A DNA stretch of 64,000 nt from Psychroflexus salis. GTDB taxonomy: Bacteria; Bacteroidota; Bacteroidia; Flavobacteriales; Flavobacteriaceae. Below, piece after piece: positions 1-64,000 of this stretch. The stretch is from positions 1 through 64,000 of the forward strand of contig NZ_BMGL01000011.1 of NCBI RefSeq assembly GCF_014640175.1. Direction: 5' to 3'. The translations under genes were made by a program, and so were the position numbers. The first letter of the stretch is position 1. Every line of letters begins with the position of its first letter. The notes under the pieces are model-generated. The model made no database searches, was not told the DNA's origin, and saw only the letters and a list, made by a program, of their open reading frames with translations.

Positions 1-62
1 GTAAATTGTTGAGTGAACTCATCGACAAGACAAAAAATATCAGTAATTTTGCTGTAAGATAA
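1..62 (+). CDS. 3' end of an unidentified gene (partial)
   Basis: An open frame enters from the left edge and stops with TAA at 60-62, giving about 19 C-terminal residues ending NISNFAVR. It is followed at once by a strong hairpin with a T run, as expected for a real gene end. The residues are too few to name a family. No function is proposed. Confidence 0.5.
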   Translation, partial: KLLSELIDKTKNISNFAVR

Positions 63-66
63 CATA

Positions 67-127
67 AGAAATAGCTTTTATATATTTGAATTTCAACACT
101 TTAAATATAAAGCTATTTCTTTTTTTT
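67..127 (+). terminator. intrinsic terminator after the partial gene
   Basis: The arm GAAATAGCTT (68-77) pairs exactly with AAGCTATTTC (110-119), and a run of eight T follows. It lies 5 bases past the stop at 62. Confidence 0.8.
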
Positions 128-387
128 ATGCAATAAAACTTTCAAAAATATTAATTGAACTCAGGTTATTAGCTTCATTACCATAGGAATAACAATATTA
201 CAAAGTTATTTTGCGTATTTGTTTTATTTTGCTAAAGGTTTTCAACATCCTTGAAAGCTTCATAAATAGGGCATTGCCGCATTTGTGCTTTTTAATGTTA
301 GACGTTTACCTATTAATTTTTCCAATATATGTATTAGTTCATTTATATATAATTTTATTTTAAAATACCTTTTGTAATTAGGAGATT

Positions 388-475
388 TTTAAAAAATCTG
401 CCAGAAGCAAGTTTTAATCTCGGTATTAAAGATTAGAATCTTACATCCTCACACTTTTTAATCAAATTAGTGTTA
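388..475 (+). repeat. degraded copy of dispersed repeat family B
   Basis: The order of short words (AAAAAATCTGCCAG, then CGGTATTAAA, then CTTACAT) matches the better-preserved copies at 44259-44390 and 49742-49845. Only the central and right parts are recognisable. The boundaries are approximate. Confidence 0.45.
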
Positions 476-555
476 CTACACAAGTCTGATCTATACACAT
501 TCATCTAGATACATTATTATCTTTTTAAAATAGGCATCATTTGTTTTTATTTCCG

Positions 556-563
556 TAATTTTG
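556..563 (+). promoter_or_regulatory. -7 box of the tatA promoter
   Basis: TAATTTTG fits the Bacteroidota consensus TAnnTTTG and ends 17 bases before the tatA ATG. No convincing -33 TTTG is seen at the usual spacing. Confidence 0.5.
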
Positions 564-580
564 CATCAAATAAAAAGCTT

Positions 581-781
581 ATGAATACTTTATTTGTAAT
601 TATGGGAGTGGTTGGACCTTGGCAAATTGCTGTTGTGGTCGTTTTAATTTTACTATTGTTTGGGGGTAAAAAAATTCCTGAATTAATGCGCGGATTAGGT
701 AGCGGAATTAAAGAATTTAAAGATGCTTCTAAAGAAGAGAACGAAGATAAAACCGAAGATTCTAAAAAATCAATCAAGTAA
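581..781 (+). CDS. tatA: Sec-independent translocase subunit TatA
   Basis: A 66-residue TatA/TatE protein, the pore-forming part of the twin-arginine pathway that exports folded proteins across the inner membrane. It has the family layout: a short N-terminus, GPWQ, one transmembrane helix (about residues 13-29), the hinge FGGKKIPEL, an amphipathic helix ([14 protein letters not shown]) and a charged tail of Lys, Glu and Asp. The start ATG sits 17 bases after a TAATTTTG box. It is a single-gene unit closed by the hairpin at 811-841; tatC is not in the window. Confidence 0.93.
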
Positions 782-810
782 TATAGGTACTTAGTACTAG
801 TTATAACTAC

Positions 811-841
811 AAAGCGCTTCTTATACAGATGCGCTTTTTTT
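811..841 (+). terminator. intrinsic terminator after tatA
   Basis: AAGCGC (812-817) and GCGCTT (831-836) form a stem followed by a T run. It lies 30 bases past the tatA stop. Confidence 0.75.
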
Positions 842-896
842 GTTGAATAAAAACCATCCTACATCCCTTGTAATTTGAGTTAAAACAGATGCGGAT

Positions 897-974
897 GTTA
901 GTTAGTAGTGAGTAGTGAATAGTGGGTAGTTTTTTAGTTAGTAGTGAGTAAGTAGTTTTTTAGTGAGTAGTTTT
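897..974. repeat. degenerate TAGT/GAGTAG tandem repeat
   Basis: About 78 bases built from variants of GTTAGTAGTGAGTAGT, with TTTTTTAG interruptions. The rest of 782-1111 (about 330 bases between tatA and the porin end) holds only the tatA terminator and AT-rich sequence, with no gene. Confidence 0.6.
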
Positions 975-1111
975 AAAGAAATATTCTTGATTTAAGCTTC
1001 TTTTTTGCTTTTCCCGACTAATTTGGGATAGGATTGGGGGTAAATAGAAAGCAATTTTGTTTTATTAACGACCTTGTGAAATCAAGTTCGTATTATTTTA
1101 AAAGTAGCGAA

Positions 1112-3094
1112 CTACAAAAAGAAATTCCAAACCAAGCCAAACCGAAATCTAAAGTCTCGTAATGCGTAGCCTGGCGCTGTAAAATTAGTATTACCTTCAA
1201 ACAAGCCTGTTGCATTTTCTAAGACAAAAAACAATCTTGCCGAGCGTACTTTAGCATTAAAAAACAGATCTACATTGTAAAAACCTTCTAAGTTTGTAAA
1301 GTCCTGCACAACAAATTCGTTTAAAATAGGATTAAACATAGTCGAGTTGAAATCGGTAAAGTATTTAAAGCTAATTCCTGTTTGAATAAAAGTTGCTTTT
1401 TCGAACCAATGATCTTGATAATAAAGTGTGTTCCGGCTTACAAAGTCAGGCGTAGGGAGTAAATTTTCACCATTTAACACATTTTGGTATAACAAGCTGT
1501 GATGCATACCAAAAACACCAAACTGCATATCGTTTGTAGCCTTTACTTTTACATACCGCACATCTTGGTCTGTAGCCTGTAAGGCTTTTACATTGGTAAA
1601 AACTTCTTCTAAACTTTCAATCTCTCCTAGGCTGCCGAAGTAGGTGTAATTTTTAATTTGTGTTAGGGAAGCTTCTAAGTTTCCGAATTTTTTGTGGCTA
1701 ATTTTTCCACCTAAAATTTGGGTATCTATATTGTCTAAATTATTAAACCAGTTGTAATTTTGATATGCGCTTTGATTTAATAGGTAATTAAAATCTGGTG
1801 CGCGCGAGCTAACAGATAAAAAGGCGTTTACATCGGTTTGTTTATTAATGGCGTAATTGAGTTCTCCTTTTAAAAAACTTCCATCAAACTCTCCTGCAAC
1901 ATTATATTTTGCTTCGCCTTTATAAGATAAGTCTCCTATTTTGTTAGCATAAATTCCACTTAGCGAATACAGATTGCCATTTAATAAATTAGGGATTAAA
2001 CTACCATCTTCTTGAACATAAATAGCGTTGTATTGGTATCTAAAGTCGGTAATTTGTGCTGCAAATTCAAATTTACCAAGCAAATTTTGCTTATAACTAG
2101 CTTTTAGCTCATTTTGATATTCAAAATGCTTTACTTCATCTCGTATATTGTCGTTTACCAAGGTTGGCCCAAAATAAGAACTTGCATCTTCTTGGTTAAA
2201 AGCATAATTTTTATCTTCAATGCTCAATTCGTGTGCAAGCCGTATTTGGTTATTTTGTGTAGAGTCGTTTCCGCGAACCAAAATATATTCTTGGTCAATG
2301 TATAACCTATTGCCCCATAAGCGACTAAAGGCATCTTGAAATTGAACGGCCAAGGAAGCTCTGTTTTCAAATTCGGGTACTTCATTAACAAAATTTTGAA
2401 CAGATTCTGTGGTTAGTCCACCATTTTCTTGCTGTTCTAAATCATGCGAAGTAAAGTGAAAGCGTAAAAAATACCGATCACTTTTATTTCGGTAATTAAA
2501 ACTCGTAGAAAAGTTGCTGGCTTCAGAACGCGCATGAACATATTCTCCTAAGGAATTTAAAGCTTCATAAGCAACTGAAAAATTTAACCGAGGATTTAAA
2601 TTGGTAGTAAAAAACGATTTCAAACTTTGGCCTTGTTCCAAAACCGTTCTAAAATATAATTCTGTAAAAGGAGTAGGTGTTTCGTAATAATAAATATCGT
2701 CTTTTGTTTTGTAATTAAAATGTTTAGCACTTGCTCCTAGCTTAGGTGTAAGCGAAAAATCTTGAAAATCATGCCCTAATTTATTGTAAGGCATACCAAC
2801 ATTATGCAAGGCTAATAATTCAAAATTATCTTTGCGTAAATAATTGGCCTTAAAGTATTTTTGAATGCTTAAAGAAGTATCTACAACAGTAGTATCGCGT
2901 TCTCGGTTAATTATTTTATAGTCGGTAGCAGGTGGCATATCGTCTTTTTTGTTAACCCGCTGGGTATCAATTCCGCGTTCTGCACGATTTACAGGTTCGC
3001 CTCCGCCAGCACCTTCTGTTTTTTTTAAGCGCTCTTGGCCTTGCATAAAACCAATGCTAAAAACAAATATGAAAAAATAGATATACCGATGCAT
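1112..3094 (-). CDS. putative porin (outer-membrane beta-barrel)
   Basis: A 660-residue protein with an N-terminal signal peptide (hydrophobic residues 4-18, then QGQE), a polar linker rich in charged residues, and a long C-terminal region of alternating aromatic and polar strands ending in the barrel-like FRFGLVWNFFL. Length and layout fit the Bacteroidota 'putative porin' family, which I recognise from overall pattern and from its usual place beside rnhB. The substrate is unknown. It is transcribed divergently from rnhB, with a -7 box TACTTTTG on the minus strand at 3116-3123, about 22 bases before the ATG. Confidence 0.75.
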   Translation of the reverse strand: MHRYIYFFIFVFSIGFMQGQERLKKTEGAGGGEPVNRAERGIDTQRVNKKDDMPPATDYKIINRERDTTVVDTSLSIQKYFKANYLRKDNFELLALHNVGMPYNKLGHDFQDFSLTPKLGASAKHFNYKTKDDIYYYETPTPFTELYFRTVLEQGQSLKSFFTTNLNPRLNFSVAYEALNSLGEYVHARSEASNFSTSFNYRNKSDRYFLRFHFTSHDLEQQENGGLTTESVQNFVNEVPEFENRASLAVQFQDAFSRLWGNRLYIDQEYILVRGNDSTQNNQIRLAHELSIEDKNYAFNQEDASSYFGPTLVNDNIRDEVKHFEYQNELKASYKQNLLGKFEFAAQITDFRYQYNAIYVQEDGSLIPNLLNGNLYSLSGIYANKIGDLSYKGEAKYNVAGEFDGSFLKGELNYAINKQTDVNAFLSVSSRAPDFNYLLNQSAYQNYNWFNNLDNIDTQILGGKISHKKFGNLEASLTQIKNYTYFGSLGEIESLEEVFTNVKALQATDQDVRYVKVKATNDMQFGVFGMHHSLLYQNVLNGENLLPTPDFVSRNTLYYQDHWFEKATFIQTGISFKYFTDFNSTMFNPILNEFVVQDFTNLEGFYNVDLFFNAKVRSARLFFVLENATGLFEGNTNFTAPGYALRDFRFRFGLVWNFFL

Positions 3095-3115
3095 AATTTA
3101 AAAAAACAACAGCCG

Positions 3116-3123
3116 CAAAAGTA
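3116..3123 (-). promoter_or_regulatory. -7 box of the porin promoter
   Basis: TACTTTTG on the minus strand (CAAAAGTA on the plus strand) fits TAnnTTTG. No -33 motif is clear. Confidence 0.5.
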
Positions 3124-3175
3124 GCATTATTTTAAAGAATGATTTTGAATAGCTAGACTTCTTATGGCTTATTTA

Positions 3176-3183
3176 TAAATTTG
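3176..3183 (+). promoter_or_regulatory. -7 box of the rnhB promoter
   Basis: TAAATTTG fits TAnnTTTG and ends 12 bases before the rnhB ATG, so the leader would be short. No -33 motif is clear. Confidence 0.5.
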
Positions 3184-3195
3184 TATTTTTGAAGT

Positions 3196-3795
3196 ATGCT
3201 TAAAGCCTTTTTAAATAAAAATCTATTAGAGTGCGGAACAGATGAAGCTGGTCGTGGTTGCTTGGCTGGTCCTGTTACTGCAGCAGCTGTAATTTTACAT
3301 CCTTCTTTTTCTAATTCTGTTTTAAACGATTCTAAACAGCTTAGTTTATTGAAGCGAAATAAGCTAAGGGGATTAATTTTAGAAGAAGCAATTTGCTTCG
3401 GAATTGCCCACGTTATGATGCATGAAATTGACGAAATAAACATTTTACAAGCATCGATTAAGGCTATGCATAAAAGTATTGCACAATTAAAACCTAAACC
3501 AGAATTTATTTTAGTCGATGGTAATAAATTTCATAAATTTAAAGGTATTCCTCATCAATGTATTGTTAAAGGCGATGCCAAATATTTAAGTATAGCAGCG
3601 GCTTCTGTCCTAGCTAAAACCCAACGCGATGCTTATATGGAAAAAATTCATCAAGAATTCCCTATGTACAATTGGAAACAAAACAAAGGTTACCCAACAA
3701 AAGAGCATCGAGCAGCTATTCAAAAATATGGAATTACCCAATACCACCGTAAAAGCTTCAAATTACTTCCAGAGCAATTGGCTCTTCCACTTTAA
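3196..3795 (+). CDS. rnhB: ribonuclease HII
   Basis: A 199-residue enzyme that cuts the RNA strand of RNA-DNA hybrids and removes single ribonucleotides from DNA. The signature [15 protein letters not shown] (residues 13-27) carries the first catalytic Asp-Glu pair (D16, E17). The further metal-binding Asp lies in ILVDGN, and the late motif NKGYPTKEH is also typical of RNase HII. The length is normal for the family. It is divergent from the porin gene and convergent with nothing; it stands alone. Confidence 0.95.
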
Positions 3796-3907
3796 TCGTT
3801 TAAAAGGCATCATATTAGTTCCAAATAAATGCTTAAGAGCTTAACTAAATTCCATTTCCTTAACAAAGCTTTCAACTTCTAAAAATAGTCTCAATTATTA
3901 TAATGCC

Positions 3908-3915
3908 TATATTTG
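3908..3915 (+). promoter_or_regulatory. -7 box of the mrp operon promoter
   Basis: TATATTTG fits TAnnTTTG. Transcription would start near 3920, 15 or so bases before the ATG at 3935. No -33 TTG is visible at the usual distance. Confidence 0.55.
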
Positions 3916-3934
3916 CAGCTTATTGTTACAAGAT

Positions 3935-6241
3935 ATGTTGTATTCTATTTTAGCTGGGTTTGTTGTGGCCATAGCTTTAATTTTCACGGGAAAAATCTTT
4001 AAATCGAAATGGTCGGTTGCACTTACATTGCTTCCGCTTAGTTTATTTGTTTATTTTTTAAGCTATATTCCTACTATACAATCGGGTGCAACTGTATTTC
4101 AAAGCATTAGTTGGATCCCTTCATTTGGCGTAAATTTAAGCTTCCAATTAGATGGTTTATCCTTGTTGTTTTCGTTAATGATTACGGGTATTGGTACCTT
4201 GGTATTTGCTTATACTTCAGCTTACTTAAAAAAGCATGTTTACTTAGATCGTTTTTATGCTTATTTGAGTTTGTTTATGGCAGCTATGCTGGGCTTGGTA
4301 CTTTCAGATAATTTAATTTCACTCTTTGTTTTTTGGGAATTAACAAGTATTTCTTCGTTTTACTTAATCGGCTTTAATAATACTTCTGAAGCTTCTCGAA
4401 AATCGGCTTTAACTGCATTAGGAATTACAGGAATTGGTGGGTTGTTTTTATTAGCTGGAGCTTTATTATTGGGATATATTACAAATTCCTATTCAATTGT
4501 TGAAATGCTTCAGCATAAAGAACTGCTTCAACAACATGAGTTTTATCTAGTAGCGGTGGTTTTTATATTTGGTGCAGCCTTTACCAAATCGGCCCAATTT
4601 CCTTTTCATTTTTGGTTACCCGGTGCTATGAAAGCTCCAACACCGGTTTCTACTTATTTGCATTCGGCAACTATGGTAAAAGCGGGAGTATATTTGTTGC
4701 TTCGTTTTAGCCCGACACTAGGCAGCACAGAATTGTGGAACACTACACTCATTATTGTTGGTGCAGCAACCATGTTGTATTCTGCTTTTCATTTAATTTT
4801 CAGAACCGATTTAAAGGGAATTTTAGCTTATTCTACTATTGCAGCTTTAGGAATTTTAGTGTTTTTAATTGGTTTAGGTACGCAAGCCGCAATAACAGCT
4901 GCTTTGGTTTTTATTGTTGTACATGCTTTGTATAAAGCATCATTATTTTTAATTACAGGAATTATAGACCACGAAACAGGAACAAGAGATATTACACAGC
5001 TTGCAGGTTTACGAAAAGTGCTTATGCCAGTTGCTGTAGCAGGATTTATAGCAGCTTTAATAAGTGGAGGTGTACCACCAAGTATTGGTTTTGTTGGCAA
5101 AGATTTAATTTATGAAGCTACTCTACACATGCCTAATAATGCGGTTTTATTAACTGCAATAGCTATTGTAACCAATATTTTACTTTTTTATGCTGGCTTT
5201 GTGGTGGGCGTAAAACCTTTTATGGGAAAGCTCCCTACTACATTTGAAAATTTGCATATGCCAAGTTCATTAATGTGGGTGCCACCATTGCTAATGGTAA
5301 CTGCAGGATTGGTGTTTGGTATGTTTCCTAATTTAATTGAAACAGCTTTTGTAGCCAATGCAGTTTCGAGTTTAGTGATAGATAATGAAGCCTTTCACCT
5401 TAAACTTTGGCATGGATTCAACACTGTTTTAGGTTTAAGCGCTCTTACTTTAGGTCTTGGTGTTATAGTGTATGTAGTATTGAAACCCAAGCACAAACTC
5501 GAAAATTTTATCGAAAAATTAGAAGTAGCTTCACCTAAAAGCATCTTGTTTTTTTTAACCAACGGCTTTGAAGATTTTTCGAAGTCATGGACAAACTTTT
5601 TTCAAAATGGCTATTTGCGCCATTATATTGCTACTATAGTTGGTTTTTTGGTAATAGCTTTGGCTTTTATTATTTTTTCTAACTTCGATTTAAAGTTAGA
5701 TTTTAGTTCATTTTCAGAATTAACAGCTTACGAAATTGCTATAGTACTAATGATGATTGGTGCCGTAGTATTTACTGTTTTTACAAACTCAAGGCTTGCA
5801 GCTGTAGCATCGATGGGTGTAGTTGGCTTCGCTTTTTGTTTGTTATTTTTATTTTATTCTGCTCCCGATTTGGCAATGACGCAATTTTCTGTAGATACCT
5901 TAACGGTAATTTTATTTGTCCTAGTCTTGTATAAATTACCTAAATACTTACATCTTTCTAAAAATGTATTGCGATTAGAACACGGAATTTTAAGTTTGAC
6001 TTTTGGAGGTTTAATATCCATCTTGGTATTAAAAGTATTACAAGAAGACCAGAATTCAGAAATTACTAATTTTTATGCTGAAAATTCTTACTTACTCGCC
6101 AAAGGCAAAAACGTGGTAAACGTAATTTTAGTAGATTTTAGAGGAGTAGATACTTTAGTAGAAATAAGTGTGCTAATTGTAGCCGCCCTCGGGGTGTTTG
6201 GTTTATTAAAACTGCGTTTAAAAACAAGAGATAAAAAATAA
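3935..6241 (+). CDS. mrpA: Mrp Na+/H+ antiporter subunit A
   Basis: A 768-residue multi-pass membrane protein, the largest subunit of the multisubunit Mrp (Mnh/Sha) antiporter that expels Na+ in exchange for H+. The N-terminal two-thirds resembles the NuoL-type proton channel: FVFWELTSISSFYLIGF carries the conserved Glu, and KSAQFPFHFWLPGAM, HSATMVKAGVYLL and HALYKASLFL carry channel Lys and His residues. The C-terminal third matches the MbhD/MbhE-like part of MrpA (SAPDLAMTQF, DTLVEISVL). An in-frame TTG at 3923 would add four residues, but the ATG at 3935 fits the promoter better. It leads mrpA-G; mrpB starts 3 bases after the stop. Confidence 0.93.
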   Translation: MLYSILAGFVVAIALIFTGKIFKSKWSVALTLLPLSLFVYFLSYIPTIQSGATVFQSISWIPSFGVNLSFQLDGLSLLFSLMITGIGTLVFAYTSAYLKKHVYLDRFYAYLSLFMAAMLGLVLSDNLISLFVFWELTSISSFYLIGFNNTSEASRKSALTALGITGIGGLFLLAGALLLGYITNSYSIVEMLQHKELLQQHEFYLVAVVFIFGAAFTKSAQFPFHFWLPGAMKAPTPVSTYLHSATMVKAGVYLLLRFSPTLGSTELWNTTLIIVGAATMLYSAFHLIFRTDLKGILAYSTIAALGILVFLIGLGTQAAITAALVFIVVHALYKASLFLITGIIDHETGTRDITQLAGLRKVLMPVAVAGFIAALISGGVPPSIGFVGKDLIYEATLHMPNNAVLLTAIAIVTNILLFYAGFVVGVKPFMGKLPTTFENLHMPSSLMWVPPLLMVTAGLVFGMFPNLIETAFVANAVSSLVIDNEAFHLKLWHGFNTVLGLSALTLGLGVIVYVVLKPKHKLENFIEKLEVASPKSILFFLTNGFEDFSKSWTNFFQNGYLRHYIATIVGFLVIALAFIIFSNFDLKLDFSSFSELTAYEIAIVLMMIGAVVFTVFTNSRLAAVASMGVVGFAFCLLFLFYSAPDLAMTQFSVDTLTVILFVLVLYKLPKYLHLSKNVLRLEHGILSLTFGGLISILVLKVLQEDQNSEITNFYAENSYLLAKGKNVVNVILVDFRGVDTLVEISVLIVAALGVFGLLKLRLKTRDKK

Positions 6242-6244
6242 ATT

Positions 6245-6655
6245 ATGAAAACCATTATATTACGTACAGCATCAGATTTTTTGTTACCCGTATTGCTTTT
6301 GTTTTCGCTGTTTATTTTATTGCGCGGACATTATTTGCCAGGTGGTGGGTTTATAGGTGGTTTGGTAGCTGCCATTGCATTTGTACTAGATGCTTTTGCT
6401 AATGGATTAAAAAATGCAAAATCGCTTTTAAAAATTCATCCAGGTTTTTTAATGCCTGTAGGTTTGTCGTTAGCTTTTTTAAGTGCTATAAGTCCACTTT
6501 TTTTCGATTTACCTATAATGACAGGGCTTTGGGCTAGCGAGCCGATACCTGTAATTGGCAATTTAGGTTCGGCTTTGATTTTTGACACAGGCGTTTATTT
6601 AGTAGTTATTGGCGCAGCTTTAACCATTATTTTCACCATTTCAGAAACGGCTTAA
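6245..6655 (+). CDS. mrpB: Mrp Na+/H+ antiporter subunit B
   Basis: A 136-residue protein with about four transmembrane helices. The segment [17 protein letters not shown] is the hallmark of MrpB, a membrane subunit of the Mrp antiporter needed for Na+/H+ exchange. It is placed as in other mrp operons, three bases after mrpA and one base before mrpC, so it is surely co-transcribed. Confidence 0.93.
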
Positions 6656-6656
6656 T

Positions 6657-7010
6657 ATGGAAATACTTTTAGCTATAGTAACAGGAATTCTTTACGCAGC
6701 TGGCATTTATATGATGTTAAGAAGAAGCCTTGTAAAACTAATTTTAGGAATTATACTCCTAGGTAATGGTGTAAATTTATTAATCTTTTTACTAGGAAGA
6801 ATTACCAAAGGCAAACCGCCTATTATTCCTGAAGAAGCTAAAGTTTTTGAAGAGCTTTACGCAGATCCAGTCCCACAAGCCTTAATACTAACTGCAATTG
6901 TTATTAGCTTTGGCTTACAGGCCTTTGCTATTATTTTAGTAAAAAGAGCTTATAAGGTTTTAGGTACAGATGATCTTGATCAATTAAATACAACCGACGA
7001 AGACTCATGA
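6657..7010 (+). CDS. mrpC: Mrp Na+/H+ antiporter subunit C (NuoK-like)
   Basis: A 117-residue protein with three predicted transmembrane helices, homologous to NuoK of complex I. The motif [14 protein letters not shown] and the helix [20 protein letters not shown] are typical of MrpC. The stop overlaps the mrpD start by 4 bases (ATGA), showing translational coupling. Confidence 0.93.
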
Positions 7011-8530
7011 GCAATTTAATTATATTATGTCCTTTATTAATCCATTTGCTGTTTAGCATCTTGCTCATGTTTGCATGGCGTAGCTTAAAATGGCAAAAGA
7101 GTTTAACCATAATAGGAAACAGTTTTGCATTAGTAGCCAGTATTTGGGTGTTTATTTTTATTTATGAAAATGGTACACAAACCGTGCAATCGGGTAATTG
7201 GGAAGCTCCATTCGGAATTACATTTGTAGCTGATATGTTAGCAGCTACATTGGTTTTACTAACCTGTATAAGTGGCTTTGCAGTTGCTATTTTTTCTGTT
7301 GTTTCAGTTATAAAAGCTAGATTAAAATTTGGATATTTTAGTGTATTTCATTTTTTATTAATGGGCTTAACAGGAGCGTTTTTAACAGGCGATATTTTTA
7401 ATTTATATGTTTGGTTCGAAATAATTATTATTAGCTCTTTTGTACTTATTAGTCTAGGTGGCGAACGCAACCAACTAGAAGGTGCTGTAAAATATTTTAC
7501 GCTTAACATCCTGGCTTCTATGATTTTTCTAACTGCACTTGGAGTTTTGTACGGGTTAACGGGTACTTTAAATATGGCAGACCTTTCTCAAAAAATTGTC
7601 TTACTCGAAAACCAAGCACTAGTCGAAATTTGTGCAGTCTTGTTTTTAGTTGGTTTTGGTATTAAATCGGCTGTTTTTCCATTGTATTTTTGGTTGCCAG
7701 CATCCTACCATACACCACCTTCTGCAGTTTCTGCTATATTTGCCGGTTTGCTAACTAAAGTAGGTGTTTATGCTTTAATTCGGGTATTTACCTTGATTTT
7801 TGTAGGCGATTTATTCTTAGAAACACTTTTAATAAGCATTGCTATTTTAAGTATTTTTAGTGGAGGTATAGGCGCTTTAATTCAAAATAATATACGCAAA
7901 GTATTTTCGTATTTAATTATTTGTCATATCGGATTTATGATAGGTGGCTTAGGCTTATTTACAAGTGTAGCCATTGCGGGAACAATTTTTTATTTAATAC
8001 ACGACATTATTGTAAAAACCAACTTGTTTTTAATAAGTGGTTTAATTTACAGATTACGTTCTACATCAAGCTTAAAAAAACTCGGTGGCTTGTATAGCGA
8101 GTATCCTAAAATAAGTTTGCTTTTAGCTATTCCATTATTTTCTTTAGTTGGCATACCTCCTTTATCTGGATTTTGGCCAAAAATATCCTTGTTATTAGCT
8201 GGTTTTGAACGTGAAAATTACTGGTTTGTTGGAGCTGTTATTTTTGGAAGTTTAATTACTTTAGTTATTATAGCCAAAGTTTGGTCTGAAGCTTTTTGGA
8301 AGAATCCCCAGCCCGTTAAAAAATGGAAAAATTTTGTCGATTTTTGTGAACTTAAACACATACAGAAAGCACAACTAATTTTTCCTATAGCTTTTTTAAG
8401 TGTTGTATCTTTATACATTGGTTTTGGAGCTGAGCATATTCAGCAATTATCCGAACGTATAGCCATGGAGCTTATGGATAACCAACAATATATAGACGCT
8501 GTCTTTAAAACTAGAGCCAATGCGAGGTAA
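7007..8530 (+). CDS. mrpD: Mrp Na+/H+ antiporter subunit D (NuoN/NuoM-like)
   Basis: A 507-residue multi-pass protein of the proton-translocating antiporter-like family and the second channel subunit of Mrp. Family marks include [19 protein letters not shown] with the conserved Glu, [21 protein letters not shown], and [15 protein letters not shown]. The length is typical (about 490-510). The start overlaps mrpC by 4 bases and the end overlaps mrpE by 11 bases. Confidence 0.93.
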
Positions 8531-8996
8531 ATTTTTAGCCAACATACTACTTACCATTATATGGGTGTTTTTAACAGGAAGTTTTGCTGTTGTCAACTTC
8601 ATTTTTGGTTTTGTAATTAGCTTTTTAATCTTATGGATTATAAGTGCTCGCGATCATGAAAATAAATATGTACAACTTATACCAAAGTTAATTTCATTTT
8701 TTCTATTTTTTTTGTGGGAAGTTATAAAAGCAAATCTTCAGGTAGCTTACGAAGTAATTACTCCCACTAACAACATGAAACCTGGTATTGTAAAATTACC
8801 TCTAGATGCCAAAACTAATTTAGAAATAACATTGCTTGCCAATTTAATTACACTCACACCAGGAACCTTAAGCTTAGATGTTTCTGAAGATAAAAAAGTA
8901 CTTTACGTACATTCAATGTATGTACACAATAAACAAGAATTTATAAACGATATTAAAAATGGCTTTGAACGCCGCTTATTAGCTATTTTACGATGA
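8520..8996 (+). CDS. mrpE: Mrp Na+/H+ antiporter subunit E
   Basis: A 158-residue protein of the MnhE/MrpE family. Two N-terminal transmembrane helices are followed by a cytoplasmic domain with LANLITLTPGTLSLDV, the clearest family motif, and LYVHSMYV. Its role in the antiporter is assembly or activity rather than a channel. It overlaps mrpD by 11 bases and mrpF by 4, so expression is tightly coupled. Confidence 0.92.
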   Translation: MRGKFLANILLTIIWVFLTGSFAVVNFIFGFVISFLILWIISARDHENKYVQLIPKLISFFLFFLWEVIKANLQVAYEVITPTNNMKPGIVKLPLDAKTNLEITLLANLITLTPGTLSLDVSEDKKVLYVHSMYVHNKQEFINDIKNGFERRLLAILR

Positions 8997-9271
8997 GTTT
9001 ACACGATTATTTATATTACGTAATTCTGCCTATTCTGGCCATTTCATCGCTAGTTGTTTTTATACGCTTTGTAAAAGGGCCAACTATTGTAGATCGCGTT
9101 GTTGCGCTAGACCTAATTATAACATTAGGTATTGGCGAAATTGCTATTTATAGTATTATAAACAATAAACCTACTTTTTTAGATATTGCTACTATTTTAG
9201 CATTAATAGCCTTTTTAGGAACTGTGGCATTTGCCTTTTATTTAGAAAAAAGAAATAAAAAAGATGACTGA
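8993..9271 (+). CDS. mrpF: Mrp Na+/H+ antiporter subunit F
   Basis: A 92-residue protein with three transmembrane helices. VKGPTIVDRVVALDLI is the conserved MrpF motif with its Asp residues. It overlaps mrpE by 4 and mrpG by 8 bases. Confidence 0.92.
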   Translation: MSLHDYLYYVILPILAISSLVVFIRFVKGPTIVDRVVALDLIITLGIGEIAIYSIINNKPTFLDIATILALIAFLGTVAFAFYLEKRNKKDD

Positions 9272-9695
9272 TATTTTTATATTCATTCTAGCAACACTAG
9301 GAGCTATATTTGCTATGTTAGCCGCCATTGGCATACTAAGAATGCCAGATACCTATTTGCGTATATCGGTAACAACTAAAGCAGCAACTTTAGGTATAGG
9401 TTTAATATTAGGAGCAGCTGCACTTTATTTTGGCGATTTTGCAGTTTCTACACGTGTGCAAGCAATTATTATTTTTATTGTATTAACTGCTCCAGTAGGA
9501 GCCCACTTAATCGGTAGGACGTCCTACTTTACAGGGAATAAAATGTGGAAAAACTCTGTTATTGATGAGCTCGAAGGAAAATATGATAAGAAAAAACATC
9601 AACTACTTAGTGAAGATGTAAAAAAACAACATCAAAAAGAAGAACAAAAAAAAGAAGCTGATGGAAGAAAAAAAGCAGAAGAAGATAAATGGTAG
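9264..9695 (+). CDS. mrpG: Mrp Na+/H+ antiporter subunit G
   Basis: A 143-residue protein with three transmembrane helices, then a highly charged Lys/Glu/Gln tail (about residues 105-143). The motif LRMPDTYLRISVTTKAATLG is diagnostic of MrpG, the last subunit of the antiporter. The charged tail is longer than in many MrpG proteins. The last 35 bases also encode the start of the next gene in another frame, so the tail's reading frame is constrained by both proteins. Confidence 0.92.
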   Translation: MTDIFIFILATLGAIFAMLAAIGILRMPDTYLRISVTTKAATLGIGLILGAAALYFGDFAVSTRVQAIIIFIVLTAPVGAHLIGRTSYFTGNKMWKNSVIDELEGKYDKKKHQLLSEDVKKQHQKEEQKKEADGRKKAEEDKW

Positions 9696-10833
9696 TTTTC
9701 CTCTTCAACTTCACCATAAGCTAGCTGAACGGAAAAAAAACAAAAACTTAAGAACCCTACCTGATTATTTTCCAAAATACGATTTTTCGTCTAACGATTA
9801 TCTTGGTTTTGCCAAAGTAAAAAGCATTACAGAAAAAGCACATGATTTACTTAAGGAAGAATCCAATATAAATTCTGCTACAAGTTCGCGGTTAATTCGA
9901 GGAAACTATTCTTTGTTAGAAAAAACTGAACGTGAATTGGCTGCATTTTATCAATCTGAAACTGCGCTTATTTTTAATTCGGGATACCTTGCTAACTTAG
10001 GATTGTTATCGAGTATTCTTACAAAAGATGCTATTGTTTTTTACGATGAATTAGCACATGCATCCATTCGAGACGGTTTACAGCTTGGGTATGGCAGGTC
10101 TTATAAATTTCAACATAATCAAGTAGCAGACTTAGCTAAGAAAATTAAGCTTCAACAAAGTAAACATCCAAACACAGCAATTTATGTAATTACTGAAGCT
10201 ATTTTCTCTATGGATGGAGATGGTCCCAACTTAAATGAAATACTGCAAGTTTGCAAAAACACAAATTGCTACTTAATTGTAGATGAAGCACATTCTAATC
10301 CAATTTTTAAGCTTAAAGATTTATTGAGCGAGCATGCTTTAAACGATGTTTTTGCCAGAATAGTAACTTTTGGAAAAGGCATTGGTGTGCACGGAGCAGC
10401 TATTTTAGGTAGCGAAAAATTAAAAGCCTATCTAGTTAATTTTAGCCGAAGCTTTATTTATACTACTGCAGCAGCTCCGCATATGGCCGCTTCAATTATA
10501 GCAGCACATCGGCATTTTGAAGCAGATAAAAATCAATTGAGCTTTTTAAAAGAAAATATTAGTCAATTTAGAAGTGTAATGCATCAATTAAATTTGCAAC
10601 ATTACTTTATTGAAAGTTACAGCCAAATACAATCTTGCGTTATTAAAGGAAACGAAAAAGTAAGCCAAGCAGCAGCATTTCTTCAAGAAAAAGAATTTGA
10701 TGTTCGTGCTATAAAAAGCCCTACTGTACCCCAAGGAAAAGAGCGACTTCGGTTTTGTATACATAGTTTTAATAATCCTAGTGAGATTGAAGCTGTGTTA
10801 AAAAATTTAGCTGTTTATTTAACTGATTATTAA
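9661..10833 (+). CDS. BioF-like PLP-dependent acyltransferase
   Basis: A 390-residue fold-type I PLP enzyme of the alpha-oxoamine synthase group (BioF, KBL, SPT). Seen in the sequence: FSSNDYLGFA near residue 43, ALIFNSGYLAN, DELAHASIRDG, IVDEAHS (the Asp that holds the pyridine ring), and the Schiff-base Lys in TFGKGIGVHG (K239). The best match is 8-amino-7-oxononanoate synthase, joining an amino acid to an acyl thioester for biotin, but no other bio gene is nearby, so the substrate is not certain. It starts inside mrpG with a 35-base overlap and is probably the last gene of the mrp operon. Confidence 0.8.
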   Translation: MEEKKQKKINGSFPLQLHHKLAERKKNKNLRTLPDYFPKYDFSSNDYLGFAKVKSITEKAHDLLKEESNINSATSSRLIRGNYSLLEKTERELAAFYQSETALIFNSGYLANLGLLSSILTKDAIVFYDELAHASIRDGLQLGYGRSYKFQHNQVADLAKKIKLQQSKHPNTAIYVITEAIFSMDGDGPNLNEILQVCKNTNCYLIVDEAHSNPIFKLKDLLSEHALNDVFARIVTFGKGIGVHGAAILGSEKLKAYLVNFSRSFIYTTAAAPHMAASIIAAHRHFEADKNQLSFLKENISQFRSVMHQLNLQHYFIESYSQIQSCVIKGNEKVSQAAAFLQEKEFDVRAIKSPTVPQGKERLRFCIHSFNNPSEIEAVLKNLAVYLTDY

Positions 10834-11078
10834 AATGATATCTTTTAGATGTTAAACATATTTTTTATAAAAATTGATTTCTATTTTCTAAGCAGAAGTT
10901 GAATCCTTTAAACCACAACATAAGTTTAACACGCATTTTTTAAGAAAAAAAAATGATTTTCAAGACTATTAACCTAGAAAAATTATTCTTAATACTTGAT
11001 TATTAGATGTTTATTCGCCTTTTTACTCGTCTGATTTTTAGATTAAACGCGTTAAAAATATGGTAAAGCTTCCTAATG

Positions 11079-11101
11079 TAATAGTATTACTATTATCTTT
11101 G
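11079..11101 (+). promoter_or_regulatory. tetR promoter with overlapping 17-bp palindrome
   Basis: Positions 11079-11095 form a perfect palindrome, TAATAGTA-T-TACTATTA. Its last two bases are the first two of a -7 box TATCTTTG (11094-11101), which ends 20 bases before the tetR ATG. A symmetric site on its own promoter is what a self-repressing TetR dimer would need. The rest of the 10834-11078 gap is AT-rich with no gene. Confidence 0.6.
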
Positions 11102-11121
11102 TTAGTCTCTATATGAAGTGA

Positions 11122-11817
11122 ATGACAGAAGCATTAAGTAATATTCGAATTCAAATCAACGAAAAGTTGTATTTAAAAGATCCTGAAAGCTCACAATTAG
11201 GGTCTTTAATTGTTTCTGAAGGAATCCAACTCATCAATTTAATCGGTTTCGAGCAGTTTACTTTTAAAAAACTTGCTAAGCGCATCAATTCTACAGAAAG
11301 CTCTGTATACCGTTATTTTGAGAACAAGCATAAATTTTTGTTGTATATTACTTCATTATATTGGAGTTATATGGAGTATAGGCTGGTTATAGCCACAAAT
11401 TCTATAAAAGACAAATACGACAAATTAATGAAGGCAATAGAAATTGTTACAAGTACACCAGATAATTCATTTTTTAATACATCAGTAGACCAAATTGCAC
11501 TTCGTGAGATTGTAATTTCAGAATTTACGAAAGCATACCATAATAAGTCTGTAGACGAAGAAAATAAACAGGGTTTTTTTAAAGTATATAAACGCTTAGT
11601 TTTTCGCTTAACCGACATGATAGAAGATTTAGATTCAAGTTATTTACATACCAAAAGTCTTGCATCTTTGTTGTTAGATGGTGCTTTACATCAGCATTTT
11701 TTGGCGATGCATTTTCAAAGCATTACCAACTGTAGTACAGCTCAAAAAACAGGTGATTTTTTTAAAAACTTGGTGAGTAATCAAATAAACTATACGCCCA
11801 ATGAGTTCACAAAATAG
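11122..11817 (+). CDS. TetR/AcrR family transcriptional regulator
   Basis: A 231-residue regulator. The N-terminal TetR helix-turn-helix is visible at about residues 28-75: a helix in LIVSEGIQLINLIGFEQFT, FKKLAKRINST, and the recognition segment SSVYRYFENKHKFLLYI. The rest is an all-helical ligand-binding region with no recognisable ligand. It heads an operon with an ABC-type protein, a HlyD adaptor and a TolC channel, so it probably senses a compound handled by that export system. Its stop lies 17 bases inside the ABC gene. A palindrome sits on its -7 box. Confidence 0.88.
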   Translation: MTEALSNIRIQINEKLYLKDPESSQLGSLIVSEGIQLINLIGFEQFTFKKLAKRINSTESSVYRYFENKHKFLLYITSLYWSYMEYRLVIATNSIKDKYDKLMKAIEIVTSTPDNSFFNTSVDQIALREIVISEFTKAYHNKSVDEENKQGFFKVYKRLVFRLTDMIEDLDSSYLHTKSLASLLLDGALHQHFLAMHFQSITNCSTAQKTGDFFKNLVSNQINYTPNEFTK

Positions 11818-13468
11818 TCCAGGACCTTTACAAAGGTTGTTTAAATTATTACGTTTAGAACTACGTAGCATCTACCTTATATTAGGTTATGCAGCTTTTG
11901 CTGGAGTGGTTTCGCTTTCTTTGCCTTTAGGTATACAAGCCATAATTAACTTTATTCAGGCTGGAGAGTTTAGAATTACTATGATTGTACTTATAACATT
12001 GGTATTAATTAGTGTAATATTTACAGGCTTGCTTAGTTATATGCAAATGAGAGTTGCTGAAGATTTACAGCAGCGATTATTTACGAAAACATCTTTCGAA
12101 TTTATTTATCGTTTCCCTAGAATTCTTACTACTGCTTTTGGTTCAAATTATCCACCAGAATTAGCCAACCGCTTTTTCGATACTATGACCATACAAAAAG
12201 GAATTCCTAAAATGTTAATCGATTTTTCTACATCGGGAATTCAAATTTTATTCGGTTTAATTTTACTATCTTTTTATCATCCATTTTTTATTCTTTTTGG
12301 TGTTTTCCTTGTTTTGTTAATGTATTTAGTCTTCAAATTTAGTGCTCCAGAAGGTCTTCGTACCAGCTTAATTCAATCAAAATACAAATACCAAACTGCT
12401 CATTGGATCGAAGAAGTAGCTAGAAATACCGATAGCTTCAAAGTTTTAGGAAGTGCAAAACTTGCTTCATCTAAACACGATGATATTGTAATAAAATACT
12501 TAAATTCTAGAGAAAATCATTTCAAAATATTGAGACTACAATTCTTTAAAATGATTGGTTTTAAAGTTCTAGTATTGGGAGCTCTTCTTATTATTGGTGG
12601 TCTACTAGTGGTTAATCAACAGATGAATATAGGTCAGTTTGTTGGAGCAGAAGTAATTGTAATTTTAATGGTTAATTCTGTAGAAAAACTTATTCTCGGA
12701 TTAGAAAATGTTTACGACGTTTTAACTGGGTTAGAAAAAATAGGAGCTGTAAACGATTTAGAATTAGAACGTTTTGGTGGAATTACACCTTTTAGTCCAA
12801 AAGATAATTTTGAAATAGAATTAAAAGACATTGGACTACAATTTAAAAATGCTACACGCAAATCTCTCAACGGAATTAATCTTAAAATAGAATCTAAAGA
12901 TCGAATTTTTATCGATGGTACATCTGGTTCAGGAAAAACAACTTTACTTAAATTAATTTCAGGATTAGTACTGCCAACCGAAGGAGATTTCTTTGTTAAT
13001 GATCTCACTTTTAAAAATATACAAATTGATCATTATAGAAGTTTCGTAGGACATTCGTTAATTGGCAATTTCCCATTCGAAGGTAGCATACGAGATAATA
13101 TTACTTTTAACGATGCTAATGTAAGTCAAGAAAATTTAGATTGGGCCATCGAAAAACTAAATTTAATGGGCTTTATTAAGTCTCAAAGCCATGGAATAGA
13201 CACCGTAATTGCTACAGAAGGAAGAAACATACCTTACACAGCTGCTAAAAAAATAATGCTAGCCAGAGCTATTGTTACTAAACCTAAACTATTAGTGCTA
13301 AAAGATCCTTTAGTAGAGTTTCAAGACGACGAAATTAACAAAATAATGAACTTTTTATTCGAACCTTCCAATCCTTGGGCAATAGTCGTAGTTAGTAGAA
13401 ACAGCAAATGGATAGAAAGGTGTAATCGAAAAATATTTTTGGATAAAGGAAAAATAACTAACACTTAA
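11801..13468 (+). CDS. ABC exporter half-transporter with degenerate ATPase domain
   Basis: A 555-residue protein: six predicted transmembrane helices (about residues 20-310) and a C-terminal nucleotide-binding domain (about 335-555). Walker A is intact (GTSGSGKTT, residues 373-381). The other ATPase motifs are altered: the Q-loop Gln aligns with I421, the LSGGQ signature with IPYTA (477-481), Walker B reads LLVLKDP with K501 and D502 where Asp-Glu is expected, and the H-loop His aligns with S532. It may bind ATP but probably hydrolyses it poorly or not at all. The frame is unbroken and it sits in a tight TetR-ABC-HlyD-TolC operon, so it is not an obvious pseudogene. Confidence 0.85.
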   Translation: MSSQNSPGPLQRLFKLLRLELRSIYLILGYAAFAGVVSLSLPLGIQAIINFIQAGEFRITMIVLITLVLISVIFTGLLSYMQMRVAEDLQQRLFTKTSFEFIYRFPRILTTAFGSNYPPELANRFFDTMTIQKGIPKMLIDFSTSGIQILFGLILLSFYHPFFILFGVFLVLLMYLVFKFSAPEGLRTSLIQSKYKYQTAHWIEEVARNTDSFKVLGSAKLASSKHDDIVIKYLNSRENHFKILRLQFFKMIGFKVLVLGALLIIGGLLVVNQQMNIGQFVGAEVIVILMVNSVEKLILGLENVYDVLTGLEKIGAVNDLELERFGGITPFSPKDNFEIELKDIGLQFKNATRKSLNGINLKIESKDRIFIDGTSGSGKTTLLKLISGLVLPTEGDFFVNDLTFKNIQIDHYRSFVGHSLIGNFPFEGSIRDNITFNDANVSQENLDWAIEKLNLMGFIKSQSHGIDTVIATEGRNIPYTAAKKIMLARAIVTKPKLLVLKDPLVEFQDDEINKIMNFLFEPSNPWAIVVVSRNSKWIERCNRKIFLDKGKITNT

Positions 13469-13479
13469 GTATTGTAATC

Positions 13480-14829
13480 ATGCTACATATTTCTAAAAAT
13501 AAAATTCAAATTAGGGAAGATTACAATAAGTTTAAATCTGTAAAATTCTCATCAGACGATAGGAGGTATAACAGCTTCAACAAGTTTGTTATAGCCCTTT
13601 TTATAATTGTATTTATCGTTTTGTTTTTGCCGTGGACTCAATTTGTTCGTGGAAACGGAAGTATTACTACTTTACGGCCAGAACAAAGACCCCAATCTAT
13701 ACAATCGGCTATACCTGGAAGAATTGAAAAATGGTATATACAAGAAGGCGATTATGTTAGTAAAGGCGATACAATTGTGCATATTTCTGAAGTTAAAGAT
13801 GCCTATTTCGATCCTGATTTATTGGCAAGAACCCAATCGCAGGTTAAAGCTAAAAACTTTTCTTTTGAATCTTATCGAAACAAAGTAAAAGCACTCGATT
13901 ATCAAATTGCAGCATTAAAAGAAGAGCGTGACTTAAAATTAGAACAGGCTCAGAATAAATTACTACAAGCCAATTTAAAAGTGCAAAGTGATAGTATTAA
14001 TTTTGAAGCAGCTAAACTTCAATTAAGCATCGCCGAAAGACAGTTAAATCGTAATGAAATACTAGAAAACGAAGGTTTAAAAGCGGTAACCGATGTAGAA
14101 TCAAAAAAGGTAAAATACCAAGAAAGCTTAGCTAAAATTATTTCGCAAGAAAACAAACTTTTAGAAAGTAAAAATGAAGTGCTCAATGCACAAATTGAAA
14201 TTACGAGCATTAAGGCAGGTTATAAAGATAAAATAGCCAAAGCTGAAAGTGAACAATACACAGCAAAATCAGACCAAGCTAATACAGAATCGCAACTGTA
14301 TAAGTTAGAAAACGAATTTGTAAATTATAGCATACGTAGTGGTTTAAACTATATTGTTGCTCCACAAGATGGTTATATTAATAGAGCAAGACAACAAGGT
14401 GTTGGAGAAACTTTTAAAGAAGGAGCAGAGATTGTTACCATTATGCCTGCAGAAGTAGAATTAGCTGTAGAAACTTTTGTAGCTCCAATAGACTTACCGC
14501 TTGTTCATGTTGGAGAAGAAGTTCGTATTATTTTCGATGGTTGGCCATTTATCTTTTTCTCCGGTTGGCCTAATTTATCTTACGGTACTTTTGGTGGAAA
14601 AATTGTAGCAGTAGAGCGTTTTATTAGCCCTAATGGTAAATATCGAGTTTTAATTGCTCCAGACCCAAAAGAGCCTAGTTGGCCAGAGCCTATCCGGGCA
14701 GGAACTGGTGCCCGATCTTTTGCATTGTTAAACAATGTTCCTGTTTGGTACGAATTATGGCGTCAAATTAATGGTTTCCCACCCGATTATTATCAGCCAG
14801 ATGTTGAAACTACAAAAATTAAAAAATAA
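13480..14829 (+). CDS. HlyD-family periplasmic adaptor
   Basis: A 449-residue membrane-fusion protein. It has a short cytoplasmic N-terminus, one transmembrane helix (about residues 34-50), a lipoyl-like half (GRIEKWYIQEGDYVSKGDTI), a long coiled-coil hairpin (about 120-270), the second lipoyl half (VAPQDGYINRARQQGVG) and a beta-barrel region. Such adaptors link an inner-membrane exporter to a TolC channel. It starts 11 bases after the ABC gene and is followed 4 bases later by the TolC-like gene, so the three make a tripartite type I style exporter. Confidence 0.88.
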   Translation: MLHISKNKIQIREDYNKFKSVKFSSDDRRYNSFNKFVIALFIIVFIVLFLPWTQFVRGNGSITTLRPEQRPQSIQSAIPGRIEKWYIQEGDYVSKGDTIVHISEVKDAYFDPDLLARTQSQVKAKNFSFESYRNKVKALDYQIAALKEERDLKLEQAQNKLLQANLKVQSDSINFEAAKLQLSIAERQLNRNEILENEGLKAVTDVESKKVKYQESLAKIISQENKLLESKNEVLNAQIEITSIKAGYKDKIAKAESEQYTAKSDQANTESQLYKLENEFVNYSIRSGLNYIVAPQDGYINRARQQGVGETFKEGAEIVTIMPAEVELAVETFVAPIDLPLVHVGEEVRIIFDGWPFIFFSGWPNLSYGTFGGKIVAVERFISPNGKYRVLIAPDPKEPSWPEPIRAGTGARSFALLNNVPVWYELWRQINGFPPDYYQPDVETTKIKK

Positions 14830-14833
14830 TTTA

Positions 14834-16249
14834 ATGAAGAAATATTTCTTATTTATTTTATTTTTTTCACTATCCAGTAGTGCCTTAAAAGCCCAGTCAG
14901 AAACCAACACAGGTTTAGATTTAAGCTTGCAAGAGTTTTTGGCATATGTTAAGTTGTACCATCCTATTGCAAAACAAGCAGAACTCAAAATTTCGCAAGC
15001 AGAAGCAAAATTGATGAAAGCTAGAGGAAATTTTGACCCTAAGTTATATAGCAGTTTTACAGAAAAAGATTTCAAAGAAACAGATTACTACCAAATGTTT
15101 AATGCAGGTTTAAGTATTCCAGTTTGGTTTGGATTAGATATTAAGGCAGGATACGAACAAGCAGAAGGTAGTTTTTTAAATCCTGAACGGACTGTGCCAG
15201 AAGATGGTTTGTATAAGGCTGGAATTTCTTTGCCTTTAGGCCAAGGTTTATTTATTAATGAACGTATGGCTACTTTAAAAAAAGCAAAAATTATTCAAAA
15301 TTTAAATCAGGCCGAGCGCGATTTAAAAGTAAACGAAGTGCTGTATAAAGCATCTTTAACTTATATAGATTGGTACCAAGCTCAAAAACAAGTCGATATT
15401 TTTGAAGAATTTCTAGAAAATGCAGAGATTCGTTTTCAAGGCATAAAACAAAGTGCTTTACAAGGCGATATTCCAACTATCGATACGCTTGAAGCTAAAA
15501 TTACTGTGCAAAAAAGAGAATTGAGCTTAGAAAAATCTAAGTTGAAACTCATCCAATCTCGATTTAAGCTATCCAACTTTTTATGGTTAGAAAACAACGT
15601 GCCTTTGCAGTTAGATGAAGGGGTTTTGCCAGCTGAATTAAACGAGCTGAGCATGGATAATATTTTAGGAACAAACCTTTTGCAGCTCGAAAATTACAAT
15701 GTAGAACAACATCCTTTATTGCAATTTTTAAGCTACGGTATAGCATCTTTAGAAGTTGACAGAAAACTGGCTGCAGAACGTTTAAAGCCTGTTTTAGATG
15801 TAGAGTATAATTTTTTAAGCGAACAACCTAATCAAGTAGATACATTTACACCTAATAATTTTCAAGCTGGAGTTAGTTTTAGTATTCCTTTGTTTTTGCG
15901 AAAGGAACGAGGCGATTTAAAACTTACTAAACTTAAAATTCAAGATGCTGAATTAGAATACGAATTTCAAAATTTAGAGTTGCGTAACCAAATTGATGCT
16001 GCGCAAGAAAGTATTAGCTCTTTTGATAGGCAATTAGTTACCATAGAACAAATTGCTGTAAACTTTGATAAATTATTACAAGCTGAAGAACGCAAATTTT
16101 CTTTTGGAGAAAGCTCTGTTTTTTTAATTAACTCTCGAGAACAAAAATTAATCGATGCCAGACTAGAGCAAATAAAAGCGAATGCCCGTTTATTTGAATC
16201 GAAAGCATTATTGTTTAATTTACTTGCAAACGAGATTTTAGTAGATTAA
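14834..16249 (+). CDS. TolC-family outer-membrane channel protein
   Basis: A 471-residue outer-membrane efflux protein. The ATG at 14834 is preferred because it begins a clear signal peptide ([20 protein letters not shown], cut before QSE) and follows the hlyD stop by 4 bases; the frame stays open 33 codons further upstream inside hlyD. The body is mostly long helices with the family's internal duplication and phrases such as [14 protein letters not shown]. It would be the exit channel for the exporter formed with the two preceding genes. Its end overlaps the convergent VF530 gene by 4 bases. Confidence 0.88.
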
Positions 16250-16479
16250 AACAACGATTTGGTTTGCTTTAAATAAGAAATATACAAAGCTTCTACTTTG
16301 TTTCTAGCCCAAGGAGTTTTCCGAAGAAATTTTAAACTAGATTTTACAGAAGGATTATCCTTAAAACAATTAATGTTGATTTTTTCAGCTAATTTTCCCC
16401 AACCATATTCCTTGTGCAATTCTGTTATAATTTTTTCTAATGTAATGCCGTGTAAAGGATTATTTTGTTGCTTTTCCAT
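16246..16479 (-). CDS. VF530 family (DUF2132) small protein
   Basis: A 77-residue protein matching the VF530/DUF2132 family along its whole length ([45 protein letters not shown]). The family is thought to bind nucleic acid, but its function is not settled. It follows rhlE by 18 bases on the same strand, so the two are probably one transcript. That pairing suggests a role with the RNA helicase, which is inference. Confidence 0.85.
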
Positions 16480-16497
16480 ACCTGTAATTTTTGAAAA

Positions 16498-17781
16498 TTA
16501 GCGCCAAGATTTTTTCGAATTTGGTCTTGAATTTCCTGTTCTTGGTCGTTGTCCGCCAGATTTATTTCCACTGCTTTTTGTGTTTCCTGAATGTGCACTG
16601 GGCTTTCTTCCGCGTTGTTGTGGGTTAAATGGTTTAGTCGATGCATTAGGATCAGGTTCAAATCCTTCTAAAATATCCATCGGGATTTTATCGCCAATTA
16701 ACTTTTCAATATCTCTTAAAAATGAAGTTTCATCAGCACTTACCAAAGAAATAGCTAATCCACTTGCTCCAGCTCTTCCTGTTCTTCCAATTCGGTGAAC
16801 GTAATCTTCAGATACGTTAGGCAATTCAAAATTAACCACAAATGGTAGTAAAGGAATATCCAGCCCACGGGAAGCAATATCTGTAGCAACCAATGCTTTT
16901 ACACTTCCGTCTTTAAAACCAGCTAAAGCTTTGGTTCGTGCACCTTGACTTTTGTTGCCATGTATGGCTGCAGCATTGATGTTTGCCGACTCTAATTTCT
17001 TGGCCAGTTTATTGGCACCGTGCTTAGTTCTAGTAAAAATGAGTATTTGTTCCCAGTTTCCTTCAGAAATAAGCTTGATCAATAAATCGGTTTTTTTCTC
17101 TTTAGCAACTCTGTATACTTGTTGTTGAATAGCTTCTACAGTTGTGTTTTCTGGAGTAGATTCAACCGAAACGGGACTTTTTAGAAATTCACCAGCCAAA
17201 TTTCGTATTTCTTTTGAAAAAGTAGCCGAAAACAAAAGCGTTTGCCGTTGCTTAGGAATTAATCCCATAATTTTTTTAATATCTCTTAAAAAGCCCATGT
17301 CTAGCATTCGGTCAGCTTCATCTAAAACTAAAATTTCAAGGCTTCTTAAAGACAATAAACCTTGGTTGTTTAAATCGATAAGTCGGCCAGGAGTGGCAAT
17401 TAAGATATCTACTCCATTGCGAAGTGTTGCTACTTGCGATTTTTGGTTTACTCCACCAAAAATAACGCTAGAACGCAAGTCTACAAATCGACTGTAATCT
17501 TTAACATTTTGATAAATTTGAGCTGCCAATTCGCGCGTTGGTGTTAAAATTAAAGCACGAACAGGTCTATTTCGTAAAGGGGGTTTTTTAGCTAAGTTCT
17601 GGATTAACGGAAGTGTAAACCCTGCGGTTTTACCAGTTCCTGTTTGAGCTGATGCTAATACATCTTTACCTTCTAAAATAGGCGGAATAGATTTAGCTTG
17701 AATGGGAGTTGGGTTTTCGTAACCTTGTGCGCTTACAGCTTTTACAAGATTATCGGAGAGTCCTAATGACTTAAATGACAT
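16498..17781 (-). CDS. rhlE: DEAD-box ATP-dependent RNA helicase, RhlE type
   Basis: A 427-residue DEAD-box helicase that unwinds structured RNA, probably in ribosome assembly or cold response. Motifs in order: Q motif ([19 protein letters not shown]), motif I AQTGTGKT, motif Ia PTRELA, motif II DEAD in [13 protein letters not shown], motif III SAT, then [24 protein letters not shown] and [10 protein letters not shown]. The C-terminal 60 residues are a basic, disordered tail rich in Gly, Ser, Arg and Lys, as in RhlE. The promoter has TACCTTTG at 17842-17849 and an exact palindrome upstream at 17860-17885. Confidence 0.92.
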
Positions 17782-17841
17782 AGTTTGTTTTTTTGAAATG
17801 ACAATCTATGGTATCAGCGGTCATTCCTTTTTATGAATTGG

Positions 17842-17885
17842 CAAAGGTAGGCTTTAATTTACAATTAACCTGCAGGTTAATTGTA
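17842..17885 (-). promoter_or_regulatory. rhlE promoter with 26-bp perfect palindrome
   Basis: On the minus strand TACCTTTG (17842-17849) fits the -7 consensus. Ten bases upstream, 17860-17885 is an exact 26-bp palindrome with no spacer: TACAATTAACCTG followed by its reverse complement. It occupies the -20 to -45 zone and could be an operator or a cruciform site. Confidence 0.6.
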
Positions 17886-17929
17886 TTAGCAGTACTATGT
17901 ATATTTATGGATGGTTTTCAATAAAAATA

Positions 17930-17986
17930 GCCACTACTACACGAATAAAAATTAGTGTACTTGCCTTCTGCAAGCAGGTTAGTGGC
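17930..17986 (+). repeat. dispersed palindromic repeat, family A
   Basis: Bounded by GCCACTA and TTAGTGGC and containing CACGAATA, TTAGTG and CTTGCC. The same words in the same order occur at 40308-40382. A looser copy lies at 40867-40923. Confidence 0.65.
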
Positions 17987-18020
17987 TTTATTATGAATTT
18001 TTAATTGAAGTAAAAGCTTT

Positions 18021-19715
18021 TTACTTTTCCTTCCAATTATCACGTAAAGTAACGGTTCGGTTAAAAATGAGATGGTTTTCTGTTGAATCTCGATCAACAC
18101 AAAAATAGCCTTTACGTTGAAACTGGACTACTTCTTCAACTTTTGCATTTTTAAGGCTAGGCTCAACATAAGCGGTAATAACTTCCAAAGAATTTGGATT
18201 TATAAAATCTAGGAAATCCTTGTCTTTATATTCGGTCGGATCTTCTACACTAAACAAACGATCATAAAGGCGAACTTCTGCTGCAACCGCATGCGGTATA
18301 GAAACCCAATGCAAAGTCCCTTTTACTTTTCTTTTTGATGCTTCAGTGCCACTTCCACTTTTACTATCTTCATCGTAGGTACAATGTACTTCAACAATGT
18401 TTCCAGCTTCATCTTTAATGGCTTTTTCAGCTTTAATGATATAGGCATTTTTTAAGCGAACTTCTTTTCCCAATTTAAGTCTAAAAAACTTTCGGTTGGC
18501 TTCTTCTCTAAAGTCTTCTTTTTCAATATAAATTTCACGAGAAAAAGGAACTTGGCGTTCTCCTGCAGCTTCGTCTTCTGGATTACCAGCCTGTTCGGTA
18601 GGCAAGTTTTCTGCAGTTAGCCATTCTTCTTTTCCTTCAGGGTAATTCGTAATTACCACTTTTAATGGGTCTAAAACACTCATTACACGTGGAGCGGTTT
18701 TATTTAAATCTTCACGAACGCAAAATTCTAAATGAGAGAGGTCGATTCTGTTTTCTCGTTTTCCAATTCCTATGCTATCTGCAAAATTTCGAATAGAAGC
18801 TGGAGAATAACCTCTGCGGCGTAGTCCAGAAATGGTTGGCATACGCGGATCATCCCAACTTTCTACCACTTTATTTTCTACTAACTCAGCTAATTTTCGT
18901 TTACTTACAACGGTATGGCTTAAATTTCTTCTAGCAAATTCACGTTGTTTTGGGGGGAATTCGCCTGGCTTACAAACTTTATTTATAAACCAATTATATA
19001 ATTCGCGGTGGGGTAAAAACTCTAAGGTACAGAATGAATGCGAAATTTGTTCAATAAAATCAGATTCGCCATGTGCCCAATCGTACATCGGGTAAATGTT
19101 CCAATCGTTTCCAGTTCGGTGATGTGCTTTATGTAAGCAGCGATACATGACAGGATCACGCATTAACATGTTAGGAGAAGCCATATCTATTTTTGCACGT
19201 ACTACGTGTTCTTTTTCTTTGGTTTCCCCATTTTTCATGGCTTCAAAAAGAGAAAGGTTTTCTTCCACATTTCGGTTTCTGTACGGACTTGGTTTTCCAG
19301 GTTCAGACGGGGTTCCTTTTTGAGCAGCTATTTCTTCAGAAGTTTGGCTATCTACGTAAGCATCTCCATTTTTAATCAACTCTACCGTCCAATCGTATAA
19401 CTGCTGAAAATAATCGGATGCATAACATTCTTTTGCCCATTTAAAACCTAACCACTCCACATCTGCTTTAATAGCATCTACAAATTCTTTTTCTTCTTTA
19501 ATTGGATTGGTATCGTCGAAACGCAAATTAACAGGTGCGTTATATTTTAAGCCCAAACCAAAATTTAAGCAAATGGATGAAGCATGTCCAATGTGCAAAT
19601 AACCGTTGGGTTCGGGGGGGAAACGAAACTTTAATTGATCTTTTGTATAGTCCTTTTGTAAATCTTCTTCAATAATTTGCTCAATAAAATTGAGTGATTT
19701 CTTCTCTTCTGACAT
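18021..19715 (-). CDS. glnS: glutamine--tRNA ligase
   Basis: A 564-residue class I aminoacyl-tRNA synthetase that charges tRNA-Gln. The class I signatures are PPEPNGYLHIGHASS (HIGH at residues 41-44) and VVSKRKL near 269-275, the KMSKS counterpart. RFDDTNP and YPMYDWAHGESDFIEQISHS are typical of GlnRS rather than GluRS. The C-terminal anticodon-binding beta-barrels fill about residues 345-564. Some Bacteroidota carry a GlnRS fused to a YqeY domain; this one ends at the normal GlnRS length. It stands alone. Confidence 0.93.
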   Translation of the reverse strand: MSEEKKSLNFIEQIIEEDLQKDYTKDQLKFRFPPEPNGYLHIGHASSICLNFGLGLKYNAPVNLRFDDTNPIKEEKEFVDAIKADVEWLGFKWAKECYASDYFQQLYDWTVELIKNGDAYVDSQTSEEIAAQKGTPSEPGKPSPYRNRNVEENLSLFEAMKNGETKEKEHVVRAKIDMASPNMLMRDPVMYRCLHKAHHRTGNDWNIYPMYDWAHGESDFIEQISHSFCTLEFLPHRELYNWFINKVCKPGEFPPKQREFARRNLSHTVVSKRKLAELVENKVVESWDDPRMPTISGLRRRGYSPASIRNFADSIGIGKRENRIDLSHLEFCVREDLNKTAPRVMSVLDPLKVVITNYPEGKEEWLTAENLPTEQAGNPEDEAAGERQVPFSREIYIEKEDFREEANRKFFRLKLGKEVRLKNAYIIKAEKAIKDEAGNIVEVHCTYDEDSKSGSGTEASKRKVKGTLHWVSIPHAVAAEVRLYDRLFSVEDPTEYKDKDFLDFINPNSLEVITAYVEPSLKNAKVEEVVQFQRKGYFCVDRDSTENHLIFNRTVTLRDNWKEK

Positions 19716-19982
19716 GTGCTCAAGTTAAGCTGCGAATTTACTGAATTTCTACTTCACATAAAGCAAAGCTTAAAAAGAAATACGTACATCGTAAAAATAC
19801 CTTACTATCGATGATTTATAGCTTAAAATTACGATGTGATAGCCATAGATAATAAATTGAGTTTTAGAAAATATTTGTTGCGAATACATGAATAAAAATC
19901 TATGCATTTGGGGCTGTTTTTATATAAATTTGGTTAACTGACCGAAAAACGGACATAAACTTATTTACTATTGAAACTTTGT

Positions 19983-19990
19983 TAACTTTG
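19983..19990 (+). promoter_or_regulatory. -7 box for the LysE-type gene
   Basis: TAACTTTG fits TAnnTTTG and ends 17 bases before the ATG at 20008. The rest of the 19716-19982 gap is AT-rich with no gene. Confidence 0.5.
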
Positions 19991-20007
19991 AACATCAAAA
20001 TTAATTT

Positions 20008-20691
20008 ATGCTACAAGATATTTTAGCAGCACTGCCGCTAGGTCTTTTTTTGGCTTTTTTAATTGGGCCTGTTTTTTTTATTTTGCTAGAAACAGCTGCT
20101 ATGCGGGGATTTCGAGCTGCTTTGGCATTCGATTTGGGCGTGATTTTAGCCGATATTGTTTTTCTTTGTGTAGCTTATTTTGGAACCAATCAACTTTTGC
20201 TGCGCATTAAAGACGACCCTGCTTTGTTTTTGTTTGGTGGCACCGTATTAACTACCTATGGAATAATAGGTTTTTTAAAAGTGAAAAAAACCAGCCTAAA
20301 TCCTGCTAAATTTCAAATTCAAAAACTCAAAGGTAAAGCTTACTTAGGCATTGCAGGAAAAGGTTTTTTACTTAACTTCATTAATATTGGCGTGTTGGGT
20401 TTTTGGTTGGGCTTAATTATTGTTTTTGGGCCTAGTTTAGATATGCAACCTAATCGACTTATTACTTTTTTTAGTACCGTATTAATAACCTATTTAGTCA
20501 TTGATATTTTTAAAATTTTATTAGCTAAAAAACTAAATAAAAAATTAACTCCTACTCGTGTGGCCATGGCTAAAAAAATAATAAGTATTGTTATCATTGT
20601 TTTTGGTACAGTTCTTATATTTCGTGGGCTTTTTCCTAATCAAACTAAAAAATTTGAGCCTGGTGTGGAAGAAATAATGCCTAATCCTTAA
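20008..20691 (+). CDS. LysE/RhtB family exporter
   Basis: A 227-residue inner-membrane protein with about six transmembrane helices. The N-terminal segment ALPLGLFLAFLIGPVFFILL carries the GP motif of the LysE superfamily, which exports amino acids or related small molecules, and GFRAALAFDLGVILADI is also typical. The substrate cannot be told from the sequence. It is convergent with the helicase gene and overlaps its end by 4 bases. Confidence 0.82.
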   Translation: MLQDILAALPLGLFLAFLIGPVFFILLETAAMRGFRAALAFDLGVILADIVFLCVAYFGTNQLLLRIKDDPALFLFGGTVLTTYGIIGFLKVKKTSLNPAKFQIQKLKGKAYLGIAGKGFLLNFINIGVLGFWLGLIIVFGPSLDMQPNRLITFFSTVLITYLVIDIFKILLAKKLNKKLTPTRVAMAKKIISIVIIVFGTVLIFRGLFPNQTKKFEPGVEEIMPNP

Positions 20692-23138
20692 GATTGAAGC
20701 TTTTTAATCATACGTTGAATGCGGTCTTTTAATTTTTCTGAAGAAAGTTTTTCGCGTAAGCGATCGGTGATAATTGGAAAGGAAAACGGCGTAGCATATT
20801 TGCAATCTCTCCAAATAATTTCTTGATTCTGAATGCGCTCTAAAGCCAATTGAAGCCTTCCTTGTTCTAAACTGTGCTCAAAAGTTTCTACGTAAGCTTG
20901 TTGGTATAATAAATTAGTAGCATCAAAATCTTTAAACACATCAAAAATAAGTTGCGAACTGGATTGTAAATGTTTGTTTTGTACACTTTTATTTGGATAG
21001 CCTGTAAAAACCAATCCCGCAATAACTGCAATGTCTCTAAATTTTCTTTTTGCCATTTCTGTAGCATTTAAGCTTTTTTCTAAATCTTGCATTAAGTAAG
21101 CCGAAGAAAATAAGTTGTTATCTAAGACTTGTTGCATATCTACTTTGGTGTCCGAAAGTAACTCGAATCCATAATCGTTAAACGCGATGGAAAACGATAT
21201 GGGTTGCAGTAAACTGATGCGGTAAGCTAATAAACTCGCTAAAGCTTCATGTACAAATCGACCTTCGAATGGGTAAAAAACATGATGATTTCCTTCTCTA
21301 GTTGAAAAAGTTTCAATTAAAAATTCTTTATCTGTGGGAATGATAGATTCCAATTCCTGTCGTTCAAAAATTGGAGCTAAAGCTTGTAGTTCTTCAGACT
21401 TTTTGGGTTGATGCGCTGCATATAATTCAGCTCTTAACAATTCGGACATTTGCGAAGACAAACTTAATCTCCCGCCCATCCAGCTGGGTACTTTAGCCGT
21501 TTTTTGTTTCGATTTTCGTACCAAAACTTGCATGCTTTTTATACGTACCAACTCTAAATTTCTTCCTGCAAAAGTAAATACATCACCGGGTTTTAATTTA
21601 GAAATGAACCATTCTTCAATTGAGCCTAAAAACCCGCCACTGATATATTTTACTGTTAAAACTGCATCACTCACAATCGTGCCAATTTGAAGCCGATGCC
21701 GCATAGCAATTCCGCGGTGAGTTACTTTAAATTTTCTATCTTCTCCAATTTCGACTTTTTTGTATTCATTGTAGTTTTGAAGGGACTCGCCACCATACAC
21801 AATAAAATTTAAAGCCCAATTCCATTGCGTTTCTGTTAGGGCTTGAAAGCAAAAAGTAGATTTTATTTCGGGATAAATTTCATTGGGGTAAAAACCATCA
21901 GAAACTGCTAAAGTGGTTAAATATTGCACCAATACATCGAAGGAGTTTATATAAGGCAGTCGGTTTTCTACTGCATTTTTTCGAACTGCTTTTTGCAAAG
22001 CAGAAGCTTCAATTAATTCGATGGCATGTGTTGGTAAAAAGTAAATTTTACTGGTTTTTCCAGGTTGATGTCCGCTTCGTCCCGCGCGTTGAAGAAATCG
22101 AGCAACGCCTTTAGGTCCGCCGATTTGTATAATGGTTTCTACGGGTGCAAAATCTACTCCTAAGTCTAAGCTCGAAGTACAAACCACAGCTTTTAAACTT
22201 TCGTTTCGTATAGCATTTTCTACCCAAATTCTAGTTTCTTTATTAATGCTGCCGTGGTGCATGGCCAATTCTCCTGCAAATTCAGGATATTTTTCTAATA
22301 TTTTTTGAAACCAAATTTCGCATTGCGAACGGGTGTTAGTGAAAATTAAAGTGGTTTTCGAATTTTTAATAATTGGAATAATCTGCTCTAAAAGATGAAT
22401 TCCTAAATGACCACGCCATGGAAACTTTTCCATTTCTTTAGGAATAATACTTTTTACTACAATCTTTTTTTGAAGATTGGCTTTTATAAGTGTAGTTTGT
22501 TTTTTATTAGAAGCCGCATCGCCTAAAAGAACTTCGAGTGCTTGCTTTAAGTTTCCGATGGTTGCCGAAATTCCCCAAATACGTAAATCTGTTGTAATAT
22601 TTTTTATTCGAGAAAGCGCTAATTCCATTTGTACGCCGCGTTTGGTGCCGAGTAATTCGTGCCACTCGTCTACCACAATGGCATGGCAATTTTTGAAGGT
22701 CTCAGGGTAGTTTTTACTCGCCAATAACAACTGCAAGCTTTCTGGAGTAGTAATCAGGAAGTCGGGCATATTCCGTTTTTGCTTTGCTCTTTCTTTTTGT
22801 GGAGTATCGCCTGTTCGAATTCCAACTTGAAAAGGCAAATTTAAATCTTCGATTAAACGCTCAATAGATTGTTTAATTTCTAAGGAAAGTGCTCGAAGCG
22901 GTGTTATCCAGACTGCTTTTAATCCTTTTTCAGCTTTTGAAGCTGTTGAAGTTTGCAATAAATCGGCTAGAATCGGAATCCAAAGTGCGTATGTTTTCCC
23001 ACTGCCTGTTGGCGCATTTAAAAGTCCATTTTTTCTTTCGGCATAAGCTTTCCAAGTATCTTTTTGAAACTGAAATGGCTCCCATCCTTGATGTCTGAAC
23101 CAAGCTTCAATTTGATTTTGAAATTCGTTTTTTTTCAT
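20688..23138 (-). CDS. Lhr-like DEXH-box helicase (ligase-associated type)
   Basis: An 816-residue SF2 helicase. Motif I is LNAPTGSGKTYALWIP, motif II VVDEWHELLGTKRG, motif III ISATIGN, and motifs V and VI are VVCTSSLDLGVDFAPV and FLQRAGRSGHQPG, followed by the winged-helix and Lhr core regions. This layout fits the 'ligase-associated DNA damage response' helicases; the usual partner genes (ATP-dependent DNA ligase, exonuclease, phosphoesterase) are not next to it. The ATG at 23138 is chosen over one at 23156 because the -7 box TACTTTTG (23154-23161) covers the earlier codon. Confidence 0.85.
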   Translation of the reverse strand: MKKNEFQNQIEAWFRHQGWEPFQFQKDTWKAYAERKNGLLNAPTGSGKTYALWIPILADLLQTSTASKAEKGLKAVWITPLRALSLEIKQSIERLIEDLNLPFQVGIRTGDTPQKERAKQKRNMPDFLITTPESLQLLLASKNYPETFKNCHAIVVDEWHELLGTKRGVQMELALSRIKNITTDLRIWGISATIGNLKQALEVLLGDAASNKKQTTLIKANLQKKIVVKSIIPKEMEKFPWRGHLGIHLLEQIIPIIKNSKTTLIFTNTRSQCEIWFQKILEKYPEFAGELAMHHGSINKETRIWVENAIRNESLKAVVCTSSLDLGVDFAPVETIIQIGGPKGVARFLQRAGRSGHQPGKTSKIYFLPTHAIELIEASALQKAVRKNAVENRLPYINSFDVLVQYLTTLAVSDGFYPNEIYPEIKSTFCFQALTETQWNWALNFIVYGGESLQNYNEYKKVEIGEDRKFKVTHRGIAMRHRLQIGTIVSDAVLTVKYISGGFLGSIEEWFISKLKPGDVFTFAGRNLELVRIKSMQVLVRKSKQKTAKVPSWMGGRLSLSSQMSELLRAELYAAHQPKKSEELQALAPIFERQELESIIPTDKEFLIETFSTREGNHHVFYPFEGRFVHEALASLLAYRISLLQPISFSIAFNDYGFELLSDTKVDMQQVLDNNLFSSAYLMQDLEKSLNATEMAKRKFRDIAVIAGLVFTGYPNKSVQNKHLQSSSQLIFDVFKDFDATNLLYQQAYVETFEHSLEQGRLQLALERIQNQEIIWRDCKYATPFSFPIITDRLREKLSSEKLKDRIQRMIKKLQS

Positions 23139-23153
23139 TGTAGCAGTTCGTTT

Positions 23154-23161
23154 CAAAAGTA
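23154..23161 (-). promoter_or_regulatory. -7 box of the Lhr-like helicase promoter
   Basis: TACTTTTG on the minus strand. Transcription would start near 23150, downstream of an ATG at 23156 and upstream of the one at 23138, which decides the start. Confidence 0.55.
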
Positions 23162-23285
23162 GGCGATAAAGTTTTTATACCTAAAAAATAAAGTTACGAT
23201 AATAAACTTTCAAATGAAGTATATCAACTTATTCACAAACTTTTTTACATCATCAAATAATACAAATTGAATACGTTTAGATTTT

Positions 23286-23323
23286 CAGTAAAAAAAATCT
23301 GCTTCAATGTATGAAGCAGATTT
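23286..23323 (-). terminator. intrinsic terminator after the M36 protease gene
   Basis: AAATCTGCTTCA (23295-23306) and TGAAGCAGATTT (23312-23323) form a perfect 12-bp stem. On the minus strand a T run follows. It lies about 20 bases past the protease stop. Confidence 0.85.
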
Positions 23324-23344
23324 AATTATATAGAAAGCTTCAAT

Positions 23345-25972
23345 TTAGTTTACCAATAGTTTTTTTGTGAATGTGGCTTCATTTGAAATTACTTTAATTA
23401 GATAAACTCCAGAATTCAATTCATTAATAGGTAATACAATTGCATTTGAAGCATCTTTTCGGTAATTTACTAGCTTTTTACCATTGATGTTAAATATTGA
23501 AATTTCAACTTCTCCCGAAATACGATTTCCTAAGTCCAAATGGATTTGATGCTTAGCCGGATTTGGCCACAATTTAAATTCTTCATTAATAAAGCCTTGA
23601 TTGCTTAAGTTAGTACAATCGAGTTCATCGGTGGGTGGCATATCGAAAGCTTCAACTTGGTCAAAACGATTATCAGCATCGCCTTGGTCTGCGCTCCAAC
23701 CTAAGCCCCGGTTGGCGAATGCTTGCCAAATTAAACATTGGTTAGCTCCATTGTTTGCCAATTCATCTGCCATTAAAATAGCATCTCGTCCATCGACAAA
23801 TCCGGGACTACAGTTTTGTAATTTAAGGCCATCGATAACCAATTGTAAAGCGATGTTGTTACCGCCATTGCCATTATAAAGATCAGGGTCAAAACCGTAT
23901 ACATCAATTAAATCCCAGGTCATATTCCAAAGCATTTGTGCCCAAATGTATCCAATACCGTGTGGTTGAGATAAATTTTGGTTGTTGGTAATGTCAAAAG
24001 TGAAAGGACTAATTGCAGTGTTTGTACTATATGGGGTAGGGCGAATACCGTTTCCAGTAATGGGTTGAGAAATTGCGAAGGTTCCATAACCACGGCCTTG
24101 AGTAGCAACATCGGTAGCTTTCATAGTAAGCAAGAGGCCTAAAAAATCGCTCCAACCTTCGCCCATTTGTTCTTCGTTAAATAAACAATTGGCTTGCAAA
24201 CTTCCGCCAGTTAATCGGTTAGAAACCCCGTGTCCATATTCATGAGCAATAATTCCGTTATCGAAATCACCATCGATAAAATAAGGCCCGTTATTAGCTA
24301 AAGTAGCGTTAATAGTAGTGTTCGATTCTAATTCTGTTATAAGTGCTTCCCCATCGGCTTGAGATACCATGATGGAAGGAATATTAATTAAATTTGAATT
24401 TCCTCCCATATTTATAGGCATTCCTCCAACGTTATTTACCACAATTACAGCTAAAGCTCCAGCTTGCTGAGCTTTTTCAACTTTAGAAACAAAAGTACAT
24501 TCGCCTCTACGCACTACAGCAATTTTATTGTTTAGTTCGGCTGTGTTTGTTATTGTACCACAAGCCAGATAATCTGTAGTAAACTCATTAATGTCGTTTA
24601 CTAAAACCAAATCTGTTGTTATAGGATCGCTAGAAAGTCGTGGGCCAAAGTTGGCTTCTAAACCGTTAATTCCATCAGCAAGATTAGTTGGGCTTACAAT
24701 AGTTAAAGGAGGATTTATAGGGCCTACAGGCGACCATAAATACATGGTCATGGATGGATTGTTTCCATCGGGAGGTGTTCCAAAAGTAGCATTGTTTATA
24801 CCTGCGCCATCTTGGGCATCGGCATACACAAAATCATTTCCAATACCTTCGCCAGTATAATTTGTAGCTTGAAAATTTCCTGAAGCCTCATCAAATCCAT
24901 ACTGATGTAGGATATCGTGTAAAATATTATTCCAATAAAACAAATTGGTAATAGCTGCATCCTCATAAACTTCTGGAGGAGCATCGAAAGCCAAGGGATA
25001 ATCGAACACTAAATTGTTTCCGCCGTCGGGTGCATGTCCAATTGTATTTTGTCCCGCTCTATCTTCTTGCGCCCAGACATTATTTCCACGAGTAATAGTA
25101 AATTCTGCTCCAACAACTCCGTTGGTATCGTGCCATCCAAATGGCGATGCGTTGGCATCTGCTGGATCTATAATTAAACTCCTTTCTCCGTGATTGGGCG
25201 ACTCTACAGGAATTGGATATACATTATATTGTGCACCATCGGTAGCTATTGTATAGTTTTGAAGGGTAGAAAATAAACTTTCATTCTGAGGAGCGATTGA
25301 ACTACTTAAGCCTAAATTTTGATTACTATGCTTGTGGTTTAAGTTGCAAGATAAATTCCAATTGTTTTTACTTATTATTTCGCCAGTTTGTGCGTCTACC
25401 CGAACACTCCACCAATTATTTTGGTTTTTTGCATGAATGGAAAGATCCCAAGCTAAACGAATTTCATTTGCTCCTTTAATTTTTTGATACACTAATTTAA
25501 CAGGAATTTGGTCGTAAGAAATATTGGCTTTATTGTATAAAAATTCTGTGGCACTTTTGGCATCTACAACTTGTAAATTAATAGGAGAATCTAACCCAAG
25601 TTGTTGACTAGCATTTACAATGGCTTCAGTTGGATTAATTGTTGTTGAAGAAGTATTGATTCGGTTTGCAATATTACTTTCGAAGTTGTTTGAGAAATGA
25701 AGCACTTTTTCGTCTCTTATTGCCAAAACACCCAAAGCATTAAAAATAGGAATTCCGCTAAATTGTTGAATTATATAAACGTTATTTGTTTTGGTACTTT
25801 TAGCATAATGCGAAGAATTTACTTCAACATCGGTAACATCTTGTTGACTAAATTTATTATTAGCAACTTCTTCGTTTAATTTTTGTTGAATAAGATTAGT
25901 AAAATCTTGTGCAAATAATGGGAATGAAAAGCTGTAAATGATACAGAATACAACTAACTTTTTAAAAGACAT
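23345..25972 (-). CDS. secreted M36 (fungalysin-like) metalloprotease with T9SS sorting domain
   Basis: An 875-residue secreted zinc protease. Parts in order: a signal peptide (residues 1-21, ending LFA|QDF), an FTP-like propeptide (about 30-190), the M36 catalytic domain with HEYGH at 577-581 and the third zinc ligand Glu in GEGWSD (E605), and a protease-associated domain inserted before the zinc site (about 455-560, KIAVVRRGECTFVSKVEKA). The C-terminal type IX secretion domain (about 800-875) includes LWPNPAKHQIHLDL, ISIFNINGKKL and GVYLIKV. It should be exported by Sec, then T9SS, to the cell surface or medium to digest protein. It is a single-gene unit with a terminator. Confidence 0.92.
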   Translation of the reverse strand: MSFKKLVVFCIIYSFSFPLFAQDFTNLIQQKLNEEVANNKFSQQDVTDVEVNSSHYAKSTKTNNVYIIQQFSGIPIFNALGVLAIRDEKVLHFSNNFESNIANRINTSSTTINPTEAIVNASQQLGLDSPINLQVVDAKSATEFLYNKANISYDQIPVKLVYQKIKGANEIRLAWDLSIHAKNQNNWWSVRVDAQTGEIISKNNWNLSCNLNHKHSNQNLGLSSSIAPQNESLFSTLQNYTIATDGAQYNVYPIPVESPNHGERSLIIDPADANASPFGWHDTNGVVGAEFTITRGNNVWAQEDRAGQNTIGHAPDGGNNLVFDYPLAFDAPPEVYEDAAITNLFYWNNILHDILHQYGFDEASGNFQATNYTGEGIGNDFVYADAQDGAGINNATFGTPPDGNNPSMTMYLWSPVGPINPPLTIVSPTNLADGINGLEANFGPRLSSDPITTDLVLVNDINEFTTDYLACGTITNTAELNNKIAVVRRGECTFVSKVEKAQQAGALAVIVVNNVGGMPINMGGNSNLINIPSIMVSQADGEALITELESNTTINATLANNGPYFIDGDFDNGIIAHEYGHGVSNRLTGGSLQANCLFNEEQMGEGWSDFLGLLLTMKATDVATQGRGYGTFAISQPITGNGIRPTPYSTNTAISPFTFDITNNQNLSQPHGIGYIWAQMLWNMTWDLIDVYGFDPDLYNGNGGNNIALQLVIDGLKLQNCSPGFVDGRDAILMADELANNGANQCLIWQAFANRGLGWSADQGDADNRFDQVEAFDMPPTDELDCTNLSNQGFINEEFKLWPNPAKHQIHLDLGNRISGEVEISIFNINGKKLVNYRKDASNAIVLPINELNSGVYLIKVISNEATFTKKLLVN

Positions 25973-26084
25973 GTTTCAAATTTTGAACAAAATAGAGGAA
26001 AAATTTCTTTTAAAAAATTAAAAAGTGATTTGCAGTTTTTTTTTAACAATTGTAAATTAAAACTCTTGAGCTTTGTTGTTTATT

Positions 26085-26567
26085 TTAATCAGCCTTTTTG
26101 CTTTGAAGAAAAAGCGCAACAATTCCAGAAATAACAATTCCCATAGATACATTAAATAAAATTGCGTTTTTAATGTAAGCTTCTAAGCTGTGAAAGTTTT
26201 TAGCTGAAGTTTCTTTTCCGCCACTTATAAGGTATCGATCGATTGCTAAATCGATAAAATCTGGCGATAGAAATGTATTCATATAATAAATAGTTGCAGG
26301 AGAAAGGGACGCAATTAATATAGAGAGAATGCCGCCCGATAAAAAAGCTTGTTGCCAGCTAACCTTGCCTTTGTAGTATTGGTATTTTTTCTCGCGTATA
26401 GCTAAGTAAAAAAATACCACCTGTGGAAAAATGATTAATAAGCTATAAAAAGTATGGAATTGAATAAGCTCATCGTGCCAGCCTAAGTATTTTTCTAGCG
26501 AAAGCCAAAGCATATTGAAGGCGGTGCAGTATAATGCCCATTTAAATTCTATTTCAAACTTTTTCAA
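26085..26567 (-). CDS. DUF4199 family membrane protein
   Basis: A 160-residue protein with four predicted transmembrane helices (about residues 8-25, 38-55, 72-92, 135-155) and the DUF4199 pattern (FEIEFKWALYCTAFNMLW, WQQAFLSGGILSILIA). The function of this Bacteroidota family is unknown. It starts 23 bases after secA on the same strand and is probably read through from it, but no specific link to secretion is shown. Confidence 0.75.
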   Translation of the reverse strand: MKKFEIEFKWALYCTAFNMLWLSLEKYLGWHDELIQFHTFYSLLIIFPQVVFFYLAIREKKYQYYKGKVSWQQAFLSGGILSILIASLSPATIYYMNTFLSPDFIDLAIDRYLISGGKETSAKNFHSLEAYIKNAILFNVSMGIVISGIVALFLQSKKAD

Positions 26568-26590
26568 AATGCTTTGGTTTAATTAATTGT

Positions 26591-29500
26591 TTAATCATGC
26601 TTGGTTAATACCCATTCTCCTTTCTGAATTAAAGGGATGGCTTGCTTATATTTTACTGTTTTTTCTTCTCCGTTGCTTACGTTTTTAATCGTTACTTTAT
26701 CGTTTCTTCCAATTTTAGGCTGTTCTCTAACAATGGTTTCAGTAACTTGTTGTTGAGGTCTTCCTGCTTGCTGTCCAGCAGCCCTATTTTGTGCAGCTTG
26801 CTCGTCTAAATTTCGAACTTCATCTTTGTGGGTTTGCACTCGTTCTTTTGGGCGTTGACTTTTGGCTTCTTGAATATTTGATGAATCGCGTTGAGGAATT
26901 TCACCTTTAAATAAAAATGAAATAACATCTTTATTAACTTCATCTAACATTACTTTAAAAAGTTCGAATGCTTCAAATTTATAGATAAGTAGTGGGTCTT
27001 TTTGTTCGTGAACAGCTAACTGAACGCTTTGTTTCAACTCATCCATTTTACGTAGATGATTTTTCCAAGCTTCATCTATAATAGCAAGTGTAATATTTTT
27101 TTCAAAATCGGTTACTAATTCTTTTCCTTGGCTTTCGTAGGCATTTTTTAAATTGGTAGCTACTTGTAAGGTCTTGGAGCCATCGGTAAATGGTACAGCA
27201 ATACGTTCGAAACGTTCGCCGTGTTCTTCAAATACATTTTTAATCACTGGGAATGCAATTTCTGCATTGCGTTCCATTTTCTCCGCGTAATTTTGGTAAG
27301 ACGCTTTGTACAATTCACCTGCAATTTTTTGCGGTTGCATTTTTTCAAACTCTTCTTTAGTAAATGGCGGCTCTATGGAGAAGAAACGAATACTTTCGAA
27401 CTGGAAGTTTTCGTAATCGTTGGTTTGTTTATTTGTTTCGGTGATAGATTCTGCTGTATCGAAAATCATATTAGCAATATCAATGCGTAAGCGTTCACCA
27501 AATAAAGCGTTGTAACGGCGTTTGTAAATTACTTCACGCTGCGCATTCATTACATCATCGTATTCTAATAAACGTTTACGAATACCAAAGTTGTTTTCTT
27601 CTACTTTACGTTGAGCGCGTTCAATAGATTTAGAAATCATGGAGTGCTGAATTACTTCTCCATCTTCTAAGCCCATTCGGTCCATTAATTTAGCAATACG
27701 TTCTGAACCAAACAATCGCATTAAATTATCTTCTAAAGAAACATAAAACTGCGAACTTCCGGGATCTCCTTGACGACCAGCTCTACCACGTAACTGTCGA
27801 TCAACTCGTCTAGAATCGTGTCTCTCGGTACCAATTATAGCTAAACCACCTGCTTTTTTTACTTCATCAGAAAGTTTAATATCTGTACCACGTCCAGCCA
27901 TGTTTGTAGCAATAGTTACGATGCCTGGTTTTCCTGCTTCAGCAACAATATCGGCTTCTTTTTTGTGCAATTTCGCGTTTAGCACATTGTGATTGATGCT
28001 TCTAATTTTCAACATTCGGCTAAGTAACTCAGATATTTCAACGGAGGTTGTACCGATTAATACAGGTCTACCAGCTTCCGAAAGCTGTACAACTTCATCG
28101 ATAATGGCATTGTATTTTTCTCGTTTGGTTTTAAAAACCATGTCTTGCCTATCGTCTCTAGCAATAGGTTTATTGGTAGGAATTTCTACCACGTCTAACT
28201 TATAAATTTCCCAAAATTCACCTGCTTCGGTTACTGCGGTTCCTGTCATCCCTGCAAGTTTACGGTACATCCTAAAGTAATTTTGTAGCGTTACTGTAGC
28301 AAAGGTTTGGGTTGCATCTTCAATTTTTACACTTTCTTTAGCTTCGATGGCTTGATGCAGACCATCGCTGTAACGACGCCCATCCATAATACGACCAGTT
28401 TGCTCATCAACAATTTTTACTTTATTGTCCATGACCACATATTCGGTATCTTTTTCGAATAGGGTGTATGCTTTTAAAAGTTGTCTTAGCGTGTGTATGC
28501 GTTCACTTTTTACACTAAAGTCTCTGTATAATTCTTCTTTTTTTGCAATTTCTTCTTCTTTAGGAAGATTGTCGTTTTCAATTTTTGCAATTTCTACACC
28601 AATTTCGGGTAAGACAAAAAAGTCTTGGTCCTCTTTTCCAGAAAGAAACTCAACTCCTTTGTCTGTTAAATCAATTTGATTGCTTTTTTCTTCAATTACA
28701 AAATACAAAGTTTCATCTACCTTATGCATTTCGCGATTGTTGTCTTGCATGTAGAAATTCTCTGTTTTTTGAAGCAATTGTTTTACACCTTCTTCACTTA
28801 AAAATTTAATTAAAGCTTTATTTTTAGGTAAACCACGGAAAACTCTTAATAATTGAAAGCCACCATCTTTGGTGTCGCCATTTTTAATTAGTTTTTTTGC
28901 TTCAGCAAGTACGCCAGTTAAATAAGCACGTTGGGCTTCAACTATTTTTTGGATTTGTGGTTTTAAGACTTCAAACTCGTGTACATCACCTTTAGGTACT
29001 GGGCCTGAAATAATCAAGGGTGTTCTTGCATCGTCAATTAAAACAGAATCAACTTCATCTACAATAGCATAATTGGGTTTACGTTGCACCAAATCTTTGG
29101 GTGAGTGGCTCATGTTATCGCGCAAATAATCGAAACCAAATTCGTTGTTTGTGCCATAAGTAATATCTGCATTGTAGGCGTCACGGCGTTCTTGCGAGTT
29201 GGGTTTGTAATAATCAACACAATCTACACGCATGCCATGAAACTCGAATAATGGTGCCATCCAAAGGCTATCTCGTTTTGCCAAATAATCGTTTACAGTA
29301 ACTAAATGCACGCCTTTTTCGGTTAAAGCATTTAGGTAAACTGGAAGCGTAGCCACTAAGGTTTTACCTTCACCAGTTTGCATTTCTGCAATTTTACCTT
29401 GGTGTAAAGCTAAACCACCGATTAATTGTACATCGTAATGAATCATATCCCAAGTTACCTCTTTGCCAGCAGCGTTCCATGAATTACTCCAGATGGCTTT

Positions 29501-29956
29501 ATCGTCTTTAAGTTTTATGTATTCTTTTGATGCAGAAAGTTGTCTGTCAAATTCAGAAGCTTCGACTTCGAGTTCGGTATTGTGGAAAAATCGCTTAGCC
29601 GTTTCTTTTACAGTTGCAAAAGCTTCTGGTAATATTTCTTCGAGTACTTTTTCTGAAGCTTCATAAATTTGTTCTTCTAAGGCATCAATTTCTGAGTAGA
29701 TATCTTCTTTCTCAACAATATCTTCTACATTTTCAGCTTTTTCAGAAAGTTCGTCTACTTTTTTGGTAAACTCCGAAGTTGCATCGGCAATTTTTTGTTT
29801 GAATTGTATGGTATTAGCTCTTAATTGATCTAAGCTATACGTTTCAAATTCATTTTCGAATGTTTTTATTTTCTTGATGATTGGCTTTAAGGCTTCTACA
29901 TCTTTTTTGGATTTGTCACCAACAAATACTTTTAAAACAGAATCTAATAATCCCAT
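26591..29956 (-). CDS. secA: preprotein translocase ATPase SecA
   Basis: A 1121-residue motor ATPase that drives preproteins through SecYEG. It has Walker A in MQTGEGKTLVATLP, Walker B in YAIVDEVDSVLIDDARTPLI, TYGTNNEFGFDYLRDNM, and the second helicase domain with ATNMAGRGTDIKL and DRQLRGRAGRQGDPGSSQFY. It is longer than the E. coli protein, as is usual in Bacteroidota, through insertions in the first half and an acidic and Gln-rich tail. The end carries no Cys-rich zinc site. A -7 box TACCTTTG lies at 30004-30011. Confidence 0.96.
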   Translation of the reverse strand: MGLLDSVLKVFVGDKSKKDVEALKPIIKKIKTFENEFETYSLDQLRANTIQFKQKIADATSEFTKKVDELSEKAENVEDIVEKEDIYSEIDALEEQIYEASEKVLEEILPEAFATVKETAKRFFHNTELEVEASEFDRQLSASKEYIKLKDDKAIWSNSWNAAGKEVTWDMIHYDVQLIGGLALHQGKIAEMQTGEGKTLVATLPVYLNALTEKGVHLVTVNDYLAKRDSLWMAPLFEFHGMRVDCVDYYKPNSQERRDAYNADITYGTNNEFGFDYLRDNMSHSPKDLVQRKPNYAIVDEVDSVLIDDARTPLIISGPVPKGDVHEFEVLKPQIQKIVEAQRAYLTGVLAEAKKLIKNGDTKDGGFQLLRVFRGLPKNKALIKFLSEEGVKQLLQKTENFYMQDNNREMHKVDETLYFVIEEKSNQIDLTDKGVEFLSGKEDQDFFVLPEIGVEIAKIENDNLPKEEEIAKKEELYRDFSVKSERIHTLRQLLKAYTLFEKDTEYVVMDNKVKIVDEQTGRIMDGRRYSDGLHQAIEAKESVKIEDATQTFATVTLQNYFRMYRKLAGMTGTAVTEAGEFWEIYKLDVVEIPTNKPIARDDRQDMVFKTKREKYNAIIDEVVQLSEAGRPVLIGTTSVEISELLSRMLKIRSINHNVLNAKLHKKEADIVAEAGKPGIVTIATNMAGRGTDIKLSDEVKKAGGLAIIGTERHDSRRVDRQLRGRAGRQGDPGSSQFYVSLEDNLMRLFGSERIAKLMDRMGLEDGEVIQHSMISKSIERAQRKVEENNFGIRKRLLEYDDVMNAQREVIYKRRYNALFGERLRIDIANMIFDTAESITETNKQTNDYENFQFESIRFFSIEPPFTKEEFEKMQPQKIAGELYKASYQNYAEKMERNAEIAFPVIKNVFEEHGERFERIAVPFTDGSKTLQVATNLKNAYESQGKELVTDFEKNITLAIIDEAWKNHLRKMDELKQSVQLAVHEQKDPLLIYKFEAFELFKVMLDEVNKDVISFLFKGEIPQRDSSNIQEAKSQRPKERVQTHKDEVRNLDEQAAQNRAAGQQAGRPQQQVTETIVREQPKIGRNDKVTIKNVSNGEEKTVKYKQAIPLIQKGEWVLTKHD

Positions 29957-30003
29957 AGTGGATATTTAATTTTATACTTTACCTGAACTAAAATTTAGTA
30001 CAT

Positions 30004-30011
30004 CAAAGGTA
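30004..30011 (-). promoter_or_regulatory. -7 box of the secA promoter
   Basis: TACCTTTG on the minus strand, about 48 bases before the secA ATG. It starts directly after the T run of the preceding terminator. Confidence 0.5.
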
Positions 30012-30045
30012 ATGAAAAAAAAAAGTCTCTTATGAGACTTTTTCG
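30010..30045 (-). terminator. intrinsic terminator between the DUF2795 gene and secA
   Basis: AAAAGTCTC (30021-30029) and GAGACTTTT (30034-30042) form a stem followed by about ten T on the minus strand. It ends the DUF2795 gene, which stops at 30066. Confidence 0.8.
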
Positions 30046-30065
30046 TTTTGTATGTTGAAATTTTC

Positions 30066-30287
30066 TTAATATTCGTCTTCGTTCCAGAGGTAATCTTCGT
30101 CTGTTGGGTAATCAGGCCAAATTTCATCCATTGAATCGTAGGTATCTTCTTCATCTTCAATAGACTGAAGATTTTCTACTACTTCTAAGGGCGCTCCAGT
30201 TCGAATTGCGTAATCTATCAACTCGTCTTTGGTAGCTGGCCAAGGAGCATCACTTAAATACGAAGCTAATTCTAATGTCCAGTACAT
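30066..30287 (-). CDS. DUF2795 domain protein
   Basis: A 73-residue acidic protein. The first 45 residues fit DUF2795 (LELASYLSDAPWPATKDELIDYAIRTGAP), a small domain of unknown role common in Bacteroidota beside secA. The tail is rich in Asp, Glu, Trp and Tyr (WPDYPTDEDYLWNEDEY). It has its own promoter at 30310-30339 and its own terminator. Confidence 0.82.
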   Translation of the reverse strand: MYWTLELASYLSDAPWPATKDELIDYAIRTGAPLEVVENLQSIEDEEDTYDSMDEIWPDYPTDEDYLWNEDEY

Positions 30288-30309
30288 CTTACGTAAATTA
30301 TAATTTTTG

Positions 30310-30339
30310 CAAATGTAATTTTTTTGCGCTAATTGTCAA
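30310..30339 (-). promoter_or_regulatory. promoter of the DUF2795 gene
   Basis: On the minus strand TTG (30337-30339), a 19-base spacer and TACATTTG (30310-30317) fit the Bacteroidota -33/-7 pattern. It lies 22 bases before the ATG. Confidence 0.6.
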
Positions 30340-30414
30340 GTTTTTTTTTGTTTATTTAGGGAAAGGCTAGTTAGTTGTCTAGTTATCAGTATACTTAACT
30401 GTGTAGCCTGCCTT

Positions 30415-30990
30415 TTATTCTTCTTTATTGGGTATCCATTTTACTTCTTCGGCATTTACATCTTTGCTAATTTTTCTTGCGAGTACAAACAAATAGTCCG
30501 AAAGTCGATTTAAATATCGCAAAACATCTTCATCGAAAGTTTCAAAATTATAAAGAGCAGTTGCTAAACGTTCGGCTCTTCTACACACGCAACGTGCAAT
30601 ATGGCAATGTGAAACTGTTGGATGACCACCAGGTAAAATAAAATGTGTCATGGGTGGTAGCTCATCATTCATTTGATCTATGGCTTTTTCTAAAGTTTCA
30701 ATATTTTGCTGATTTATTTTAGGAATATTTAATCGATCTTTCCCATTTTTAAGTTTCGCTTTTTCTGGGTCTGTTGCTAAGATAGCGCCAATGGTAAATA
30801 AGCGGTCTTGAATATGATTTAGCAATTGGTTGGCACTTTTGTTTGCATAGGTGTCTTTTACTAAACCAATGTGCGAGTTCAGCTCGTCTACGGTTCCATA
30901 AGCTTCGATGCGTAAATGCGATTTTGGTACACGTGTACCACCAAAAAGTGCAGTTGTGCCTTTATCTCCTGTTTTAGTATAAATCTTCAT
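30415..30990 (-). CDS. PduO-type cob(I)yrinic acid a,c-diamide adenosyltransferase
   Basis: A 191-residue enzyme that moves the adenosyl group of ATP to cob(I)alamin, making adenosylcobalamin. The N-terminal signature MKIYTKTGDKGTTALFGG binds ATP. TVDELNSHIGL, CHIARCVCRRAERL and YLNRLSDYLFVLAR are family motifs of the PduO/MMAB type. The length is normal. It follows a small membrane-protein gene by 3 bases and is probably co-transcribed with it. A likely user would be methylmalonyl-CoA mutase, which is not in the window. Confidence 0.92.
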   Translation of the reverse strand: MKIYTKTGDKGTTALFGGTRVPKSHLRIEAYGTVDELNSHIGLVKDTYANKSANQLLNHIQDRLFTIGAILATDPEKAKLKNGKDRLNIPKINQQNIETLEKAIDQMNDELPPMTHFILPGGHPTVSHCHIARCVCRRAERLATALYNFETFDEDVLRYLNRLSDYLFVLARKISKDVNAEEVKWIPNKEE

Positions 30991-30993
30991 ACA

Positions 30994-31167
30994 TTACTTG
31001 TTTTTGTTTCTTCTTTTTTGATGAATGTTTTTTCTGAAATTTCGTTGTTCGCGTTCGTATCTTTTTTTACGGTTATGCTTGTTGTTTAAAAGTATAAGCA
31101 CAAATAAGACAGCTATTAAAATAATAACTAAAATGAGTTGGATTTCGGGTGGAATAGCTTCTAACAT
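30994..31167 (-). CDS. small membrane protein with basic tail
   Basis: A 57-residue protein with one transmembrane helix (about residues 7-27, IQLILVIILIAVLFVLILL) and a strongly basic tail (RKKRYEREQRNF, KRRNKNK). I do not recognise a family. The start at 31167 is chosen because the -7 box TAACTTTG (31219-31226, minus strand) covers the ATG of the longest frame at 31221. It lies 3 bases before the adenosyltransferase gene, in the same transcript. Confidence 0.55.
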   Translation of the reverse strand: MLEAIPPEIQLILVIILIAVLFVLILLNNKHNRKKRYEREQRNFRKNIHQKRRNKNK

Positions 31168-31218
31168 AATGGCTATATGAATGTTTATAATTCCTGTAAC
31201 TTTAGCTTTAATTTTGAA

Positions 31219-31226
31219 CAAAGTTA
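31219..31226 (-). promoter_or_regulatory. -7 box for the small membrane protein and adenosyltransferase
   Basis: TAACTTTG on the minus strand. It overlaps the furthest upstream in-frame ATG and so favours the internal start at 31167. Confidence 0.5.
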
Positions 31227-31232
31227 AACAAT

Positions 31233-31271
31233 AAAAAAAAAGCGATAATCATAATGAAATGCTTATCGCGT
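31233..31271 (-). terminator. terminator of the galactose operon
   Basis: GCGATAA (31242-31248) pairs with TTATCGC (31263-31269), and nine T follow on the minus strand. It lies downstream of galT, the last gene of the operon. Confidence 0.75.
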
Positions 31272-31343
31272 TTAAAAAATAGATTGAATTGTCTTTTTGA
31301 AGAATCTTAGATAGTTTAAAATACTTTATTTATTGTATAATTT

Positions 31344-32369
31344 TTATTTAATTAAGCTTTTTAATCGGTCAACCGCTTGTTCAGCTGTAATATCGCGTTG
31401 TGGGGTTCCGAACATTTCGTAGCCTACCATAAATTTCTTTATGGTTGCGCTGCGTAATAGCGGTGGATAAAAACTCATGTGCCAATGCCAATGTTTGTTT
31501 GCTTCACCATTAGTTGGAGCTTGATGAATTCCTGCTGAATACGGAAACGAGCAATTAAATAATCGATCGTAAGCATTAGTAAGCACCGAAATGGCTTCTG
31601 CGTAAGCGGTAACTTCTTCCATATTCATTTCTAAAATATTTTTCTGATGCTGTTTTGGAGCAATCATTACTTCAAATGGCCAAACAGCCCAAAAAGGAGT
31701 AAGTACAACAAAATGTTCATTTTGATAAATTATACGTTCGTTCAGTTGAAGCTCTTGTACTAAATAATTACCTAAAAGACTTGATTTATGGGCATCCCAA
31801 TGCTTTTTTTGGCTTTTGTGTTTCTTCAAAACTTCATTCGGTATGGAAGACTGACTCCAAATTTGCCCATGTGGATGCGGATTGCTACAACCCATTATCG
31901 CTCCTTTGTTTTCAAAAATTTGTACGTGATTAATTTCCTTTTTAGCCCCTAAAGTTTGGTATTCATTCTGCCAAGCTTCAACCACTTTAACAATGTCTTT
32001 AACATCCATATCGGGCAAGCTTTTAGAATGGTCGGGACTAAAACAAATTACCTTACAAATTCCGCTTTCACTTTCAGCCTTTAGTAAGCCTTCGTTTAAG
32101 CTGAATTGTTTAGTATTTACCTGCAATGCTGCAAAATCGTTAGTGAAGATAAAAACATCTTTATAATTTGGATTTTGCTCACCGTTAATTCGTTTATTTC
32201 CTGCACATAAATAACAATCAGGATCGTGTGCTGGACGAGCTTCGTTAGCTACATCTTCTTGTTTGCCTTGCCAGGGTCGTTTGGTGCGATGTGGTGAAAC
32301 CAAAACCCATTCACCCGTTAAAATATTGTATCGTTTATGCGAAAAATCTTGTAAGTCTGTATTCATCAT
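31344..32369 (-). CDS. galT: galactose-1-phosphate uridylyltransferase
   Basis: A 341-residue Leloir-pathway enzyme that exchanges galactose-1-phosphate with UDP-glucose to give UDP-galactose and glucose-1-phosphate. The active-site motif GCSNPHPHGQIW has the nucleophilic His of HPH. The Cys pair in DPDCYLCAGN and the late HWHWHMSFYPP are further marks. The length is typical. It is the last gene of the operon, 8 bases after galK. Confidence 0.95.
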   Translation of the reverse strand: MMNTDLQDFSHKRYNILTGEWVLVSPHRTKRPWQGKQEDVANEARPAHDPDCYLCAGNKRINGEQNPNYKDVFIFTNDFAALQVNTKQFSLNEGLLKAESESGICKVICFSPDHSKSLPDMDVKDIVKVVEAWQNEYQTLGAKKEINHVQIFENKGAIMGCSNPHPHGQIWSQSSIPNEVLKKHKSQKKHWDAHKSSLLGNYLVQELQLNERIIYQNEHFVVLTPFWAVWPFEVMIAPKQHQKNILEMNMEEVTAYAEAISVLTNAYDRLFNCSFPYSAGIHQAPTNGEANKHWHWHMSFYPPLLRSATIKKFMVGYEMFGTPQRDITAEQAVDRLKSLIK

Positions 32370-32377
32370 ACCGTGTT

Positions 32378-33526
32378 TTAATCTACTACATGTGTTCCTT
32401 TCGAAAGTTTTACTTTATAAATGGAACAGTCTTTTTGAAATTCATTTTTAAAAGCATGGCTTACTTCTTTTTTGAAGCTTTTTAGTTCTTTTTTATGCAC
32501 TAAATTTAAAGTGCAACCCCCAAAACCACCACCCATCATTCGGGCTCCGATTACAGCATCAGATTTTTTAGCAAATTCGACCAAGAAATCTAATTCGGCA
32601 CAACTTACTTGGTATTGTTGGCTTAAACCTTCGTGCGATTGATACAACAATTCTCCAACGGTTTTTAAATCCTGATTTTCTATAGCCTTCATAAAAGCAC
32701 GGACTCGAATATTTTCTTGAATTACGTATAAAGCCTTTTGGTAATCTTCTTCTTTTAACTGACTTTTTATTCGGTTTAAATCTTGAATAGTCGCATCGCG
32801 AAGTGCTTTTACTTTCAATAATTTTGAAACCCGTTCGCAAACTGCTCTTCGATTATTATAAGCACTTTCAGATAAATCATGTTTTACATTGGTATTGATT
32901 AAAACGAGTTTGTAGTTTTTAAAATTAATTTGAAAAGCTTCTGAAGAAATGCTGTGACAATCCATTAATAGCGCACTTTTCTTTTCACCAAACATGCTGG
33001 CATATTGATCCATAATTCCGCAGTGAACCCCAGCATAATTGTGTTCTGCTTTTTGGGAAATTAAAATCATTTCATTTTTGCTCAAACCTAATTGAAACAA
33101 TTCATTTAAGGCAAAAACTACACTGTTTTCCAAGGCTGCAGAAGAAGACATGCCAGCTCCACCAGGAATATTTCCCGAAAAAACAAGATTAAAATTTCCT
33201 AATTCAATTCCTTTCTTTTGAAGCTCGCCAATCACACCTAAAATGTAATTTTGCCAGCCACCTTTATTCAGCGGAGCTACATCTGTTAAGTAAAAGGAAA
33301 AACTTTCGTCCTTATCGATTGCAAAAGCTGTAGATTTTTCATTTTCAGTTTTAGCTATAGCTAAAGCAATTCCTTTATTAATGGCAGCTGGAAAAGCGAA
33401 GCCATCGTTATAATCGGTATGTTCGCCTATCAAGTTAATTCTTCCAGGAGAAAAAACAACTACTTTAGGAGAACTGAATAATTCTTCAAATTTTTGCTTT
33501 ACGTTTTTTATTAATTTATTTTTCAT
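32378..33526 (-). CDS. galK: galactokinase
   Basis: A 382-residue GHMP kinase that phosphorylates galactose at C1. Motifs are the galactokinase signature GRINLIGEHTDYNDGFAFP (residues 28-46), the ATP-binding PGGAGMSSSAALE, and MMGGGFGGCTLNLV near the end. CGIMDQYASMFG carries the catalytic Asp. The length is standard. It lies 29 bases after the symporter gene and 8 before galT. Confidence 0.96.
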   Translation of the reverse strand: MKNKLIKNVKQKFEELFSSPKVVVFSPGRINLIGEHTDYNDGFAFPAAINKGIALAIAKTENEKSTAFAIDKDESFSFYLTDVAPLNKGGWQNYILGVIGELQKKGIELGNFNLVFSGNIPGGAGMSSSAALENSVVFALNELFQLGLSKNEMILISQKAEHNYAGVHCGIMDQYASMFGEKKSALLMDCHSISSEAFQINFKNYKLVLINTNVKHDLSESAYNNRRAVCERVSKLLKVKALRDATIQDLNRIKSQLKEEDYQKALYVIQENIRVRAFMKAIENQDLKTVGELLYQSHEGLSQQYQVSCAELDFLVEFAKKSDAVIGARMMGGGFGGCTLNLVHKKELKSFKKEVSHAFKNEFQKDCSIYKVKLSKGTHVVD

Positions 33527-33555
33527 ATAAAATAGAGTCTAGTTCATTACATTAT

Positions 33556-35208
33556 TTACGACCAAAACAGCGCATATAAAACCACCAGAATAATCATAAT
33601 GGCAAAAGCTCCAATGTTGAAAAGTGGTGATGTTTTAAACAAATCTTTAGTTATTGAAATTCCTTTTTCATCATCTTTTCCTTGATGCTGGATATAACTA
33701 AAAACACCAATAACAAGCATGGTTAACAGCAGAGTGTATCCCATTTGGTCTAAAAATGGTACGTTTACAAAAAATGGATTTGTAGACCATTCTTTTGGAG
33801 CAACTTTAAAATACATCGCGATGGGTATGGAACTTAAAACACCTACAATAGCTCCTTTGTTGGTGGTTTTTTTCCAAAATAATCCTAATAAAAAAACAGC
33901 TAAAATTCCTGGACTGACTACACCTGTATATTCTTGAATAAATTGAAAAGCTTGATCAATTCCGCCTAAAAGTGGTGCCACAATACAACCGATGATTAAG
34001 GCAACCCCAGCCGATAAACGACCAACATTAACGGTAGTTTTATCGTTTGCATTTTTATTGATATACGGTTTATAAATATCCATGGTAAAAATGGTAGAAG
34101 TAGAATTAAGCATGGAAGCTAAAGAAGAAACAATAGCAGCCGAAAGTGCAGCAAAAGCTAAACCTTTCATGCCAACAGGTAAAAGTTGAAGCAACCAAGG
34201 ATAAGCTTTATCAGCTTGACCCACCGAAGGAAGATTTTTTTGTCCAATATCGCCTAAACTTGCTAACAACTCAGGATCGTTTACAATTACATAAGCAGCA
34301 ATACCCGGAATGACCACAATTACTGGAATAATTAGCTTTAAAAATGCGGCAAATAAAATTCCTTTTTGCGATTCTTTTAAAGATTTGGCAGCTAAAGTTC
34401 GTTGAATAATGTACTGATTAAAGCCCCAGTAATACAAATTAGCTACCCACATTCCGCCAACTAAAACACCAATTCCTGGTAAGTTTTTGTATTCTGGATT
34501 CGATTTATCTAAAATCATTTCGAATCGGTCTGGTACTTCGTTATATATAGTCTTAAAACCTGAAATAATTCCTTCTCCACCCGAGACGGTATTTAGTGCT
34601 AAGTAGGTGGTTACTACTCCGCCTAAAATTAAAAATACTACTTGTATTACATCGGTCCAAGCTACTGCCGATAAACCACCGTATAACGAATAAGCTGCAG
34701 CAAAAAGCGCTAAACCAATAACGCCATAAATTAATGGAACACCAATAATAGTTTCTAAAGCGAGAGCACCTAAATACAATACTGAAGCTAAGTTGACAAA
34801 CACATACAGTGCAATCCAAAATATAGCCAAAATGGTTTTAAGGTTAGTAGAATATCGACTTTCAACAAAACCTGGAATGGTGTAAATCCCCTTTTTAATA
34901 AAAATAGGTAAGAAGTATTTTCCTACAATAATTAAGGTAATAGCCGCCATCCATTCGTAAGATGCAATGGCTAAACCCGAAGCAAAACCTGATCCAGACA
35001 TTCCGATAAACTGCTCAGCCGAAATATTAGCCGCAATTAGCGAAGCGCCAATGGCCCACCATGGCAAGGATTTACTCGCTAAAAAATAATCTTCTGCTGT
35101 TTTTTGTTGCCCTTTCTTATCTCTCGATACCCACAAGCCAATTCCCAAAATTAAAACGGCGTAGCCTATAAAAATCAAATAATCTATTAATTCAAAGTTG
35201 GTTGACAT
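33556..35208 (-). CDS. Na+/sugar symporter (SGLT-like, SSS family)
   Basis: A 550-residue protein with about 14 transmembrane helices, of the sodium:solute symporter family. GASLIAANISAEQFIGMSGSGFA and YSLYGGLSAVAWTDVIQ match the Na+-glucose/galactose branch (vSGLT type). Between an aldose epimerase gene and galK it should import galactose, perhaps also glucose, with Na+. Use of Na+ fits the Mrp Na+ exporter elsewhere in the window. Confidence 0.9.
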   Translation of the reverse strand: MSTNFELIDYLIFIGYAVLILGIGLWVSRDKKGQQKTAEDYFLASKSLPWWAIGASLIAANISAEQFIGMSGSGFASGLAIASYEWMAAITLIIVGKYFLPIFIKKGIYTIPGFVESRYSTNLKTILAIFWIALYVFVNLASVLYLGALALETIIGVPLIYGVIGLALFAAAYSLYGGLSAVAWTDVIQVVFLILGGVVTTYLALNTVSGGEGIISGFKTIYNEVPDRFEMILDKSNPEYKNLPGIGVLVGGMWVANLYYWGFNQYIIQRTLAAKSLKESQKGILFAAFLKLIIPVIVVIPGIAAYVIVNDPELLASLGDIGQKNLPSVGQADKAYPWLLQLLPVGMKGLAFAALSAAIVSSLASMLNSTSTIFTMDIYKPYINKNANDKTTVNVGRLSAGVALIIGCIVAPLLGGIDQAFQFIQEYTGVVSPGILAVFLLGLFWKKTTNKGAIVGVLSSIPIAMYFKVAPKEWSTNPFFVNVPFLDQMGYTLLLTMLVIGVFSYIQHQGKDDEKGISITKDLFKTSPLFNIGAFAIMIILVVLYALFWS

Positions 35209-35227
35209 ACGTGCTTTTATTTTTAGG

Positions 35228-36124
35228 TTAGTTATTAAATTTTATTTTCCATGTTTCTGTGTAAGCTTGATTTTCTACTAAGGTTTTTAAACCTTTTTTA
35301 TGATTAAAACTGTCTGATATTCCAGTCATAGGTTCAATCGCAATTCTATTTTCGTTTGTTGGAGCATACAATTGTAAATACTTTGTATCGCTGCCACCAT
35401 TTACATTTAGCTTATAATTTTCGGTTTGTAGTTTTATGTTCGGGTTATACAAAACAAAACAATCGTCAATATAAGGAGTATTCAAAGGAAAGGGTTTGGG
35501 AGCAAAACTATGTGCTAATCCAATCGTAATTTGTTCTTGATTAAAAAGTATTTTCTTTAAGCTATCAAATTCTAAAAGAGTTTTCGCCATGTTTTGACTT
35601 ACAAAATAAGGATGCCAACCTATGGTAAAAGGAAAACTTTCAGTTCCTTTATTAACTATTTGAACAGCCACATATAGTGCAGTATTTTGTAAAGTGTAAG
35701 TTAATTGTATACTATAAGGAAAAGGAAAACCATTTGGCGGGTTAACATCTTCAAAATTTAAAATTAGTATAGACTCCTTTTGGTTTTGGTACTGATTTAC
35801 AAGCTTAAATTCCTTATTATATACCAAACCATGTATTGCGTTTTGAGCGCCATTCTCGTTGCAATCTAATTGATAATTTTTTCCGTTGTGTGAATAATTT
35901 CCATGTTGAATACGGTTAGCAAATGGAAACAAAATAGAAGAAGCAAAACTTTCTGCGTAGGTTTTGTGTTCTAAATCTGCAATAATAAGTTGATTTTTAT
36001 AACTTAATTGTTGAAGTCTTCCACCTTCCAAAAGCGAAAAATCAGCTATCAAATTTCCATCAGGGCTTTGTAAGTTTATTTGTTTTAAAGCTTTATCTTT
36101 TGCAGTATACTTTTCAATTTTCAT
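35228..36124 (-). CDS. galM: aldose 1-epimerase (galactose mutarotase)
   Basis: A 298-residue member of the galactose mutarotase fold. It interconverts the alpha and beta anomers of free galactose so that galactokinase can use it. The conserved pieces are SILFPFANRIQHGNY, NAIHGLVYNKEF with the His, and FTIGWHPYF with the second His; the Glu near the end lies in NRIAIEPMTGISDSFN. There is no signal peptide, so it is cytoplasmic. It sits between the gntR-type gene (1 base upstream) and the symporter gene. Confidence 0.85.
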   Translation of the reverse strand: MKIEKYTAKDKALKQINLQSPDGNLIADFSLLEGGRLQQLSYKNQLIIADLEHKTYAESFASSILFPFANRIQHGNYSHNGKNYQLDCNENGAQNAIHGLVYNKEFKLVNQYQNQKESILILNFEDVNPPNGFPFPYSIQLTYTLQNTALYVAVQIVNKGTESFPFTIGWHPYFVSQNMAKTLLEFDSLKKILFNQEQITIGLAHSFAPKPFPLNTPYIDDCFVLYNPNIKLQTENYKLNVNGGSDTKYLQLYAPTNENRIAIEPMTGISDSFNHKKGLKTLVENQAYTETWKIKFNN

Positions 36125-36125
36125 G

Positions 36126-37124
36126 TTAAATCGATTTTCGTAAACTCAATTTACTCGGGTTAGCAATTTGTTTTTTTTGTTGATTAGTAATCAATTCTGC
36201 CAATTGTTTTCCCATAAATTTAAAATCGGTTGAAATGGTGGTTATTCCGCCTTCTAAAACTTCTTTTAATAAGGAATCGTTATAAGAAACCAATCCGATA
36301 TCTTTTACAAATTCAAATCCTTTGGTTTTCATTTGTTTTATAATCTTAATCAAACTTTTATCTTCTAAAACCAAATAGGCTTGATTTTTTTGAATGCTTA
36401 TTTCCATATTTTCTGTGTGAATATGAAATGGAATTTGATAGGTTTCACAAAATTTTTCAAATCCAGTTAAAATTCCTTTAGGCTGTTTAGCTTCATTAAA
36501 AAGCAAATTGAATTGCTCGTATTTTTGAATGTGTTTTTCTATTTGTTGAAGCCCTTCAAATACATCATTTTCAAAATTCTGAAAAACTGCAGGATATTTT
36601 TGATGCTCTTCATGAATTTGATCCAAAATAAAAACTTTTTCAGTTTGTAATTGACTTATGCTTTGTTGTGTGTTAAGAAGATTGGCAGGCATTATTACGT
36701 AAAACGAATAATCTCCAATGTTTTCGTAAATAATTTGATCAAAAAATTTTTTGTTGAAATGATGAAAGTATACATCTACTTGCACATTTTTTCCTAAACC
36801 ATCTAGCAAAGCATTGTACAAATCTTCTTTAAAAGCGTTGAGCTCATCAAATAAAACAAAGACCTTTTGAGTGATAGCTACATCTTCGCTGCTTACAAAA
36901 TAGCCTTTTCCAACAATAGAATTGATTATTCCACGATTCTTTAATTCATTAAAAGCCATTAGCACTGTGTCTCTCGAAACCGAATGCTGTGTTTTAATTT
37001 TGTTTAACGAAGGAAGTTTATCGCCCTTTTTTAAATGTCCGTTTAAAAGAGCATATTCAAGAGATTTAATAATTTGCCGATATTTTGGTAAATTCGATTT
37101 TTGATTTACATGTATCAAATTCAT
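36126..37124 (-). CDS. GntR-family regulator of the galactose operon
   Basis: A 332-residue regulator. The N-terminal GntR winged helix covers residues 10-75 (LPKYRQIIKSLEYALLNGHL, GDKLPSLNKIKTQHSVSRDT, GIINSIVGKGYFVSS). The C-terminal part looks like a LacI/periplasmic-binding-type effector domain (LVSYNDSLLKEVLEGGITTI, FKFMGKQLAELI). It is the first gene of the gal operon, so it probably senses galactose or a derivative. The promoter at 37129-37159 places transcription start almost on its ATG. An inverted repeat at 37158-37175 could be its operator. Confidence 0.88.
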   Translation of the reverse strand: MNLIHVNQKSNLPKYRQIIKSLEYALLNGHLKKGDKLPSLNKIKTQHSVSRDTVLMAFNELKNRGIINSIVGKGYFVSSEDVAITQKVFVLFDELNAFKEDLYNALLDGLGKNVQVDVYFHHFNKKFFDQIIYENIGDYSFYVIMPANLLNTQQSISQLQTEKVFILDQIHEEHQKYPAVFQNFENDVFEGLQQIEKHIQKYEQFNLLFNEAKQPKGILTGFEKFCETYQIPFHIHTENMEISIQKNQAYLVLEDKSLIKIIKQMKTKGFEFVKDIGLVSYNDSLLKEVLEGGITTISTDFKFMGKQLAELITNQQKKQIANPSKLSLRKSI

Positions 37125-37128
37125 AAAG

Positions 37129-37175
37129 CAAATATAAAATAATATTTCAATAAAACAAACTGGTAGGTACTAGTT
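37129..37175 (-). promoter_or_regulatory. gal operon promoter with candidate GntR operator
   Basis: On the minus strand TTTG (37156-37159), 19 bases, then TATATTTG (37129-37136), an ideal Bacteroidota promoter. The -7 box ends 5 bases before the A of the gntR ATG, so the mRNA is nearly or truly leaderless. AACTGGTAG/GTACTAGTT (37158-37175) is an imperfect palindrome (7 of 9 pairs) overlapping the -33 box. Confidence 0.65.
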
Positions 37176-37224
37176 GGTTTCCTGGTTAAATAATTCTACT
37201 ATTGTGTTTTAAAATATATTCTAT

Positions 37225-37545
37225 ATGAAAGCTAAAGTAATAGTAACTGGTGGTTCCGGGTACATTGGTTCGCACACTGCAATCGAACTGATAAATGCTG
37301 GTTTTAAAGTTTTAATAATTGATGATTTATCCAACTCATCTAAAGAAACTTTAAACCGAATTGAACAAATTACCGAGAGAATGCCTGATTTTATAGAACT
37401 AAATTTAGCCAATAAAAAAGATAGGTTTCAAGTTATAAAAAAACAAAAAAGGACTCATATTACAGACAATGACAAGGCCCAAATCCTGCTATTTAAGGTG
37501 AAGAAAATCATCAGTTACTCCATATTGCTTACGAACATGCTTTAG
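37225..37545 (+). pseudogene. galE: truncated UDP-glucose 4-epimerase (galE remnant)
   Basis: The first 79 or so codons are clear GalE: VIVTGGSGYIGSHTAIELI (the NAD-binding Rossmann start), FKVLIIDDLSNSSKE, and FQVIKKQKRTHI. Homology ends near 37462 where GalE should continue with IIHFAA; the frame then runs 27 codons of unrelated residues to a stop. GalE is about 340 residues, so the catalytic part (SxnYxxxK) is gone. It is divergent from the gal operon. A deletion or rearrangement removed the rest. Confidence 0.85.
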
Positions 37546-37640
37546 TCTCCTGTAAATGGCTAAATCGCAGATTACCTAATGAAGCCTAACAAGAATCGGC
37601 CATAAAAGGAAATCGAGTAGTTTATAAGTTTACAAACTTA
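37497..37640 (+). pseudogene. possible decayed coding fragment after galE remnant
   Basis: One frame reads GEENHQLLHIAYEHALVSC and onward for 30 codons, then a TAA at 37587-37589, then about 17 more protein-like codons (QESAIKGNRVVYKF). I do not recognise the family. It may be the far side of the event that cut galE. ATAAGTTT-AC-AAACTTAT at 37624-37641 is a small perfect hairpin. Confidence 0.3.
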
Positions 37641-37687
37641 TTAGTGTACAGAAAAATAAAATACTTTAAATACTTTTTTAATATATT

Positions 37688-37695
37688 TATTTTTG
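37688..37695 (+). promoter_or_regulatory. -7 box of the scoA promoter
   Basis: TATTTTTG fits TAnnTTTG and lies about 57 bases before the ATG at 37753. It covers the first codon of the longest frame, favouring the later start. Confidence 0.45.
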
Positions 37696-37752
37696 TATAA
37701 CTTTTTTGTCAAACACTCAAAAAATCAGTATTTTTCACTAAAATTTTTAAGA

Positions 37753-38448
37753 ATGATTAAAAAAGTAGTAGCAAACGCAACTGAAGCTTTAGAAGGCGTA
37801 GAAGACGATATGACTTTTATGCTGGGAGGCTTTGGGTTAAGCGGAATTGCAGAAAATAGCATAGCAGAATTGGTGCGTAGAAACGTGAAAAATGTTACTT
37901 GTATTTCCAATAATGCTGGGGTAGATGATTTTGGCCTTGGTTTATTGCTTCAAAAAAAACAAATTAAAAAAATGATTTCTTCCTACGTAGGAGAAAATGC
38001 CGAATTTGAACGCCAAATGCTTAGTGGAGAACTGGAAGTAGATTTAATTCCGCAAGGAACTTTAGCTGAGCGTTGCCGAGCAGCTCAAAATGGAATTCCT
38101 GCTTTTTATACTCCAGCTGGCTACGGAACTGAAGTTGCTGAAGGAAAAGAAGTACGTGAATTTAATGGCAAACCACACATTATGGAACATGCGTTTAAAG
38201 CAGACTTTGCCTTTGTAAAAGCTTGGAAAGGAGACGAAGCTGGGAACTTAATCTTTAAAGGAACAGCTCGGAATTTTAATCCCAATATGTGTGGTGCGGC
38301 AAAAATAACTGTGGTTGAAGTAGAAGAATTAGTAAAACCAGGCGAATTGGATCCTAATTTTGTACACATCCCAGGAATTTTTGTGCAACGCATTTACCAA
38401 GGGAAAAATTATGAAAAACGCATTGAGCAACGAACGGTGAGGAAATGA
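37753..38448 (+). CDS. scoA: 3-oxoacid CoA-transferase subunit A
   Basis: A 231-residue family I CoA-transferase alpha subunit, which with the beta subunit moves CoA from succinyl-CoA to 3-oxoacids such as acetoacetate. The glycine loop is [59 protein letters not shown] and [16 protein letters not shown] are strong family matches. The ATG at 37753 is chosen because typical ScoA starts with MIKKV and the upstream 20 codons overlie the promoter. scoB follows after 168 bases that hold a perfect hairpin repeat. Confidence 0.93.
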
Positions 38449-38484
38449 TGAAAACGTTTTTGTTGGGTTTTATGAGGTGACAAT

Positions 38485-38519
38485 GTTGTAGAGATGTTTT
38501 ATTAAAACATCTCTACAAC
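38485..38519 (+). repeat. GTAGAGA-type palindromic repeat between scoA and scoB
   Basis: A perfect 16-bp inverted repeat with a 3-base loop: GTTGTAGAGATGTTTT (38485-38500), ATT, then its complement (38504-38519). No T run follows, so it is not a standard terminator. The core resembles GTAGAGAC palindromes widely dispersed in bacterial genomes. Confidence 0.75.
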
Positions 38520-38616
38520 GAGAAAATACCCACAAACAAACCCATCAAAACAATCCACAACCAAAAAAGAGAAAAAAACATAATTATCAAATTAGATAAT
38601 TTTCAAATTATAAAAC

Positions 38617-39270
38617 ATGTTAGACAAAAACGGAATAGCACAACGCATAGCCAAAGAAGTAAAAGATGGATACTACGTAAACTTAGGAATAGGAATTCCA
38701 ACTCTCGTAGCCAACTTTGTTAGAGACGATATAGAGGTAGAATTTCAAAGCGAAAATGGAATTTTAGGCATGGGACCATTTCCATTAGAAAATGAAGTTG
38801 ATCCCGATTTAATTAATGCGGGAAAGCAAACTATCACGGCTCGTCCTGGAGCCAGTTTTTTCGATTCGGCTATGAGTTTTGGGATGATTCGTGGTCAACA
38901 TGTAGATTTAACCATTCTTGGTGCAATGGAAGTTTCGCAAGATGGCGACATTGCCAATTGGAAAATCCCCGGTAAAATGGTAAAAGGCATGGGTGGTGCG
39001 ATGGATTTAGTTGGTTCTGCAGAACACATTATTGTAGCGATGATGCATACCAATAAAGCAGGCGCTTCAAAGTTACTCAAATCCTGTTCGCTTCCGCTTA
39101 CTGGAGTAAAATGTGTAACCAAAATTGTAACTAATTTAGCGGTTTTAGAAGTAGCTAACGGAAAATTCAAATTACTAGAACGAGCACCTGGCGTAAGTGT
39201 AGAAGAAATTAAAAATGCTACCGAAGGCGAAATGTTGGTCCCAAACGACGTTCCAGAAATGCAATTATAA
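38617..39270 (+). CDS. scoB: 3-oxoacid CoA-transferase subunit B
   Basis: A 217-residue CoA-transferase beta subunit, partner of scoA. The catalytic Glu lies in FQSENGILGMGPFP (the SENG motif). GYYVNLGIGIPTLVANFV and AMDLVGSAEHIIVAM are family marks. The length is typical. The 168-base distance from scoA, with a strong hairpin between, is unusual for a two-subunit enzyme and could lower or stabilise scoB mRNA. Confidence 0.94.
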   Translation: MLDKNGIAQRIAKEVKDGYYVNLGIGIPTLVANFVRDDIEVEFQSENGILGMGPFPLENEVDPDLINAGKQTITARPGASFFDSAMSFGMIRGQHVDLTILGAMEVSQDGDIANWKIPGKMVKGMGGAMDLVGSAEHIIVAMMHTNKAGASKLLKSCSLPLTGVKCVTKIVTNLAVLEVANGKFKLLERAPGVSVEEIKNATEGEMLVPNDVPEMQL

Positions 39271-39313
39271 GTTTTAAAACATCCACATTTATTTTTCAAT
39301 TCAAAAAAAATCA

Positions 39314-40303
39314 ATGAAAAAAAATCTCTGTATACTCCTGTTTTCAGTATTATTTCTTCAAAATTCAGTTGCACAAAAGATTCCTTTACAAGATGATTTT
39401 GCACACACTTATTCCATTGTAGCTTACGACGAAAAGACTGGGGAATTAGCCGTTGGCGTCCAAAGTCATTGGTTTGCTGTAGGCAAAGTGGTACCTTGGG
39501 TAAAAGCTGGAGTTGGCGCTATTGTGAGTCAATCTTTTGTGAATATAGATTATGGAATTTACGGGCTTCAATATTTAGAAGAAGGTGTGCATCCTAAAGA
39601 AGCTTTTACCGAAGTTTTTAATAAAGATGAAGGTGCAGCATATCGGCAAGTTGCTATAATGAATACTAGCGGAGAAGTTTTTGCTTATACAGGCGAACAA
39701 TGTATAGTGGAAGCTTCGCATTACGAAGGAAAAAACTTTTCGGTACAAGCCAACATGATGGCCAACAATCGGGTAGTTCCCAGCATGGTTGAAGCGTACC
39801 AAAGAAATGCAAAATTACCTTTAGCTGAACGTGTTTTAGCTAGTTTAAAGGCAGCTCAAGATGCTGGTGGAGATATTCGCGGAATGCAGTCGGCTGCTTT
39901 GGTAGTTGTCGATGGAAAAATTGATGAAAACACCAATCCTAATGTTAAAAAAATAGATTTACGCGTTGATGATGCAGCCTATCCTTTAGCTGAATTGGAA
40001 CGTTTGTTGATTGTGCATCGTGCGTACGAATTTATGAATGAAGCTGATGTGGCTTTAGAAAAAAAGAATTTCTCAAAAGCACTTCAATTATACGTTGAAG
40101 CCGAAAAACTTCAACCTGAAAATATCGAAATTCAATTCTGGAAAGCTCTGGCTATGATGCAATCTTCCAAAAAAGATAAAGGCATTCGGGATATGAAAAA
40201 AATTATTAGTCAACACAACAATTGGCAACATTTATTATATCGATTAGTAGAGGCTGAAGTTGTGCCGCTTTCTAAAGCAGATTTGAAAGCTTTAGAACAG
40301 TAA
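39314..40303 (+). CDS. secreted DUF1028 protein (Ntn-hydrolase-like)
   Basis: A 329-residue protein with a signal peptide (residues 1-20, ending SVA|QKI). The DUF1028 domain (about 28-230) is clear: TYSIVAYDEKTGELAVGVQS, VPWVKAGVGAIVSQSFVNID, NMMANNRVVPSM. DUF1028 has an Ntn-hydrolase-like fold, with unknown substrate. The C-terminal 100 residues form TPR-like helices (NFSKALQLYVEAEKLQPENI). It starts 43 bases after scoB and may share its transcript. Confidence 0.85.
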   Translation: MKKNLCILLFSVLFLQNSVAQKIPLQDDFAHTYSIVAYDEKTGELAVGVQSHWFAVGKVVPWVKAGVGAIVSQSFVNIDYGIYGLQYLEEGVHPKEAFTEVFNKDEGAAYRQVAIMNTSGEVFAYTGEQCIVEASHYEGKNFSVQANMMANNRVVPSMVEAYQRNAKLPLAERVLASLKAAQDAGGDIRGMQSAALVVVDGKIDENTNPNVKKIDLRVDDAAYPLAELERLLIVHRAYEFMNEADVALEKKNFSKALQLYVEAEKLQPENIEIQFWKALAMMQSSKKDKGIRDMKKIISQHNNWQHLLYRLVEAEVVPLSKADLKALEQ

Positions 40304-40307
40304 TAAA

Positions 40308-40382
40308 GCCACTAATGCACTAATACACGAATATTATTTAGTGTATATTCGTGAACTTGCCTAATGTAAGTTGGTTCGTGGC
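40308..40382 (+). repeat. dispersed palindromic repeat, family A (left of GxxExxY gene)
   Basis: Starts GCCACTAATGCACTA and ends TTCGTGGC, containing CACGAATA, TTAGTG and ACTTGCC in the same order as the copy at 17930-17986. It lies 15 bases before the GxxExxY gene. Confidence 0.65.
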
Positions 40383-40397
40383 ATTTAAGATATTAAA

Positions 40398-40775
40398 ATG
40401 AGTAGAGAATTTATCTATAAAGAAGAAAGTTATAAAATAATTGGTAGGTGCATGGAAGTGCATAACGAATTAGGTCATGGATTTTTGGAAATTGTTTACA
40501 AGGATGCCTTAGAGTTAGTATTTAAACAAGATGATATTTTTTTTGAAAGAGAAAAGCCCTACGAAGTATATTTTAGAAACATTCTACTTCCCCATAAATT
40601 TTATGCTGACTTTGTGGTGTTTGATAAAATCATTCTTGAAATAAAATGTGCCACTGGAATTGCAGATGAACATATAGCACAAACCATTAATTACCTAAAA
40701 GTATCAGGAAATAAACTAGGTCTTTTAGTAAATTTTGGAAGAGGTAAACTAGAATATAAAAGAATAGTATATTAG
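40398..40775 (+). CDS. GxxExxY protein (PD-(D/E)XK-like)
   Basis: A 125-residue protein of the GxxExxY family, named for the motif seen here as GHGFLEIVYKDAL (about residues 26-38). The later FYADFVVFDKIILEIKCA (about 74-91) has the Asp...Glu-x-Lys arrangement of the PD-(D/E)XK nuclease fold. The family is common in Bacteroidota and its function is unknown. The gene lies alone between two copies of a palindromic repeat (40308-40382 and 40867-40923), which is suggestive of spread together with the repeat. There is no transposase. Confidence 0.85.
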   Translation: MSREFIYKEESYKIIGRCMEVHNELGHGFLEIVYKDALELVFKQDDIFFEREKPYEVYFRNILLPHKFYADFVVFDKIILEIKCATGIADEHIAQTINYLKVSGNKLGLLVNFGRGKLEYKRIVY

Positions 40776-40782
40776 TGATTAG

Positions 40783-40923
40783 TCCTGAATACAAGAATCT
40801 TCACAAAGCCTTATTCGTGTACATTTGTGTATCTGTGGCGATAAAAAATATTTAGTTTAAAATGAAGCCACGCATACACCAATTGATGTGAATATTTATT
40901 GTGAACATGCGTGCATTAGTGGC
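40783..40923 (+). repeat. dispersed palindromic repeat, family A (right of GxxExxY gene)
   Basis: Two loosely related units: 40783-40833 (TTATTCGTG... ending CTGTGGC) and 40867-40923, which begins GCCACGCATACAC and ends GTGCATTAGTGGC. They share the GCCAC/GTGGC ends with the other copies. A further scrap, CACTAATGTTCACTAATGC, lies near 43364-43384. Confidence 0.5.
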
Positions 40924-40973
40924 AAAAAAAAGTCGTGTTTTCTAAATCAACTTATAACCATAAATTTAAACAT

Positions 40974-43334
40974 ATGAAATATAAATACACTTTAACCGCT
41001 TTCATTTTTTTATTGATAAGCACAGTTTCTTTTTCGCAAACGTCTACATTAAACATCGAGAAAATAATGCAACACCCAAGTTGGATGGGTGTTTCTCCAG
41101 AAAATGTACAATGGAGTGAGCAAGGGGAAAAAATCTATTTTCAAGATCGAAATAGTCGACCTGAAGACGATTCTATTTTTGTATTAAGTGGAAAGAATTT
41201 CAATCAGCTTCATAAAATCGCTAGGCATGAAAAAGTAGAAACCCATTCACAATATGCTTCCTATTCAAAAAATAAAAAACAGAAGTTAATTACCGATGCT
41301 CATCAATTAAAAATCTATGATATTACTAAAAATGAAACTGAAACCATTTTAGAATTAGATTCAGCTATTCGAAATGCTAAATTTATTTCCGATCAAAACA
41401 TTGCTTTTGAAAACAACGGAAATCTTTTTTTATTGGATTTGAAAAATATGAAGTTAGAAAAATTGACCAACTTTAATAAAGGAAGTGCTCCATCAGATTC
41501 AAATAAAAATAAGAATAAAGAAGAAACCTGGGTTGAAGCAGAAAACCTTCAATTATTAGCCGAAGTAAAAGCTAAAAAAGAAGCTTCAGAAGCTACAAAA
41601 AAGCAAAGAAAACCAGCTGATAAAAAATTCACTTTTTACCAAGAAGACAAACAGCTTCGGTATTTGAAGCTTTCACCAAACTTAAAACAAATTTACTTTT
41701 CACTTCGCCTACCCAGCAAAAGTAAATCAACTATAGTGCCGAATTATGTAGATGAATCGGGTTTTACCGAAGATTTATCAGCGCGTCCAAAAGTGGGGCA
41801 AAAACCAGCTGCAGAAGAATTGTATGTATACGATTTAGTAAAAGATACCGTTTTTCAAATCGATGCTACCAACTTACCCGATTTAAAAAAACTACCAGAA
41901 TTCACGAATGATTATCCAGAAAAAGATTGGAGTAATTGGGAACGAACCTTACAATTTTCGGAAGTTAAATTTTCTGATAATGGAAATTTTGCGGTGGTAG
42001 ATGTTCGATCGAACGACAATAAACACCGTTGGATTTGCAGCATCAATTCTGAAGATAAAAGCCTTGAAGTGCTTGATCATCAACACAACGAAGCTTGGAT
42101 TGGTGGCCCAGGAATTAATGCTTATGCCAATTATGCTACTTGGGATTTTATTCCGAATACAGATAAAATTTATTTTCAATCGGAAGAAACGGGTTACTCA
42201 CATTTGTATAGCTTCAACTTAAAAACTGAGACTAAAAAGGCATTGACTTCTGGTAAATTTGAAGTTTTTAATCCTATTCTTTCAAAAAATGGAAAACAGT
42301 GGTATTTCACATCTTCAGAAGTAAATTCTGGTGAGCGTCATTTTTATTCCATGAAATTGGATGGCAGCAAAAAGCAGCAAATTACTTCGTTTAACGGAAG
42401 TAATTTGGTTTCACTTTCACCCGACGAAAAGCAATTGGCAATTTTACATTCTACCGCCAACCAACCTTGGGAGTTGTATTTGAAGAAGAATTCTGCCAAA
42501 GCAAACCCCGTGCAAATTACCAATGGAGTTTCAATGGAATTTACAGCCTACAATTGGAAAACACCAGAATTTATCACTTTTGAAGCTGCAGATGGGGCAG
42601 AAGTACAAGCTCGATTATATCAGCCTACAGCAGAAGTAAAAAACAACGCAGCTGTAGTTTTTGTGCATGGCGCAGGCTATTTGCAAAATGCGCATCGGTG
42701 GTGGTCTAGTTATTTTCGAGAATACATGTTTCATAATTTGTTAAGCGATTTAGGTTATACGGTAATTGATGTAGACTACCGTGGCAGCGCAGGTTATGGA
42801 GCCGAATGGCGAACTGGAATTTACCGCCACATGGGTGGAAAAGATTTAAGCGACCAAGTAGATGCCGTAGATTTTTTAGTTGAAGAACACGGAATTAATC
42901 CCGAAAAAGTAGGCATTTATGGTGGAAGTTATGGAGGATTTATTACGTTAATGGCCATGTTTAACGAAGCGGAAACTTTTGCAGCTGGCGCAGCCTTGCG
43001 TTCGGTAACCGATTGGGCGCATTACAACCATGGCTACACCAGTAATATTTTAAACGAACCTACTACCGACCCAAAAGCTTACCAAAAATCCAGCCCGATT
43101 TATTTTGCAGAAGGTTTGCAAGGCGATTTGCTCATTGCTCATGGAATGATTGACACCAACGTACATTTTCAAGACGTAGTTCGCTTGTCGCAACGCCTTA
43201 TCGAATTGCAAAAAGACAACTGGGAAATGGCGGTTTATCCCATCGAAGATCACGGTTTTACCCAGCCAAGCAGTTGGATAGACGAGTACAAGCGCATTTT
43301 AAAATTGTTTAATGAGAGTTTATTGGGAGATTAA
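40974..43334 (+). CDS. S9 family prolyl oligopeptidase-like peptidase
   Basis: A 786-residue exported serine peptidase. The ATG at 40974 starts a good signal peptide (YKYTLTAFIFLLISTVSFSQ); the frame is open 13 codons further up. A beta-propeller of WD-like strands fills about residues 40-530, with DPP4-type segments such as YFQSEETGYSHLYSF. The alpha/beta-hydrolase domain has the nucleophile Ser652 in GIYGGSYGGF, Asp727 in HGMIDTNVHF and His760 in PIEDHGF. It should cleave short, often proline-containing peptides in the periplasm. It is monocistronic. Confidence 0.92.
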   Translation: MKYKYTLTAFIFLLISTVSFSQTSTLNIEKIMQHPSWMGVSPENVQWSEQGEKIYFQDRNSRPEDDSIFVLSGKNFNQLHKIARHEKVETHSQYASYSKNKKQKLITDAHQLKIYDITKNETETILELDSAIRNAKFISDQNIAFENNGNLFLLDLKNMKLEKLTNFNKGSAPSDSNKNKNKEETWVEAENLQLLAEVKAKKEASEATKKQRKPADKKFTFYQEDKQLRYLKLSPNLKQIYFSLRLPSKSKSTIVPNYVDESGFTEDLSARPKVGQKPAAEELYVYDLVKDTVFQIDATNLPDLKKLPEFTNDYPEKDWSNWERTLQFSEVKFSDNGNFAVVDVRSNDNKHRWICSINSEDKSLEVLDHQHNEAWIGGPGINAYANYATWDFIPNTDKIYFQSEETGYSHLYSFNLKTETKKALTSGKFEVFNPILSKNGKQWYFTSSEVNSGERHFYSMKLDGSKKQQITSFNGSNLVSLSPDEKQLAILHSTANQPWELYLKKNSAKANPVQITNGVSMEFTAYNWKTPEFITFEAADGAEVQARLYQPTAEVKNNAAVVFVHGAGYLQNAHRWWSSYFREYMFHNLLSDLGYTVIDVDYRGSAGYGAEWRTGIYRHMGGKDLSDQVDAVDFLVEEHGINPEKVGIYGGSYGGFITLMAMFNEAETFAAGAALRSVTDWAHYNHGYTSNILNEPTTDPKAYQKSSPIYFAEGLQGDLLIAHGMIDTNVHFQDVVRLSQRLIELQKDNWEMAVYPIEDHGFTQPSSWIDEYKRILKLFNESLLGD

Positions 43335-43484
43335 CAAAACATAAATGTATTTAGCTACGAATCACACTAATGTTCACTAATGCTTAAGTTGTTTTTATTA
43401 TGTTGTGTGGGTTGAATAAAATTTGAAGCGTTTTATTCTAAGCTTTACTTACTTAAATAATCTTAAAATTTGAATTTTAGTTTG

Positions 43485-43514
43485 ACGACATTTTAATGAC
43501 AAAGTAAATGTCGT
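43485..43514. promoter_or_regulatory. inverted repeat upstream of the XRE gene
   Basis: ACGACATTT (43485-43493) and AAATGTCGT (43506-43514) are exact complements separated by 12 bases, 74 bases before the XRE ATG. The half-site centres are 21 bp apart, two helical turns, as for a dimeric regulator. No canonical -7 box was found between it and the gene. Confidence 0.5.
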
Positions 43515-43587
43515 GTATAAATCCGAATAATAGCGCTAGAAATAATCTTCAAAATTTATACATTTAATCCAGCGTAAATGAAGACAC

Positions 43588-44178
43588 ATGAACGAGATAG
43601 GTAAAAAAATTCGAGGAATCCGAAAAGCAAAAGGGATGACACAAGAAGAGCTTGCTGAAAAATCTTCATTAAACTTGAGAACTATTCAGCGTATTGAGAT
43701 TTCAAAGAACGAACCTAGAGGAAAAACACTTAGCCTAATTTGTGAAGTTTTAGAAATTGATTTAGAAGCTTTTCTTGTTGAAGAAAATTCAACTAAAAAC
43801 CAAAGTGTAATCGCTCAAATTATTCAGGTAATTTTTCTTGTTGTTTTCAATTTAATCTTGATGGGCATTATTGGATTTTTAACCTTGGACTCCAAAGCAA
43901 ATACCAATAGTTTGTTTGGTGGTGTTATTGTGAGTATTTTAATTCCCTTATTCATTGTCATTTTTACCCATACAATGAACAGAAATGAGCGCATGCTTAA
44001 ATTTGGATTAGGCTATGGAATATATTTGACATTAGCTGTGGTTGAACTTGGACTTCCTATAGGATTTAAAACAGGATTAATTCCTTGTTTATTGATAAGT
44101 TTATTTTTTTTGTATTTTGGAAGTGAAATCATTACTCGTAAAGTCTCATTTCAAGAAAAAACACCGGAACATCGTTGA
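43588..44178 (+). CDS. XRE-family regulator with membrane domain
   Basis: A 196-residue protein. Residues 1-63 are an XRE helix-turn-helix (IGKKIRGIRKAKGMTQEELAEKS, LRTIQRIEISKNEPRGKTLSLI). Residues 75-185 hold four predicted transmembrane helices. Membrane-bound XRE proteins of this layout are known in Bacteroidota, but the signal and targets are not. The inverted repeat at 43485-43514 may be its own site. Upstream 43335-43484 has no gene apart from a scrap of repeat family A. Confidence 0.8.
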   Translation: MNEIGKKIRGIRKAKGMTQEELAEKSSLNLRTIQRIEISKNEPRGKTLSLICEVLEIDLEAFLVEENSTKNQSVIAQIIQVIFLVVFNLILMGIIGFLTLDSKANTNSLFGGVIVSILIPLFIVIFTHTMNRNERMLKFGLGYGIYLTLAVVELGLPIGFKTGLIPCLLISLFFLYFGSEIITRKVSFQEKTPEHR

Positions 44179-44258
44179 TGTTTAGTGACTTAAAATCACA
44201 CTAGACTAGGAATAAGGCTTTAAATTCTCATAAACACATATAGTGTTGTTTAGAAGCT

Positions 44259-44390
44259 TGTACCGAATGTTATTTAATGCAGCAAATGCTCCTTAAAAAA
44301 CCTGCCAGCAGCAGCCTGGTAGGTCGATATTAAACATCTGAGCATTACATATCTACAATATATAATCAAAATGGTATTATTACCTTAATT
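44259..44390 (+). repeat. dispersed repeat family B, best copy
   Basis: Begins TGTACCGAATGTTATTTAATG and includes the hairpin CCTGCCAG (44301-44308) with CTGGTAGG (44316-44323), then TCGATATTAAACATCTGAGC and AAATGGTATTATTACC. The second copy is at 49742-49845 and a degraded one at 388-475. There is no open frame in it. Confidence 0.6.
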
Positions 44391-44400
44391 TCTCTTAAGC

Positions 44401-44429
44401 TTTGCAGCAAAATTATTTGATTACTTTTG
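44401..44429 (+). promoter_or_regulatory. promoter of the AI-2E transporter gene
   Basis: TTTG (44401-44404), 17 bases, TACTTTTG (44422-44429): a full Bacteroidota promoter. Transcription starts near 44434, so the ATG at 44445 is the start, not the upstream in-frame codon at 44427. Confidence 0.7.
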
Positions 44430-44444
44430 TTTAAAATCCTGTTT

Positions 44445-45611
44445 ATGAACAAATCAACCAACTATAATTTTACCAAGATTATTTCGCAACCCTTTTACAT
44501 GCGAGCCACCTTTGTTTTAATTGGAATTTGCTTATTTTTTTATGTACTTAACTTGTTAAGCAATGTTTTAATTCCCATAAGTTTCGGACTTATGTTTGCT
44601 ATTTTACTAAATCCTGTTGTTAATCGTTTAAGAAGGTGGAAAATTCCCAAGATTATTGCTATTTTTCTTAGTTTGTTATTGGCTTTAGGAATAGTGATTG
44701 GCTTGCTCTCATTTATTTATACCCAAGTAGCTAGTTTTGCTGAATATGGCGATCAATTTAAAATACGTGGTACCGAAATAAAGGATAATTTGCAATTATG
44801 GGTAACCGATTCGCTCGGCTTTGATAAACAGGCGCAATCTGATGCGCTTAACAATTTAGTTGATAAATCTAAAGATTATATCGGAACGTTTTTAGATTCA
44901 ATTTTGACTTTACTCACCAACATATTACTGGTGTTTATCTATATTTTTATGTTTTTACTTTACAAACCACTGTTCGTTAATTTCTTTTATGAAGTATTTG
45001 ATGATAAACAACAGGATAAAGTGCATTCTATTTTAGAAAGTTCGAAATCTGCAATTCAAGGTTATGTGGTAGGCTTAATGCTCGAAATGCTCGTTATTGC
45101 AGTATTGAACTCAACTGCATATTTAATTATAGGCTTAGAGTATGCTGTTTTACTTGGTATTATTTGTGCTATACTAAATTTAATTCCCTATATCGGTGGC
45201 ATTATTGGTGTTTCTTTACCCATAGTAATGTACATGTTAACTGGAGGAGACGATTTAACAACGCCTGTAATAATTGCAGCTGCTTACACGGGTATACAGT
45301 TGTTCGATAATTATTTTGTAGTGCCTAAAGTAGTCTCATCTCAAGTTTCTATTAACGCATTTGTTGCTATTGTAATCGTGTTTTTTGGTGGCGCACTCTG
45401 GGGAATTTCGGGTATGTTTTTGTCGATTTTATTTGTTGCTATCTTGAAAATAATTTTTGAAAATGTAGAAAACTTAAGACCTTGGTCTAAAATTTTAGGT
45501 GATGATTTGAAAGCAGCAGAAAAAAGAAATATAGATGAAGCTAATGAAGCTAAATTAATTGTAGGAAGTAATCTAAATGAAGAAGAAGCCACTACAAAAG
45601 AAGAAAATTAA
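44445..45611 (+). CDS. AI-2E family transporter
   Basis: A 388-residue inner-membrane protein with about eight transmembrane helices, of the AI-2E (PerM/YdiK) family. Typical parts are LISFGLMFAILLNPVVNRL near the N-terminus, NLIPYIGGIIGVSLPIVMYML, and DNYFVVPKVVSSQVSINAF. Members have been linked to autoinducer-2 export or Na+/H+ exchange, so the substrate is open. The tail is a charged cytoplasmic extension. The start is fixed by the promoter at 44401-44429. A bidirectional terminator lies downstream. Confidence 0.85.
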   Translation: MNKSTNYNFTKIISQPFYMRATFVLIGICLFFYVLNLLSNVLIPISFGLMFAILLNPVVNRLRRWKIPKIIAIFLSLLLALGIVIGLLSFIYTQVASFAEYGDQFKIRGTEIKDNLQLWVTDSLGFDKQAQSDALNNLVDKSKDYIGTFLDSILTLLTNILLVFIYIFMFLLYKPLFVNFFYEVFDDKQQDKVHSILESSKSAIQGYVVGLMLEMLVIAVLNSTAYLIIGLEYAVLLGIICAILNLIPYIGGIIGVSLPIVMYMLTGGDDLTTPVIIAAAYTGIQLFDNYFVVPKVVSSQVSINAFVAIVIVFFGGALWGISGMFLSILFVAILKIIFENVENLRPWSKILGDDLKAAEKRNIDEANEAKLIVGSNLNEEEATTKEEN

Positions 45612-45642
45612 TCTATGCTTTAGATGATTAGTGTATAAAAAA

Positions 45643-45676
45643 ACAAAAAACCCTGCATTTGCAGGGTTTTTTGTTT
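45643..45676. terminator. bidirectional terminator between the AI-2E and M16 genes
   Basis: ACCCTGCA (45651-45658) and TGCAGGGT (45661-45668) form a GC-rich stem, flanked by an A run on the left and a T run on the right, so it can end transcripts from both convergent genes. Confidence 0.9.
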
Positions 45677-45693
45677 AAATAAGAAATTTAATT

Positions 45694-47760
45694 TTATTTA
45701 AAATCTTCTTCTGAAACTTCTTTATTAAGTAAAATATCGTCGAAGTTAATTACTAATTCTTGTCCTATATCTTGTACGTATTTAAATGGAAATTTTAAAC
45801 CATCTATTTCAGTATAATCTTCATATTTAATCGTAGTAGTAAAAGATTGTCCTCCTTGCTCAACTGTTGTGGCTGTCATTAATTTTAAACCTGTACCAAC
45901 AGAATAATATTCTTTTATGTTTTCTGAAATTTGAACAACATAGGCATCTTCACCATCTAAATTTTGAATACTAAGTAACTCTATGCCTTCACTAGGATTT
46001 AGCTCTGGAAAAATGCCAGCCATTTTCTTTTGGGCTTCGATTTGTTCTTCATCAAATTCCATTTTTTGACCTTGTGTTTCGGTATATCCTTTTGCACCGT
46101 CAAAAACTGTTTTGTTAATAGCCATAGCACCCATGTTAATGCTTTGTAACATTTTACCATCGCTTGTATTTTTCATCAATACATTTAAGCTCATACCTTG
46201 AATACTTGCATTTCCTTTCATTACTACGCTTTCTACAGCTTTGGCGTTTTCTTCTCCGCCAATGGCTTCAATATAATCTGCATAAACTGTAGCTAAAGTA
46301 ACACCGTCGGGAATCGGTTTTGAAAACTCAGGTTTCTCAACTTGATTAGCTTCTTTATCAAAATACATTACAGGAAGTGTTTTTCCTTGGTAGTCAATGT
46401 TTTCAAGTCCAGATGCAATATCTGCACCTTTACCACCAATTACAAAACGCAAATGTTCAGGTTTAATGTACTTATTTGCAACACGTTTTACATCTTCTAC
46501 GGATACAGCATTAATTTTCTTTAAATAGTTTTCGTAAAAATCTTCTGATAAGTCGTTTAATTCAATGTTTAACGCATAATTTGCAACGGTGCCAGGGTTT
46601 TCTAAACGCAATACAAATGTACCTGCAAAGCTTTTCTTAACATCTTCTAATTTCTGAGCATCTACATCTTCAGTTCTAATTTTATCAATTTCTTTTAAAA
46701 TTTCAACTACTGTGCTATCGGTAACTGCGTTTCTTACTTGGCTAGAAGCGCTAAAACGCGACGCCATAGGGTAGCGGCTTGTGCCAACGCTTGAGCGTGC
46801 TCCGTATGTCCATCCTTTGTCTTCTCTAAGATTCATGTTTAGGTAACTTCCAAAACTTCCTCCTAAAATATCGTTCATTACTAAAACAGAAAAGTAATCT
46901 TCATCTCCTAACCTTAGGTCAACTAAATTTTGCACAGTAACTTGACTTTGCACTGCATTCGGCATATCAACAAGGTTAATTTGCGCAAACTCTGCGTCCT
47001 GTGGTGTTACTAAATTATGATCTTGTGTTGCATTGCCTTTCCACTTTTTAAAGTGCTTTTTAACTAATTTTTTTACTTCTTTTATAGAAATGTCTCCAAC
47101 TACCACCATGTATGCTTTCGCTGGCGTAAGATTTTCATTATACATTTGTTGGATGTCTTCTAAAGTGATACTTTCAACACTTTCTACAGTTTCTATTTGG
47201 CCATAAGGATGGTCTATACCATAGCTTAATGCAGAAGCTACTTGGCTTGTAATTGCAGGCGTGTTTTTTTCGTTAGATTTAATGCCTTCAATTAATTTTG
47301 CTCTTTCGGCTTCTAACTCTTCTTCTGTAAAAACAGGATTTAATAAACCATCTGCCATTAATTCTACCACTCTTGGGAAGAATTTTGAAAGTGAACTTGC
47401 GTAAACACTTGAAGAACCATAACTTATGTTAGCTCCAAGAAAGTCTACTTCTTCGTTAAATTCATCTTTAGTAATATTCTCTGTACCTGTTCCCATTAAA
47501 GAAGAAAGCAAGGCAGACGTGCCTGGTTTTTCTTCGAAAGAAGGTGGTAAATCGGTTAAGATTCTAGCAGTTACTCTCGGTAATTTATTGTTTTCTACAA
47601 CTAAAACTTTAAGTCCATTTTTAAGTGTAAAAGTTTCAGGTTCGCCTAAATTAATACTTGGTGCTGGTCCAGGCGTTGGCATCTGTGAGCGGTCAATCTG
47701 TGCAAATATCGAAGCACTTACAAAAAGACAAAATAGGCTTATTATGAGTTTATTTTTCAT
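45694..47760 (-). CDS. M16 peptidase-like protein, non-catalytic partner
   Basis: A 688-residue exported protein (signal peptide 1-20, ending IFA|QID). Residues 30-480 match the M16B insulinase/processing peptidase fold, with the R/Y substrate motif NLREDKGWTYGARS retained, but the HxxEH zinc site is replaced (ALLSSLMGTGTENI). It therefore should not cleave alone. Residues 490-688 form an added domain like a LolA/outer-membrane lipoprotein-sorting fold (KAVESVVMKGNASIQGM). It starts one base after the active partner, and the two likely form a heterodimer. Confidence 0.85.
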   Translation of the reverse strand: MKNKLIISLFCLFVSASIFAQIDRSQMPTPGPAPSINLGEPETFTLKNGLKVLVVENNKLPRVTARILTDLPPSFEEKPGTSALLSSLMGTGTENITKDEFNEEVDFLGANISYGSSSVYASSLSKFFPRVVELMADGLLNPVFTEEELEAERAKLIEGIKSNEKNTPAITSQVASALSYGIDHPYGQIETVESVESITLEDIQQMYNENLTPAKAYMVVVGDISIKEVKKLVKKHFKKWKGNATQDHNLVTPQDAEFAQINLVDMPNAVQSQVTVQNLVDLRLGDEDYFSVLVMNDILGGSFGSYLNMNLREDKGWTYGARSSVGTSRYPMASRFSASSQVRNAVTDSTVVEILKEIDKIRTEDVDAQKLEDVKKSFAGTFVLRLENPGTVANYALNIELNDLSEDFYENYLKKINAVSVEDVKRVANKYIKPEHLRFVIGGKGADIASGLENIDYQGKTLPVMYFDKEANQVEKPEFSKPIPDGVTLATVYADYIEAIGGEENAKAVESVVMKGNASIQGMSLNVLMKNTSDGKMLQSINMGAMAINKTVFDGAKGYTETQGQKMEFDEEQIEAQKKMAGIFPELNPSEGIELLSIQNLDGEDAYVVQISENIKEYYSVGTGLKLMTATTVEQGGQSFTTTIKYEDYTEIDGLKFPFKYVQDIGQELVINFDDILLNKEVSEEDFK

Positions 47761-47761
47761 T

Positions 47762-49087
47762 TTATTGATCGTTTGGTGTTGGTAAATAGTCTAAGTCTAA
47801 TCGAGAAGATGCATTTAAGTACTTATTGGCAACTTCTTTAATTTCTTCGCGAGTAATGCTTCTGTAAATTTCAATTTCCTTGTTAATTAAATCAACATCA
47901 TCAAAAAGTACGTGATAAGTAGCAAGCGACGAAGCAATACCTTGAATGCTTGAGTTAGAACTTACATATCTGTTTTCGAACTTATTTTGTAATTTTTCAT
48001 ATTCGCGTTCAGATATTAATTCTGCTTTTAATTTTTCAATTTCATCGTCTACACTCGCAGCAATTTCACTTAAATCAGTATCGCCCATAGCTAAACCACC
48101 CATTACATAAGTTCCGTAATCTTCTTGTGTTCTATTAAGGGCAAGAACTTGAAGCGCAATCTTTTCATCATCAACTAAGCGTTTGTACATTCTAGAACTT
48201 TTTCCATCAGTTAAGATAGAAGAAATCATATCTAAAACATACGTATCGCGTTCACCCATTCCTGGTGTTCTGTATACAAAGATTTTAGCTGGAATTTGAA
48301 TGTTGTCGTCGTATTCAGTAGCAACAATAGTTTCTTCAATTGGGTCTTCTTCAATTTTAACTCGCTCTACTTCTGGGCCTTTAGGTATTTCACTAAAGTA
48401 TTTATTAGCTAAAACTTTAGTTTCTTCTAAATCAATGTCGCCAGCAATAACAAGCGTAGCATTATTTGGTCCGTAAAATTTATCGAAAAAGTCTAAAAAC
48501 TCATCTAATTCTGCTGCATCTAAATCGGCCATGGTTCCAATAACAGAACCTTTGTATGGATGTTTTTCGAATAAATAAGGATTGATGCCTGTGGAGTAAA
48601 TAATTTTCCCATAAGGAGCATTATCAACTCTAGTTCTTTTTTCTTCTTTTACTACTTCGTTTTGTGTGTCTACTCCAATTTTGTTAATTACGGGGTGAAA
48701 CATACGCTCAGACTCCATCCACAAACCTAATTCTAAATTGTTTGATGGAAAAGTTTCGTAGTAATATGTTCTATCAAATGTAGTGTTGGCATTATTTTGC
48801 CCGCCATTTGCCGAAACAATATCGAACCATTCACCACGTTCAATATTTTCGGTTCCTTCAAAAAGTAAGTGCTCAAAAAAGTGAGCAAAACCCGTTCTTC
48901 CTTCTACTTCATCTTTTGCTCCAACATGGTACATTACCCCCACCGTTACAACGGGAGCTGAATTGTCTTGATGAAGAATTACATCTAAGCCATTGTCCAT
49001 GGTGTATAGCTCATAATCTACTTGTTGGGCGAAGCCAACAAAAGAAAGCAATACGGCAATGACAGATAAGCTAATTTTTTGTGTCAT
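47762..49087 (-). CDS. M16 family zinc peptidase, catalytic partner
   Basis: A 441-residue exported M16B protease (signal peptide 1-20, ending VGFA|QQV). The inverted zinc motif HFFEH is at residues 69-73 within GFAHFFEHLLFEGTEN, and the further ligand Glu lies in NEVVKEEKRTR. It belongs to the pitrilysin and mitochondrial processing peptidase family and cleaves peptides in the periplasm. The next gene, 1 base on, encodes the inactive partner, as in the alpha/beta pairs of this family. Confidence 0.92.
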   Translation of the reverse strand: MTQKISLSVIAVLLSFVGFAQQVDYELYTMDNGLDVILHQDNSAPVVTVGVMYHVGAKDEVEGRTGFAHFFEHLLFEGTENIERGEWFDIVSANGGQNNANTTFDRTYYYETFPSNNLELGLWMESERMFHPVINKIGVDTQNEVVKEEKRTRVDNAPYGKIIYSTGINPYLFEKHPYKGSVIGTMADLDAAELDEFLDFFDKFYGPNNATLVIAGDIDLEETKVLANKYFSEIPKGPEVERVKIEEDPIEETIVATEYDDNIQIPAKIFVYRTPGMGERDTYVLDMISSILTDGKSSRMYKRLVDDEKIALQVLALNRTQEDYGTYVMGGLAMGDTDLSEIAASVDDEIEKLKAELISEREYEKLQNKFENRYVSSNSSIQGIASSLATYHVLFDDVDLINKEIEIYRSITREEIKEVANKYLNASSRLDLDYLPTPNDQ

Positions 49088-49268
49088 TTTTATTAGTTTT
49101 AATTTGTTAGTATAATATGTATGTTGTTTAAAACATTTGTTACAAATATGAAGGTTTTTTTGGATAGCAACTTCTTAAAACTTTCTAAATTTAATAAAAT
49201 TTAAAATTAACAAGTATTTAATTTAATAAAATGAAGAATTCTTTAAATTTACCATAAAAATATAAATA

Positions 49269-49709
49269 ATGAATAATTTTACTTTACCTATACGTTTTGC
49301 ATTTGCATTAGCCACATCGCTAATTGCCTATTTTTTGGTTTTATCTTTATTTGGATTACATACCAATCCTTTTTTCAGTTTATTTAATGGAGTAATTACG
49401 GGTTTTGCAATTTATGAAGCGATACGCTATAGAAGGATAGAAACAGGTGAAGATTATAATTATACCACTGGGTTTTCGGCTGGATTGGTTACTGGATTTA
49501 TCGCTTCTATTTTATTTACAGTTTTTATGGCTGTTTATGCCACAGAATTAGAGCCGGTTTTTTTAAGTGAATTAGTTTCAGACTTTGCTAGTCATTACGA
49601 TATAGGTGTTGCTACTTTTGCTTTTATTGTATTGTTAATGGGTTTAGCTACAACCGTGGTATTAACCTTAGCTTTTATGCAATTGTTTAAGAATAAACTA
49701 AAAGGATAA
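49269..49709 (+). CDS. four-helix membrane protein, probably DUF4199-like
   Basis: A 146-residue protein with four predicted transmembrane helices (about residues 8-26, 36-50, 68-92, 110-138). The pattern GFAIYEAIRYRRIETGEDYNY, then YTTGFSAGLVTGFIASILF, resembles the DUF4199 family of Bacteroidota, also present at 26085-26567. Function is unknown. It is a single gene between the M16 operon, divergent, and rplU. Confidence 0.6.
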   Translation: MNNFTLPIRFAFALATSLIAYFLVLSLFGLHTNPFFSLFNGVITGFAIYEAIRYRRIETGEDYNYTTGFSAGLVTGFIASILFTVFMAVYATELEPVFLSELVSDFASHYDIGVATFAFIVLLMGLATTVVLTLAFMQLFKNKLKG

Positions 49710-49741
49710 GTTTTATTATTACATTATTTTTTTCAAATCTT

Positions 49742-49845
49742 TATACCGAATGTTGTTTTAAATGTCCCTGCCGAATAAAGTTCGTACATCGGTATTAAAT
49801 AGTGAAGACATACAATCGAAATGCTATTAATTTTACTAAATTGAT
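49742..49845 (+). repeat. dispersed repeat family B, second copy
   Basis: TATACCGAATGTTGTTTTAAATG, then CCTGCCGA, then CATCGGTATTAAA, then ATTAATTTTAC. TTTATACCGAATG on the left and CATCGGTATTAAA on the right are near-complementary, so the unit can fold back on itself. Confidence 0.6.
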
Positions 49846-49911
49846 ATTTTTACATCATCACACTAATTTTAAATCACTTCATATACAGTAAAATATAGTT
49901 TTAAAACAAAC

Positions 49912-49942
49912 TTTGTGGTTTCAGATTTAAGCACTATATTTG
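49912..49942 (+). promoter_or_regulatory. promoter of rplU-rpmA
   Basis: TTTG (49912-49915), 19 bases, TATATTTG (49935-49942). It is a consensus Bacteroidota promoter 36 bases before the rplU ATG. Confidence 0.75.
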
Positions 49943-49978
49943 CACACATTTTTAAAAAATAATTTAAATTTATACACT

Positions 49979-50491
49979 ATGTATGCAATTGTAGAGATGG
50001 CAGGGCAGCAATTTAAAGTTGCAAAAGACCAGAAAGTGTATGTTCACCGTTTGGCTTCTAATGAAGGAGACAGCGTAACTTTTGACAATGTAATGTTGTT
50101 AATGGATGGTGAAAATACTACAATCGGCGCCCCAGCTATAGATGGTGCTCAAGTAAAAGCAAAAGTTTTAGGGCATTTAAAAGGCGATAAAGTTATCGTT
50201 TTTAAGAAAAAGAGACGTAAAGGTTACCGTAAGAAAAACGGACACAGACAATCCTTAACTGAAGTTTTAATTGAAGAAATTATCGCTTCTGGTGCTAAGA
50301 AAGCAGCGCCAAAGAAAGAAGAAAAAGCAACTCCTAAAGCTGAAGCTAAAAAGTCTGAAGCTCCTAAGGGAGAAAGTGCAGATTTAGAAAGCATGACAGT
50401 AGCAGATTTAAAAAAATTAGCTAAAGATCGTGGTTTAGAAGGTTATTCTGCTTTAAAGAAAGCAGAATTAATTGAAGCACTAAGTAAATAA
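49979..50491 (+). CDS. rplU: 50S ribosomal protein L21 with C-terminal SAP/Rho-N-like extension
   Basis: A 170-residue protein. Residues 1-100 are normal L21 (MYAIVEMAGQQFKVAKDQKV, KKKRRKGYRKKNGHRQSLT), which binds 23S rRNA. Residues 102-130 are an Ala/Lys/Glu-rich linker. Residues 132-170 form a small helical domain (LESMTVADLKKLAKDRGLEG, YSALKKAELIEALSK) like a SAP or Rho N-terminal motif. The start is set by the ATG at 49979; the open frame upstream begins inside the -7 box. rpmA follows after 25 bases. Confidence 0.94.
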   Translation: MYAIVEMAGQQFKVAKDQKVYVHRLASNEGDSVTFDNVMLLMDGENTTIGAPAIDGAQVKAKVLGHLKGDKVIVFKKKRRKGYRKKNGHRQSLTEVLIEEIIASGAKKAAPKKEEKATPKAEAKKSEAPKGESADLESMTVADLKKLAKDRGLEGYSALKKAELIEALSK

Positions 50492-50516
50492 TATTAATTT
50501 TTAAAAACCTAAAGAG

Positions 50517-50777
50517 ATGGCTCACAAGAAAGGTGTAGGTAGTTCTAAAAACGGAAGAGAATCAGAATCAAAACGCTTAGGTGTTAAGATTTTTGGCGGT
50601 CAACCAGCGATTGCAGGCAATATTATTGTTAGACAACGCGGTACTGCTCATAGACCAGGTGAAAATGTGTACGCTGGTAAAGATCATACCCTTCACGCAA
50701 AAGTGGATGGAATTGTAAAATTTAGTAGAACAAAAGATGATAAATCTTATGTTTCAATTGAGCCTGTACAAGCTTAA
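50517..50777 (+). CDS. rpmA: 50S ribosomal protein L27
   Basis: An 86-residue L27 with the usual [22 protein letters not shown] start and [23 protein letters not shown] core. It starts directly with MAHKKG, so it lacks the cleaved N-terminal extension seen in some Gram-positive bacteria. It lies in the conserved rplU-rpmA pair and is followed by a strong terminator. Confidence 0.97.
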
Positions 50778-50795
50778 TTACTAGAAAAAAAATTT

Positions 50796-50834
50796 AAAAA
50801 AGCCGTTTCAACATATTTGAAACGGCTTTTTTTA
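50796..50834 (+). terminator. terminator of rplU-rpmA
   Basis: AGCCGTTTCA (50801-50810) pairs with TGAAACGGCT (50818-50827), followed by seven or more T. Confidence 0.9.
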
Positions 50835-51146
50835 TGCATTTATGTCTCTCTTTTCCTTGCTATTGGTTTAAATAATGATATGCAAAGAAAAAATCATCTT
50901 TTTGTCTCTTTGTTCTCAATTCTTAATATTTAATACTACCCAAACACCATTTACCATAGAACATTTCTCTCAAGGTAAAAAAGTTGGTAGCTGATAGTTT
51001 TTAGTAGGAAGTCTTTTGTTTTTTTTATCCTTTTTCATCTTTTAGTCTTTTAGTCTTTTCATCATTTATTCTTTTCATCATTTATTCGCTTATCTAATAT
51101 TGCTAATCTCTTTTCTCCACATGTCTTTTTTCTTGCTAAAATCCAT
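50835..51146. other. gene-free AT-rich spacer with pyrimidine-rich repeats
   Basis: No gene is seen. Positions 51031-51090 are a degenerate repeat of TCTTTTAG and TCTTTTCATCATTTATT units (plus strand). The rest is AT-rich. Confidence 0.5.
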
Positions 51147-51154
51147 TACTTTTG
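51147..51154 (+). promoter_or_regulatory. -7 box of the xth promoter
   Basis: TACTTTTG fits TAnnTTTG, 16 bases before the ATG. No -33 box is clear. Confidence 0.5.
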
Positions 51155-51170
51155 AAACCAAATTATTGCA

Positions 51171-51932
51171 ATGAAAATACTTTCTTATAACGTAAACGGA
51201 ATTCGTGCTGCCTTAAAAAAAGACTTGATAGAATGGCTTCAAGCCGCTGATGCAGACGTGGTATGTTTTCAAGAAACCAAAGCTCAACCCGAACAGATTG
51301 ATAATTCGTTATTTGAAGCGATAGGATACAATTATTGTTATTGGTATTCAGCCCAAAAAAAAGGATATAGCGGCGTGGGAATCATCAGTAAAAACCAGCC
51401 TAAAAATGTAGTTTACGGAACGGGAATTGATTATATGGATGCCGAAGGAAGAAACTTACGGGCAGATTTCGATGAAATTTCCATCATGAGTATGTATTTG
51501 CCATCGGGAACTAACGATACACGACTGGATTTTAAATTGAAGTACATGTCCGATTTGCAAACCTATATCAATCAATTGACTAAGGAAGTTCCAAATCTAA
51601 ATATTTGTGGTGATTATAATATTTGCCACGAACCTATCGACATTCACGATCCTATTCGATTAAAAAATGTATCCGGTTTTTTACCAGTAGAACGCAAATG
51701 GCTTTCAGGCTTCTTAGCCAGTGGTTTTATTGATACATTTAGGCTTCAGCATCCTGATGAAACTACCTATTCATGGTGGAGTTATCGTGCTAATGCCAGA
51801 GCAAACAATAAAGGTTGGCGTTTAGATTACCATTTATTAGCCAAGCATTTACAAGATAAAATTAAACGCACTGCAATTTTAAACCAAGCCAAGCACAGCG
51901 ACCATTGTCCTGTACTTTTAGAACTAAATTAA
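51171..51932 (+). CDS. xth: exodeoxyribonuclease III (AP endonuclease)
   Basis: A 253-residue enzyme of the ExoIII/APE1 family that cuts at abasic sites and degrades DNA 3' to 5' in base-excision repair. Motifs in order: SYNVNGIRAALKK, FQETKAQPEQ with the metal-binding Glu, GVGIISK, GDYNICHEPID, RLDYHLLA and the final KHSDHCPVLLEL with the catalytic Asp-His. The length is normal. It is a single gene; the OmpA-type gene follows after 42 bases. Confidence 0.95.
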   Translation: MKILSYNVNGIRAALKKDLIEWLQAADADVVCFQETKAQPEQIDNSLFEAIGYNYCYWYSAQKKGYSGVGIISKNQPKNVVYGTGIDYMDAEGRNLRADFDEISIMSMYLPSGTNDTRLDFKLKYMSDLQTYINQLTKEVPNLNICGDYNICHEPIDIHDPIRLKNVSGFLPVERKWLSGFLASGFIDTFRLQHPDETTYSWWSYRANARANNKGWRLDYHLLAKHLQDKIKRTAILNQAKHSDHCPVLLELN

Positions 51933-51974
51933 ATACGAAAACCAATTTAAAACCGTTCAACTAAAAAACAAACT

Positions 51975-52940
51975 ATGAAATCAATACGCTTAATTTTTGC
52001 CATTGCTCTCCCGGCACTTTTACTTACATCTTGTGTAAGCCAGAAAAAATTTAAAGACTTAGAAGGAAATTATAATAGTTTGGTAGACGATTATCAGCTG
52101 CTAAAAGAAAAACAACAAGATACCGAAAGTGAGCTAGCCGATGTAAAATCGCAGTTAGCTAACTTACAAAGTGAATACAATCAGTTGAAAAAAGATGAAG
52201 AAGAATTGCGAATGCAGTATGCCAACATGCAAACCAATTACCTAAATTTATCCAAATCATACGATGCTTTGGAGAAAAATAGTTCTTCTGCTTTAGCTGA
52301 AAATTCCAAACGCAATCGCGAGTTATTAAAAGAATTAGAAGAAAAAGAAAAAACCTTAGCCGTAGAACAAGATCGACTAGAAAAGTTGCAAAAGGATTTA
52401 GCATCTCGTTCGCAACGCATCGATGAGCTAGAAGGCTTAATTGCCGACAAAGAGCAAAAAATGAATAGCTTACGCGAAAATCTATCCAAAGCATTAACTA
52501 ACTTTGAAGGTAAAGGCTTAACGGTAGAACAACGTGACGGAAAGGTTTATGTTTCTATGGAAAATAAATTGTTGTTTAGTTCAGGAAGCTGGTCGGTAGG
52601 AAGCGAAGGAAAAAAAGCAGTAGCCGAATTAGGAAAAGTCTTAGCTCAAAATCCAGATATTGCCGTTTCAATTGAAGGTCACACCGACGACGATCCGTAT
52701 CGTGGAACGGGACAACTTACCGACAACTGGGATTTATCTACCAAACGCGCCACCGAAGTTTTAAAACTTTTATTGAAAAATAATGATATTGATCCACAGA
52801 ATTTAACCGCTGCAGGAAAAGGCGAACACGCACCAGTTGCTACCAATGAAACCGCAGATGGCAAAGCCAAAAACCGTAGAATTGAAGTAGTCTTAACTCC
52901 AAAATTAGACGAGATTTCGAATATGCTGAATGAGATGTAA
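51975..52940 (+). CDS. OmpA-family outer-membrane lipoprotein with coiled coil
   Basis: A 321-residue lipoprotein. The lipobox LLTSC puts the acylated Cys at residue 20. Residues 25-170 are a long coiled coil rich in Leu, Glu, Lys and Gln. Residues 185-310 are an OmpA C-terminal peptidoglycan-binding domain (LLFSSGSWSVGSEGKKAV, ISIEGHTDDDP-like VSIEGHTDDD, KNRRIEVVL). It probably anchors the outer membrane to peptidoglycan. It may be co-transcribed with xth. Confidence 0.9.
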   Translation: MKSIRLIFAIALPALLLTSCVSQKKFKDLEGNYNSLVDDYQLLKEKQQDTESELADVKSQLANLQSEYNQLKKDEEELRMQYANMQTNYLNLSKSYDALEKNSSSALAENSKRNRELLKELEEKEKTLAVEQDRLEKLQKDLASRSQRIDELEGLIADKEQKMNSLRENLSKALTNFEGKGLTVEQRDGKVYVSMENKLLFSSGSWSVGSEGKKAVAELGKVLAQNPDIAVSIEGHTDDDPYRGTGQLTDNWDLSTKRATEVLKLLLKNNDIDPQNLTAAGKGEHAPVATNETADGKAKNRRIEVVLTPKLDEISNMLNEM

Positions 52941-53285
52941 GTTGGTATAAATTTTAAATTTTGAGTTCCAGATTTTGAATTGAATTTGGAACTCTTTTTT
53001 TTACTGATATCAAACTATTGTAATAAGTTAATTGGCTTAGGCACTTGCTTAATAGTAGAGCTGATGTACTTTCTCTGCGAACTTAGCGTCTTTGCGGTTA
53101 TTTTTTCTCACCCCAGAGACGCAATGAACGCAGAGATTTATAACTTTAGCGTGAAAAATGTATACAAATATACACTAATCAATACGTTAAATAAGCGATA
53201 GTGCAGATTTCAAATCCGCGCCAATAGTAAAGATGTATTTATGCAAATAGCTTTATAATACCGTAACTTTATCAAAATCAATTTA
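52941..53285. other. intergenic region with a dispersed palindromic repeat
   Basis: No credible gene. TCTCTGCG (53072-53079) and CGCAGAGA (53129-53136) are exact complements around ACTTAGCGTCTTTGCGG and GAGACGCAATGAACG, a type of palindromic repeat seen in many bacterial genomes. The rest is AT-rich. Confidence 0.6.
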
Positions 53286-54113
53286 ATGATGAAAAAATTT
53301 ATTTTAATATTCATACCACTACTAGTTTATAGCTGTCTAGATTTTAGACAGCCATCACATCGTTTTTCAAACTTTTATGGAACAACAGCGGAACGAATTG
53401 TTAAAGCGATTGAGAAAAATGATTTACAGGTTATTAGGGAAGAAGCAAATAAAAATGAAGAAATCTTAAATTTTAAAGACCCTAAATACAATGTTTCTCT
53501 ACTGTCGATATCCATTCTCAACAATAGAAAAAAAGCTTTTGAAGAATTATTAAAATTAGGTGCTGACCCTAATATAATGGATTTTGGATGTAATAAACCA
53601 TTGGGTACAGCGATAATGTTGGGTTCTCCGAATTGCAACTTGTTTTTTATTAATAAACTCGTCGAATATAATGCAGATGTTAGATTAAGATATGATGATG
53701 AATATGCTGAAGCCTGTAATAATGTATTAAATAATGAAGCCATCGTAGATGTAATTATTTATAAGCAAAATAATAAGAAATGTGTCATCAAAATGCTAAA
53801 AGCATTAACCACTAACTTAAAGGATATTGATTTGAATAAATATAATAACCCTGATGATTACTATCATAATGTAGTTTACAACTGCCTAAGAAAAGCAAAT
53901 TTAGAAGCATTAAAGTTTTTTATAATCGATTTAAAGTGCGAAGTCCCTGATAAAATATTTATAACTGGTGGAGTTTTAGACGGCTTTGATAGTGGTTATC
54001 TTTCTTTAGAAGAAATACTTGCAAGTGATTCTTTTCCTGCACGTAATAAGCCTTTTAATGCTAAGGTAAGAGATGAACTATTAAATTATTTAAAGAATAA
54101 GGATACAGATTAA
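53286..54113 (+). CDS. ankyrin-repeat-like lipoprotein
   Basis: A 275-residue lipoprotein with lipobox LVYSC (Cys at residue 17; a second ATG immediately follows the first). Residues 40-150 show ankyrin-type repeats, such as VSLLSISILNNRKKAFEELLKLGADPNIMD and GTAIMLGSPNCNLFFINKLVEYNADV. Ankyrin repeats bind proteins, but the partner is unknown. The second half is helical without a known domain. It stands alone, which is odd for genes of this sort that often occur in tandem families. Confidence 0.7.
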   Translation: MMKKFILIFIPLLVYSCLDFRQPSHRFSNFYGTTAERIVKAIEKNDLQVIREEANKNEEILNFKDPKYNVSLLSISILNNRKKAFEELLKLGADPNIMDFGCNKPLGTAIMLGSPNCNLFFINKLVEYNADVRLRYDDEYAEACNNVLNNEAIVDVIIYKQNNKKCVIKMLKALTTNLKDIDLNKYNNPDDYYHNVVYNCLRKANLEALKFFIIDLKCEVPDKIFITGGVLDGFDSGYLSLEEILASDSFPARNKPFNAKVRDELLNYLKNKDTD

Positions 54114-54278
54114 TGTTTTGGATAGTAGGGGTTGCAACCTGTGCTGTTTACTAAAAACAAAGTTTTACATCAGCTTATAAAAAAATTCCTTCAATTAAAG
54201 CATGGCAGCTTTATTTCTTTTGCTAGGTAGCATTAATTTTAATAAAAATTGGTGGCTAATAACAAAGTGAAAAAAAAA

Positions 54279-54872
54279 TTATTTCCCTTGTACCTCCATT
54301 AAACGCTTAACATATTTGCCAATTACATCAAACTCTAAGTTTACTACATCACTTTCTTTTAAAGAATAAAAATTGGTATGATCGAAGGTATACGGAATAA
54401 TAGCAACACTAAATGTATTAATCCTGCTATCTACCACGGTTAAACTTACCCCATTAATGGTAATGCTTCCCTTTTCAATGGTTATATTTTGTTGCTCAGG
54501 TTGGTATTCAAAACTAAAAAACCAGCTTCCATCTTCGGTCTTTACTTCTGTACAAATGGCAGTTTGGTCTACATGACCTTGCACAATGTGGCCATCCAAA
54601 TGCGCATTTAAACGTATGCCACGTTCTAAATTAACAGGAGTTCCTACTTTCCAGTTTCCTAAATTGGTTTTGTCTAGGGTTTCCTTTATTGCTGTAACTT
54701 GATACGAATTTTCATCGCACTCCACCACGGTTAAACAAACTCCATTATGCGCAACACTTTGGTCTATTTTTAAATCTTTAGCTATTTTGGCTTCAATAAT
54801 AAAATGGTAATTGCTGCCCTCTTGTTCAATAGAGCTAACTTTTCCTATTTCTTCAATAATTCCTGTAAACAT
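54279..54872 (-). CDS. ribE: riboflavin synthase, alpha subunit
   Basis: A 197-residue enzyme that dismutates two molecules of 6,7-dimethyl-8-ribityllumazine to riboflavin. It begins with the invariant MFTGIIEEIG and shows the two-fold repeat of the family: SVAHNGVCLTVVE with LERGIRLNAHLDGHIVQGHVD, then SITINGVSLTVVD with IPYTFDHTNF. The length is normal. It is monocistronic, with no FMN riboswitch visible in the short leader. A -7 box TACTTTTG is at 54903-54910 (minus strand). Confidence 0.95.
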   Translation of the reverse strand: MFTGIIEEIGKVSSIEQEGSNYHFIIEAKIAKDLKIDQSVAHNGVCLTVVECDENSYQVTAIKETLDKTNLGNWKVGTPVNLERGIRLNAHLDGHIVQGHVDQTAICTEVKTEDGSWFFSFEYQPEQQNITIEKGSITINGVSLTVVDSRINTFSVAIIPYTFDHTNFYSLKESDVVNLEFDVIGKYVKRLMEVQGK

Positions 54873-54902
54873 TTCCTTGATTATTTAGTTACCTTTGTGC
54901 AG

Positions 54903-54910
54903 CAAAAGTA
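54903..54910 (-). promoter_or_regulatory. -7 box of the ribE promoter
   Basis: TACTTTTG on the minus strand, 30 bases before the ATG. A TACCTTTG box on the plus strand at 54890-54897 could face pdxA. Confidence 0.45.
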
Positions 54911-54995
54911 ATTGAAATAAAGCTAGTATTTCTTCATTTGTAATTTACTTAAGTTCGATTTAAGAAATAGCTAGATTTAAAATTTGAAACAGCGT

Positions 54996-56069
54996 ATGAG
55001 CACAAACAAACCCATAAAAGTAGGTATTAGTATTGGAGATTTAAATGGTATAGGCCCCGAAATTGCTTTAAAAGCTTTTGAAGATGTCCGTATGCTAGAT
55101 TTTTGTACGCCTGTAATTTTTGCTAACGTAAAAATGCTTTCTTTTTTTAAAAAGTATTTTAACTTAGAGTTGAGGTTACACGGTATACCGCACGCAACTA
55201 AAGCGGTACACGGAAAAATAAATGTGGTAAACGCATGGAAATCTAATTTTAAAGTGAATTTTGGTGAAGAAGATAAAGTAGCTGGAAAATATGCAGTCCG
55301 TTCTATTGAAGTAGCCACTGAAGCTTTAATAAATAAAGATATCGATGTCTTAGTAACTGCACCGATTAATAAAAATAGTATTCAATCTGAAGAATTTACA
55401 TTTCCTGGTCACACCGATTATTTTGCAGAAAAACTAAAAGGAGAAAATTTAATGTTTATGGTTTCAGACCAATTGAAGGTTGGTTTACTCACAGACCATG
55501 TGCCGGTTAAAGATGTAGCAAAACACATAACGCCCGAACGCATTCAGAAAAAAGTGCAATTAATGAGCGAGTCTCTGCAAAAAGATTTTGGAATAGTAAA
55601 ACCAAGAATAGCCGTTTTAGGAATTAATCCACATAGTGGCGATAACGGCGTAATTGGTAACGAAGACCAGTTGGTTTTACAACCAACCATTCATAAAATA
55701 AACGATTTACAGGGCGAGTTAGTGTATGGACCCTATGCAGCAGATTCTTTTTTTGGATCTAAAAATCATGAAAATTTCGATGCGGTTTTAGCAGCTTACC
55801 ATGACCAAGGCCTAATACCATTTAAAACTTTAGCTTTTGGAAAAGGCGTAAACTTTACAGCAGGAATGAATCGAATTAGGACTTCGCCCGATCACGGCAC
55901 CGCTTTCGATATTGCTGGAAAAAACCAAGCGGACCCAAGCTCTTTTGTACAAGCAGTTTATAGGGCTATCGATATTTTTAAAAACAGAATGGATTTTTTA
56001 GAAATGAACGCAAACCCACTGCCTGTACAGCCTAAAAGTAAAGATAATAGACGTAATAAACTTAATTAA
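54996..56069 (+). CDS. pdxA: 4-hydroxythreonine-4-phosphate dehydrogenase
   Basis: A 357-residue enzyme of pyridoxal phosphate synthesis that oxidises 4-phosphohydroxy-L-threonine. Family marks are VGISIGDLNGIGPEIALKAF, TAPINKNSIQSEEFTFPGHTDYF with the zinc-binding His, GLLTDHVPVKD, GINPHSGDNGVIG, and AAYHDQGLIPFK. The ATG at 54996 is chosen over an in-frame TTG four codons earlier. It is divergent from ribE. A small run of genes (DUF177, rpmF) follows under its own promoter. Confidence 0.95.
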   Translation: MSTNKPIKVGISIGDLNGIGPEIALKAFEDVRMLDFCTPVIFANVKMLSFFKKYFNLELRLHGIPHATKAVHGKINVVNAWKSNFKVNFGEEDKVAGKYAVRSIEVATEALINKDIDVLVTAPINKNSIQSEEFTFPGHTDYFAEKLKGENLMFMVSDQLKVGLLTDHVPVKDVAKHITPERIQKKVQLMSESLQKDFGIVKPRIAVLGINPHSGDNGVIGNEDQLVLQPTIHKINDLQGELVYGPYAADSFFGSKNHENFDAVLAAYHDQGLIPFKTLAFGKGVNFTAGMNRIRTSPDHGTAFDIAGKNQADPSSFVQAVYRAIDIFKNRMDFLEMNANPLPVQPKSKDNRRNKLN

Positions 56070-56078
56070 GATAGCAAC

Positions 56079-56107
56079 TTGTAGTTTGTAATTATTTTTT
56101 ATATTTG
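56079..56107 (+). promoter_or_regulatory. promoter of the DUF177-rpmF operon
   Basis: TTG (56079-56081), 18 bases, TATATTTG (56100-56107). It lies 19 bases before the GTG start at 56127. Confidence 0.65.
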
Positions 56108-56126
56108 CAGGCTCAAAACTGATGTT

Positions 56127-56675
56127 GTGAAAAAGGTATTTAAAGATTACACAATTCCATTTGTGGGATTGAAAATTGGAAAGCACCAGTTTGAATATGA
56201 GTTAGATAATTCGTTCTTTGAACTTTTTGATTACCAAGAATTCAATGCTGCAAATGTAAAAGCAAATTTGCTTTTAACTAAAAAGGCAAACATGCTTGAG
56301 TTAGATTTTGAAGTTGTAGGAAAAGTAAATTTAAATTGTGACCTTACCCTGGAGCCTTATAATCAAGACATTAAAAATAAATTGAGCATAGTTGTTAAGT
56401 TTGGCGACGATTATGAAGAAGTAAACGAAGAATTACTAATTCTGCCACACGGAGAGTATGAAGTAGAGGTGCAGCAGTATATTTATGAAGCAGTAATTTT
56501 AGGGCTTCCTGCTAAACGCATACATCCTGGTGTTGAAGATGGAACTTTAGATTCTGAAATTTTAAATAAATTACAAGAATTAAAGCCACAAACTAGTGAC
56601 GAGAAAGAAGAAACAAAAGACGAAGACGAAATAGACCCGAGATGGGATAAGTTAAAAGGATTATTAAAAGATTAA
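56127..56675 (+). CDS. DUF177 (YceD family) protein
   Basis: A 182-residue YceD/DUF177 protein, the family usually encoded just before rpmF and linked to 23S rRNA or ribosome assembly. The Cys of LNCDLTLEPY and the motif EELLILPHGEYEVEVQQYIYEAVILGLP are typical. The start is GTG at 56127; the only nearby ATG (56122) is followed by a stop. The C-terminal part has acidic Glu/Asp runs and ends DPRWDKLKGLLKD. It lies 12 bases before rpmF, so they are one transcript. Confidence 0.9.
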   Translation: MKKVFKDYTIPFVGLKIGKHQFEYELDNSFFELFDYQEFNAANVKANLLLTKKANMLELDFEVVGKVNLNCDLTLEPYNQDIKNKLSIVVKFGDDYEEVNEELLILPHGEYEVEVQQYIYEAVILGLPAKRIHPGVEDGTLDSEILNKLQELKPQTSDEKEETKDEDEIDPRWDKLKGLLKD

Positions 56676-56687
56676 TACATAAGAGCA

Positions 56688-56894
56688 ATGGCGCATCCAA
56701 AGAGAAAGATTTCCAAAACAAGAAGAGACAAACGTAGAACGCACTATAAAGCAACTGCACCACAAGTTGCTATCGATTCTACTACTGGTGAAGCACACCT
56801 TTACCATAGAGCACACTGGAGTGAAGGTAAATTATATTACCGTGGCCAAGTGCTTATCGACAATACTGAAGAAGAAGTAGATACCGAAGCTTAA
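56688..56894 (+). CDS. rpmF: 50S ribosomal protein L32
   Basis: A 68-residue L32 with [21 protein letters not shown] and a C-terminal acidic extension ([11 protein letters not shown]). It has no zinc-binding Cys pairs. It forms the conserved DUF177-rpmF pair and is followed by a terminator. Confidence 0.96.
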
Positions 56895-56918
56895 ACTAAG
56901 TTTGGTATTTTGTAATAC

Positions 56919-56945
56919 AGCTCCCAATTTTGGGGGCTTTTTTTG
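56919..56945 (+). terminator. terminator of DUF177-rpmF
   Basis: GCTCCCA (56920-56926) pairs with TGGGGGC (56931-56937), one G-T pair, then seven T. Confidence 0.85.
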
Positions 56946-56984
56946 TTTAATTCAGTTTATGGATGTCATTATTTTAGCTTGTAA

Positions 56985-57140
56985 ATATTCCCTAGGAATT
57001 GTCACTCCGCAAAGTTCCCTACCAACTCTCACTCCGTGCAACGACACGGAGTCTTATTGCTATGAAAACGCAAAGCAAGTTCGATTCAACTTTTCAGCTC
57101 AAATTCATGAGATTCCGCATCAAGTGCGGAATGACAGTTT
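56985..57140. repeat. cluster of short GC-rich palindromic repeats
   Basis: Two exact hairpins: ACTCCGTG-CAACGA-CACGGAGT (57031-57052) and ATTCCGCA-TCAAG-TGCGGAAT (57112-57132). Related CTCCGC words flank them. They resemble dispersed palindromes of the kind found between genes in many bacteria. The whole 56946-57455 interval has no credible gene. Confidence 0.7.
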
Positions 57141-57279
57141 TGATTGGTGTTTTTTAATTCCGAATTCTTGTGTGGAATGGCCAGCGTTTTATTTGTCAAG
57201 ATTTTTCTGTTTACTAGCTTTCAATTTTAAGTTATGCTTTGATAGGTAAACTAGCGAGTTGAAATTAAAACTAAATTCC

Positions 57280-57421
57280 TAGCCCCGATTGTAGTGGTTA
57301 CCCTGCAGAGCTGATGCTTATATTTTTAGGTTTTTGCGGTGGCGACCCTAGAAGCCGCAGGAAAGACTATAAAAATAAAGCAGCAGCTAGAAGCGTAAAA
57401 ACGAAAAGCGGGAAATGGCTA
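57280..57421 (+). repeat. structured 142-base intergenic element
   Basis: Nested complementary segments: TAGCC (57280-57284) with GGCTA (57417-57421); CCCG (57284-57287) with CGGG (57409-57412); GCTTATATTTTTA near 57316 with TATAAAAATAAAGC (57368-57381); TGCGG (57335-57339) with CCGCA (57355-57359). The ends (AGCCCCGATTGTAGTGG and AGCGGGAAATGGCT) look like a repeat common in Flavobacteria genomes, from memory. Function is unknown. Confidence 0.55.
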
Positions 57422-57455
57422 CATATACTAGTATAAGTTTTTTAACAGAGATGCT

Positions 57456-57893
57456 TTATTTTAAATATAAGCGTTTCTTTTTGTAGTCGATAATTGCTTT
57501 GCCTGTGTTTAAAATATCGGCGCCAATTATACCATGAATTACTTCAGATTCGTGTTCTACTAAGGCTCGGTTAACGTGGCTTAAGTCAAACAAAACTAAG
57601 TCGAATTCATTGTAATTCCAGTCTTTGATAGATAGTTTATTGGCGGATGATGTGCGTGTAAGCATGTTAGAAGCACCAGCGCCAGCTGCACGTATTTTAC
57701 TGTCTTCTGTTTGTAGCTTAAAGTAGTCCGCATACTTAAAATCAACGCAAGAATTAGATGCGCCTGTATCTAAAATAAAGTCGCCAGACACGCCATTAAT
57801 TTGGCAGGAAAGCTGTAAATGTTGAGTTGCTGTTGTGGTTAATTTTACCAAATGAAATTTCTTTTGGAATAAGAACTTCTTTAATGATGACAT
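57456..57893 (-). CDS. retropepsin-like aspartic protease family protein
   Basis: A 145-residue protein with one aspartic-protease motif, GDFILDTGASNSCVDF, and a later HGIIGADIL that fits the family's second hydrophobic-Gly segment. Retropepsins act as homodimers, each chain giving one catalytic Asp. There is no signal peptide. The ATG at 57893 is chosen because the -7 box TATATTTG (57909-57916, minus strand) covers the upstream in-frame TTG. The target is unknown. It is a single gene. Confidence 0.8.
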   Translation of the reverse strand: MSSLKKFLFQKKFHLVKLTTTATQHLQLSCQINGVSGDFILDTGASNSCVDFKYADYFKLQTEDSKIRAAGAGASNMLTRTSSANKLSIKDWNYNEFDLVLFDLSHVNRALVEHESEVIHGIIGADILNTGKAIIDYKKKRLYLK

Positions 57894-57908
57894 TTTTGCA
57901 ATTTTTGG

Positions 57909-57916
57909 CAAATATA
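57909..57916 (-). promoter_or_regulatory. -7 box of the retropepsin-like gene
   Basis: TATATTTG on the minus strand, 15 bases before the ATG at 57893. Confidence 0.5.
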
Positions 57917-57944
57917 GAGCAAGCGATTCAATAAATTTGCCAAC

Positions 57945-58721
57945 ATGATTTTAATAGATACACACACCCATTTGTACAGCGAGCAATTCGATGAAGATCG
58001 AGATGAAGCTATACAGCGCGCCATTGCAAACGGAGTTGAACGCTTTTATATTCCTGCTATCGACTCTTCGTACACCGAAGCCATGTACAAGCTGGAAAAA
58101 AATTATCCCAATTGCATGCAGTTAATGATGGGCTTGCATCCAACCTCGGTACAAGAAAATGTAGATAATGAATTAAGCCATATTGAAGAGCAGTTGCATG
58201 AAAGAAATTTTGCTGCTATTGGTGAAATTGGAATTGATTTGTACTGGGATAAAACAAAATTAGATTTACAAATCCGTGCTTTTAAACAACAAATACACTG
58301 GGCTAAACAATATAAGTTACCTATTGTTATACATTGTAGAGAAGCATTTAATGAAGTGTTTGCTGTGTTAGAAGAAGAAAAAGGTGAAGATTTATACGGA
58401 ATTTTTCATTGTTTTACTGGAACTTTTGAGCAAGCTGAAAAAGCAATTGAATTGGGGATGAAACTAGGAATAGGAGGCGTTGTAACTTTTAAAAATGGTA
58501 AAATCGATCAGTTTTTAGATCGTATTTCTCTTCGAGAAATTGTATTGGAAACCGACTCGCCTTATCTCGCTCCATCGCCATACCGTGGAAAACGAAACGA
58601 AAGTAGTTACCTGCTAAATGTCGCTAAAAAAGTAGCTTCAGTTTATAACTTAAGCCTAGATGAAGTTGCTCGTATTACTTCGAATAATGCTAAAGAAATA
58701 TTTAAAAATTATGACAAGTAA
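57945..58721 (+). CDS. tatD: TatD family metal-dependent hydrolase
   Basis: A 258-residue TIM-barrel metal hydrolase; members are 3'-5' DNases or RNases. Metal ligands appear in IDTHTHLYSEQFDEDRDEAI, IGEIGIDLYWD (Glu), PIVIHCREAF (His), FHCFTG (His) and LETDSPYLAPSPYRGKRNE (Asp). The length is standard. The gene overlaps ansA by 11 bases, so the two are coupled. Confidence 0.93.
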   Translation: MILIDTHTHLYSEQFDEDRDEAIQRAIANGVERFYIPAIDSSYTEAMYKLEKNYPNCMQLMMGLHPTSVQENVDNELSHIEEQLHERNFAAIGEIGIDLYWDKTKLDLQIRAFKQQIHWAKQYKLPIVIHCREAFNEVFAVLEEEKGEDLYGIFHCFTGTFEQAEKAIELGMKLGIGGVVTFKNGKIDQFLDRISLREIVLETDSPYLAPSPYRGKRNESSYLLNVAKKVASVYNLSLDEVARITSNNAKEIFKNYDK

Positions 58722-59760
58722 AAACACATCTAATATTCTATTAATTTACACGGGAGGCACCATAGGGATGATAAAAGATCCAAAAAGTGGAACTCTAAAG
58801 CCTTTTAATTTTGATCAATTATTAGAACGGATTCCTGAGCTTCAGCTATTAGAGCATCATATTGATGTAATTAGTTTTGATAAACCCATCGATTCTTCAG
58901 ACATGAATATTACTCATTATGTAAATCTTGTAGAATTGATTGAAAGCAATTATGCGCAATACGATGGTTTTGTTATTTTGCATGGCAGCGACACCATGTC
59001 TTATACTTCTTCGGTGATTTCGTTTATGTTAGAAAATTTATCGAAACCAGTTATTTTTACTGGTTCGCAATTGCCTATTGGAGACTTACGCACTGATGCT
59101 AAAGAAAACTTAATAACCAGCATACAAATTGCAGGATTAAAGCGAAATGGTAAAACCATTATTAATGAAGTAGGCCTGTATTTTGAATATAAATTGTATC
59201 GAGCTAATCGAACTACTAAAATTAATGCTGAACATTTTGAAGCATTTGCGAGCTTAAACTATCCTGCTTTAGCCGAATCTGGTGTAAATTTAAAGGTTAA
59301 TGAAACGGCTTTGCTAACCACCCATAAAAAGAAAAAATTAGTTGTACATAAAGATTTAGAAGATGCTATTTTAATTATAAAAGTATTTCCTGCTATTAAT
59401 GAAACAAGTTTACGGCATTTGTTACAAACACCTAAACTAAAAGGAGTGGTTTTAGAAACCTTTGGAAGTGGGAACACTAAATTAGATCAATGGTTTTTAA
59501 AATTATTACACGAAGCCGTACAAAATAATATTGCAGTAGTTAACGTTACACAATGTAGTGGTGGAAGTGTAAATATGGGGAAATACGAAACAAGCGAAGG
59601 CTTAAAAAAAATAGGTGTAATTTCCGGAAAAGATATAACAACTGAAGCAGCTGTAGCTAAATTAATGTATTTGCTAACCAAAAAATTAGGAAAAAAAGTT
59701 TTTCGAACCATATTTGAAACTTCTTTACGTGGCGAATTAAGCCTAGTAGAGCGGTATTAA
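58711..59760 (+). CDS. ansA: type I L-asparaginase
   Basis: A 349-residue cytoplasmic asparaginase that converts asparagine to aspartate and ammonia. The two catalytic Thr motifs are LLIYTGGTIGM (near residue 13) and FVILHGSDTMSYT, where many members have HGTDTM. The ATG at 58711 is chosen: it gives the family's usual N-terminus and an 11-base overlap with tatD. Longer in-frame starts lie inside tatD. Confidence 0.92.
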   Translation: MTSKNTSNILLIYTGGTIGMIKDPKSGTLKPFNFDQLLERIPELQLLEHHIDVISFDKPIDSSDMNITHYVNLVELIESNYAQYDGFVILHGSDTMSYTSSVISFMLENLSKPVIFTGSQLPIGDLRTDAKENLITSIQIAGLKRNGKTIINEVGLYFEYKLYRANRTTKINAEHFEAFASLNYPALAESGVNLKVNETALLTTHKKKKLVVHKDLEDAILIIKVFPAINETSLRHLLQTPKLKGVVLETFGSGNTKLDQWFLKLLHEAVQNNIAVVNVTQCSGGSVNMGKYETSEGLKKIGVISGKDITTEAAVAKLMYLLTKKLGKKVFRTIFETSLRGELSLVERY

Positions 59761-59818
59761 ACAATAGTTATGTAGAAATTTTAATATTAATAAGATAATT
59801 ACACGATTTTTTTTGCTG

Positions 59819-59838
59819 TTTATGTTTATAAACATAAA
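59819..59838. promoter_or_regulatory. 20-bp palindrome upstream of tRNA-Ser
   Basis: TTTATGTTTA followed directly by its exact complement TAAACATAAA, 14 bases before the tRNA. TATGTTTA (59821-59828) differs at one base from a -7 box, so this could be the promoter region. Confidence 0.35.
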
Positions 59839-59852
59839 TTTACGCCTTATTA

Positions 59853-59940
59853 AGAGAGGTGGCCGAGTGGTCGAAGGCGCACGCCTGGAAAGTGTGTAAA
59901 CGCCAAAAGCGTTTCGAGGGTTCGAATCCCTTCCTCTCTG
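59853..59940 (+). tRNA. tRNA-Ser (GGA)
   Basis: An 88-base tRNA. The acceptor arm AGAGAGG (59853-59859) pairs with CCTCTCT (59933-59939). The anticodon loop is CTGGAAA, anticodon GGA, reading UCC/UCU. It has the long variable arm of serine tRNAs and the T-loop GTTCGAATCC. The 3' CCA is not encoded. Confidence 0.95.
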
Positions 59941-60015
59941 CTGTAAGTAATTAAATGATTTATTTATATATTTAACCCCAAATTAAAACAAGTACTAATT
60001 TTAAGACAAACAACA

Positions 60016-60915
60016 ATGAAAAGACTATTTTCAATTTTAACCTTAGCCGGTTTATTTTTTGCAAGCACTACTTTAAGTGCAAATGTGTATTTTGAAAATG
60101 CGAATACAACATCAGTTTGGTTACAAGAAGATGAAGCAGTAGATGCCGACAGCACTTCTGTAGCTGATGGAGAGCAAACCGAAATGCAAGCTGATTCTAC
60201 AGCTGTAGAAGAAGTTGAAGAACCTGTTGAAGCTGCAACCGAAGAAGTAGCACAAACTGCCGAAGTAGAAGAAGAAGAAACCTTAGGCTTTCACCAAGAA
60301 TTAAAGAAAAGATTTATTGAAGGTGGACCTGGTTTTATGGGTATTGTACTTTTGTGTTTAATTTTAGGTTTAGCTATTGCTATTGAAAGAATTATTTACT
60401 TAAATCTTGCCACTACCAACTCTAAGAAACTTTCTGCTACCGTAGAAGATGCCTTAAATAGCGGTGGAGTAGAAGCTGCAAAAGAAGTTTGTCGAAACAC
60501 AAGCGGTCCAGTTGCTTCAATATACTACCAAGGTTTAGACCGAATGGATGAAGGAGTTGATGCTGCTGAAAAAGCAGTTGTTGCCTACGGAGGTGTGCAA
60601 ATGGGACAATTAGAGAAAAACGTATCTTGGGTTTCTTTGTTTATTGCTTTAGCACCAATGTTAGGTTTTATGGGTACTGTAATAGGTATGATTAAAGCTT
60701 TCGATAAAATTGAAGCGGCAGGAGATATGCAACCATCTTTAGTAGCTGGTGGTATTAAAGTTGCACTTTTAACAACCGTATTTGGTTTAATTGTTGCAAT
60801 TATTCTTCAAATATTTTATAATTATATCGTAGCTAAAATCGACAGTATTGTAAACGATATGGAAGATGCATCAATTACTTTAATCGACTTGTTAGTAGCA
60901 CACAAAAACAAATAA
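60016..60915 (+). CDS. exbB: MotA/TolQ/ExbB proton channel family protein
   Basis: A 299-residue ExbB-type protein that with ExbD harvests the proton gradient for TonB. The N-terminus has a signal-like hydrophobic segment (residues 5-23), then an acidic, Glu/Ala/Val-rich linker (about 35-95). The first channel helix is near 108-130 (FMGIVLLCLILGLAIAIER); the conserved core is LAPMLGFMGTVIGMIKAFDKI and ALLTTVFGLIVAIILQI. The linker and leader are longer than in E. coli ExbB. It heads an exbB-unknown-exbD-exbD operon. Confidence 0.92.
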   Translation: MKRLFSILTLAGLFFASTTLSANVYFENANTTSVWLQEDEAVDADSTSVADGEQTEMQADSTAVEEVEEPVEAATEEVAQTAEVEEEETLGFHQELKKRFIEGGPGFMGIVLLCLILGLAIAIERIIYLNLATTNSKKLSATVEDALNSGGVEAAKEVCRNTSGPVASIYYQGLDRMDEGVDAAEKAVVAYGGVQMGQLEKNVSWVSLFIALAPMLGFMGTVIGMIKAFDKIEAAGDMQPSLVAGGIKVALLTTVFGLIVAIILQIFYNYIVAKIDSIVNDMEDASITLIDLLVAHKNK

Positions 60916-60924
60916 TACTTTATT

Positions 60925-61362
60925 ATGAGTAAGTTTTTAAAAATATTTAAAATTGTTGTTGGTGTTTTAGGAGCCATTCTATTTTTTAGAATCCTAAATA
61001 CTGGCGACGAAGCATTAGAATTAGATGCAGTGTTACAGTCCAGCGTGGTTTCTCCACTTATGTATGTAGCTTATGCTATACTTTTACTTTGTATTTTATC
61101 TGTATTAGTATTTGTAGTAAAAGGCTTATTTACTGGAAATGTAAAAAATACTTTAATAGGGCTAGGTTCTTTTATTGTAGTACTTATTGTATCTTTTCTA
61201 GTGTCTGAAGGTCAAGAAACAGCCTTGAGGGATGGCGAAGTTCTTTCTGCATATGGCTCTAGATGGGTAAGTGCAGGATTAACTATGTTTTACATACTCG
61301 TAGCTATTTCAATACTAGCTATTGTAGCTTCAAATTTGAAAGGTTTAATAGCAAAATCATAA
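60925..61362 (+). CDS. membrane protein of unknown function in the exbBD operon
   Basis: A 145-residue protein with about four predicted transmembrane helices (residues 5-22, 45-68, 75-93, 115-137) and a small soluble loop after the third (EGQETALRDGEVLSAYGSRW). I do not recognise a domain. It lies 9 bases after exbB and 3 before the first exbD, so it is surely made with them. It may be an accessory subunit of the energy-transducing complex, but that is inference from position only. Confidence 0.75.
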   Translation: MSKFLKIFKIVVGVLGAILFFRILNTGDEALELDAVLQSSVVSPLMYVAYAILLLCILSVLVFVVKGLFTGNVKNTLIGLGSFIVVLIVSFLVSEGQETALRDGEVLSAYGSRWVSAGLTMFYILVAISILAIVASNLKGLIAKS

Positions 61363-61365
61363 ATT

Positions 61366-61977
61366 ATGGCTAGAAGAAATGCACCAGAAGTTAATGCAGG
61401 TTCTATGGCAGATATTGCCTTCCTATTATTGATTTTCTTCCTGGTAACAACCACTATTGAAACCGATAGTGGTATAAGCCGAAAATTACCTCCCATTGAG
61501 CCGCCAGATATGGAAGATGTTACTTTAAAAGAAAAAAACATTTTCGAAGTATTGGTAGACGATGCAGGAAATATTCTTGTTGAAGAAAAATTGATGGATG
61601 TAAAAGATTTACGTCAAGCAGCTATTCAGTTTTTAGATAATGGTGGAGGAAATGGAAACGAAGCTTGCGACTACTGTCGTGGTCCTAGAGATCCGGAATC
61701 TTCAGACAATCCAGATAAAGCCGTTATTTCTTTACAAAATAATAGGCAGACTAAGTATAAGAACTATATTACGGTTCAAAACGAATTGGTTGCAGCTTAT
61801 AATTTTTTAAGAAACAGAGAAGCTAATCGTCTTTTTGGTACAGATTTTACGGCAATGGAAAAAGCTTTTAACGATCCTGAGTATCCTCAGAGTAAAAAAG
61901 ATAAGTTGGAAGATCGCATCAAAATTATTAAAAAGATGTATCCACAGAAACTATCTGAAGCTGAACCCAAACGTTAA
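61366..61977 (+). CDS. exbD: ExbD/TolR family protein (first copy)
   Basis: A 203-residue ExbD-type protein. The N-terminal cytoplasmic stretch and single helix, with the conserved Asp in GSMADIAFLLLIFFLVTTTI (D18 or thereabouts), form the proton site. The rest is periplasmic. An insertion with Cys-x-x-Cys (GNEACDYCRGPRD, about residues 100-112) is unusual in this family and could form a disulfide. It is followed by a second exbD 27 bases later. Confidence 0.9.
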   Translation: MARRNAPEVNAGSMADIAFLLLIFFLVTTTIETDSGISRKLPPIEPPDMEDVTLKEKNIFEVLVDDAGNILVEEKLMDVKDLRQAAIQFLDNGGGNGNEACDYCRGPRDPESSDNPDKAVISLQNNRQTKYKNYITVQNELVAAYNFLRNREANRLFGTDFTAMEKAFNDPEYPQSKKDKLEDRIKIIKKMYPQKLSEAEPKR

Positions 61978-62004
61978 TCATCTAAATTAATTAACATTAA
62001 AACT

Positions 62005-62487
62005 ATGTCAAAGTTTAAAAAGAAAGGAGATGGCGGAACGCCTGCTATTTCAACTGCATCTTTACCCGATATTGTTTTTATGCTACTGTTCTTTTTTATG
62101 GTAGTAACTGTAATGCGTGATACGTCCTTGAAAGTGCAAAACGTTTTGCCTTATGCTAACCAAACTGAAAAGTTAGATAAAAAGGATTTGGTTATGTATA
62201 TTTATGCAGGGAAACCATCCGAACGATACCAACAACAATATGGTACTGAAGCTAGAATACAATTAAACGATAAATATGCATCTGTGTCTGATATTCAGCA
62301 ATTTATTTTTGAAGAGAGACAGTCTAAAAGAGAAGAATTGGTGCCCTACTTAACCACTGCTTTAAAAGTTGACCAAGAAACCAATATGGGTTTAGTGTCT
62401 GATATTAAGCAAGAATTAAGAAAGGCAGAAGCCTTAAAAATTAATTACACCACTAAACAAGGTAATTCTTTAGCGAATTACGAATAG
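62005..62487 (+). CDS. exbD: ExbD/TolR family protein (second copy)
   Basis: A 160-residue ExbD-type protein with the transmembrane helix and Asp in STASLPDIVFMLLFFFMVVT and a periplasmic domain. It differs clearly from the first ExbD, so this is not a recent duplication; pairs of unlike ExbD proteins after one ExbB are common in Bacteroidota. It is the last gene of the operon, before a terminator. Confidence 0.9.
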   Translation: MSKFKKKGDGGTPAISTASLPDIVFMLLFFFMVVTVMRDTSLKVQNVLPYANQTEKLDKKDLVMYIYAGKPSERYQQQYGTEARIQLNDKYASVSDIQQFIFEERQSKREELVPYLTTALKVDQETNMGLVSDIKQELRKAEALKINYTTKQGNSLANYE

Positions 62488-62518
62488 TTAGTACTTGTAA
62501 GTTTATTGGTGTAATAGG

Positions 62519-62552
62519 AAAGCTGTTTTTATTTAAAAAGCAGCTTTTTTAT
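62519..62552 (+). terminator. terminator of the exbBD operon
   Basis: AAAGCTGTTTTT and AAAAAGCAGCTTT form a stem around ATTT, followed by a T run. Confidence 0.8.
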
Positions 62553-62572
62553 TTTTTTGTACTTCTTTGATT

Positions 62573-62580
62573 TACCTTTG
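62573..62580 (+). promoter_or_regulatory. -7 box of the outer-membrane barrel gene
   Basis: TACCTTTG fits TAnnTTTG. It ends only 4 bases before the ATG at 62585, so the transcript is probably leaderless. No -33 TTTG at 17-20 bases is seen. Confidence 0.5.
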
Positions 62581-62584
62581 TTAC

Positions 62585-63292
62585 ATGAAGTTTTTTTACA
62601 GTATATTCTTTTTTGTAATAGCCTTTTTTGCTTGTTTTTCTCAAACAGATGAACGTGTTTTGAATTTAGACGAAACAGATTCTTTATATAGAGAAGACCA
62701 GTTTTATTTCGGCTTCCACATTAATTTATTGCATAATTTGCCTGAAGGCATAAATCAATCTGGTTTGTCTGGCGGTATTATGGGTGGTTTTATTCGTGAT
62801 ATGCCTATTAATAAAAGACGAAATTGGGCTATAGGATTGGGTTTAGGTGTTTCTGCTAACACCTATGGAAGTAACCTTTTTATAGGCAAAAACGAAAGCG
62901 GTGAAGGAGTTTTTCAAATTCTTGACCGTGATGAAGTTGAATACTCTACCAACCGTTTTTCGACTTATATTGCCGAAGTCCCTGTTCAATTAAGATGGAG
63001 AACATCAACCCCAACAAAATCTTCTTTTTATCGTATTTATGCAGGCTTTACTTTTGGGTACTTGTATCATTTTAGAAGCCGTTTTGAAGGCAACGAATCT
63101 ACTTTAAAATATTCTTCTTTATCTGAGTTAAACCGAATACGTACAGGTTTACATCTTTCATTTGGTAGTAATTTTGTCAATTTTCACATCCAGTATAATT
63201 TCAATACGTTGTTCGATGCTCAAATAGCCGATACCAATACTAATTTAGATTTTCAAATATTTAAATTCGGTTTTATCTTTTATATGCTATAG
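62585..63292 (+). CDS. outer-membrane beta-barrel protein, PorT-like
   Basis: A 235-residue exported protein (signal peptide about residues 1-19, ending CFS|QTD). The body is made of alternating beta-strands with glycine and aromatic residues (AIGLGLGVSANTYGSN, IAEVPVQLRWRTST, RIYAGFTFGYLYHFRSRF) and ends FKFGFIFYML. It fits the porin/PorT family of Bacteroidota, which includes PorT of the type IX secretion system; whether this is that component is not settled. The start is the ATG at 62585, set by the -7 box just upstream. It is convergent with the next gene, overlapping it by 6 bases. Confidence 0.7.
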   Translation: MKFFYSIFFFVIAFFACFSQTDERVLNLDETDSLYREDQFYFGFHINLLHNLPEGINQSGLSGGIMGGFIRDMPINKRRNWAIGLGLGVSANTYGSNLFIGKNESGEGVFQILDRDEVEYSTNRFSTYIAEVPVQLRWRTSTPTKSSFYRIYAGFTFGYLYHFRSRFEGNESTLKYSSLSELNRIRTGLHLSFGSNFVNFHIQYNFNTLFDAQIADTNTNLDFQIFKFGFIFYML

Positions 63293-63892
63293 CAGCAAAT
63301 TAAAAAAATACAGTTGAGGAATTGCCCCTATTAATGCACCAATTACCAATTCTAGACCAGTGTGAGCTCGTAAGTGTAACCTGGAAGAAGAAACCCAGCC
63401 AATTCCAAAAATTAATAAAGCTAAAACTATTAAATTGATTTGATAAAAATGAACCATATATGCAATTATAAAACAGGTTAACCCCGTTATTCCAGAAACA
63501 TGCAAACTGGCTTTGTAATTGAAAAAAACTAATATACTTGCCGAAATTCCCGTAAAAAATATTCCTGAAAAAAAATAAAATAGCACTTGGTTTACATCGT
63601 TTTGAAAAACAAAATTGACAATAAATGCAGCAATAGTTGTAAAAAACAAAACAGGTAGTCTACGTTCTTTAACATTCGGCATTTGGTAACTACTAATTAG
63701 CTTAAACTTTTTTAAAGTAAATAAAAAAAACAATGGGATTAGAATAGTTAAGGCTGAAATTGCAATAAGTTGAGCTACTATGTAGTGTGGCGTGTAAAGA
63801 TTTTTAGCTTCTAAAAAATAATACATTATGCCTGCTAACGGAAGCCAAATCGGGTGAAAAAAATAAGAGCCAAAGGTTAAAAATCGTTTCAT
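63287..63892 (-). CDS. PAP2-like integral membrane protein
   Basis: A 201-residue protein with about six transmembrane helices. Three segments resemble the PAP2 phosphatase active site: KERRLP (for KxxxxxxRP), ASLHVSGITG (for PSGH) and SRLHLRAHTGLELVIG (for SRxxxxxHxxxD), but they are degenerate, with Glu for the last Asp. It may act on lipid phosphates or may be inactive. The ATG overlaps the rpoN stop by one base (TAATG), showing coupling. Confidence 0.6.
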   Translation of the reverse strand: MKRFLTFGSYFFHPIWLPLAGIMYYFLEAKNLYTPHYIVAQLIAISALTILIPLFFLFTLKKFKLISSYQMPNVKERRLPVLFFTTIAAFIVNFVFQNDVNQVLFYFFSGIFFTGISASILVFFNYKASLHVSGITGLTCFIIAYMVHFYQINLIVLALLIFGIGWVSSSRLHLRAHTGLELVIGALIGAIPQLYFFNLLL

Positions 63893-64000
63893 TATATTTC
63901 CTTTCTAAGTCTAGCTACAGGAATGTCAAGCTGCTCCCTATATTTGGCTACTGTTCTTCTAGCTATTGGATATCCTTTTTCTTTTAAAACGGATGCTAAT
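63892..64000 (-). CDS. rpoN: RNA polymerase sigma-54 factor, C-terminal end (partial)
   Basis: The last 35 residues of RpoN, entering from the right edge. The RpoN box that reads the -24 promoter element is seen as ARRTVAKYREQL, followed by DIPVARLRKEI. Sigma-54 directs transcription from -24/-12 promoters with an activator. The gene runs off the window. Confidence 0.93.
   Translation of the reverse strand, partial: LASVLKEKGYPIARRTVAKYREQLDIPVARLRKEI

Follow-up and report, generated by a model that had tools for sequence, protein, structure and literature searches.

A degenerate ABC exporter family encoded with HlyD and TolC partners in Bacteroidota, possibly turned from ATP towards an ion gradient

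Type I secretion and peptide exporters of the type IV class (HlyB, PCAT1, ComA and NHLM) share an operon with HlyD and TolC genes with the family described here. They differ from its Psychroflexus salis member, which lacks the signature, the Walker B Asp-Glu, the Q-loop Gln and the H-loop His, and from the family at large, in which 16 relatives have no nucleotide-binding domain (NBD). The adaptor and channel types are also those of EmrAB-TolC and MacAB-TolC; EmrB belongs to the MFS, and MacB is an active ATPase of another fold. Catalytic residues are likewise altered in the type IV exporters TM287/288, TmrAB and MsRv1273c/72c. These are heterodimers with a single degenerate site, in which the partner subunit preserves a complete one, whereas the P. 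salis protein would form no complete site even with a normal partner. In the part of PMC8277102 that concerns TmrB, an Asp stands at the catalytic Glu position. Passages of PMC13316013 describe SbmA/BacA (SLiPT) as a proton-driven transporter that arose from an ABC transmembrane domain (TMD) after NBD loss; SbmA is there a peptide importer with an extra TM0, said to derive from a YddA-type ancestor, and YddA, its NBD-bearing relative, has the glutamate ladder partly present. SbmA is an importer, whereas our family appears to export and comes with an adaptor and a channel; it is nearest to NHLM/T1SS models by NCBIfam, and its NBD-bearing relatives survive at several stages, unlike the SbmA case. 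The lack of an NBD, a SLiPT hallmark, applies to the 16 relatives and not to the P. salis protein; as candidates for a glutamate ladder, the family conserves E87 and E284. No SbmA chain is among the PDB matches that phmmer listed to E 1 for the P. salis TMD and for locus L060. A description of the family was not found among the titles and abstract openings listed from the open-licence PMC literature.

The stretch of DNA analysed, called the window, comprises the 64,000 nucleotides at positions 1-64,000 of NZ_BMGL01000011.1 (GCF_014640175.1) from P. salis (Flavobacteriaceae). The ABC-exporter-like gene overlaps the preceding TetR-family gene by 17 bases at its start and is followed on the same strand by genes for an adaptor and an outer-membrane channel (Table 1), as type I secretion ABC components are. 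That the frame is open and coupled to HlyD and TolC genes, as had been proposed, is borne out by 555 uninterrupted codons and by the position of both genes; the longest frame of the TolC-family gene begins at 14735. Among 195 distinct long-flank loci of relatives, the HlyD gene adjoins in 182 and is fused in 6, and an adjoining HlyD gene together with a TolC gene in the flank is found in 179. The AlphaFold2 model of the window protein (mean pLDDT 95.3) has the predicted fold of a type IV exporter, with whole-chain Foldseek TM scores (query-normalised) of 0.88 to the PCAT1 core (8voz), 0.86 to HlyB (8dck) and 0.84 to ComA (8hf4). Its best NCBIfam relative is TIGR03796, and it stays under the cut-off of all 25 NCBIfam models listed (168 against 853 bits at best); no curated T1SS cut-off was reached (type_I_sec_LssB 144.6 against 693.1, HlyB 128.5 against 725.6 and PrtD 106.4 against 510.2 bits).

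Table 1. Features of the P. salis locus, with positions counted in the window
Feature	Position	Strand	Support
TetR-family regulator gene	11122..11817	+	Pfam TetR_N 9.2e-08
ABC-exporter-like gene with degenerate NBD, 555 aa	11801..13468	+	Pfam ABC_membrane 3.8e-11, ABC_tran 6.2e-16
Transmembrane domain, residues 1-325; better conserved part, sole part in TMD-only relatives	11801..12775	+	
E87, TM2 (our helix assignment)	12059..12061	+	E or D in 65/65 family rows, 0/19 normal exporters
E284, TM6 (our helix assignment)	12650..12652	+	E or D in 64/65 family rows, E in 1/19 normal exporters
Nucleotide-binding domain, degenerate, residues about 336-555	12806..13465	+	Pfam, alignments, AlphaFold2 model
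Walker A GTSGSGKTT (373-381), intact	12917..12943	+	
Q-loop position I421, Gln lost	13061..13063	+	alignment
Signature position IPYTA (477-481) where LSGGQ is expected	13229..13243	+	alignment
Walker B position K501-D502 where Asp-Glu is expected	13301..13306	+	alignment
H-loop position R533, His lost	13397..13399	+	alignment
HlyD-type periplasmic adaptor gene, 449 aa	13480..14829	+	HlyD_3 2.4e-10; TIGR01843 type_I_hlyD 1.1e-27 (under its cut-off)
TolC-family outer-membrane channel gene, 471 aa from internal ATG	14834..16249	+	Pfam OEP 2.5e-40

The motif positions were set by alignment against four normal ABC exporters from the same genome, in which the motifs are present (as LSSGQ in one, and with Asp-Asp for Asp-Glu in one). 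Among the features of a functional ATP-hydrolysing exporter, the window protein has the Walker A pattern GxxxxGK[ST] and lacks those of the Q-loop, signature, Walker B and H-loop. The original prediction had read the intact Walker A and the replacements at the Q-loop, signature and Walker B from the protein, and all lie exactly at the residues it gave and agree with the alignment to the four exporters. It had also named S532 as the substitute of the H-loop His, which has to be corrected to R533; the preceding position, 532, is His in 0/239 rows. At the A-loop the window protein has an aromatic residue, F348, and Y or F occurs there in just 84/220 degenerate relatives.

A close relative is carried by 85 of 149 genomes of Flavobacteriaceae, P. 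salis included. Among the 30 best relatives, again with its own protein, Walker A is found in all 30 and the Q-loop Gln, the signature and the Walker B Asp in none, with Glu at 502 in 2 and His at 533 in 1; since close relatives are so widespread and the 30 best share the losses, chance or sequencing error is ruled out as their source. We also counted 236 distinct NBD-bearing relatives, including L227 and L252, which have no BLAST match to an NBD and keep an NBD-like remnant; an NBD is also present in a Persicobacter relative of 724 aa. Walker A is present in 222 of the 236, the H-loop His in 23, the Q-loop Gln in 11 and the signature in 4 (as LSTGQ), and position 502 is acidic in 214. Canonical motifs in homologues from the same operon had been set beforehand as the sequence-based challenge to the original prediction, and the search found all six together in 0/236. 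An Asp-Glu-His call in L252 was discarded as an alignment artefact on our own reading. As a control, 27 orthologues of one normal exporter have the LSGGQ pattern in 26 cases and Walker A, Asp-Glu and H-loop in all 27. It is well supported by these alignments that the window protein would not hydrolyse ATP. Nucleotide binding without hydrolysis by an NBD of this type is plausible, because the P-loop Lys is kept in all 139 of the degenerate members that were counted within or close to the Flavobacteriaceae; L117-L119, three more members from the Flavobacteriaceae, have lost the P-loop.

The two domains differ in how well they are kept. Between 30 family members identity is 77.4% in the TMD and 50.2% in the NBD, with the NBD exceeding the TMD in 0/435 pairs, versus 60.1% and 73.1% in a normal exporter, where the NBD exceeds the TMD in 339/351 pairs. 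This control, L262, has an orthologue in 31/31 genomes (27 of 28 loci used), and it was chosen over L260, which has one in 1/31 (E <= 1e-150). As judged by identity, these values show a much stronger constraint on the TMD than on the NBD. In 16 basal members (TMD 48.9%, NBD 44.7%) identity is already no higher in the NBD than in the TMD, and the inversion therefore maps uncleanly onto the loss of catalysis. The NBD is still under purifying selection, with dN/dS of 0.02-0.18 in those 31 of 45 close pairs whose dS was usable. In both domains dN/dS is far below 1 where dS is usable; in the window protein's own close pair dS is saturated.

Some relatives have no NBD at all. Ten loci have TMD-only frames of 332-339 aa, with the HlyD gene starting -17 to +66 nt from the frame end and TolC behind it, and six loci have TMD-HlyD fusions without NBD, of 747-781 aa; with the cut-offs used, the genomes of both groups have a single family match apiece. 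Two more TMD-only candidates were dropped before counting, L205 at a contig end and L207, whose NBD sits in a neighbouring overlapping frame. The adaptor part of the fusion matches EmrA (4tko) and HlyD (5c21), and in Pfam, run on two fusions, ABC_membrane was unmatched in one. The first coupling-helix region is still recognisable in TMD-only members, and the sequences around both coupling helices are largely gone from the fusions. The window model shows short, putative coupling helices; the fusion model, whose confidence is low (mean pLDDT 67.7), also at this place, forms no separate helices there. The 50 entries that VIA-align listed for the fusion model do not include SbmA, which has no bearing either way. 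The constraint inversion, the TMD-only forms and the HlyD fusions did not figure in the original prediction.

In a rooted tree, one clade (SH-aLRT 98) contains the NBD-less rows and the other degenerate ones, and the members that have Walker B branch outside it; the two NBD-less forms fall in different subclades (support 98 and 100). This tree holds 3 of 10 TMD-only and 2 of 6 fusion rows (7 TMD-only and 4 fusions left out), was also built without C39_L296, L229, L226, L227, L257, OG_L261 and OG_L263, and replaced one from the TMD-only alignment with four distant outgroups, which had joined long branches. A single common NBD loss was rejected by the AU test on TMD plus HlyD (p-AU 0.00035), a test that covered 42 of the 60 rows under a plain model, the group having been picked after the tree was seen; on the TMD alone p-AU is 0.145, and the two-loss reading is not forced. 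Read from these trees, the NBD was probably lost twice separately, once leaving the bare TMD and once with the TMD fused to the adaptor.

Besides the acidic E87 and E284 (Table 1), the family has K133 and K196 in its membrane domain, each in 65/65 rows, against 1/19 and 0/19 normal exporters. All four charged residues are kept in both NBD-less forms, where E87 and E284 are each E in 16/16 members. Normal exporters have E295 in 2/19 and D at 306 in 8/19, and D306 was dropped as a family hallmark on that count. The membrane charges are already present in 19 basal members, which may still hydrolyse ATP, and they could be structural salt bridges.

On balance, we regard it as fairly probable that this is a tripartite exporter turned from being ATP-driven towards being ion-gradient-driven, with an inner-membrane part that descends from a type IV ABC exporter and has lost ATP hydrolysis. 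The window protein would be the inner-membrane part of a chain of HlyD adaptor and TolC channel, and its ancestor an ATP-driven exporter whose hydrolysis is presumably no longer performed. The sequences show that the catalytic residues were lost stepwise within one family, the Q-loop Gln and, in most members, the signature going first, Walker B and the H-loop His next and the P-loop in a few members; some lineages have no NBD and retain the HlyD and TolC genes. The window member, with its intact P-loop, may still bind nucleotide in a structural or regulatory role. Energy for transport would come from an ion gradient, with protons as the likeliest ion, acting through the membrane residues E284 (TM6), E87 (TM2) and perhaps E295; the acidic residues are proposed because the family has E284 and E87 and normal exporters are mostly without them. 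We infer this ion coupling by analogy with NBD-less SbmA. The original prediction had read the protein as non-hydrolysing, driven otherwise or paired with a catalytic ABC protein, and with none of the 236 relatives having all six motifs the former part is supported.

We think it unlikely that the TMD dimer is instead a scaffold, gate or sensor, which would anchor HlyD-TolC and open on ligand or nucleotide, with the substrate arriving through the periplasm or by diffusion. Such a role would suit a protein with no catalytic ATPase and a P-loop retained without the rest, and the TMD-adaptor fusion of six loci suits an anchor; however, a mean TMD identity of 77% between genera in the 30 members exceeds what an anchor would appear to need, and the charged residues are retained in the NBD-less forms. 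Distinctly unlikely, in our view, is an ATPase acting in trans, whether a normal ABC exporter that pairs or a stand-alone NBD that docks. The window's genome has 39 PF00005 matches, and the normal exporters that it encodes might pair with the protein from another locus; four TMD-only genomes have 46-58 matches each; since TMD-only members retain the first coupling-helix region, such an ATPase could in principle dock, and a normal exporter gene lies upstream in four loci (L208, L211, L236 and L237). Yet a BLAST search of the flanks with four exporters as queries (1.5 kb only for L001-L059) found another ABC protein at just 9/259 loci, the four just named among them; one more is the split NBD of L207 itself, L094 has an exporter gene downstream of TolC, and L069, L155 and L201 each have a single NBD. 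Moreover, when an NBD without signature and Walker B pairs with a normal one, both composite sites are incomplete, and the fusions keep little of the sequence around either coupling helix. Because signature and Walker B are both lost, rescue by a catalytic partner, the latter part of the original prediction, is unsupported, and NBD-less members exist. We give little credence to the idea that the homodimer does hydrolyse ATP, if slowly, using D502 as the base: a very slow rate would still fit the acidic position 502 and the intact Walker A of most relatives, but the H-loop His, Q-loop Gln and signature are rare among them, and the same operon occurs with NBD-less members. A decaying pseudogene, which the lost catalytic residues might suggest, is very unlikely and receives almost no weight, given open frames, conserved replacement residues, dN/dS far below 1 and close relatives in 85/149 genomes, with an internal stop in one (G122) and one split over two contigs (G062).

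To return to ion-gradient drive, we are evenly divided over a wider reading, in which the family preserves successive stages of the change from an ATP-driven ABC exporter into a tripartite exporter driven by an ion gradient. The charges and HlyD-TolC would have come first and decay of the ATPase afterwards, and the NBD would have been given up on two or more occasions, on one of which the adaptor was fused where it had been. SbmA marks a known end point of the conversion of primary into secondary transporters, a process whose course is still a question; here one operon family holds a near-canonical state, half-decayed intermediates and two NBD-less end points side by side, and the order of events would therefore be testable by residue swaps. 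If the reading is true, secondary transporters would have arisen from ABC TMDs a second time, independently of SbmA, and for the first time in a system that spans the whole envelope; TolC-type tripartite exporters would gain a new kind of engine. More than half of the Bacteroidia genomes sampled have the family, and a Riemerella member is labelled 'ABC transporter ATP-binding protein' in the RefSeq-derived gene table; with the family so widespread in Bacteroidota, the annotation may therefore misstate the energetics. Clusters of shared neighbours (at most 19 loci in the largest) had no apparent link to export and gave no clue to the substrate, and a few loci hint at a link to inorganic-carbon metabolism. 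Finally, a TetR-like gene lies within the fetched flank of 166/254 distinct relatives, and this type of regulator suggests that the substrate is a small toxic or lipophilic compound.

The gene encodes a 555 aa protein in which Pfam recognises a type IV ABC exporter transmembrane domain (TMD) and a nucleotide-binding domain (NBD); the gene order at the locus is TetR - ABC - HlyD - TolC, and the closest named relative, from Psychroflexus planctonicus, matches at 85% over its best segment. As stated in the original prediction, Walker A is intact, and alignment with four normal exporters encoded elsewhere in this genome confirmed the altered sites: I421 aligns with their Q-loop Gln, IPYTA occupies the signature site (LSGGQ in three, LSSGQ in one) and K501-D502 the Walker B site (Asp-Glu in three, Asp-Asp in one). 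The H-loop His is also lost, at R533 and not, as had been proposed, at S532 one residue earlier. Upstream of the TetR gene lies a run of genes reading as an Mrp-type antiporter operon, two of which match Proton_antipo_M, and then a BioF-like acyltransferase gene; near other family loci, antiporter-like genes were seen only with DabA, in L220 and L221.

Coordinates of window features, the Sphingobium relative and loci with inorganic-carbon genes
Sequence or locus	Position	Strand	Feature
Window	3923-9695		Genes reading as Mrp-type Na+/H+ antiporter operon
Window	9661-10833		BioF-like acyltransferase gene
Window	11801-13468	+	Degenerate ABC exporter gene
L310	3908-5614		Sphingobium plasmid relative
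L225, L132, L083, L086, L095, L085, L087, L220, L221, L033, L310			Inorganic-carbon genes beside the operon

We selected and fetched 259 loci (254 distinct proteins) for their resemblance either to the window protein or to a TMD-only member, and the shares reported here describe this sample, not all bacteria. When the motifs of the homologues were scored, a check that the original prediction had suggested, none of the 236 distinct NBD-bearing members displayed all six. Walker A is kept in 222 of them, the Q-loop Gln in 11, the signature in four (all LSTGQ), the Walker B Asp in 48, Glu at position 502 in 52 and His at position 533 in 23, of which L252 is probably an artefact. Position 502 is nonetheless acidic in 214/236, which argues against a total loss of the site. 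Residues G373, G378 and K379 do not vary among 139 degenerate members from in and near the taxonomic family of the window (L001-L059 and L120-L199, not de-duplicated), while the P-loop is lost in three further members of this family (L117-L119).

Close relatives were detected in 85/149 genomes of this taxonomic family, own genome counted, with a best E of 1.4e-110 or lower while the next match is at 7.9e-31. Across the phylum, 89/345 genomes have a match at E <= 1e-40, and 211/396 genomes of the class match a TMD-only query at E <= 1e-35, a few of these matches being fragments. A Riemerella plasmid member, annotated 'ABC transporter ATP-binding protein', keeps Walker A and by reading has no signature, Walker B Asp or H-loop His. 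In a relative on a Sphingobium plasmid, also by reading, none of the ATPase motifs can be recognised, not even Walker A; this relative adjoins adaptor and TolC genes, as well as DabA, and the family seems to extend beyond Bacteroidota, to Alphaproteobacteria. No description of this exporter family was found among the titles and abstract starts listed by searches of the open-licence PMC literature.

Pairwise comparison of 30 members from the window's taxonomic family, one for each genus drawn, gave average identities of 77.4% for the TMD and 50.2% for the NBD, and the NBD was the more similar domain in 0/435 pairs. A normal exporter present in 31/31 genomes of the same family was used as control (27 sequences), and here the values are 60.1% and 73.1%, with the NBD higher in 339/351 pairs. 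In 16 basal members, which keep the Asp-Glu and the His, the NBD already has no lead in identity (TMD 48.9%, NBD 44.7%; NBD higher in 50/120 pairs), thus the onset of the shift in constraint predates the loss of Walker B. The NBD is under purifying selection, with dN/dS of 0.02-0.18 in the 31/45 close pairs that had usable dS, ratios that are rough as several dS values are high, and therefore does not look like a domain in free-running decay; it seems to have a non-catalytic role. For the window protein's own pair dS is saturated; its dN is 0.07 for the TMD and 0.14 for the NBD.

Two forms have no NBD at all. Ten TMD-only loci (L060-L063, L200-L204, L206) encode proteins of 332-339 aa, with HlyD starting from 17 nt before to 66 nt past the frame end, which leaves no space for an NBD, and TolC next; genera g170 and g172 have both TMD-only and full-length forms. 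Six TMD-HlyD fusions (L228, L230, L231, L233-L235) of 747-781 aa gave no NBD match. Pfam supports TMD and HlyD in L230; in L228 it finds HlyD domains without an ABC_membrane match, so that its TMD call rests on BLAST and alignment. The low-confidence model of L230 (mean pLDDT 67.7) matches EmrA, HlyD and ABC exporters in Foldseek, and HlyB (8dck) with a VIA-align Z of 24.7 over 306 residues of the N-terminal part (rmsd 3.8). Both forms are under purifying selection (dN/dS 0.087 and 0.075, one pair with usable dS per form among the best six pairs per group). Each of four TMD-only genomes gave 46-58 PF00005 matches, hence ATPases are present in these cells; in the flanks fetched around the ten TMD-only operons one was found, at L201. 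In L207, TMD and NBD lie in two overlapping frames, so the gene is either split or affected by a sequencing error.

In a tree built without the motif columns, rooted on 16 normal exporters and including 3/10 TMD-only and 2/6 fusion rows, degenerate and NBD-less rows form one clade (SH-aLRT 98), except for the members keeping the Walker B Asp-Glu, seven with the His plus L105 and L110 without it. The sister of the TMD-only rows is L073, whose Walker A is altered (SH-aLRT 98), and the fusions fall in a different subclade (SH-aLRT 100). The minimum is two changes of NBD state in each tree counted. A single common NBD loss is rejected with TMD plus HlyD (p-AU 0.00035; 42/60 rows, plain model), but not by the TMD alone (p-AU 0.145). 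L073, L074, L076, L090-L104, L208 and other members above 690 aa carry an N-terminal extension of ~150-250 aa before the TMD, with no Pfam match below E 0.04 for L073, L090 and L103.

Charged TMD positions distinguish the family from normal exporters: E/D at 87 (65/65 family rows versus 0/19), K133 (65/65 versus 1/19), K196 (65/65 versus 0/19), E/D at 284 (64/65 versus 1/19) and E/D at 295 (62/65 versus 2/19), with K313 in 65/65 against Arg in all 19 normal exporters; by contrast, D306 is not distinctive (62/65 and 8/19). Judging by the helices of the predicted structure, we place E87 putatively in TM2 and E284 in TM6. E87, K133, K137, K196, E284 and K313 are retained in 16/16 NBD-less members, and 19 basal members already carry the family charges, with 87 more often D than E and one Q at 284. 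Likewise, PMC13316013 reports part of the SbmA glutamate ladder in its NBD-bearing relative YddA. Transport is probably coupled to an ion gradient; alternatively, the family charges may form structural salt bridges. The pairing with a catalytic ABC protein raised by the original prediction is unlikely, because the window protein misses both the signature and Walker B.

The fetched flanks hold no widely shared neighbour gene. Six loci have SulP genes beside the operon, three carbonic anhydrase genes and three DabA (one fragment), and DabA also lies on the Sphingobium plasmid; Pfam confirmed 2/6 SulP, 3/3 carbonic anhydrases and two DabA. At L225 the order on one strand is SulP - ABC - HlyD - TolC - carbonic anhydrase, and these genes look like one operon. 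The 80 genomes scanned contain 164 SulP matches (some genes in pieces), and SulP lies within ~5 kb of the operon in five of these genomes (four among the matches listed, one from flank genes; three of one taxonomic family) versus ~0.5 expected by chance, a rough estimate that allows each locus 12 kb in a genome of about 4.1 Mb. DabA occurs in 18/80 genomes and near the operon in two, both of one genus. These neighbours hint at the substrate, as a lead and not a finding. At L208, L211, L236 and L237, a normal ABC exporter gene (600-610 aa) is upstream of the degenerate gene on the same strand, ~1.4 kb away in L237 and nearer in the others.
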